Shown piece by piece: positions 1-33,836 of a stretch of DNA of 33,836 nt; position 1 is the stretch's first letter, and each line of letters starts with the position of its first letter. The stretch covers positions 1 through 33,836 of the forward strand of contig JAFDAJ010000033.1 in the NCBI GenBank assembly GCA_019313915.1, written 5' to 3'. This DNA is from Deltaproteobacteria bacterium (GTDB taxonomy: Bacteria > Myxococcota_A > Polyangia > Polyangiales > Houyiibacteriaceae). A model generated the notes under the pieces. That model saw nothing but the letters and a program-made list of their open reading frames with translations, ran no database searches and had not been told where the DNA came from. The translations under genes and the position numbers were made by a program.

Positions 1-47
1 GGGATCTTCGGTATACGGATCCACGCCCGACCCGGAGGTTGTGACCC

Positions 48-1754
48 GTGAAACTCGAGTGGATGAAAACGTGCAAGCGTTTGCTTGCGGTGCTTTTGTT
101 GTTGCCCAGCATGGCGATGAGCTGCGATCAGCCGGTGGACGCGACTCAACTCCTGTTGGACAGAATCGACCCGGACGCCAACGTGGATCCGGACAGCGTT
201 GTTTCCCCCGATCCTTCGGAGCAACCAACACGCCGATACCGGAGCATCGACGGAACAGGCAACCACATGGAGCACTTCACGCTTGGTGCCGCAAACACGA
301 CGCTGCGCCGCATGATGCCGACGGACTATGACGACTCGGTCGCCTCCATGAGCGGTGCTGGCCGCCCGTCCCCGCGTGAAATCAGCAATGCGCTCTGTGC
401 AGATTCGCTGCCGGGACCAAACGGATTGGGGGCGAGCGACTTCCTTTGGCAATGGGGCCAGTTTGTCGACCATGACATCGGCCTCACCGGCGCACAGGCG
501 CCAGGGGAGTCTGTGCCGATCGCGGTTCCCACGGGAGATCCTTCCTTCGATCCCACGGGCACTGGAACTGCGACAATCGATTTCTCCAGGTCCGCCTATC
601 ACCCAGGCACTGGCAACGATGCGGCGTACCCTCGCCAGCAGGTCAACCAGATCACTCATTTCGTCGATGCGTCGAACGTCTACGGTTCAAACGACGTGCG
701 TGCCGCTGCGCTGCGAACCAATGATGGCACCGGCCGACTACTGGTCAGCGCGGGTGACCTGCTTCCCTTCAATTCGCCAGGCCTACCCAATGCAGGCGGC
801 ACCGATCCGAGCCTTTTCCTTGCGGGGGACATCAGAGCGAACGAGCAGGTCGGTTTGATCGTGATGCACACCCTGTTCATGCGCGAGCACAACCGATTGG
901 CTGCCGAGATTGCCGCCAATGATCCGGCTCTGACGGGCGAAGAGATTTACCAGGAGGCGAGACGCATAGTCGGCGCGCTCGTGCAGGTCATCACCTACAA
1001 TGAGTTCTTGCCCGCACTGCTAGGACCGAACGCGTTGACTACATACTGGGGGTACAAATGGATCGCGAACCCCACGATTGCCAATGAGTTTTCGACGGCG
1101 ATCTATCGATTCGGACACAGCGCGCTGAGCCCAACTTTGCTTCGCCTCGATGCGAGCTTGAATCCGATTCCGGAGGGCAACCTTGCACTGCGAGACGCGT
1201 TTTTCCGGCCGGACCGAGTGGTGAACGAGGGAGGCATCGAGCCGGTCCTGCGCGGCCTTGCGAGCCAAGCCTGCTCGGCGATCGATACCGAGTTGGTCGA
1301 TGACGTGCGTGATTTCTTGTTCGGGCCTCCCGGTGCTGGCGGATTCGACCTGGCGTCGCTGAACATTCAGCGCGGTCGCGATCACGGTCTCCCGAGTTAC
1401 AACGAGGCCCGGAACGCCATGTATCTGACGCCGAGGGCGAGCTTTGCAGAAATCAGCAGCGACCTCAACGTGCAGACCCGCTTGGCATCGGTATATGCCA
1501 ACGTCGATGAGATCGACTTGTGGGTAGGAACGCTCGCGGAGGATCCGTTCAACGGAGGGCACGTTGGCGAATTGGCGTTTCAAGTAATCAAGAGGCAGTT
1601 CGAAGGGTTGAGAGATTGCGATCGCTACTGGTATGCCGAAAGCCTAACGCCCCAAGAGAAGGCCGACGTCGAGAGCACGACACTTGCAGATGTCATCCGG
1701 CGAAACACGTCAATTGGGGCCGAGATCAGCGACGACGTATTCTCGGTGAACTGA
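48..1754 (+). CDS. Secreted animal-type haem peroxidase
   Basis: This 568-residue protein carries the full motif set of the animal haem peroxidase family (An_peroxidase), which oxidises small substrates with H2O2. In order: the distal-histidine motif WGQFVDHDIG (His142), the NQITHFVDASNVYG segment, HTLFMREHNRLA, QVITYNEFLPALLG, the proximal-histidine motif YRFGHS (His357), and NIQRGRDHGLPSYNEAR near residue 445. The N-terminus has a basic stretch, a run of leucines and MAMSC, so it is exported. Cys26 could be lipidated, but the lipobox is weak (Ala at -3). The GTG at 48 is preferred because GGAGG lies 9 bases upstream; ATG 63 would be too far from it. The next gene is convergent, so it appears monocistronic. 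The physiological substrate cannot be inferred. Confidence 0.93.
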   Translation: MKLEWMKTCKRLLAVLLLLPSMAMSCDQPVDATQLLLDRIDPDANVDPDSVVSPDPSEQPTRRYRSIDGTGNHMEHFTLGAANTTLRRMMPTDYDDSVASMSGAGRPSPREISNALCADSLPGPNGLGASDFLWQWGQFVDHDIGLTGAQAPGESVPIAVPTGDPSFDPTGTGTATIDFSRSAYHPGTGNDAAYPRQQVNQITHFVDASNVYGSNDVRAAALRTNDGTGRLLVSAGDLLPFNSPGLPNAGGTDPSLFLAGDIRANEQVGLIVMHTLFMREHNRLAAEIAANDPALTGEEIYQEARRIVGALVQVITYNEFLPALLGPNALTTYWGYKWIANPTIANEFSTAIYRFGHSALSPTLLRLDASLNPIPEGNLALRDAFFRPDRVVNEGGIEPVLRGLASQACSAIDTELVDDVRDFLFGPPGAGGFDLASLNIQRGRDHGLPSYNEARNAMYLTPRASFAEISSDLNVQTRLASVYANVDEIDLWVGTLAEDPFNGGHVGELAFQVIKRQFEGLRDCDRYWYAESLTPQEKADVESTTLADVIRRNTSIGAEISDDVFSVN

Positions 1755-1782
1755 GCCCGATTCGCCACGCGTGACGTTTGTA

Positions 1783-1799
1783 GGCTAGACGAAGCAACC
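1783..1799 (+). repeat. Left copy of 17-bp direct repeat
   Basis: The 17-mer GGCTAGACGAAGCAACC occurs here, between the convergent ends of the peroxidase and lipoprotein genes, and again identically at 2615-2631. The two copies bracket the lipoprotein gene. The bases immediately outside differ, so identity is confined to 17 bp. Confidence 0.8.
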
Positions 1800-1821
1800 T
1801 CACTGCGGGTCTGTCGTCCTG

Positions 1822-2565
1822 TTACTCGCAGCTGACTCTGCTTTGAGTCGAGAAGCCGATCCGAATGGGGAGCCGGAAGGTGTTGGTAGCCGCCGCGAGC
1901 CATGACTCTTCGGACGCGCAATTGACCGCCGGGCCGGAGAGCTGGACGTTTACCGTCACCGGTGCGATCTCGATGAAGCCTCCGGTGCCCGGTGCTTGGG
2001 TCTCGGTCAGCGAAGTGTCGGGAACCAAGGCGTCGTCCAGATAGAAGCTCCTGCCATTGCTGCCGGTCAACGAATAGCTGACGCCGGCGATGGTCATGTC
2101 GTCAGAGATCAGGCCCCGGTACGTCGTGATGGATAGAGACCCGTTGCCGACCTGCGGGTACGGAGTATCGAGCTGTGAGGCGAGGTCCGAGAGAACTGCG
2201 TCGGTGGCCAAGACCGCGTCGCCGACGAAATCGTCCATGCCGGATCGCCGGGCTACGAGCACGGAGCCGAACCCCTGTTTGACGTGGGACATCTCCAGCT
2301 CCTGGTTTTTCAACACGCGAAGCGCGTAGTCTCCATTCTCGTCCGTCAGCGCGCAGTTGTTGGACGCGAACTGGCAGATCTCCACGCCGGCGATGGCCGG
2401 GCCGAGAGCCGTCGAGCCCGGGACATGCTCCGTCACCCGACCGCTCAACGTGACGCTCGAGGTGCCGGTGCTCTCTCCGCATCCCACGACCGCCGTGAGT
2501 CCCAATACCAGAAGCTTGATTCCGGCTCCAATAGAGTTGTCCTTTCGCCTGGATCGACTGAGCAT
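1822..2565 (-). CDS. Putative lipoprotein with carboxypeptidase-regulatory-like (CNA-B-like) domain
   Basis: This 247-residue protein starts with a basic N-terminus (SRSRRK), a hydrophobic stretch and the lipobox VVGC (Cys29), so it is probably a lipoprotein. Residues about 40-105 read like a transthyretin/carboxypeptidase-regulatory beta-sandwich: SGRVTE, then GVEICQF, then TDENGDYALRVL and a lysine-glycine-phenylalanine turn. The rest (about 110-247) is serine/threonine/glycine-rich, has no motif I recognise, and contains two cysteines near its end. Such domains are common in surface lipoproteins of deltaproteobacteria, where they serve as structural or adhesive folds. The gene is divergent from the phosphofructokinase, convergent with the peroxidase, and lies between two identical 17-bp repeats. 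The family is known only at domain level; function is unknown. Confidence 0.78.
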   Translation of the reverse strand: MLSRSRRKDNSIGAGIKLLVLGLTAVVGCGESTGTSSVTLSGRVTEHVPGSTALGPAIAGVEICQFASNNCALTDENGDYALRVLKNQELEMSHVKQGFGSVLVARRSGMDDFVGDAVLATDAVLSDLASQLDTPYPQVGNGSLSITTYRGLISDDMTIAGVSYSLTGSNGRSFYLDDALVPDTSLTETQAPGTGGFIEIAPVTVNVQLSGPAVNCASEESWLAAATNTFRLPIRIGFSTQSRVSCE

Positions 2566-2614
2566 GGCGTCTGCTGCTTCCGATGGTTCTCCCGAACGTG
2601 AGAATGAATCCTCC

Positions 2615-2631
2615 GGCTAGACGAAGCAACC
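2615..2631 (+). repeat. Right copy of 17-bp direct repeat
   Basis: An exact second copy of GGCTAGACGAAGCAACC, 832 bp from the first (1783-1799). It sits in the divergent promoter region between the lipoprotein gene and the phosphofructokinase gene, 24 bases before the chosen phosphofructokinase start. Confidence 0.8.
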
Positions 2632-2654
2632 ACGGTGCTATCATCAGCTCGACG

Positions 2655-3944
2655 ATGCCTACACAGCGTGACCTGCTCATCCCCACCCTTGGTCCTTGCG
2701 CATTCGAGTCGCCCCTCAAGGCCAAGGGACGGACCTTTGCCGATGAGTCGATTCGCGTTCGTGTGAAACGCCACATCAAGGAGGGCACATCCGAAGCAGA
2801 TGCGGTTTCCTTCGAGGAGGCCGGTCCGCGGCAGCAGCTTTTCTTCGACCCGGCGCAAACCACGGCCGCGTTCGTGACATGTGGCGGGCTTTCTCCCGGG
2901 CTCAACAACGTGATCCGATCGGGATTCCTCGAGCTCACCCACAACTACGGCGTTCGGCGGGTGCTCGGCATCCGAAATGGCTACGCAGGACTGAATCCCG
3001 ACTCGGGGCTAGAGCCCACGTTCATGACCGAGCGCCTCGTTCGAAACATTCACCACCTCGGCGGAACGGTTCTCGGAAGCTCGCGAGGTGCGCAAGAGCC
3101 AGCGGTCATGGTGGACTTCATAGAGGCGCGCGAAATCGACATCCTGTTTTGCATTGGCGGAGACGGGACGCAGCGTGGCGCACATGGGATTCGAGAGGAG
3201 ATCGAACGGCGCGGTCTAGCCAAGTCCGTGGTGGGAATCCCCAAGACCATCGACAACGATGTGCCGTTCGTCGAGATCAGCTTCGGTTATGTCACCGCGC
3301 TCGAAGTGGCGAGTGAAGTGCTGCGCGGAGCCCATGTCGAAGCGGTGGGGGCCCCCAATGGGGTTGGTCTCGTCAAGCTCATGGGGCGTGCTGCGGGCTT
3401 CATCGCGGCCGGTGCCGCCATTGCAAGTCAGGAAGCCAACTTCGTGCTCGTGCCCGAGGTCCCGTTTCCCCTCGAGGGGGAGGGCGGGTTCCTGGAGATC
3501 CTCGAGCGGCGCATCCTGACGCGTGGCCATGCCGTAATCGTGGTCGCCGAAGGGGCAGGGCAGCATCTGTTCGATCGCGATGACGCGGAGCGGGACGCCT
3601 CAGGCAACGTTCGTTTTGAAGACATCGGTGTCTTTCTACGCGACCGAATCAAGCGCCATTTTTCCGAGCGCAAGCTAGAGCTCAACATGAAGTACATCGA
3701 TCCGAGCTACGCGATTCGCAGCGTGCCGGCCAATGCGTGGGACCGCATTCTGACCGACCGAATGGCGCGTGCCGCGGTCCACGCCGCCATGGCGGGTAAG
3801 ACCGACGCGATGGTTGGATACTGGAACCAGGAGATCGTCTACGTGCCCATCTCGACGGCCGTGGCCGAAACGAAGCGGATGTCGCTCGAAAGCGATTTGT
3901 GGAATGCAGTTCTTGCCACCACCCGCCAGCCGGACTGGCGATAG
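2655..3944 (+). CDS. pfk: 6-phosphofructokinase (group with PKTIDND motif)
   Basis: This 429-residue enzyme phosphorylates fructose 6-phosphate to fructose 1,6-bisphosphate in glycolysis. The phosphofructokinase motifs are TCGGLSPGLNNVIRS, the nucleotide loop GGDGT (residues 168-172), the catalytic GIPKTIDND, VKLMGRAAGF, the EGAGQ region and YIDPSYAIRS. Glycine in GGDGT points to ATP rather than pyrophosphate as donor, whereas lysine in PKTIDND is the residue found in PPi-dependent and in plant/trypanosomatid-type ATP enzymes. The frame stays open upstream to 2583, but homology to the family begins only after the ATG at 2655. It is about 100 residues longer than E. coli PfkA, with an N-terminal extension, as in that group. 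The YhhN-type gene follows 21 bases later and may be co-transcribed. Confidence 0.93.
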   Translation: MPTQRDLLIPTLGPCAFESPLKAKGRTFADESIRVRVKRHIKEGTSEADAVSFEEAGPRQQLFFDPAQTTAAFVTCGGLSPGLNNVIRSGFLELTHNYGVRRVLGIRNGYAGLNPDSGLEPTFMTERLVRNIHHLGGTVLGSSRGAQEPAVMVDFIEAREIDILFCIGGDGTQRGAHGIREEIERRGLAKSVVGIPKTIDNDVPFVEISFGYVTALEVASEVLRGAHVEAVGAPNGVGLVKLMGRAAGFIAAGAAIASQEANFVLVPEVPFPLEGEGGFLEILERRILTRGHAVIVVAEGAGQHLFDRDDAERDASGNVRFEDIGVFLRDRIKRHFSERKLELNMKYIDPSYAIRSVPANAWDRILTDRMARAAVHAAMAGKTDAMVGYWNQEIVYVPISTAVAETKRMSLESDLWNAVLATTRQPDWR

Positions 3945-3965
3945 ATCGAGCGAAAGGAAGCGCAT

Positions 3966-4635
3966 ATGGCATTGAACGCATGGGGCGAATTGATGACGAC
4001 AGTAGGGCTTGCCGCTCTCCTCTATGGCGAGTGGAAGGGCAGCCCCGGGTTGCGAGCGGCCGCCAAGCCGTTTGCCTCGCTCGGCTTCATCGTCGCGGCC
4101 ATTGGGTTTGGGGCGCTCGAGTCTCACTACGGAAACATCGTCCTGGTGGGACTCATTCTGGGGGCCATCGGCGACGTCTGTCTCCTCGGCCAGGCCAAGC
4201 AGTATTTCATTGCAGGCCTGGTGTCGTTTCTCCTCGGTCACGTGGCGTACGTCGTTGCGTTCAGCTCCCTACCCATCAGCGTTCCGCCAGCTCTCATGGC
4301 CGCGGGTTCCGCCAGCTCTCATGGCCGCGGTTGCGATGGCCGCGATCATGGCCATGATGGCCCGCTGGGTGTTCCCGCACGCCCCCGATATGCGTGTTCC
4401 AATCGGGATCTACATGCTGGTCATCGCCGCAATGTGCGTCGTCGCCGTCGGAGCGGGTGCAGCGGGCGCCCCGTGGATGATTCCCGTCGGCGCTGTGATG
4501 TTCACCGCATCCGATATCGCCGTGGTCCGGGATCGCTTCGTCGCACCGGGCTTCGTCAATCGACTCTGGGGCCTGCCGCTGTATTACGCGGCGCAGCTGA
4601 TCATCGCCTGGAGCATCATGGCAGTGAACGGTTAG
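3966..4635 (+). pseudogene. YhhN/TMEM86-family membrane protein, frameshifted by a 25-bp duplication
   Basis: The first half (from ATG 3966) is a polytopic membrane protein with GFIVAAIGFGALES, then LVGLILGAIGDVCLLG and a GLVSFLLGHVAYV helix, characteristic of the YhhN family (lysoplasmalogenase-like alkenyl hydrolases). At 4281-4330 a 25-bp block is duplicated exactly, which shifts the frame. The original frame then runs as non-membrane, histidine/arginine/glycine-rich sequence to a stop at 4682. Dropping one copy restores a continuous protein through ALMAAVAMAAIMAMMARWVF and LPLYYAAQLIIAWSIM to the TAG at 4633-4635. That reading gives about 214 residues, the usual family length. The catalytic aspartate-containing loops lie on both sides of the break. 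Either a genuine recent mutation or an assembly artefact could explain it. It follows the phosphofructokinase gene by 21 bases. Confidence 0.85.
4281..4330 (+). repeat. Perfect 25-bp tandem duplication inside the YhhN gene
   Basis: Bases 4281-4305 and 4306-4330 are identical (each begins GTTCCGCCAGCTCTC and ends GGCCGCGG). Because 25 is not a multiple of three, the extra copy shifts the reading frame by one. Confidence 0.95.
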
Positions 4636-4675
4636 GGACGCTCCACCGCGGGCTCGCTGGCGCATTCCACTTGGG

Positions 4676-5572
4676 ATGTTAGCGTTCGACATGACCGAAC
4701 AGCCGGGGATGGTCCTCGATGCGCAGGGCCACGCGATCGGCTGCCCGCTATGTAGCTCTGGTGCTCAGGAGTCGATCGAGCCGTACAACTCCTACGAGAT
4801 GGCGAAATGCGGCGACTGCTCATTCGTGTACACACGATTGCGCCGAATCTCGCCCGACCAATACGAGAAAGTGTATTCGGGGGAATCCGACTACCAGAAG
4901 ATGGTTAGGGCCGCGGAGAAGACATCGACGGGGGAGTGGGGGCTACGTGAGCTACGGTGGTTCAAGCGCAAGGCTTTTGATTGGCTGCAGAGCGACCGCC
5001 CCCGGGGCAGCCTGCTCGAGGTTGGGTCAGGGCCGGGGACCTTCCTGCTGGTCGCGCAGCAACGCGGATGGGATGTCACGGGTGTCGAGCTCGCCAAACT
5101 GGCGGCCGAGAAGGCGCGGAGCTTAGGCGTCGAGACATTCAACGGAGTGATCGAGGAGTTCGCGCCGACCCACGAGGAAAAATTCGACGCAGTGGTGTCG
5201 TTCGAGGTCATGGAACACGTGCCCGACGTCTTGAGTATGCTGACCGCCATCCGATCCGTTCTGAAGCCGGATGGGATGTTCGTTTTCAGCGTCCCCAACC
5301 TGGATGACCCGTATTGCATACGCCAGAGGTTGCCCGTCGCCACCCCACCGCTGCACATCAACTTCTTCAGGAGGCAGAGCATGACCCAGGCTCTGCACGA
5401 GGCGGGCTTCACGGACGAGCGCTACGCTACCCTTTCGATCCCGACCAGCAGCGTGCGTGCCGAACACGGTCTGGCCGGCTACGTGCTGCGTTCTCCGATG
5501 CTCGGTCTACAGTGGCTTGCCGGAAAAGGTGACGGGTCCACCCTCCTTGGCATGGCCCGTCCACGCACCTAG
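4676..5572 (+). CDS. Class I SAM-dependent methyltransferase with N-terminal zinc ribbon
   Basis: The N-terminus (about residues 22-50) has two cysteine pairs, CPLC and CGDC, which form a small zinc ribbon typical of the Methyltransf_23-type proteins found in polysaccharide and natural-product clusters. The SAM-binding motif I is LLEVGSGPGTF (about 114-124), followed by an acidic GVELAK strand, the motif DAVVSFEVMEHV, and LKPDGMFVFSVPN. The partner glycosyltransferase starts two bases after this stop, so the two are almost certainly co-transcribed and may modify the same cell-surface glycan or glycolipid. The exact start is uncertain: ATG 4676 or ATG 4691, neither with a clear ribosome site. 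The methyl acceptor is unknown. Confidence 0.88.
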   Translation: MLAFDMTEQPGMVLDAQGHAIGCPLCSSGAQESIEPYNSYEMAKCGDCSFVYTRLRRISPDQYEKVYSGESDYQKMVRAAEKTSTGEWGLRELRWFKRKAFDWLQSDRPRGSLLEVGSGPGTFLLVAQQRGWDVTGVELAKLAAEKARSLGVETFNGVIEEFAPTHEEKFDAVVSFEVMEHVPDVLSMLTAIRSVLKPDGMFVFSVPNLDDPYCIRQRLPVATPPLHINFFRRQSMTQALHEAGFTDERYATLSIPTSSVRAEHGLAGYVLRSPMLGLQWLAGKGDGSTLLGMARPRT

Positions 5573-5574
5573 TC

Positions 5575-6723
5575 ATGTCCCACGTCGATTCATCTGCCGC
5601 TGTGAGGCCCGATCTTGCGCTCTTCATCCCCTCCTATGCGGGGGGCGGCGCCGAGCGCGTCGCGCTTTTTGTGGCTCAAGCCCTCGCGGATGCGGGAATG
5701 CGCGTCGATTTGGTCGTGGCCTGTGGTCGGGGCGAGCTACGTGACGAACCCTTGGCCGGGGTGAACAAGGTGGAGCTCGGGGCTGTCACTGAGATCCTCT
5801 CGGCCCCGGGCTGGGTACGCTACCTCAAACGGGTTCGTCCGCGGTGCGCGATGTCCTTGGTGCACACGTCGAACTTCTCATCGGGGATCGGCAAGCTATT
5901 CGTTCCCGATGTGCCCGTCATCGTGAGTCAGCACCTAGCTTTGCGTTGCAACCCATCGAATCAATGGTGGTTTCGTCGGTGGTTTGGGTTTGGGCCTGAG
6001 CGTTTCGTGTACCGACGTGTGGAGCGCGTGACGGGTGTCTCACAGGGACTGGCGGACGAGGCTGCCGAGGTTTTCGACCTGCCGCCTCACAAGGTTCTGG
6101 CTCTTCCGAACCCGCGGCACGCACAGTCCGCCTCCTTCGAGATCACTGCGGAGCAGGAGCCGATGTTCGAAAAGCCCGTGCTGCTCGCCGTCGGACGCCT
6201 GACCCTCCAAAAAGACTATGCAATGTTGCTGCGCGCGTTTGCGGACCTGTCGTCGCGACGGGATTTGAACCTCGTCATTCTTGGAGATGGTTCCGAGCGC
6301 GCTTTGCTGGAGGCTCAGGCCCAAGCGCTAGGTTTGTCCCAACGCGTGTTCTTCGCTGGGTTCGTCGACAATGCCGAAGCCTTCATGCGCCGGGCTCGGA
6401 TGTTCGTGATGTCTTCTCGCAACGAAGGCCTACCCATGGTGTTGATCGAGGCGTTAGGGGCGGGCACTGCGATAGTCTCGACCGATTGTCCCTTCGGTCC
6501 GAGAGAGCTGCTCGACGGTGGACGGCTGGGACGATTGACGCCGGTCGGCGATGCCGAGAGCTTCGCTGCGGCGATCGAGGCGGAGCTCGACGAAGTCGAT
6601 GTGGGTCACGAAGCGCGCCGTGCCCAACGGGCTGAGTGGATGCAACAGTTCGAGCCAGAGGTGATCACGGCCCGCTACCTCAGCTTGATCCAAGAGGTCA
6701 TCGAGGAAGCCGGCTCGACTTGA
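5575..6723 (+). CDS. GT4-family glycosyltransferase
   Basis: This 382-residue GT-B-fold enzyme transfers a sugar from a nucleotide-sugar donor to a cell-surface acceptor. The N-terminal domain opens with LFIPSYAGGGAERVA, the usual acceptor-side glycine-rich loop. The C-terminal domain begins at LLAVGRLTLQKDY and contains LVILGDGSER, VFFAGFVDN and the retaining-GT EX7E motif in EGLPMVLIEAL, followed by GTAIVSTDCPFGPREL. It starts two bases after the methyltransferase stop. Its TGA directly abuts the reverse-strand stop of the next gene (TGATCA at 6721-6726), so the two transcription units meet with no spacer. Sugar and acceptor cannot be inferred. Confidence 0.93.
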   Translation: MSHVDSSAAVRPDLALFIPSYAGGGAERVALFVAQALADAGMRVDLVVACGRGELRDEPLAGVNKVELGAVTEILSAPGWVRYLKRVRPRCAMSLVHTSNFSSGIGKLFVPDVPVIVSQHLALRCNPSNQWWFRRWFGFGPERFVYRRVERVTGVSQGLADEAAEVFDLPPHKVLALPNPRHAQSASFEITAEQEPMFEKPVLLAVGRLTLQKDYAMLLRAFADLSSRRDLNLVILGDGSERALLEAQAQALGLSQRVFFAGFVDNAEAFMRRARMFVMSSRNEGLPMVLIEALGAGTAIVSTDCPFGPRELLDGGRLGRLTPVGDAESFAAAIEAELDEVDVGHEARRAQRAEWMQQFEPEVITARYLSLIQEVIEEAGST

Positions 6724-7404
6724 TCAACCAAATTCAGAGGTGATCGCCTGCCGGAGTGCCTCGAGCGCTGCGCCCCGCACCCTGAGCTTGGTCGCAGCGT
6801 GGGCGGGCATGTCGAGCTTGGTCAATGCAGCCGCAGTCTCGCGTGCAGTGACGAGAAGCTGATCGGCCGCAACGACACGGTCGAGGAACCCGGGGCTGAC
6901 GGCCTCTTGCGGTGAATACATTTCGGCGAGGATCGTTCCGCGGTTGAAGTACGCCGGCGTTAGCCGTTGCCGGGCGATCTCCACGGCGAAATAGGGCAAG
7001 GTCATGCCAATCGCGACCTCGTTCATCCCGATTCGAAATGGACCATCGACGCCGATGCGAACGTCGGTCGACATTAGCAGGAACGACCCCATCGCGATGC
7101 CGTGTCCATTGCATGCCGCGACTACCGGAAACGGGAATGACAGCAAACGCTCGGTGAGCCTGGCGCCAACCCGGAGCATCTCCATCAGCGGCTCCATGCC
7201 TTGTTTGAAAACCGCCAGGTCGAACCCCGCTGAGAAGACTCCTTTCCTTCCGGTCAAGATGACCACGGCGCCGTCCTCTTCTGCTTGATCGAGAGCAGCG
7301 TTGATCTCCTGCATCATCGTCACCGACATGGCATTCACCTTGCCGTCGTCCATCGTGATCGTGCCGATGCCTTCTGAATGTTCGTAACTGACCAGTTTGC
7401 CCAT
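6724..7404 (-). CDS. Enoyl-CoA hydratase/isomerase family protein (crotonase fold)
   Basis: This 226-residue crotonase-fold protein has both oxyanion-hole segments: GVFSAGFDLAVF (about 55-66) and CNGHGIAMGSFLL (about 98-110). The glutamate equivalent to Glu144 of rat mitochondrial hydratase is present in MNEVAIGMTLP. The position equivalent to Glu164 appears to be arginine (within YFNRGTILAE). It is therefore unlikely to be a classical hydratase and may be an isomerase, hydrolase or other crotonase. It is shorter than the usual 255-260 residues, mainly at the C-terminus. The start at 7404 lies 112 bases from the divergent CBS gene, so the two may share a control region. No fatty-acid oxidation genes are adjacent. 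Confidence 0.88.
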   Translation of the reverse strand: MGKLVSYEHSEGIGTITMDDGKVNAMSVTMMQEINAALDQAEEDGAVVILTGRKGVFSAGFDLAVFKQGMEPLMEMLRVGARLTERLLSFPFPVVAACNGHGIAMGSFLLMSTDVRIGVDGPFRIGMNEVAIGMTLPYFAVEIARQRLTPAYFNRGTILAEMYSPQEAVSPGFLDRVVAADQLLVTARETAAALTKLDMPAHAATKLRVRGAALEALRQAITSEFG

Positions 7405-7516
7405 GCCGTCTTCTGCCTTTTACCGAGACGAATCCCAACAATCAATACTGCAGGGTGCTCGGGCTTCTACGCATTGGGGGAAGGTGGTAAGCTCAGGCAA
7501 GATCGAGGGGTGTGAG

Positions 7517-7948
7517 ATGACCACCGCAGCTCAACTACTGAACGACAAGGGCCACAACGTCGAAACCATCGCCCCCGATGCCACGGTCTACGACGCCATC
7601 AAGCGAATGGCGGATCTCGACATCGGCGCTTTGGTGGTGGTCGACAATGGCCAGGTCGCCGGTCTCATCACCGAGCGCGACTACGCGCGTAACGTCTTCC
7701 TCAAGGGGAAGGCTTCCCCGACCACCCCGGTGCGCGAGGCAATGGCCGACGAGGTTTTGTCCATAGGGCGTGGGGAGACCACTCGGGACTGCATGGCGAT
7801 CATGACCGGCAAGCGGACGCGGCATCTGCTCGTGATGGAGGGCCGTGAGCTCCTTGGTATCCTTTCGATTGGCGACCTGGTGCGTAGCATCGTTGCCGAG
7901 CAAGACATGACCATCGAGCAGCTCGAACAGTACATCCACCGCGGGTAG
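7517..7948 (+). CDS. CBS-domain pair protein
   Basis: This 143-residue protein consists almost entirely of two CBS motifs (a Bateman module), which bind adenosine nucleotides and act as energy sensors. The first covers about residues 12-65 (ATVYDAIKRMADLDIGALVV, then AGLITERDYAR) and the second about 75-130 (REAMADEVLSIGRGE, then LLVMEGRELLGILSIGDLV). There is no fused catalytic domain, so it presumably regulates a partner or the cell's stress response. The start is set by GAGGGG 6 bases before ATG 7517; the upstream open frame has no ribosome site. The NnrU-like gene begins 100 bases downstream on the same strand. Confidence 0.93.
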   Translation: MTTAAQLLNDKGHNVETIAPDATVYDAIKRMADLDIGALVVVDNGQVAGLITERDYARNVFLKGKASPTTPVREAMADEVLSIGRGETTRDCMAIMTGKRTRHLLVMEGRELLGILSIGDLVRSIVAEQDMTIEQLEQYIHRG

Positions 7949-8047
7949 ATGATGAGGGCGCGTGGCAAAGCTTGGTTGGGGGAGGCCTGCGTCGCGGACA
8001 ACTACGTGCAGGTCCTCCGTCTCGCCGTCGTGGGCTAACCGGACCCA

Positions 8048-8806
8048 ATGGCAGAAGGATTATTTACAGCTCTGTTGTGGCTTCTATTTGGCGGCACGCA
8101 CGTCGTACTAACACTGCCGCCAATTCGACAGCGCCTCGTCCGCGGTCTCGGTGAGGTTGGCTTCATCGTCGTCTACTCGTTGATCGCCATCCTCACATTC
8201 GCCGCGCTGGTCCACTACGTCGCGCTGCACCGCTTCGTCGAGCCGCACACCTCCCTTCTGGTGACGATTCCGCCCGTGCGTGGGGCGTTGATCGCGCTTT
8301 CCGTGTTGGGGTTCTCGCTGTTTATCGCGGCGGTCATGGTGTATCCGAGGCTTCCCATGGCCACATTCCGCCATCGCGTCGTCCCCGTCCGTGGAGTTCA
8401 GCAACTCACGCGCCATCCGTTCTTTTCTGGCATTGCGCTTTGGGCAGCTGCGCACGCGTTGCTAGCGCCGTCGACGGTGACATTCGTCTTCTTCGTCGGG
8501 GTGATTGCCCTCGCGTTCGTCGGTGGCTTGCACCAGGACCGAAGACTCGTCGCAGAGTTGGGAGAGCCGTACCGGGCCTACATTGCGGCGACCTCGTTTT
8601 GGCCTCTGGTCGCAGTCATCACCAAGCGGCAGAAGATCATCTGGCGCGAGCAGCCCTGGTTCGGCTACGCGGTCGGCATCGGTGCAAGCCTCACACTCTA
8701 CCAAGTGCACGACCACATTTTCGATCGTGGCGGGGCCTACGTGATCGCCAGTGTGAGCGTCGGGTCGATCGTCGCGCTCGTCAACTCACGTGCGCGAGCG
8801 TCTTGA
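8048..8806 (+). CDS. NnrU-family integral membrane protein
   Basis: This 252-residue protein has about six hydrophobic helices and the family's hallmark core LTRHPFFSGIALWAAAHAL (about residues 119-137), preceded by VVPVRGVQQ and followed by the HQDRRL...YRAYIAAT segment. This architecture links NnrU to the isoprenylcysteine-methyltransferase-like membrane methyltransferases. NnrU was named from denitrification loci but is widespread without them, and no nitrogen-oxide genes lie here. The C-terminus (about 200-252) adds two more hydrophobic segments with HDHIF between. The amidase gene starts 32 bases downstream. The specific reaction is unknown. Confidence 0.85.
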   Translation: MAEGLFTALLWLLFGGTHVVLTLPPIRQRLVRGLGEVGFIVVYSLIAILTFAALVHYVALHRFVEPHTSLLVTIPPVRGALIALSVLGFSLFIAAVMVYPRLPMATFRHRVVPVRGVQQLTRHPFFSGIALWAAAHALLAPSTVTFVFFVGVIALAFVGGLHQDRRLVAELGEPYRAYIAATSFWPLVAVITKRQKIIWREQPWFGYAVGIGASLTLYQVHDHIFDRGGAYVIASVSVGSIVALVNSRARAS

Positions 8807-8838
8807 CATTGCGGCGGGTCCCACCGAAGGTCGACTGA

Positions 8839-10326
8839 GTGTTCGACGACTATGTTCAATACGACGGGCTCGGTCTGGCCGATCTCATTGCAAAGCGCGA
8901 GGTCGAGCCGAAGGAGGTGTTGGAGGCCGCGATCCGTCGCGCGGAAAAGCTCAATCCAGCGCTGAACGCGATCGTCACGCCGCTGTATGACTTCGCTCGG
9001 GCACGTCTCGCGGACAACCTTTCGGGCCCGTTCGCAGGCGTCCCGTTCTTGCTCAAAGACGCGCATCATGCACTGAAGGGCACGCCGATGAGTAACGGCA
9101 GCCGGCTTCACAAAGGTGAGATTTCGCAGCACACCGCGGAGATCGTGCGACGCTTTCTCGATGCTGGACTCGTCGTGTTCGGCAAGACCAACACTCCAGA
9201 GTACAAGCTTTCCGTCTTCACCATGCCCAAGGCGTGGGGGGCGACTCGCAATCCCTGGGACGAGACGCGTTCGGCGGGAGGTTCGAGCGGAGGTTCCGCG
9301 GCGGCAGTGGCGGCCGGCATCGTGCCCATGGCGTCTGCCACTGACGAGGGTGGCTCCATTCGGATGCCGGCATCTGCCTGCGGGGTGTTTGGCCTGAAGC
9401 CGAGCCGCGGACGGAACCCGATCGGTCCGGATTTCAGCTGGGAGTATGAGGGTCAATCCACCTCCCATATCGTGAGTCGGACGGTTCGCGACACGGCTGC
9501 CATGCTTGACGCGACCGAGGGACCTGAGTCGGGCTCACCGTACGTGGCGCCGGGTCCAACGGGGTTTCTGGCGGCACTGAACGACGACCTCGGTCAATTG
9601 CGTGTCGGTATAGCGACAGCGACCGAGGTGTTCGGCGTGCAGATCGAAAGTCCCTGCTTGGAGGCCGTGCACGCGACAGGCCGTCTTTTGCAGGACTTGG
9701 GGCACATCGTCGAAGAGGTTCCACTTCCATACGATGAGTGGGAGGTGCTCCGGGCCGCCATCATCCTCGGGGCGACCAACACGGCGGCGGTGGTTTCGGA
9801 TCTCGAGGCGAAATACGGTCGCGCGAAGGTTCGAGGGTCGCTCGAAGACGTCCTGCTCCTGCTCGCGGAGGTGGGTAGGGCGCTCCCGGCCGATGCCGTT
9901 GGCGCATCCCGTCTCACCGGGCGCCGCATCGGGCTAGCCCTGGCGCGGTTTCATGACGAGTACGACATCCTCGTGACCCCAACCCTCGGACGGGTCCCGG
10001 TCCCTATCGAGCAGGCGGAGCCCACCTCGGGGGAGCGACGGTTGCTTCGCTTCCTAGTCTCCCCCGCAGCCGCTGGTTGCTTTCGCGTCCCTTGGCTTCG
10101 GGGTCGGCTCATGGACGCCCAGATGGAGGCCTTCTCCAAGCAGGTGCTCCACCGGACCATGGCCGCCAACCTCACCGGCGCTCCGGCGATGTCGGTGCCG
10201 CTACATCGAACGGAAAACGATTTGCCCGTGGGCGTACAGTTCCTCGGACGCTTCGGAGACGAAGTGACCCTCTTGAGGCTCGCCGCGCAGCTAGAGCAAG
10301 CCAAACCTTGGCCGGTGCGCCGCTGA
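8839..10326 (+). CDS. Amidase signature family enzyme
   Basis: This 495-residue hydrolase cleaves amide bonds using the Ser-cisSer-Lys triad. Lys73 lies in [15 protein letters not shown], the cis-serine (Ser149) in the glycine/serine-rich loop [13 protein letters not shown], and the nucleophile Ser173 in [20 protein letters not shown]. Length and domain order match stand-alone amidases rather than GatA, and no gatB or gatC is nearby. It starts at GTG 8839, just after the NnrU-like gene. It ends 7 bases before the convergent permease gene. The substrate is not predictable; many homologues act on aryl or aliphatic amides and some on 6-aminohexanoate oligomers. Confidence 0.93.
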
Positions 10327-10333
10327 ACGCGCA

Positions 10334-11089
10334 TCAGCTGAAGCTCATGTACAGGAGGCGCCCGGCCACGTAGAGCACGAGCACCGCGGTGAGCCGCTTG
10401 ACGACGCGTCCGGAGAGGGCCTGTGTGCTGAGCCGGCTTCCGATCTGGCCGCCAACCAAGACGGCGACGCCGAGCCAGGTGTAGTCGATGAGCTGTTCCA
10501 GGTGCGCGGCCGTGCCCTGCTTCGTCGCCTGACCTACGAGGCCGGCCATCGAATTGACCATGATGAAGAGGCTCGAGGTTGCGGCGATGCGCTTGGGGTC
10601 CGCGAGCCGAAGCAAGTGCAGAGCAGGGGCTAAGAAGATGCCGCCGCCGATTCCGACCATCCCAGATAGAAATCCAATCGCGCCACCAACAGGCAAGCCC
10701 ACGAACCAATTGACCAAAGGCGACCCTGGCGGAGACGCCTTCGATTCAGCGGGTTGAAACCACATGGTCAACCCCGCCGCGAGTAGTGAGAGCCCCAGCA
10801 GCATGACGAACGTCTCGCGTTCAATCGGAACGCTGCCACCAAACCAGGCCATCGGAATCGAAAGCGCGACGAAAGGGAGGGCGAAGGACAGGCGCAAGTC
10901 GCCCGATTTTCGGTATTGCCACACGCCCCCCGCGACGACGATGAGGTTGCAGGCGAGGGCGACCGACGGGAGTATGCGGTAGTCCGTGTCCGCGAGAACC
11001 AAGAGCGCGTTGTAGGTGGAACCGCCTCCAAAACCCACGGATGCATAGAGCACCGCGGTCACCAGAAAGAGGAGGGCGAGCGTCAGCAT
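10334..11089 (-). CDS. TauE/SafE-family membrane permease
   Basis: This is a 251-residue polytopic membrane protein of the sulfite exporter TauE/SafE family, which exports small sulfonates, sulfite or other organic anions. It has the two glycine-rich half-repeats expected of the fold: YASVGFGGGSTYNALLVL near the N-terminus (about 13-30) and GFLSGMVGIGGGIFLAPAL (about 135-153), each followed by several helices. The frame extends upstream to 11215, but that part is arginine/proline-rich, overlaps the serine hydrolase gene and has no family similarity. ATG 11089 directly precedes the first transmembrane helix and is preferred. No sulfur-metabolism genes are adjacent, so the substrate is open. 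Confidence 0.88.
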   Translation of the reverse strand: MLTLALLFLVTAVLYASVGFGGGSTYNALLVLADTDYRILPSVALACNLIVVAGGVWQYRKSGDLRLSFALPFVALSIPMAWFGGSVPIERETFVMLLGLSLLAAGLTMWFQPAESKASPPGSPLVNWFVGLPVGGAIGFLSGMVGIGGGIFLAPALHLLRLADPKRIAATSSLFIMVNSMAGLVGQATKQGTAAHLEQLIDYTWLGVAVLVGGQIGSRLSTQALSGRVVKRLTAVLVLYVAGRLLYMSFS

Positions 11090-11132
11090 GTCCGTTGGAT
11101 ACGGGACCCCGCTGTGCTGTGCAACGGCGAAG

Positions 11133-12368
11133 TTAGCTCGCGCGACGGTCGGCGCAGCGTGAGGTCGCGGTGGCGACGGCGACCGGCCGCAAGTCGCCGG
11201 GGATTCGTCCACCAAAGCAATTCGTGACGATCGCGACGCCGAGCTCCCGCTCCGGATCGGCCCATGCGCCCGAACCGCCGAAGCCGAAGTGGCCGAACGC
11301 GTGCGGGTTGGGGAGACCCAAGTCGAAGTGACGCTTGCCGAGTGAGAGGCGCAAGCCGAGTGACACCGGTCGCATGTAGCCGACCTTGAATCGAAGCGGG
11401 AAGGGAATCACCCGGCCGATGTGGGGGTTCTGGTCCTCGGTGGCTTCGGCGATGGCCGCGGCCGACAATAGGCGCACGCCATTGAGCGCTCCCCCGCGGC
11501 TCAATGCTCCATAGAGCCGCGCCAAGGAGCGCGCGTTGAACACGCCGTTGCCGGAGGGGATGACCGATGTGAGCCAGCGCGGGTCGCCAAGCACGTCTCC
11601 GAGGCCTGGGGGGATCATCGCGTCGACGGCTTGGCCGATGGCAGAGTGCCATTGGGCTGTGCTGGACGCGGTTCGGCGAACTTGCGCGCGTACGCCGCGA
11701 GGCCGTCCTTGCAGAACTTTGCGGGGAAACCTGGGAATCAGGAATTCCGCGACCCGCGGGAGCTCGCTCTCCGGGAGGCCCATGTAGAGCCCGTCGAGCT
11801 CGAGCGGGTCGGCGAGGTTCTCTTTGACCAGCTCAGGAAAGCGCTTGCCGGTTGCCCGTTGAAGCACTTCCCCGATGATCCATCCGCCAGTCCAGGCGTG
11901 GTAGCCGAAGTCGGTGTCGGGCTTGTGCACGGGCCACATGTCCTCGATCACGCGAACCATGTGGTCCCAATCGAACATCTCCTCGGACGAATCGATGATT
12001 CGTCCGATTGAGTAAAGACCGGCCCGGTGCGATGCCGCTTGCCGCAGCGTGATGCCACCCTTGCCGTTCTTCCCGAACTCGGGCCAGTACTTCGCCACTG
12101 GGGCCTCGAGGTCCACCACACCGCGATCGACCATCTGGTGGAGCAAGGTGGCCATGACGCCCTTGCCGGTCGACATGCTCAGTGAGAGCGTCTCCGGCTC
12201 GAACGGGGCTCCATGCCTGTCGCGCGTTCCGCACGCGAGGTCAGCGACGAGCTCCCCACGGTGATACACCGCGATCGCGGCCCCGCCCGGGCCGTGCGAC
12301 GGCGCGCACCACCTCACGGTATGGCGTAACGAACGGAAGTCGGGATGACTGTATCCGCGGACTTGCAT
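11133..12368 (-). CDS. Beta-lactamase-fold serine hydrolase (class C/EstB-like)
   Basis: This 411-residue protein belongs to the class C beta-lactamase/penicillin-binding-protein-like hydrolase family, most of whose stand-alone bacterial members are esterases. The catalytic SxxK is STGK (Ser66, Lys69) within SLSMSTGKGVMATLL. The tyrosine-loop region is FGYHAWTGGWIIGEVLQRA. The third motif, equivalent to KTG, is HFGFGGSG near residue 375. No signal peptide is seen, so it is probably cytoplasmic. The ATG lies 4 bases after the stop of a degraded alpha/beta-hydrolase remnant, suggesting that the two once formed one operon. Confidence 0.92.
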   Translation of the reverse strand: MQVRGYSHPDFRSLRHTVRWCAPSHGPGGAAIAVYHRGELVADLACGTRDRHGAPFEPETLSLSMSTGKGVMATLLHQMVDRGVVDLEAPVAKYWPEFGKNGKGGITLRQAASHRAGLYSIGRIIDSSEEMFDWDHMVRVIEDMWPVHKPDTDFGYHAWTGGWIIGEVLQRATGKRFPELVKENLADPLELDGLYMGLPESELPRVAEFLIPRFPRKVLQGRPRGVRAQVRRTASSTAQWHSAIGQAVDAMIPPGLGDVLGDPRWLTSVIPSGNGVFNARSLARLYGALSRGGALNGVRLLSAAAIAEATEDQNPHIGRVIPFPLRFKVGYMRPVSLGLRLSLGKRHFDLGLPNPHAFGHFGFGGSGAWADPERELGVAIVTNCFGGRIPGDLRPVAVATATSRCADRRAS

Positions 12369-12372
12369 GTTC

Positions 12373-12558
12373 CTAGCCGATGACCTCGATGTCTTGAAGA
12401 AAGCGCAAAGCTCGGTCGGTCACGCGCCTCTTGTCGAAGTAGAGGATGTGCCCGCCGCAGCTCCAGTATACCTCGGGACGCCCAAAGTGCTCCCCAAGTG
12501 CTTCGGTATGCACCGCAGGGATGATGCCAACCTTGAGCGGGTGCGGTTTGTCGTTCAG
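12373..12558 (-). pseudogene. C-terminal remnant of an alpha/beta hydrolase
   Basis: Read on the reverse strand, this stretch encodes about 61 residues ending in a TAG just before the serine hydrolase start. It contains PAVHTEALGEHFGRPEVYW, then CGGHILYF and a final ALRFLQDIEVIG. That pattern, with a histidine after a glycine pair followed by a short amphipathic helix, is how alpha/beta hydrolases end (the GH pair carrying the catalytic histidine). No start codon, nucleophile elbow or acid residue remains. The fragment begins where the dehydrogenase remnant ends. The family assignment rests on a short stretch and is moderate; that it is a remnant follows from the missing domains. Confidence 0.5.
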
Positions 12559-13134
12559 GCCGAGTCGAGAACGTCAGGCCCGAGTTGGTGGATTCGCGTG
12601 TTGCCGGTAAGCGCCATGGCAACCTTCATTTCTTCGCGAACGATGCGTAGCGTGTGTGCGACGCCCTCTTCACCGCCGCCAGCCGCCATGATTCGAGACG
12701 ACGATGGCATCCGCGCCGACTTCGACGGCCTCGTTGGCGTCTTCGGGATCGAGAATGCCTTTGAGTACGAGCTTGCCCGGCCAATGCTGACGAACCCAAG
12801 CGAGATCGTCCCACGTCACGCTCGGGTCGAACTGGCCATCCACCCAATCCTTGAACTCAGCGGGGGATCGGGCCCCTGGAACCGCGGCCTCGAGATTGCC
12901 GAATGTGAGTGGCTTGCCGAGCACCTCGACACTGAGGTCGATGTCAGAAACGTCCCTAAGAATCCGTTGGCGAAGCCGGACGTTCCGCAAGTCTTCGACG
13001 TTAGCGCGCATGGTCGTCTCTCGATACGCGGCTCCGTCGATGTAGTCGAAGAGTTGTCGGGGCAACTTCTTTCGAGCAAGCTCGCGGTAGTCCGCAACGC
13101 TTGCCGGCGCGAGATTCAACGATCGATCTTCCAT
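12555..13134 (-). pseudogene. FMN-dependent alpha-hydroxy-acid dehydrogenase remnant (LldD/glycolate-oxidase family)
   Basis: The reverse strand from ATG 13134 starts as a normal family member: DYRELARKKLPRQLFDYIDG, then LRNVRLRQRILRDVSDIDL. It then jumps after GKPLT to a segment from the second half of the barrel, GQFDPSVTWDDLAWVRQHWP, LVLKGILDPEDANEAV and ADAIVVSNHGG. There the frame breaks. In another frame the true C-terminus continues as GEEGVAHTLRIVREEMKVAM and ALTGNTRIHQLG to TGA at 12555-12557. Missing are about 130 residues after the first beta strands and the block after SNHGG that holds the active-site histidine/arginine loop and the FMN-phosphate site. The second junction lies in GGCGG repeats. 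The protein cannot be active; the gene is decayed. Confidence 0.88.
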
Positions 13135-13240
13135 AGGCCGGCACAGTCTCCCGGGGCCCCGAGTTCGTCAAGAGCAACTCGACGCGAAGAAAGTTCGCCC
13201 TTCGATGGTGCCGTGGCTGTTAACGCGTAGACTCCCCCTG

Positions 13241-14470
13241 ATGTCCCAGAATGCACCTCCCACTTCCTTCGAATCGTTTGACGATCTCGTCGACGCGTTT
13301 CGCAAGCACGTCGCGCCCAACAAGCTGGCGTACTACCAGCGCATGGGCCTTCAAATCGTGATGGGGAAGCGCGAAGGCATTTGGTTCGAGGATGCGTATA
13401 CGAAGCTTCGTCTGATCAACTGTCATTGCAACGGTGGCGTGTTCAGCCTGGGCCACTGCAATCCTCGGGTAACCGGGGCGGTGGCTGCGGCGCTTGGCAA
13501 GCTCGACATCGGAAATCACCATTTCGTATCCGCTCAACGCACGCAGCTCGCCTCGCGACTGTCCGCCACGCTCGACGACGCGCTTCCTCGAGTGGTATTT
13601 GGCGTGTCCGGCGGCGAGGCGGTGGACGTTGCGCTCAAGGCCGCGCGTGGCGCGACCGGCCGCACCAAGATTATTTCCGTGGACGGCGGGTTCCACGGCC
13701 ATACGGGGCTGGCCTTGGCCGCGGGCGATGCCCAGTTCCGAGATCCGTTCGGTCCGAATCTTCCCGGCTTCGTTCAAGTGCCGTTCAACGACACGGGCGC
13801 GATGGAAGCCGCGATCGACGACGAGACCGCAGCGGTGATCCTCGAGGCGATCCCCGCAACTCTGGGCATGCCGATTCCCGAGCCAGGCTACTTCGCCGCG
13901 ATTCGCAAGCTCTGCGATGATCGCGGTGCGCGCCTCCTCGTCGACGAAGTGCAGACGGGGCTCGGGCGCACGGGGCGCTGGTGGGGAGTCCAGCACGAAG
14001 AGGTGATTCCGGATGCCATCATCAGCGGCAAGGGGCTGTCCGGCGGAATCTATCCGATCAGCGCAACACTGCTCACGCGTGAAATGCACGAGGTCCTCGA
14101 TTCGGAAGCGAACCCCTTCGTTCATATCTCGACCTATGGAGGCGCGGAGCTCGGATGCGTTGCGGCCCAAGCCGTGCTCGACATCGTTGGCGAGCCAGGG
14201 TTCCTCGAGCACGTCGAAGCGCTGTCAGAGCGTTTCGCAGCAGCGTTCGAGCCGCTTCCATTCGAGTTGCGACGTCGAGGCATGTTCATGGGATTGCGTT
14301 TCGGAAGCGAAGCGGAGGCGTTGGGTGCGCTTCTGCGCATCATGCAGCAAGGCGTCTTCTGTTTCCCCGCGGGCAATGATCGTTCCGTGCTTCAGTTCTT
14401 GCCCCCGTTGATCCTTTCAGATGATGAGGCGGGCGACCTGATCGACCGCATGACGAAGGCTTTTGCGTGA
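13241..14470 (+). CDS. Class III pyridoxal-phosphate aminotransferase family protein
   Basis: This 409-residue fold-type I PLP enzyme has the class III markers. GVSGGEAVDVALKAAR (about 121-136) binds the cofactor phosphate, FHGHTG (151-156) stacks on the ring, LLVDEVQTGLGRTG carries Asp235 for the pyridine nitrogen, and Lys264 in ISGKGLSGG forms the Schiff base. Start ATG 13241 is chosen because the 12 residues encoded upstream do not resemble the family. The stop overlaps the next start (TGATG at 14468-14472), so the two are translationally coupled. Class III members include transaminases and amino-phospho-lyases; sequence alone does not separate them here. The coupling to a kinase-like protein makes an amino-alcohol phosphate or related substrate one possibility. 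Confidence 0.93.
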   Translation: MSQNAPPTSFESFDDLVDAFRKHVAPNKLAYYQRMGLQIVMGKREGIWFEDAYTKLRLINCHCNGGVFSLGHCNPRVTGAVAAALGKLDIGNHHFVSAQRTQLASRLSATLDDALPRVVFGVSGGEAVDVALKAARGATGRTKIISVDGGFHGHTGLALAAGDAQFRDPFGPNLPGFVQVPFNDTGAMEAAIDDETAAVILEAIPATLGMPIPEPGYFAAIRKLCDDRGARLLVDEVQTGLGRTGRWWGVQHEEVIPDAIISGKGLSGGIYPISATLLTREMHEVLDSEANPFVHISTYGGAELGCVAAQAVLDIVGEPGFLEHVEALSERFAAAFEPLPFELRRRGMFMGLRFGSEAEALGALLRIMQQGVFCFPAGNDRSVLQFLPPLILSDDEAGDLIDRMTKAFA

Positions 14471-15366
14471 TGGCGCTCGTGACGACGTCCGAGATCGAAG
14501 CGTTCGAGCAGCGCCTCGACCACGCGGTGCGAACGGGGCACGTGGATGACCTGGATGTCATCGGATACGGTGAGGTCACCATCGCCGTGAAGCTAGCGAC
14601 GCCGCACGGGAACCTCGCATGCAAGCGGCTCGTTCCGTTTTCTTCGCGGGCCGCCGCCGAGCACACCGCGGCGCTGATCGCATCGTACGTCGAGCAGCTT
14701 GGCGCTTGCGGGATCGACGTCGTCGAGACCGAAACGCCGATCTTGGAACAGTCGGCGGGACACGTTCTCTATTGCGTCCAACCCTTGCTGGCCCCAGGAA
14801 CGCTTGGCCCCGATTTCTTGAAAGGCAAGACGGCCGACGAGGCTGCCCCGTACGTTCGGCGAATCTTCGAGCACATTCGGGCTTCGGTGACACCGTCGCT
14901 TGCTCCGGTCGCGCAGTTGTCGAACTGGGCGATCGAGGGAGACCGTCTGCGCTACCTCGATGTGGGCACGCCGTTCCTTCGCGATGAAAAGGGCCATGAC
15001 CTGTTCGACTTCACCGAACAGACCCGGGCGCTGCCGGGGCCCGTGCGTGTCATCGTGAATCGCTTTCTTTTGCGCGGGATCCTCGACAACTATCATTCCA
15101 CCCGCGGGCAGGCGCTGGATTTTCTCGGCAACCTGGTCAAAGAGGGGCTGGGAAACATCTTTCCGCCGTTGATCCCCATTGCCAACGAGGTGTTCGAGCT
15201 CACTCCAGAGATTACCGAACAGGAAGTGCGAGCACACTACAAGAGCGACGCGCAGACGTACGAGTTCGTCCAGAGCGCGCGACGTGCGGACCGCTGGGTC
15301 TGTCGCAACATCATGCGCAAGCCGTACCCCTATCTGCTTCCGCCGCGCATCGAGCGCTACGGCTGA
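14470..15366 (+). CDS. Kinase-like protein of unknown function (possibly DUF6206), coupled to aminotransferase
   Basis: I do not recognise this 298-residue protein with certainty; it resembles what I recall of the DUF6206 group. The layout looks like a phosphotransferase fold: a glycine-containing strand pair VIGYGEVTIAVKL (about 26-38), a lysine strand LACKRLVPF (about 46-54), a hinge-like YCVQPLLAPG, then SNWAIEGDRLRYLDVGTPFL (about 155-175). The last aligns with the HxDxxxxN...DFG stretch of APH/protein kinases. The asparagine and the DxG aspartate are kept, but the catalytic HxD aspartate is valine by my alignment. Its ATG sits in the aminotransferase stop (TGATG), so both products are made together. 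A pseudokinase or atypical kinase acting on the partner's substrate is an inference. Confidence 0.65.
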   Translation: MALVTTSEIEAFEQRLDHAVRTGHVDDLDVIGYGEVTIAVKLATPHGNLACKRLVPFSSRAAAEHTAALIASYVEQLGACGIDVVETETPILEQSAGHVLYCVQPLLAPGTLGPDFLKGKTADEAAPYVRRIFEHIRASVTPSLAPVAQLSNWAIEGDRLRYLDVGTPFLRDEKGHDLFDFTEQTRALPGPVRVIVNRFLLRGILDNYHSTRGQALDFLGNLVKEGLGNIFPPLIPIANEVFELTPEITEQEVRAHYKSDAQTYEFVQSARRADRWVCRNIMRKPYPYLLPPRIERYG

Positions 15367-15398
15367 GGCTCATCAGCGCAATAGGTGTCGGTGTCGGC

Positions 15399-15812
15399 TT
15401 AGAACGGGCGTAGGACTGCGAGGGTTACGATGAGGACGGCGAGGGTCGAGATCACCCAGGCTAAGCGCCCGAAGGTCTTTGCCGGCACCTCCTGGCCCTC
15501 CGCCCATCGTCGTAGTTTTCCGGTGAGCACGCCGGTGGCGCCGGCGAGCGCCAGCAGAACTGCCAGCTTCGCGTGCATCCAGCCGTGCTTTGCGTATGTC
15601 TCGGCGAAGTTCGGGATGAGCATTCCGAAACCACCCGCGAATGCGAAGAGCATCGATGGAGTCGTCACCCGGAGCGTCACTTTACGGAGCGCTTGCGCGA
15701 TACCGCTTTCCCATGGGGTGGGTGCCGACGCGGCGATCGCGACAGCCACTGCGGTGCCTATCCAGAACGTGATCCCCAGGAAATGAAGGTATCGAAAGAC
15801 AATCAAACTCAT
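15399..15812 (-). CDS. CopD/DUF2269-like four-helix membrane protein
   Basis: This 137-residue integral membrane protein has four hydrophobic helices: RYLHFLGITFWIGTAVAVAI (about 6-25), TPSMLFAFAGGFGMLI (about 51-66), GWMHAKLAVLLALAGATGVL (about 77-96) and the C-terminal VISTLAVLIVTLAVL. Histidines in helices 1 and 3 (YLHFLG and WMHAKL) match the haem/copper-ligand pattern of small CopD- and HemJ-like proteins. The start is fixed by GGAGGAG six to seven bases before ATG 15812; a longer frame upstream only overlaps the methyltransferase gene. It lies 25 bases downstream of pcm on the same strand, so co-transcription is likely. The function is not established. Confidence 0.75.
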   Translation of the reverse strand: MSLIVFRYLHFLGITFWIGTAVAVAIAASAPTPWESGIAQALRKVTLRVTTPSMLFAFAGGFGMLIPNFAETYAKHGWMHAKLAVLLALAGATGVLTGKLRRWAEGQEVPAKTFGRLAWVISTLAVLIVTLAVLRPF

Positions 15813-15837
15813 TGCATGCTCCTCCGCGGCCCGGAGT

Positions 15838-16467
15838 CTAGCTGCCATAGACCAGCGGCACAAAGACGACGCCACACAGCTCTGCGGTCTCGAGCTTGCC
15901 CCCGCGCTTACGCGAGGCCTGAAGCGACTGTCCCCACCTGCCGCCGACCGGAATGACGAGTCGGCCACCTTCTTTGAGCTGTTCGACCAAAGCTGGCGGA
16001 ACCTCTTCCGCCGCGGCAGCAACCACGATGCCGTCATAAGGGGCACCGTCGGGCCACCCTTTGCGACCATCTGCGCAAATGATCTCGACGTTGTCGATCC
16101 CCAAGGAGTCGAGGGCGCGCCGCGCGTTGGAGACGAGCTCAGGAATGATCTCGATGGCGTAGACCTTCTTGACGAGCCGGGACAAGACCGCCGCTTGATA
16201 GCCGGAGCCTGCGCCAACCTCCAAGACCGTCTCGTCGCCCTCGAGCTGGAGCGCCTCGATCGACATCGCGACCATCAGCGGCTGCGAGATGGTTTGCCCG
16301 TGGGAAAGGGGAAGGGCGCCGTCCGCGTAGGCGTCCTTCTTGTTCGCATCGGGTACGAACGCTTCGCGTGGCACCTCGCCCATCGCACCAAGCACCCGGC
16401 TGTCGGCGATTCCTCGGCGACGAAGCTGGTGCTTCACCATGCTCGCCCGCTCTTTTTCAGGGTCCAT
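15838..16467 (-). CDS. pcm: Protein-L-isoaspartate O-methyltransferase
   Basis: This enzyme methylates isoaspartyl residues in damaged proteins with SAM, starting their repair. The 209-residue protein has the family's LPLSHGQTISQPLMVA loop (residues 52-67), the SAM motif I VLEVGAGSGYQAAVL (81-95), VYAIEIIPEL, the ICADGRKGWPDGAPYDGIVV motif and the GGRLVIPVGG strand. ATG 16467 is chosen since an AGGG lies about six bases upstream and the residues encoded further upstream are not conserved. It appears to lead a two-gene unit with the CopD-like gene, divergent from the mesaconyl-CoA hydratase homologue. Confidence 0.95.
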   Translation of the reverse strand: MDPEKERASMVKHQLRRRGIADSRVLGAMGEVPREAFVPDANKKDAYADGALPLSHGQTISQPLMVAMSIEALQLEGDETVLEVGAGSGYQAAVLSRLVKKVYAIEIIPELVSNARRALDSLGIDNVEIICADGRKGWPDGAPYDGIVVAAAAEEVPPALVEQLKEGGRLVIPVGGRWGQSLQASRKRGGKLETAELCGVVFVPLVYGS

Positions 16468-16606
16468 TGTGGCCCTAGATAGCACCCGATCCGTCTCGGC
16501 GGCTACCCCCCGTAGAGCGACTTCGTCGCCACGGGGCTTCGAGTGGACGATGCGACAGCATCGACTTTACGGGCTAGAGTCGGCCGTTCGTAAACGAGGA
16601 AACGAC

Positions 16607-17680
16607 ATGGCGAAGACAAACCCAGGCAATTTTTTCGAGGATTTCGAAGTCGGCGCGCAGCTCGTACACGCGGTGCCTCGCACCATCACCGAGGGTGAGG
16701 CGGCACTGTACATCGGGCTCACGGGGTCCCGCTACCCGCTCCACTGTTCCGCGGAGTTCGCCCGCTCGCTGGGCTATCCACGCGAGACGATCAACGACCT
16801 CTTGGTTTTCCACATCGTGTTTGGCAAGACCGTCAACGACGTGTCGCTCAACGCGGTCGCGAACCTCGGCTACGCCGGCCTGCGGTTCTTGGTGCCTGTC
16901 TATGCGGGCGACACCATGCGATCCATCTCGGAGGTCCTCGGCAAGAAGGAAAACAGCAACGGGAAGACCGGCGTGGTCTGGGTCAAGACTGTCGGGACCA
17001 ATCAGCGCGGCGAGACTGTCCTCGAATTCTACCGATGGGTGATGGTCAACAAGCGAGACCCGTCGACACCGACCGGCGCAGCGGACCGGCCGACGATGCC
17101 CAAGGAAGTTGCGCCTGCTGACTTGGTGGTGCCTTCCAATCTCGATCTGAGTGGTTACGAGCCTTGGCCATCGGGCGGCAGCGCCTACTTCGAGGACTAT
17201 GAGGCCGGCGAGAAGATCGACCACGTCGATGGCATGACGATCGAAGAGGCCGAGCATGCGACGGCGACGCGGCTCTATCAAAACACCGCCAAGGTTCACT
17301 TCGACGCGCTGCAGACGAAAGACACCCGCTTCGGTCGCCGTTTGATGTACGGCGGTCACGTGATCAGTGTAGCGCGCTCGCTGTCGTTCAACGGCATGGA
17401 GAGGGTGCTCGGCATCCTCGCATGGAACGCTGGAGCCCACGCCAACCCCACGTTCGCCGGCGATACGATCTACGCCTACAGCGAGATCCTCGACAAAGCC
17501 GACCTGCCTGGCCGGAACGACTGCGGCGCGCTTCGTGTCCGGTTGGTGGGGCTAAAGGACGTGCGCCCGACCGAAGCCGGATTCCCGCTGAAGGTTTCGA
17601 AAGATGGCCGGGAGGTCTATGAGAAGAGCGTGGTGCTGGACTTGGACTACTGGCTCCTCATCCCTCGGCGAGACAGGTGA
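16607..17680 (+). CDS. mch: Double-hotdog MaoC-family dehydratase, mesaconyl-CoA hydratase-like
   Basis: This 357-residue protein has two MaoC-like hotdog halves. It closely resembles the mesaconyl-CoA (beta-methylmalyl-CoA) hydratase of the ethylmalonyl-CoA and 3-hydroxypropionate cycles: KTNPGNFFEDFEVGAQLVHA, RTITEGEAALYIGLTGSRYP, VFGKTVNDVSLNAVANLGYA, YAGDTMRSISEVLGKKENSN and GKTGVVWVKTVGTNQRGE. The second half starts near AYFEDYEAGEKIDHVDG and includes MYGGHVISVARSL and NPTFAGDTIYAYSEI. GAGGA about seven bases before ATG 16607 supports the start; the long upstream frame antisense to pcm is not family sequence. No mcl, mcd, ccr or other pathway genes are in the window, so the physiological pathway is uncertain and the symbol is tentative. 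Confidence 0.85.
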   Translation: MAKTNPGNFFEDFEVGAQLVHAVPRTITEGEAALYIGLTGSRYPLHCSAEFARSLGYPRETINDLLVFHIVFGKTVNDVSLNAVANLGYAGLRFLVPVYAGDTMRSISEVLGKKENSNGKTGVVWVKTVGTNQRGETVLEFYRWVMVNKRDPSTPTGAADRPTMPKEVAPADLVVPSNLDLSGYEPWPSGGSAYFEDYEAGEKIDHVDGMTIEEAEHATATRLYQNTAKVHFDALQTKDTRFGRRLMYGGHVISVARSLSFNGMERVLGILAWNAGAHANPTFAGDTIYAYSEILDKADLPGRNDCGALRVRLVGLKDVRPTEAGFPLKVSKDGREVYEKSVVLDLDYWLLIPRRDR

Positions 17681-17782
17681 TTCCGAAAGAAACCGCCAGC
17701 GATCGCGGGGAATGCACACCGGGCTAGCGACGGGTTGCGAACGCCCCGTTCATCCCTTACACCCCCGCCTTAGGAGCAATTC

Positions 17783-17917
17783 ATGTACTTGAACATCGTC
17801 AACAGCGACCGGCCCCGCAAGCGCAACAAGGCCGCGCGCCGCAATGCCAAACGCAAGGCGAAGAACCGCCGTCGCGTCAATCGCATGCACGGGCGCAAGC
17901 TGGGCCGCCGCGGCTGA
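17783..17917 (+). CDS. 44-residue highly basic small protein
   Basis: The sequence from ATG 17783 to TGA 17915-17917 encodes 44 residues beginning MYLNIVNSDRPRKRNKAARR and continuing with alternating Lys/Arg/Asn (NAKRKAKNRRRVNRMHGRK). About half of all residues are Arg or Lys. AGGAG lies 6 bases before the ATG, an ideal ribosome site, which supports real translation. The start of the regulatory protein gene is only 11 bases after the stop, so the two may be co-transcribed. The composition suggests an RNA-, ribosome- or DNA-binding peptide. I do not recognise a named family; the function is unknown. Confidence 0.7.
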   Translation: MYLNIVNSDRPRKRNKAARRNAKRKAKNRRRVNRMHGRKLGRRG

Positions 17918-17928
17918 GCTCAGCCTCG

Positions 17929-18777
17929 ATGGATGCGAAGGTCATCTACGTCGTCAGCGACTCGACCGGCGAAACCGCCGAACGAGTAACCCGAGCCGCG
18001 CTCCTTCAGTTTCCCGATCGTAGTGTCCGGTTGAAGCTCGAGCGGCGTGTGCGAGACCACCGCGGACTGACCACCGTCCTGGAGAGCGCTGCCGTCCAAG
18101 GGGCAATGGTCGTGTTCACCTTGGTGCGTCCAGAGCTTCGCGACCACTTCAACGAAGAGGCGACGAAGCTTGGCGTTCGGCACGTGGACGTGATTGGCTC
18201 GCTGATCGGTCAGATCGGTCACTACCTCCAGGCCGATCCCGTGAACATCCCGACCGCTGAGATGCCATTGTCTCAGGAGTACTTTCGTCGAGTCGAAGCG
18301 ATCGAGTTTGCCGTCAAGAGCGACGACGGCAAAGAGCCGCGCAACCTTCACAAGGCCGACCTGGTTCTCGTGGGGGTGAGTCGCACGAGCAAGACGCCAC
18401 TGGCGACGTACTTGGCAGGCCGCGGCCTCAAGATTGCCAACGTGCCACTGGTGCTCGACGTCGATCCGCCGAATGAGCTGTATGAGCTTCCGGGTTACCG
18501 GGTCGTGGGCCTCACGGTCGACGTCGATCAACTGATCGACATCCGAAGACAGCGCCTCCAACAACTGGGGATGCCTCCCGATGCGAACTATGGTTTGCGC
18601 GACCACGTCAAGGCCGAGATCGAATACGCCCATGCGATGTACCGCGACAACCCGGAGTGGATGGTCGTCGACGTGACGAACTGCGCGATCGAAGAGACGG
18701 CGACGATCATCCTCGAGGCGCTGAAGGAGCGCGAGGAGCTCACGGGGCTGACTACCCCGCCGCCTCGCGTGCTCTAG
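17929..18777 (+). CDS. ppsR: PPDK/PEP synthase regulatory protein (bifunctional kinase/phosphorylase, DUF299)
   Basis: This 282-residue protein switches pyruvate phosphate dikinase or phosphoenolpyruvate synthase off by ADP-dependent threonine phosphorylation, and on again by Pi-dependent dephosphorylation. It opens with the family signature IYVVSDSTGETAERVTRAAL (residues 6-25) and has the P-loop-like LVGVSRTSKTPLATYLA (147-163). These are followed by ANVPLVLDVDPPNELYEL, GLTVDVDQLIDIRRQRL and the C-terminal helix region MVVDVTNCAIEETATIIL. Length fits the family. The target enzyme is not in the window. It starts 11 bases after the small basic protein gene. Confidence 0.93.
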   Translation: MDAKVIYVVSDSTGETAERVTRAALLQFPDRSVRLKLERRVRDHRGLTTVLESAAVQGAMVVFTLVRPELRDHFNEEATKLGVRHVDVIGSLIGQIGHYLQADPVNIPTAEMPLSQEYFRRVEAIEFAVKSDDGKEPRNLHKADLVLVGVSRTSKTPLATYLAGRGLKIANVPLVLDVDPPNELYELPGYRVVGLTVDVDQLIDIRRQRLQQLGMPPDANYGLRDHVKAEIEYAHAMYRDNPEWMVVDVTNCAIEETATIILEALKEREELTGLTTPPPRVL

Positions 18778-18826
18778 CGGCTACTTCCCGATCACGCTAT
18801 CGGCTTCGTCGATCTTCACCACGGCG

Positions 18827-19336
18827 TCAGCGTCGAGGGGTGGATCCGTATTGGTGGGACAGCGCTGCGTAGAACTGCGCGAGGATTCCATCGGCCACTC
18901 GAAGCCGCCGGCTAAGCTCGCGCGCGATGTTCATGACGAAGAGCGCGTAGTCTTTGACGTTCTGCCGGTAGAGCAGGTTCTCGACGTGCTCAGCGGTGAT
19001 GGAGAGCACCAAAGTGGGAGCCACCGCGCGCACGCTCGCCGAACGGGGTTGCACGTCGATGATCGCCATCTCGCCGAACCAGTCACTGGGCCCAAGCACC
19101 GCCACGCGCACGTCGCCGCCGGACTCACCCTTCTTGACGACCTCGAGCTCGCCGCCGACGACGACGAACATTTGCGTCGACAAGTCACCCTCTTTGACGA
19201 CCATTTCGCCCGCTTCGATGCGCCTCGTCGGGAGCGAGGAAGCAAGGTTCTCGAGCGTCTCCTTGCTCAATCCTCCGAAAAGGCCGATGTCGGCCAAATG
19301 GTCCGGGGTGAGCTTGGGCGTGGGTGGTCGACTCAT
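18827..19336 (-). CDS. Cyclic-nucleotide-binding domain protein
   Basis: This 169-residue protein holds one cNMP-binding beta-roll (about residues 15-130): LFGGLSKETLENLA, then GEMVVKEGDLSTQMFVVVGG, GELEVV, the phosphate-binding cassette FGEMAIIDVQPRSASVRA with its conserved glutamate and arginine, and LVLSITAEHVENLL. The C-terminal helix (MNIARELSRRLRVADGIL) is typical of CRP-fold sensors, but there is no helix-turn-helix, so it is a signalling or regulatory module rather than a transcription factor. The start is uncertain: ATG 19336, or TTG six codons upstream; a GGAG lies close before the ATG. It is transcribed in the same direction as panC, after a 115-base gap. Confidence 0.88.
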   Translation of the reverse strand: MSRPPTPKLTPDHLADIGLFGGLSKETLENLASSLPTRRIEAGEMVVKEGDLSTQMFVVVGGELEVVKKGESGGDVRVAVLGPSDWFGEMAIIDVQPRSASVRAVAPTLVLSITAEHVENLLYRQNVKDYALFVMNIARELSRRLRVADGILAQFYAALSHQYGSTPRR

Positions 19337-19451
19337 GACTCCAGCATACGTCAACCATTCGTTTACGTCATGGAATCGAATTGGATAGATTGTCGTCGAG
19401 CGCTCGTTGGGCTTACGCTATGGCTTCTCTTTGGTTCGTGATTCGTACGGC

Positions 19452-20309
19452 CTAGGGGCGCGGATCTTCGCCGAGCACGACATTGTCGATCAAGCGAGTC
19501 GTCCCCAAGTGTGCGGCCACCGCGATCAGGAGGCGGGACGGAGACGGTGCTGCTGCCATGAGCGTGTCCGGGTCGACGGCTGCCACATAGTCGACGCCGT
19601 CGAACTCCGACTGAACCGGCTCCTGCGCGAAGGAACGAAGCGTGGCTGGGTTGCGCTCGCCTTCGTGCCAGGCGTCGTGAGCGCGCCGGAGACCGGACGC
19701 GATCCCGAGCGCGCGCTTGCGTTCCGTCGCGGACAGGTACCGGTTGCGGGAGGAGAGGGCGAGGCCATCCGGCTCGCGGACGATCGGGCATCCAACGACC
19801 TCGATCGGCATGTCGAGGTCGCGAGCCATGCGCGAGAGGATCTTCCATTGCTGGTAGTCCTTGCGACCAAACATCGCGGCACAGGGCCCCGCGAGGTTGA
19901 ACAGCTTGGCCACGACCGTCGTCACTCCATCGAAATGCTCCGGGCGACACTCGCCTTCGAGCGGCTTGCTGAGCTCCTCGATCGACACATGCGTTTGGAA
20001 CTGGGCCGAGTACATCGATTCGCGTGCCGGGACGAATACCAAATCGACACCGCGTTCGCGGCAGCCTGCAAGGTCGCTTTCGAGCGTCCGCGGATAGCGG
20101 TCTAGATCCTCGCTGGGACCAAACTGCAACGGATTGACGAAAATAGTCACTGCGACGAAATCCGCGCGATTCTTGGCTTCGTCGATCAGCGAGAAGTGCC
20201 CTTCATGGAGCGCGCCCATGGTCGGCACGAGGCCTACCCTGGATGAGTCGGCGCGCGCATCATCGCAGGCCCGCCGGAACTCGGCAGGCTCGCGGACGAG
20301 TGTGGTCAT
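19452..20309 (-). CDS. panC: Pantoate-beta-alanine ligase
   Basis: This enzyme condenses pantoate with beta-alanine using ATP, the last step of pantothenate (vitamin B5) synthesis in the cytoplasm. The 285-residue protein has the nucleotidyl-transferase signature [11 protein letters not shown] (28-38), [18 protein letters not shown], the [15 protein letters not shown] segment, [12 protein letters not shown] and the KMSKS-like loop [11 protein letters not shown]. Its ATG overlaps the panB stop by four bases (ATGA), so the two are coupled. Confidence 0.97.
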
Positions 20310-21181
20310 CCTTTCGGCCCGTACGAGGCTCGAGAGTCTCGCACGAGGCTGAGGCTGGACGCCGGAGCCGGAGTCTCGCTCTTTCGCACGTTTCCGAAGC
20401 TGAACTCTTCGCTCGGGAAGACGCCGGAACGAACCTCGTCACGGTAGCGACGCGCGGCCGCCACGCCGTCGTCGAAGAATTCGGCATATCGTTTGACGAA
20501 CTTTGGCTTCAGATCGGGCGTCAGGCCGAGCAGGTCATAACAAACTAGGACCTGTCCATCGCAGTGCGGGCCTGCGCCGATGCCAATGGTCGGGATGTCG
20601 ACCTCGTCGGTGATCCGTTTCGCGAGGTCGGTCGGGATGCCCTCGAGCACCAACGAGTACGCCCCCGCTTCGGCGACGGCTTTCGCGTCGTCGAGGATGC
20701 GCGCGGCGGCACCCTCGGTCTTGCCCTGCACCCGAAAGCCACCCATCGCATGCACGCTCTGCGGCGTAAGACCCACGTGCGCCATGACGGGGATTCCAGC
20801 GCGCACGATGCGCTCGATCGTCGGCGCCGCATCGACTCCGCCTTCGAGCTTGACCGACTGTGCCCCGCCCTCGGAGAGAAACCGGCCCGCATTGGTGAGC
20901 GCCTGCTCCGAGCTCACTTGCCAGCTGAGGAACGGCATGTCCCCCACGATATGCGCGCGGCGCGTGCCACGAGCGACCGCGCGACAGTGGTAGATCACTT
21001 CGTCGACCGTGACGGGGAGGGTGGAGTCCTGCCCTTGCACGACCATGCCGAGCGAATCCCCGACGAGCAGAATGTCCATGCCGGCATCATCGAATAGGCG
21101 TGCGAACGTGGCGTCGTATGCGGTCACCATGGTGATCCGTGCGCCGTCGCGCTTCATCTTGCGAAGACGTGGCACCGTCAC
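20306..21181 (-). CDS. panB: 3-methyl-2-oxobutanoate hydroxymethyltransferase
   Basis: This enzyme adds a methylene-THF-derived hydroxymethyl group to alpha-ketoisovalerate, making ketopantoate, the first committed step to pantothenate. The motifs are the metal site [58 protein letters not shown] and [15 protein letters not shown] favour GTG 21181 (291 residues) because GAGGAG lies exactly 6 bases upstream; ATG 21217 has no clear ribosome site and adds 12 non-conserved residues. The C-terminus runs about 25 residues beyond the usual end, serine/proline-rich. It is upstream of panC with a four-base overlap. panD is not in the window. Confidence 0.96.
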
Positions 21182-21342
21182 AGGCCGCTCCTCAGGCGCG
21201 TGTCCTCTTCGGGTCATGGTTTGATTCGCTTTGGTCGCGGCCAGGTAGATTCCCGGTCCACGCCTCGACGCCCGATAAACATAGCACCGATTTCCGAGCC
21301 GTCATCGGGCCGGAAAGCGACGTAAAATCAGGCAACTAGGCC

Positions 21343-22587
21343 CTATGCCTGCAACAATGCCGCGACCCGTTCACTCAGATCTGTGTCGTCGTCGGTGGTG
21401 AGGGCCTCCGCCCGGGTGAGCATGCGCCGGGCCTCGTCTGTCAGGCCGAGAGCCTGAAGCAGCCGCCCCGCTTCGAAGTGGTAGAGCGCATGCTGTTCTT
21501 TGTCGCTGCCCTGGCTCAGGGCCCGATACAGGTCGGCGGCGCGGTCCAATCGCCCGTCGGCCTCGTAGAGCTTCGCCAAGTTGGTCGCCGTGATCGGCGG
21601 GAAGTCCGTGACCTGGTGATTCGCAAAGAACTCAATCACTTGCTCGAGAAAGCTTCTGGCTTCGTCGGGTTTTCCCGCGAGCTCGGAGGCCAGTCCAATC
21701 TCTTCGAGAAGCCGCCAGTCCGTACCCGATTTCTTGCTGAGCTCGAGCGATGTACGGAGCACATCTAGGGCCTCCATGCCTTGTCCCTTGCCCCGGAGGA
21801 ACGATCCCATGGCGAGGTACGGACGATAGTCGTCTGGCAAGGCATGCACGGCCCCTTCGAAGTAGCCCATCGCCTCCTCGAACTCTCCGGCTTCGTCCGC
21901 GAGGCGGGCGAGGGAGAGATTGGCTGCCAGCTTGGTTTCGCCCCCCTCGTCGTCCTGGAGCGCGTCCAAGAAACTCTGCAGCGCTTCTTTGCCCGCCGGC
22001 ACATCCTCTGCGAGCAGGCGCGCGCGCCCCACCTCCAGCCACAGGTAGCGCGCCTCCGGTGCATTGGCGAGCAGCGCCTCGAGCTGAGCCCTCGCATCGT
22101 CGAACTGTTCCTTGTGCATCGCGATGAGTGCGTCGAGTAGGGCGTCCCCATAGCTGTCGTATTCATCGGCCTGGGCCTCGTGCCACTGGCCCATGAGCAG
22201 GGCGACCCGCTCTTCGTCGGTCATTTCCGGGGACGTCGCTTGCTCCTGGGCTTCCTTGGCTTCGAGCCCATCGAGCAAGGACTGGGCCTCGTCGTGAATC
22301 GCCTCGTCGACGGCAATCTCTAGCGCACCTTCGAGCTCCTGCTCCGCCAGTTCGAGCGAGCCCTGCGCCAAGTACGCCTTCGCTTCGTCGATGCGCTGCC
22401 GTGCGATGCCATCCGTGCAGCGTCGGACCTTGTCCGCGAGCGATGCGTGCGCGGCATCGGGAGACGCAGCGAGCGCCTTCTCGTACGTAAGCTTGGCCGG
22501 GCCGTAGTCGCCCGTTGAATAGAGCGCGTCGGCTTTCTTCTCGAGCGCTTCCGGGTCGGCGGAAAACAGTTTCTTCAGTAGGCTCAT
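21343..22587 (-). CDS. TPR-repeat protein
   Basis: This 414-residue, acidic, alanine/leucine/glutamate-rich protein is built of helical tetratricopeptide-type repeats throughout. Clear examples are ALYSTGDYGPAKLTYEKALA (about 21-40), AKAYLAQGSLELAEQELEGA, LARLADEAGEFEEAMGYFEG, LAKLYEADGRLDRAADLYRA and GRLLQALGLTDEARRMLTRA. There is no signal peptide or membrane segment, so it is probably a cytoplasmic scaffold. Its ATG overlaps the stop of the upstream gene by one base (TGATG), so both are translated as a pair and probably work together. Specific partners cannot be inferred. Confidence 0.85.
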   Translation of the reverse strand: MSLLKKLFSADPEALEKKADALYSTGDYGPAKLTYEKALAASPDAAHASLADKVRRCTDGIARQRIDEAKAYLAQGSLELAEQELEGALEIAVDEAIHDEAQSLLDGLEAKEAQEQATSPEMTDEERVALLMGQWHEAQADEYDSYGDALLDALIAMHKEQFDDARAQLEALLANAPEARYLWLEVGRARLLAEDVPAGKEALQSFLDALQDDEGGETKLAANLSLARLADEAGEFEEAMGYFEGAVHALPDDYRPYLAMGSFLRGKGQGMEALDVLRTSLELSKKSGTDWRLLEEIGLASELAGKPDEARSFLEQVIEFFANHQVTDFPPITATNLAKLYEADGRLDRAADLYRALSQGSDKEQHALYHFEAGRLLQALGLTDEARRMLTRAEALTTDDDTDLSERVAALLQA

Positions 22588-23696
22588 CAGTCGAACTTCT
22601 TGGCCTTTCGTTTGGCAACCTCTTTGAGCGGCCCTGGGATGCCGCGGCTACGCGACAACGCCCGCAAATCGTTGCGGCGCAGGTGCGCGAGAAACGTCAT
22701 CGACAGGGCTAAAGGCGTTTTCGGGTTGTTGCACAGGCTTCGTTTGATCTCGTAGCTTCGAAGCCACTCGCGCTTCCTGCCGATGTACCGAAGAACGTCT
22801 TCGGAGACCTCGCGGCTCTGGGCGGTGTTCTTGGCCTCGCTCTCGCCCATGGCCGGAGAGGCGATGGCTGCCATGGAAACCACGCGGTTCGGGTCTCGCA
22901 CCAGAATCGAGCGGGCGGCTGCGTTGCCAAGTAGGGCCATGCGAATCTTCTCGCCGACGTTCATGTCGCGAAGCTTGGCCTGAAGCGAGACGAACTCTTT
23001 CTTCGTTTCCTCGGTGCCATCGATCTTGTCGCGCTCGACCGCATCTTCGTCGGTGTCTTCTTCGAGGGCCTTCGAGAATGCGTCGTCGCTTGGAAGCGGC
23101 TCGTCGGTGGCCTCGGGGATGAGTTGGCCTTGAATCGCCTTCTTCAACTCCTCGAACATCGGAATGCCCGTGAGTTCGACCTCGTGGCGGGCGGCCAGCT
23201 CGATGAGACGGTCGGCGGTCGACATGCGGGTGTTGCGGTTCTTGTAGAGCGCCTCGATGATTTGCGGCGCGCCCAGGAGGCGTTGCTGGTTGACGGAGAT
23301 GATTTCGGTGATGCGCTCGGGGCAGTGCGCCGAGATCGCGGCTATGGTCGCGTCGGCGACGGCGTGGTTCTGGACGAGCCGCGCCAAGACATCGTCGTGG
23401 GTTGAGAATCGTCGGGCGACCTCATGAAAGATGCCTGCATGCAGGTCTTCGTCGCAGGCCGGGAGAAGCACCGTCTCGGGCAAATCTTTGAGCGTATCGC
23501 CGGCTGCCTTCGAGACGCTGGGGTCGGGGTCTGCACTCAGCTGCACGAGCAGCAACACGAGGTCGCCGCCTTTGACAGGGACCATCCCCCGCGCGGCCAT
23601 CATCCTCGCGGGGGCTGGGCCATTCGGATCGGCAAAGCGCCGCAGCCGTTCAGGTACGGCGTCCAGCGGTATAGGTAGTTCCGGGGCTGCCAACAT
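22587..23696 (-). CDS. HEAT-like helical protein of unknown function, coupled to the TPR protein
   Basis: This 369-residue protein is not one I can name. Residues about 1-200 read as a helical, HEAT/DUF2336-like solenoid: LVQLSADPDPSVSKAAGDTL, EVARRFSTHDDVLARLVQNH, and HCPERITEIISVNQQRLLGA. A very acidic linker follows (about 205-245, rich in Asp and Glu). The C-terminal part (about 245-369) looks conserved: KLRDMNVGEKIRMALLGNAA, ILVRDPNRVVSMAAI, then a basic tail PLKEVAKRKAKKFD. Its stop overlaps the start of the TPR gene by one base. It begins 4 bases after the end of the upstream crotonase gene, so all three may form one operon. A role as a structural or assembly factor is only inference. 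Confidence 0.75.
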   Translation of the reverse strand: MLAAPELPIPLDAVPERLRRFADPNGPAPARMMAARGMVPVKGGDLVLLLVQLSADPDPSVSKAAGDTLKDLPETVLLPACDEDLHAGIFHEVARRFSTHDDVLARLVQNHAVADATIAAISAHCPERITEIISVNQQRLLGAPQIIEALYKNRNTRMSTADRLIELAARHEVELTGIPMFEELKKAIQGQLIPEATDEPLPSDDAFSKALEEDTDEDAVERDKIDGTEETKKEFVSLQAKLRDMNVGEKIRMALLGNAAARSILVRDPNRVVSMAAIASPAMGESEAKNTAQSREVSEDVLRYIGRKREWLRSYEIKRSLCNNPKTPLALSMTFLAHLRRNDLRALSRSRGIPGPLKEVAKRKAKKFD

Positions 23697-23700
23697 CGGT

Positions 23701-24486
23701 CTATTTCCCGGTGAACTCGGGTTCCCGCTTTTGAAGGATCGCGCTCACGCCTTCCTTGGCGTCATCCGTCGCCAAGCTCTCCGCTTGAAGCCGGGCTTCC
23801 TCGAGGGCGGCCTCTCGAATCTCCCAGCGAAGCCCGCGGCGGATCGAGGCTTTCATCTGCCGCACGGCCCTTGGAGCGGAACCTGCGATCGCGCGTGCGA
23901 GCCCCATGGCGGTCGGGAGCACCTCGCTCGCTTCTTCGGCGTGCGTGACCAGTCCGATGCGAAGCGCTTCATCCCCCCGGATCAGCTTGCCGGTGAACAA
24001 AAGCTCCGACGCATTGGCCGCTCCGACCAGGCGTGGGAGCAAATAGCTGATGCCGAGTCCAGAATGGATCCCTAATCGCGCGAAATTAGCGCCGTATTTT
24101 GCGTCCAGGTTGGCGACCCGGATGTCGGCGAGTAGGGTGAGGCCGAATCCGCCGCCGACGGCGTGGCCGTTCATGGCGGCGAGGACCGGGACCTCGACGT
24201 CCAGCACCCTCAGGAAGGGCTCATACATCGCGAACGACGCGTCGCGGGACGGTTTGCCGAGATCACTTCGCTGCATCGATGAGCGGAGATCAGCTCCGGC
24301 GCTGAAGCACCTGCCCCGGCCGGTCATCACGAGACACCGGATCTCTTTGTCGCTCCGCGCCTGCGTAATCGCTTCCGAAAACGCGTCTAGAAGCTCTGGA
24401 GTCATGGCGTTCCGGTGATCGGGCCGATTCAAGGTGATCATCCCGATGCGGTTCGCCGCCTCATACAAGACCGGTCGCTCGCCCAT
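23701..24486 (-). CDS. Enoyl-CoA hydratase/isomerase family protein
   Basis: This 261-residue crotonase has the oxyanion segments GRCFSAGADLRSSM (about 58-71) and MNGHAVGGGFGLTLLADIR (about 103-121). The residue equivalent to Glu164 of classical hydratase is kept in ASELLFTGKLI, while the Glu144 position (YGANFARLGIHSG) appears to be phenylalanine. That one-glutamate pattern resembles isomerases more than hydratases. The protein is of normal length with the usual C-terminal helices. It is divergent from ftsE (95 bases) and lies 4 bases before the HEAT-like gene. A CoA-linked role in fatty-acid or aromatic degradation is likely, but its substrate is unknown. Confidence 0.92.
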   Translation of the reverse strand: MGERPVLYEAANRIGMITLNRPDHRNAMTPELLDAFSEAITQARSDKEIRCLVMTGRGRCFSAGADLRSSMQRSDLGKPSRDASFAMYEPFLRVLDVEVPVLAAMNGHAVGGGFGLTLLADIRVANLDAKYGANFARLGIHSGLGISYLLPRLVGAANASELLFTGKLIRGDEALRIGLVTHAEEASEVLPTAMGLARAIAGSAPRAVRQMKASIRRGLRWEIREAALEEARLQAESLATDDAKEGVSAILQKREPEFTGK

Positions 24487-24581
24487 GCTGCGAAGACTCT
24501 AGCCGGAGCGGGGCCCCGGGCAACCGCGGATTCTTGGCCGATTTCTTGCCCCGCGGGAGCTGAACGGGTTAGCGGGACTCT

Positions 24582-25400
24582 ATGCAGGGAACCAAGGTTG
24601 TGCGCCCGTTTCCGTTCTTTCGCGCCGGCGCGCGTGCGAGCCAACCCCAGCTGTCGAAGCCGATTCTGGTGTTGGAGGACGTCTACAAGTTTTTCCGGCC
24701 CGACCAGCCGACCCTACGCGGGGTCGATCTTTCGGTCGAGCGTGGGGAGTTCGCGTTCATCACCGGGCCGAGCGGCGCCGGCAAGAGCACGCTTCTGAAG
24801 CTGATCTACCGCGAGCTCAGAGTCGACGAAGGCCGGGTCCTGTTCTGCGGCCGCGATATCGGACGATTGACCGACAAGTCGATTCCGTTCCTTCGGCGTA
24901 ACCTCGGTGTCGTGTTTCAGGACTTTCGAATCATCGACCACTGGACGGTCTTCGAGAACGTCGCTGTCGCACTCGAAATCGTGTCGATGCCACAGCGGCT
25001 CATTCGATCGCGCGTCGCCGAGGCCCTCGAGCGTGTCGGCTTGGCTGGTCGTGGTCCTGAGCAGACCAGTAATCTCTCAGGCGGCGAGAAGCAGCGCGTC
25101 GCGGTCGCCAGGGCAATCGTTCCGGAGCCGGCTCTCATTCTGGCGGACGAGCCCACCGGTAATCTCGATCCGCATCTCGCGATCGACATTCTGACACTTT
25201 TCGAAGAGATCAACTCGACGGGAACGACCGTGCTGTTCGCAACACACGACCGCTCCCTGATCTCCAAGCGGGACCACCGCCTGATCTCGATTGACGACGG
25301 CCGCGTGTCGGAGGCCCAGCAAGGCCTCAAGCATTGGCAGGGCAGTAGTGGCATTCACACGCTGGTTTCATCTGCCTGGGGGCGACGCTGCTCGGCGTGA
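24582..25400 (+). CDS. ftsE: Cell-division ATP-binding protein FtsE, running into FtsX-like sequence
   Basis: FtsE is the ABC ATPase that, with FtsX, controls septal murein hydrolysis at the divisome. The Walker A is TGPSGAGKST (61-70), Q-loop VVFQDFRIIDHWTVFENV, signature LSGGEKQ (165-171), Walker B LILADEPTGNLD and H-loop His222. The normal domain ends near IDDGRVSEAQQG (about 237-248). The frame then continues into LKHWQGSSGIHTLV, which looks like the short cytoplasmic N-terminus of FtsX. It stops at 25398-25400 after about 8 more residues. The stop overlaps GTG 25397 by four bases. The N-terminus carries about 25 extra residues before the first ABC strand; the true start could be later. 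The ftsX half and an EnvC-like gene follow. Confidence 0.93.
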   Translation: MQGTKVVRPFPFFRAGARASQPQLSKPILVLEDVYKFFRPDQPTLRGVDLSVERGEFAFITGPSGAGKSTLLKLIYRELRVDEGRVLFCGRDIGRLTDKSIPFLRRNLGVVFQDFRIIDHWTVFENVAVALEIVSMPQRLIRSRVAEALERVGLAGRGPEQTSNLSGGEKQRVAVARAIVPEPALILADEPTGNLDPHLAIDILTLFEEINSTGTTVLFATHDRSLISKRDHRLISIDDGRVSEAQQGLKHWQGSSGIHTLVSSAWGRRCSA

Positions 25401-26155
25401 CCAACCTCGACGCCGCCGCAACGCGGTGGGGACAGAGCGGACGCATCACGCTTTTTTTGAGGGACGGCGCCGACCCGCAGGACATCGCGCAGCTGCGCGT
25501 CGTGCTCGAGGGACTCGCCGACGTGAGCGAAGTGACGCACGTAACGCCGGCGCAGGCGCGCGAGTCGTTTCTCGAAGAGGCCGACGTTGGTGCGGACTTG
25601 AGCAAGCTTCCCTCTGAGGTGTTTCCAGCGTCCCTCGAGGTGGCGCTGGTCCAGGGCGTGACGCGCGAACGGAGTGAATCGATCGCGATGCGCCTCACTC
25701 AGTTTCGCGCGGTGAGTGACGTGGAGAGCTATGGGCGATGGTTCCAGAAGCTCGACCACTTGCTGTGGGGTGCGCGAATGTTGGCGGGTGGCCTGGCTCT
25801 GCTGGTGATGTTCTGTGTAGTGGCTGTCATCGGCAACACGATTCGCTTGGCGGTCGCGCGGCGGCGTCAGGAAATCGAAGTCATGAAGCTGTGCGGTGCG
25901 ACCAACGGCTTCGTTCGCGGTCCGTTCGTGCTCGAAGGCATGTTTCAAGGGTTCGCGTCAGCGCTTCTCGCGGTCCTTTCCCTGTTGGTCGGGTATCTCG
26001 TGCTTCACGACTCGGTGGACTCGACCTTGGCTGCGTTGACCGGAAGCAAGGTTGTCTTCCTCGGCGCATGGACGGTGGTGGCGTTGCTGGTCGGCGGCGC
26101 CGTGATCGGTGCAATTGGCAGTGCGGTATCGGTGCGACGCTATCTAGCGGTGTGA
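25397..26155 (+). CDS. ftsX: Cell-division permease FtsX (N-terminal transmembrane helix displaced by frame discontinuity)
   Basis: FtsX is the membrane partner of FtsE. From GTG 25397 the frame holds the periplasmic ECD (GRITLFLRDGADPQDIAQLR onward). Then come a transmembrane helix (GLALLVMFCVVAVIGNTIRL), the hallmark loop RRRQEIEVMKLCGATNGFVR with PFVLEGMFQG, and two final helices ending VSVRRYLAV. The first transmembrane helix is missing from this start. In the same frame just upstream lies FICLGATLLGVTNLDAAATR, and one extra T in the TTT at 25366-25368 would join it to the FtsX-like tail of the ftsE frame. GTG 25397 has no ribosome site of its own, though the GTGA overlap could allow coupling. 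The EnvC-like gene starts one base after the stop. Confidence 0.82.
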   Translation: MTNLDAAATRWGQSGRITLFLRDGADPQDIAQLRVVLEGLADVSEVTHVTPAQARESFLEEADVGADLSKLPSEVFPASLEVALVQGVTRERSESIAMRLTQFRAVSDVESYGRWFQKLDHLLWGARMLAGGLALLVMFCVVAVIGNTIRLAVARRRQEIEVMKLCGATNGFVRGPFVLEGMFQGFASALLAVLSLLVGYLVLHDSVDSTLAALTGSKVVFLGAWTVVALLVGGAVIGAIGSAVSVRRYLAV

Positions 26156-26156
26156 G

Positions 26157-27143
26157 ATGAGAATCAAAGGCAGACTCTGGGTTTGGATCGCAGTTGGGCT
26201 CTTCTCGGTCACCGGCTGGGCCGCCGCGGAGCAGGACCTCGGAGTCAGCGGATTGACGGACGTGCCCGCGGTCGAAGGCAAGATCGCCGAGAACCTCGCG
26301 CGGGTCGAACATGCCCAGGCACGGCAGGCACAAATCGACGCCGAGATTTCCGGCCTTGCGGACAAGCGCGAAGAGGCCGAGCGGCGGCTCCACGAGCGAG
26401 CGCGTGGTCTTTATCGCATTCGGCGCGCCGGAATGCTCCCGGTGGCGGGTGGCTTCGATGCGCTGATGGGACACCTCGCGCGGGTGCAGAGGCTCTCCCG
26501 AATGGTCAAGGGCGACCTCGATACGATGGAGTTTCTCGGTGAGCGTGGCGCTGCGCTTCGCGTCGAGCGGAACGAGCTCGCCGAAGCGCTTCAAGAGGCC
26601 CAAATCGCCGTGCGGGCGCTCGAGGCCAAGAAGGAAGAGATCGAACACAGCCGCCGCAGCGCTTCGCTGTTTCAGGAAACGCTTGGCGGCGAGCCACAAG
26701 AGACGCCAAGCAACAGCGTGAGCTACGGCCGCATCCGTGTGTCCGGCGACATGGATGACCTCGGCGACGGCTTCGCGCGGATGCGAGGTCAACTGGCGTT
26801 GCCCGTCCAAGGCTCGATGCGAATCGGCGAGAGTTCCCGTGAAGGCGCACCCGGTTTGGAGTTCTACGGACGCCCGGGCGGCCCTGTCCGCGCAGCCGCT
26901 GACGGCAAAGTCGCTTTTGCACGCAGCTACGGAGCCTACGGCCTCATGGTCATCATCGACCACGGCAGCAGCTTCTACACCGTCTACGGAGGCCTAGGCT
27001 CCACAGACATCCAAGTAGGCGACTGGGTAGGCATGAGCACCCGAGTAGGCACCCTCGACACAGCCTCCCCCGACGCCATCCTCTTCTTCGAAGTCCGCCG
27101 AGGCACCCGCCCCCTAGACGCCCGCAGCTGGCTAGGCCTGTAG
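26157..27143 (+). CDS. EnvC-like murein hydrolase activator (degenerate M23/LytM domain)
   Basis: This 328-residue protein has a signal peptide (WVWIAVGLFSVTGWAAAEQ), a long charged coiled-coil region (about 35-180, for example AEISGLADKREEAERRLHER) and a C-terminal LytM/M23 domain (about 215-326). That domain has VRAAADGKVAFARSYGAYGL, VIIDHGSSFYTVYGGL and FFEVRRGTRPLDARSWLGL. The first zinc-ligand motif (normally HxGxD) is GLEFYG, and the HxH motif is AILFFEV, so it should bind no zinc and not cleave peptidoglycan. Coiled coil plus inactive LytM, directly after ftsEX, is the EnvC design: FtsEX recruits it to activate an amidase. The last part of the gene avoids G at third positions. Confidence 0.88.
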   Translation: MRIKGRLWVWIAVGLFSVTGWAAAEQDLGVSGLTDVPAVEGKIAENLARVEHAQARQAQIDAEISGLADKREEAERRLHERARGLYRIRRAGMLPVAGGFDALMGHLARVQRLSRMVKGDLDTMEFLGERGAALRVERNELAEALQEAQIAVRALEAKKEEIEHSRRSASLFQETLGGEPQETPSNSVSYGRIRVSGDMDDLGDGFARMRGQLALPVQGSMRIGESSREGAPGLEFYGRPGGPVRAAADGKVAFARSYGAYGLMVIIDHGSSFYTVYGGLGSTDIQVGDWVGMSTRVGTLDTASPDAILFFEVRRGTRPLDARSWLGL

Positions 27144-27167
27144 AGGGGCTGGAGAGTCGGAGCCGCT

Positions 27168-27186
27168 CCCGCCCGAAATATGCGGG
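27168..27186 (+). terminator. Weak stem-loop after the ftsEX-envC unit
   Basis: CCCGC (27168-27172), a nine-base loop, then GCGGG (27182-27186) form a short GC-rich hairpin followed by TTCTTGT. It lies between the EnvC-like and nitroreductase genes. The stem is only five base pairs and the T-tract is broken, so this is a weak candidate for an intrinsic terminator. Confidence 0.25.
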
Positions 27187-27220
27187 TTCTTGTGGTATGG
27201 TCGATCGGCGCGGAGGCGAG

Positions 27221-27688
27221 ATGAGCTATCGAGATTTTCTAAACAATTTTTCGGTTACGCCCTTCGGGAGCTGGATTGCGAAGACGTTCGCCGCGAAGGT
27301 GGATCCCGCCATCTACAAAATCAGTGGTGGCCGATTCACCAGCACAGGTCCGCTGACGATACCGCAGCTCACCTTGACGACGATCGGTCGTAAGTCAGGC
27401 AAGGAGAGAACCGTTCAACTTGGGTACACCGAGGACGGCGATGGCGTCTTGATCGTCGCGAGCAACTTCGGCGGCACGAACCACCCCGCGTGGTCATACA
27501 ACCTCGACGCGAATCCACAGGTGAAGATCCTACTCGGCTCAGAAGAGCGAGACGTCGTCGCAACGCGTCTGACAGACTCGGAAAAGGCCATCCTCTGGCC
27601 GAAGATCGCCGACACGATTCCGCAGATGAAGACCTACGTAGTGAGGACGGAGCGAAACATCAAGGTGTACCGGTTGACGGCCGCGTAG
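27221..27688 (+). CDS. Deazaflavin-dependent nitroreductase-family (DDN) protein
   Basis: This 155-residue single-domain protein fits the F420H2/flavin-dependent split-beta-barrel DDN family (PF04075): LTLTTIGRKSGKERTVQLGY (about 46-65), VLIVASNFGGTNHPAWSYNL (about 73-92), and DANPQVKILLGSEERDVVAT, which contains the usual NP.V.. strand. Members reduce nitroimidazoles, quinones or fatty acids in actinobacteria, mostly with coenzyme F420. F420 genes are not in the window, so the cofactor here is uncertain. The start is fixed by GGAGG four bases before ATG 27221; eight residues encoded upstream are not family sequence. Confidence 0.9.
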   Translation: MSYRDFLNNFSVTPFGSWIAKTFAAKVDPAIYKISGGRFTSTGPLTIPQLTLTTIGRKSGKERTVQLGYTEDGDGVLIVASNFGGTNHPAWSYNLDANPQVKILLGSEERDVVATRLTDSEKAILWPKIADTIPQMKTYVVRTERNIKVYRLTAA

Positions 27689-27708
27689 GCCGCCAGTGTC
27701 AGCGGTAG

Positions 27709-31029
<3,321 letters not shown>

Positions 31030-31030
31030 A

Positions 31031-31045
31031 AGGGGACTGTCCCCT
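31031..31045 (+). repeat. REP-like GGGGAC/GTCCCC palindrome between convergent genes
   Basis: AGGGGACTGTCCCCT is a perfect inverted repeat (seven bases each side of one T), flanked by AA before and CTTT after. It sits between the convergent beta-galactosidase stop and the cytochrome stop. Short palindromes of this GGGGAC-GTCCCC kind are often seen between genes in proteobacteria, and some belong to RAYT-mobilised REP elements. It may also act as a bidirectional terminator, although the loop is tight. Confidence 0.6.
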
Positions 31046-31047
31046 CT

Positions 31048-31407
31048 TTATGGGGCTACAGCGCCGATGGTGAGGGTGTAGGCCAGCAGGTTTTCTAGGC
31101 TGGCGTCGCTGATCTTGTCTGGGCCGAAGGCGGGCATGTCGTCGCCGCCGGAGCGGACCTTCCAGCGCATCTGCGAAGGGGATTCGCCTTCGCCTGCGAT
31201 CTTCGGACCGTCGCCTTCTTCACCGCCAGGGTGGCAGCCTTCGCAGAACTCGGCGAAGACCTCGGTGCCTGCGGCGACATCCGTGGACCCGATCGGGAAG
31301 TCGAAGTCCGCTAACGAATAGGCCGTCGTGCCCGAAGACTCCTTGGAGCATCCGTATGCAATTGCCAGTGTGCCGATCATCAAACCTAGGATCAGTTTCG
31401 TCCCCAT
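31048..31407 (-). CDS. c-type cytochrome lipoprotein
   Basis: This 119-residue protein starts with a signal peptide ending in the lipobox AYGC (Cys20). It then contains one haem-binding motif CEGCH (within VFAEFCEGCHPGGEEGDG, about 50-67) and a likely distal ligand methionine in DDMPAFGPDKISD (about 89-101). It is a small class I cytochrome c, probably membrane-anchored in the periplasm, and resembles cbb3/alternative-complex-III-type shuttle cytochromes. AAGGTGA five bases before the ATG is a good ribosome site. It starts 23 bases after thiC on the same strand, so co-transcription is likely. No oxidase genes are adjacent. Confidence 0.9.
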   Translation of the reverse strand: MGTKLILGLMIGTLAIAYGCSKESSGTTAYSLADFDFPIGSTDVAAGTEVFAEFCEGCHPGGEEGDGPKIAGEGESPSQMRWKVRSGGDDMPAFGPDKISDASLENLLAYTLTIGAVAP

Positions 31408-31430
31408 CTCTTCACCTTTCTCGGGCGCCG

Positions 31431-33209
31431 CTATGCGCGCGGCACTCCTTCATTCCCCTTGCGGCGCAGCTGTAGCAGCTTTTCGCCCTGGATCCGAAAC
31501 GCCTCTGTTCCGTCCCTTACCAAATCACTGTGACAGGCGGCTCGGTCCTCGTCGCCGACCGCGTTCTTCGTCTTGCCGGCCAGCCGGTGAATCTCATCCG
31601 GGGATAGGTGACCTCGAGCCCGGAGAATCTCCTGTTGCTCGGACGTGAGGGCCGCTGATTTCGCGACCCGCTCCCGCTCGAAGCCGTCGGCCTTGCCGGA
31701 TTCGAACTCCACGATCTCCTTGGAGATGCGCACCGAGCACCAGTCGTGGCCGCACATCGCGCAGAAGTCGGTGTCGACGTCCAAGTCCTCGTCGTGAAAT
31801 GCGCGCGCCGTGTCGCTGTCGAACGCCAGATCGAAGTGCTTCTCCCAGTTGAGCGCCGCTCGGGCCCGGGTGAGGTCGTCGTCCCAGTCACGTGCGCCGG
31901 GAATCCCGAGAGCCACGTCCGAGGCATGGGCCGCGATCTTGTAGGCGATGCATCCCTGCTTGACGTCGTCCTTCTTCGGCAATCCCAGGTGTTCCTTGGG
32001 CGTCACGTAGCAAAGCATCGCCGCGCCGTGAAAGCCCGCGGCGGTTGCCCCGATTGCGCTCGTAATATGGTCGTAGCCAGGAAACACGTCGGTGACGAGT
32101 GGTCCGAGTACGTAAAAGGGCGCGCCGTGGCAGCGTTGCCGCTGGAGCTTCATGTTGTATTCGACTTGGTCGAAGGGAACATGTCCCGGTCCCTCGACCA
32201 TCACCTGACATCCCTTGCGCCAGGCACGTTCCGTTAGCTCGCCCAGTCGGTCGAGCTCGCCGAGCTGTGCGTCGTCGGTCGCGTCGGCAAGCCCGCCGGG
32301 CCGCAACCCGTCGCCCAACGAAAACGAGACATCGTATTCGCGCATCACATCGCAGATCGCCTCGAAGTGCGTGTACATCGGGTTCTCCTGGCCGTGATGC
32401 AGCATCCATTTGGCCAGAAGTGATCCGCCACGCGAAACCACCCCGATGAGGCGCTTGCGGATGAAAGGCAGATGTTCGCGGGCGACCCCTGCGTGAATCG
32501 TGAAGTAGTCGACGCCTTGTCGCGCCTGATGGCGCAGGCTTTCGAGAATCACGTCCAGCGTCAGCTCTTCGATGCTTCGGCCAATGATCATCGAGTAGAT
32601 GGGCACCGTGCCAATCGGCACGCGAGAGTTGTGAATGATGGCCTGGCGCGTGGCATCGAGGTCGCCACCGGTCGAAAGGTCCATCACCGTGTCGGCACCC
32701 CAGCGTTCCGCCCAACGCAGCTTCTCGACCTCTTCATCCGTGCCGGAAGACACGGGCGAGGCACCCATGTTTGCGTTGACCTTCGTGAGACCGGCGCGGC
32801 CGATGCACATCGGGTCGAGCGCATGCCGAAGATGCATCTTGTTGGCTGGGATGATCATTCGCCCAGCAGCTACTTCGTCGCGGACCTGCTCCGGGTTGAG
32901 GTGCGTCTCGCGTTCAGCGACGCGCTGCATCTCGGGGGTGATGGTTCCGAGCCGGGCGTGCTCGAGCTGAGTCATCGGCTCGAAGCCCTCGGGCGCGTGC
33001 CAACGACCGTCTTCGAAACGCCAATCTTCCGGCATGAAATCCCATGCGGTCTTGTCGCTCGGCTGCGGCATCCCTGGGGTGTCGGGCGACGAGAAGGCGC
33101 GGGGGCCGCCAATATCGGGTGCGTTCGCAAACGAGCCCGGCGTCGTGCCCGCGCCTTGGCTCGATGGGTTGTGGGCGCCTCGAAGGGGGATCTTGAAGTC
33201 GTTCATCAT
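31431..33209 (-). CDS. thiC: Phosphomethylpyrimidine synthase (ThiC)
   Basis: ThiC is the radical SAM enzyme that rearranges aminoimidazole ribotide into the hydroxymethylpyrimidine phosphate of thiamine. The 592-residue protein has the 4Fe-4S motif CAMCGHDWC (CX2CX4C) near its C-terminus, as is normal for ThiC. Other core segments are [67 protein letters not shown] and [17 protein letters not shown]. The start is either of two adjacent ATGs (33209 or 33206), with GGAG 4-7 bases upstream; the upstream extension is not family sequence. A TPP riboswitch lies about 30 bases upstream. The cytochrome lipoprotein gene follows 23 bases downstream. Confidence 0.97.
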
Positions 33210-33238
33210 GCTTCTCCCGCAGGGAAGAAGCTGGTGAT

Positions 33239-33315
33239 TCGCTTCCCTACGCCGGTCCAAACCGGATCAGGTTCGACGGGTTCTTCTCAGCCCTCTTGGG
33301 CACCCCGAGCGAGGC
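33239..33315 (-). promoter_or_regulatory. TPP riboswitch (THI element) in the thiC leader
   Basis: Read on the reverse strand, this leader matches the thiamine pyrophosphate riboswitch: CTCGGGGTGCC opens the P1/P2 region, GGCTGAGAAG is the pyrimidine-sensor core, ACCCGTCGAACCTGATCC the conserved second core, and GGACCGGCGTAGGGAAGCG closes the pyrophosphate arm. Its 3' end lies about 30 bases before the thiC start. In Gram-negative bacteria, thiamine pyrophosphate binding usually hides the ribosome site, so this should repress thiC, and probably the cytochrome downstream, when thiamine is plentiful. This is a strong motif match. Confidence 0.95.
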
Positions 33316-33377
33316 GCGACTCTAGCACGACCCCCCGGGCGCGGCTATCCTCCCCATCGCCCTTGCCTGGGAACACC

Positions 33378-33836
33378 ATGACCTCGACACCATTGTATCG
33401 TTCGCGCCCGAGTGGCTTCGAAATCCAACCGGCGTCCCAACCCGAAGCGCGGAGGATCAACGACTTCATCTATCTGTCGGAGGGGCTTTCCAATTCCGAG
33501 GGGCGCATCGTGATCAACACCGGCATGGGTTTCGAGGCGCCGGTGCACAAACGCAACTTCGACGCGATCGATGACAGTCCGGTGCGGTACATCTTGCTCA
33601 CCCAGGGTCATGTCGACCACGTCGGCGGGGTGGATCTGTTTCGCGACGAGGGCACGCAGCTCGTTGCGCAGGCACATAACCAGCCGCACCAAACGGACGA
33701 TGGCCGCATTGCTGCCTTTCGAGCGTCACGCAGCGCGTTTGCGTTTGCCGACGCGATCGCACGCGCCTGGAAGCATATCCAAGAGAACGTTGGTGGCGGC
33801 ATCCCGGCCCAGTCCCGCCCCACACCGGACATCACG
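33378..33836 (+). CDS. Metallo-beta-lactamase-fold protein, partial (runs off the right edge)
   Basis: From ATG 33378 the frame is open to the window end (153 residues), with GGGA six bases upstream. A strand/loop pair IVINTGMGFEAPVHKRNFD leads to YILLTQGHVDHVGGVDLF, the position of the metal-binding THxHxDH motif, and DEGTQLVAQAHNQ holds a later histidine. The first histidine of the motif is glutamine here (TQGHVDH), while HxDH is intact. The rest of the fold lies outside the window. It is divergent from thiC, sharing the riboswitch region. The substrate is unknown; only the fold assignment is firm. Confidence 0.8.
   Translation, partial: MTSTPLYRSRPSGFEIQPASQPEARRINDFIYLSEGLSNSEGRIVINTGMGFEAPVHKRNFDAIDDSPVRYILLTQGHVDHVGGVDLFRDEGTQLVAQAHNQPHQTDDGRIAAFRASRSAFAFADAIARAWKHIQENVGGGIPAQSRPTPDIT

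Follow-up and report, generated by a model that had tools for sequence, protein, structure and literature searches.

A conserved 44-residue basic protein of Myxococcota, encoded ahead of a PPDK regulator gene, as a candidate accessory ribosomal protein

Tiny basic proteins restricted to particular lineages are known from ribosomes, bTHX and bL37 being two of them. Ribosomes of less studied bacteria, when imaged, still yield small proteins that had escaped annotation, according to a report on Borrelia (PMC10618245). It describes two ribosomal proteins, bS22 and bL38, that had no annotation there; bS22, with 61% Lys/Arg and unannotated before cryo-EM, lies in an rRNA pocket of h2, h27, h44 and h45, and is analogous to mS38 and eL41 (PMC10618245).

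We analyzed here a short reading frame encoding a very basic protein in a myxobacterial genome. The window, i.e. the whole stretch of DNA under study, comprises 33,836 nucleotides of contig JAFDAJ010000033.1. An earlier note, made from the sequence alone, had proposed that this frame is an unannotated gene.

A small gene under purifying selection

The features of the locus are:

17783 to 17917, + strand: gene for a 44-residue basic protein (open reading frame, purifying selection, family in order, class and phylum)
17772 to 17776, + strand: ribosome-binding site AGGAG, six bases 5' of the ATG (from the sequence)
17735 to 17763, + strand: promoter-like element TTGCGA-N17-TACACC (pattern common to 15/16 congeneric loci)
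17929 to 18777, + strand: PPDK regulatory protein gene (PF03618, E=1e-87)

The open reading frame 17783-17917 (+) translates as MYLNIVNSDRPRKRNKAARRNAKRKAKNRRRVNRMHGRKLGRRG, followed by a stop. Its position and its length of 44 residues are those given by the earlier note, as are the AGGAG six bases upstream, found at 17772-17776, and the PPDK regulatory protein gene 11 bases after the small-gene stop, whose ATG at 17929 opens a Kinase-PPPase protein (PF03618, PPDK regulatory family). The same note described the product as about half basic: it is indeed strongly basic, but 13 Arg and 6 Lys amount to 19/44 residues (43%), slightly under half. Upstream of the small gene, the window encodes a MaoC-like protein, and downstream, on the opposite strand, a cyclic-nucleotide-binding protein and a pantoate ligase.

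A frame or ribosome site left unconserved in relatives had been named as evidence against the gene, and both were found to be conserved. In a single-sequence search of 96 genomes, the frame was kept in 16/19 genus genomes, counting the one under study (E≤1.1e-16), and AGGAG stands just 5' of the start in 16/16 congeneric loci. The three genus genomes without a copy (G006, G009 and G011) are 82-90% complete. The overall tally of this search, 82/96 genomes, includes many chance basic stretches and was not used as a prevalence. Start, stop and ribosome site are all preserved across the 16 congeneric orthologs. Among these, pS is 0.437 and pN 0.054 (dN/dS around 0.085), and variable columns number 12, 7 and 38 at the first, second and third codon positions, respectively, of 43 each. 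Upstream DNA was long enough for 110 distinct coding sequences of the family; 4 or more contiguous nucleotides of AGGAGG are in place in 85 of them, versus 12.3% of 3,239 control ATGs taken from the same loci.

Openness of the frame is weak evidence for a gene here, because antisense frames are often stop-free too: among the 16 congeneric loci, a stop interrupts the three antisense frames of the stretch in 6, 3 and 16 cases, and the two remaining sense frames in 13 and 11. Such frequent openness is what a chance frame in GC-rich DNA has in its favor, but this explanation is extremely improbable, being contradicted by the dN/dS of 0.085, the codon-position pattern, the conserved ribosome site and the wide distribution of the family, and we discarded it. 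We conclude that 17783-17917 is a genuine gene, and that its protein is under purifying selection.

A structured RNA in place of a protein was also set aside, the Rfam scan having returned one match only, antisense and below threshold. This match, to gntR-DTE at window positions 17869-17993 (-), scores 24.6 bits for a cut-off of 63.6 and is probably due to chance. Nor was there any sign of a mobile element, BLAST returning no match to plasmids or phages; this is weak evidence, since the program masks low-complexity sequence.

Gene neighbourhood and the PPDK regulator

Upstream of the small gene, a promoter-like pattern, TTGC[GA]-N17..19-T[AGC]NA, is present at -46 to -49 in 15/16 congeneric loci (L016 lacks it). 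It was seen in 0/352 control stretches of 120 nt, a comparison that is indicative only, as the pattern was written after inspection of the alignment. A generic sigma-70 scan called no promoter at the 17735-17763 site. Among 72 other loci, 10 have the pattern, which correspond to seven distinct ones (L019, L027, L031, L034, L035, L049 and L084), L065 and L089 being refetched congeneric genes and L088 a repeat of L034. Upstream of rpmH, it was found at 0/11 recognized starts (starts were recognized in 11/23 loci, few of them from the order).

In all 16 congeneric loci, the PPDK regulator starts 9-13 nt past the stop of the small gene, on the same strand, and its start is preceded by at most 4 contiguous nucleotides of AGGAGG. 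The short gap, together with this weak ribosome site, suggests translational coupling in the genus. The two genes are likely on one transcript in this genus, of which the small gene would be the first, and the PPDK regulator, devoid of a strong ribosome site, may be translated by coupling to it.

Could the frame then be mainly a leader or coupling ORF controlling how the PPDK regulator is translated, the peptide itself being secondary? The arrangement seen in the genus would fit, and 24/42 order loci outside the genus also have the PPDK regulator downstream in the same orientation. However, the gap reaches up to about 200 nt in these order loci, selection acts on the residues themselves, and in the other 18/42 order loci the small protein is kept while no PPDK regulator is present within about 1.5 kb (neighbourhoods covered about 1.5 kb on each side of the small gene, less at contig ends). 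As the protein persists where the regulator is not its neighbour, the small gene is more than a leader of the PPDK regulator, and we regard a main role of this kind as unlikely. In one order locus, L031, the PPDK regulator is spread over two frames.

Other neighbours were recorded. A cyclic-nucleotide-binding or pantoate-ligase neighbour is found in five more order loci (L036, L039, L041, L043 and L049). Many order loci have upstream a Cys-rich protein, read as a lipoprotein, and the same protein occurs in L077, L081 and L085 of another order. In family f12, the small gene is at a location different from the PPDK-regulator context, often near proteins resembling the gliding-motility pair MglA/MglB (loci L053-L058 and related). 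Divergent relatives in the phylum have the same gene neighbours as other members of their lineage. In none of the neighbourhoods read did a ribosomal gene adjoin the small gene.

Distribution of the family

Proteins from 58 loci, chosen from the matches of the single-sequence search, start with M[YF][LIV] and have a core around RxxxRxxAKxKAKNRRR. Named records assign 28 near relatives to assemblies whose titles read Myxococcales, Deltaproteobacteria, Polyangia, Polyangiaceae, Sandaracinaceae or uncultured bacterium, SG8_38 included. Judging from these titles, the order is probably Polyangiales and the phylum Myxococcota. Profile A2 matched 43/144 class genomes at E≤0.01, 25 from the order and 18 from outside it; two of the latter, G139 and G149, gave short and weak matches. 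The other 101/144 class genomes gave no A2 match at this threshold, and no order genome is among the non-matches listed, which are apparently ordered with nearest kin first. Some order genomes, such as G050, were detected by A2 and A4 but not by profile A1.

With the combined profile A4, 113/235 phylum genomes matched at E≤0.01, a count that is not independent and is partly circular, since A4 was built in part from genomes it later found. Of these matches, 97 reach E≤1e-5 and sixteen are weaker. Weak matches from a separate phylum-level search are complete short ORFs of 39-46 aa, many of them with a ribosome site. A4 matched 36 members of the order, and again no order genome is among the non-matches listed. 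One match per genome was found in 112/113 matching genomes. The sole genome with two, G348, has them on contigs C114 and C455, and both are strong.

We compared the order-level (A1) and phylum-level (A3) alignments with hhalign. The score was about 50, versus averages of 9-11 for 100 column shuffles. A reversed A3 profile still scored 23-24 against A1, so that part of the likeness between A1 and A3 is composition. One shuffle in 100 (A3 versus A1) gave 139.7 and one in 40 (A3 versus bL34) gave 135.2, both taken as a program or parsing artefact. A conserved residue core, more than shared composition, thus appears to join order-level and phylum-level relatives. The profile searches thus find the family in every order member reported with A2 and A4 (25 and 36 genomes), in further orders of this class and, in divergent form, elsewhere in the phylum.

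The genes span only some 35-50 codons, which may explain why such a family would have been missed. The alignment, the ribosome site and the distribution are now known ahead of any structure, and a model of the family, at present absent from annotation pipelines, could be added to them.

Comparison with known families and possible role

The family is absent from the Pfam and NCBIfam libraries searched. The protein itself (P0001) has no match in either at E≤10, and alignment members gave only stray matches at E≥0.14, to DUF3293, Dodecin (two members), CD3324 and MreC (A2 members were scanned with NCBIfam only). PDB profile searches with A1 and A2 returned nothing credible. In the portions of open-licence papers that the literature search covered, neither a description of this family nor a myxobacterial ribosome structure was found.

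Small ribosomal proteins were compared one by one. For bS22 (COX24_C, PF08213), 0/34 members of A1 and 0/20 members of A3 match at E≤1. The PF08213 model itself matches 55/235 phylum genomes, 53 of them over the cut-off, and 41 of these 55 also carry the small family, at other places (match lists compared by hand). The lack of a PF08213 match and the coexistence of both kinds of genes in 41 phylum genomes set the small protein apart from bS22. Besides, bS22 is patchy within this one phylum, PF08213 being found in 0/38 order genomes.

For bL34 (PF00468), a PDB search with the phylum-level profile A3 retrieves bL34 chains at E=0.041. Profile scores versus bL34 in hhalign are 5.7-9.0, lower than or close to the means of shuffled controls (7.5-12.0), members have no Pfam match, and a true bL34 is present separately in 23/24 genomes tested. 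We thus rejected this identity.

bS21 is short, basic and helical, as the small protein is (helical by prediction). Identity with it was rejected as well: members have no Pfam match to PF01165, and bS21 is present separately in 37/38 order genomes. Identity with bTHX (TIGR04560) is not supported either, members of A2 and A3 being without NCBIfam match to this model at E≤1. The bTHX model reached its cut-off in 0/38 order genomes, a result of low power since just 1/14 control genomes reached it. No bL37 chain was among the PDB profile matches of A1, A2 and A3.

AlphaFold2, run on 24 sequences, predicts one basic helix at residues 10-35 with loose basic ends. Mean pLDDT is 95 for residues 21-30, and overall confidence is moderate (pLDDT 76.4, pTM 0.42). 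A lone predicted helix says little on function. The codon score of the gene, -0.013, is intermediate: scores as high are found for 47/174 background windows and for 55/59 ribosomal ones, the latter being flattered as they were scored with their own codon table. The Arg/Lys part of the score has p around 0.06 by simulation. High expression is therefore not supported by codon usage.

We estimate at about one in two the probability that the 44-residue protein is an undescribed accessory, rRNA-binding ribosomal protein. This reading is favoured by fixation in the order, by a copy number that is usually one per genome and by conservation of specific residues, and the predicted basic rod with basic tails would suit insertion into folded rRNA. 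Against it stand the absence of homology to any ribosomal family in the Pfam, NCBIfam, PDB and hhalign comparisons, the intermediate codon usage, the absence of ribosomal neighbours where neighbourhoods were read and the A2 non-match in most class genomes. More tentatively, and a little short of even odds, the relatives taken together may constitute an undescribed Myxococcota ribosomal protein family, distinct from bS21, bL34, bS22 and bTHX; it would be fixed in the order and divergent in many other families of the phylum.

A lesser but serious possibility is a conserved small protein acting outside the ribosome, which would use its basic helix to coat RNA or DNA; it might be a chaperone of RNA, a partner in RNA decay, or a protein of the nucleoid or the spore. 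Composition and the predicted single helix fit it equally, and the lack of ribosomal homology, the scattered gene contexts and a codon usage not clearly ribosomal-like all speak for it. In our judgement, the strongly conserved position-specific core and the short fixed length would suit a defined binding site better than general coating.

The likeness to small ribosomal or RNA-chaperone proteins put forward by the earlier note is thus borne out for composition, but not by homology to such a family nor by a clearly ribosomal-like codon usage. Its proposal of a real translation- or RNA-linked factor stands as regards the gene, real by selection and distribution; the link to translation is plausible, and the translation or RNA role itself stays an inference.

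As an accessory ribosomal protein, the small protein would insert its Arg/Lys helix and tails into an rRNA cleft, where they would neutralize phosphates, and the inserted helix could stabilize folded rRNA or a subunit contact, as bS22 does in other bacteria. Among the known proteins, bL34 is close to it in length and composition. The likeness to bS22 extends to more traits: as in the case described, the protein is tiny, very basic, helical (here by prediction) and easily missed by annotation, and its gene lies outside ribosomal operons.
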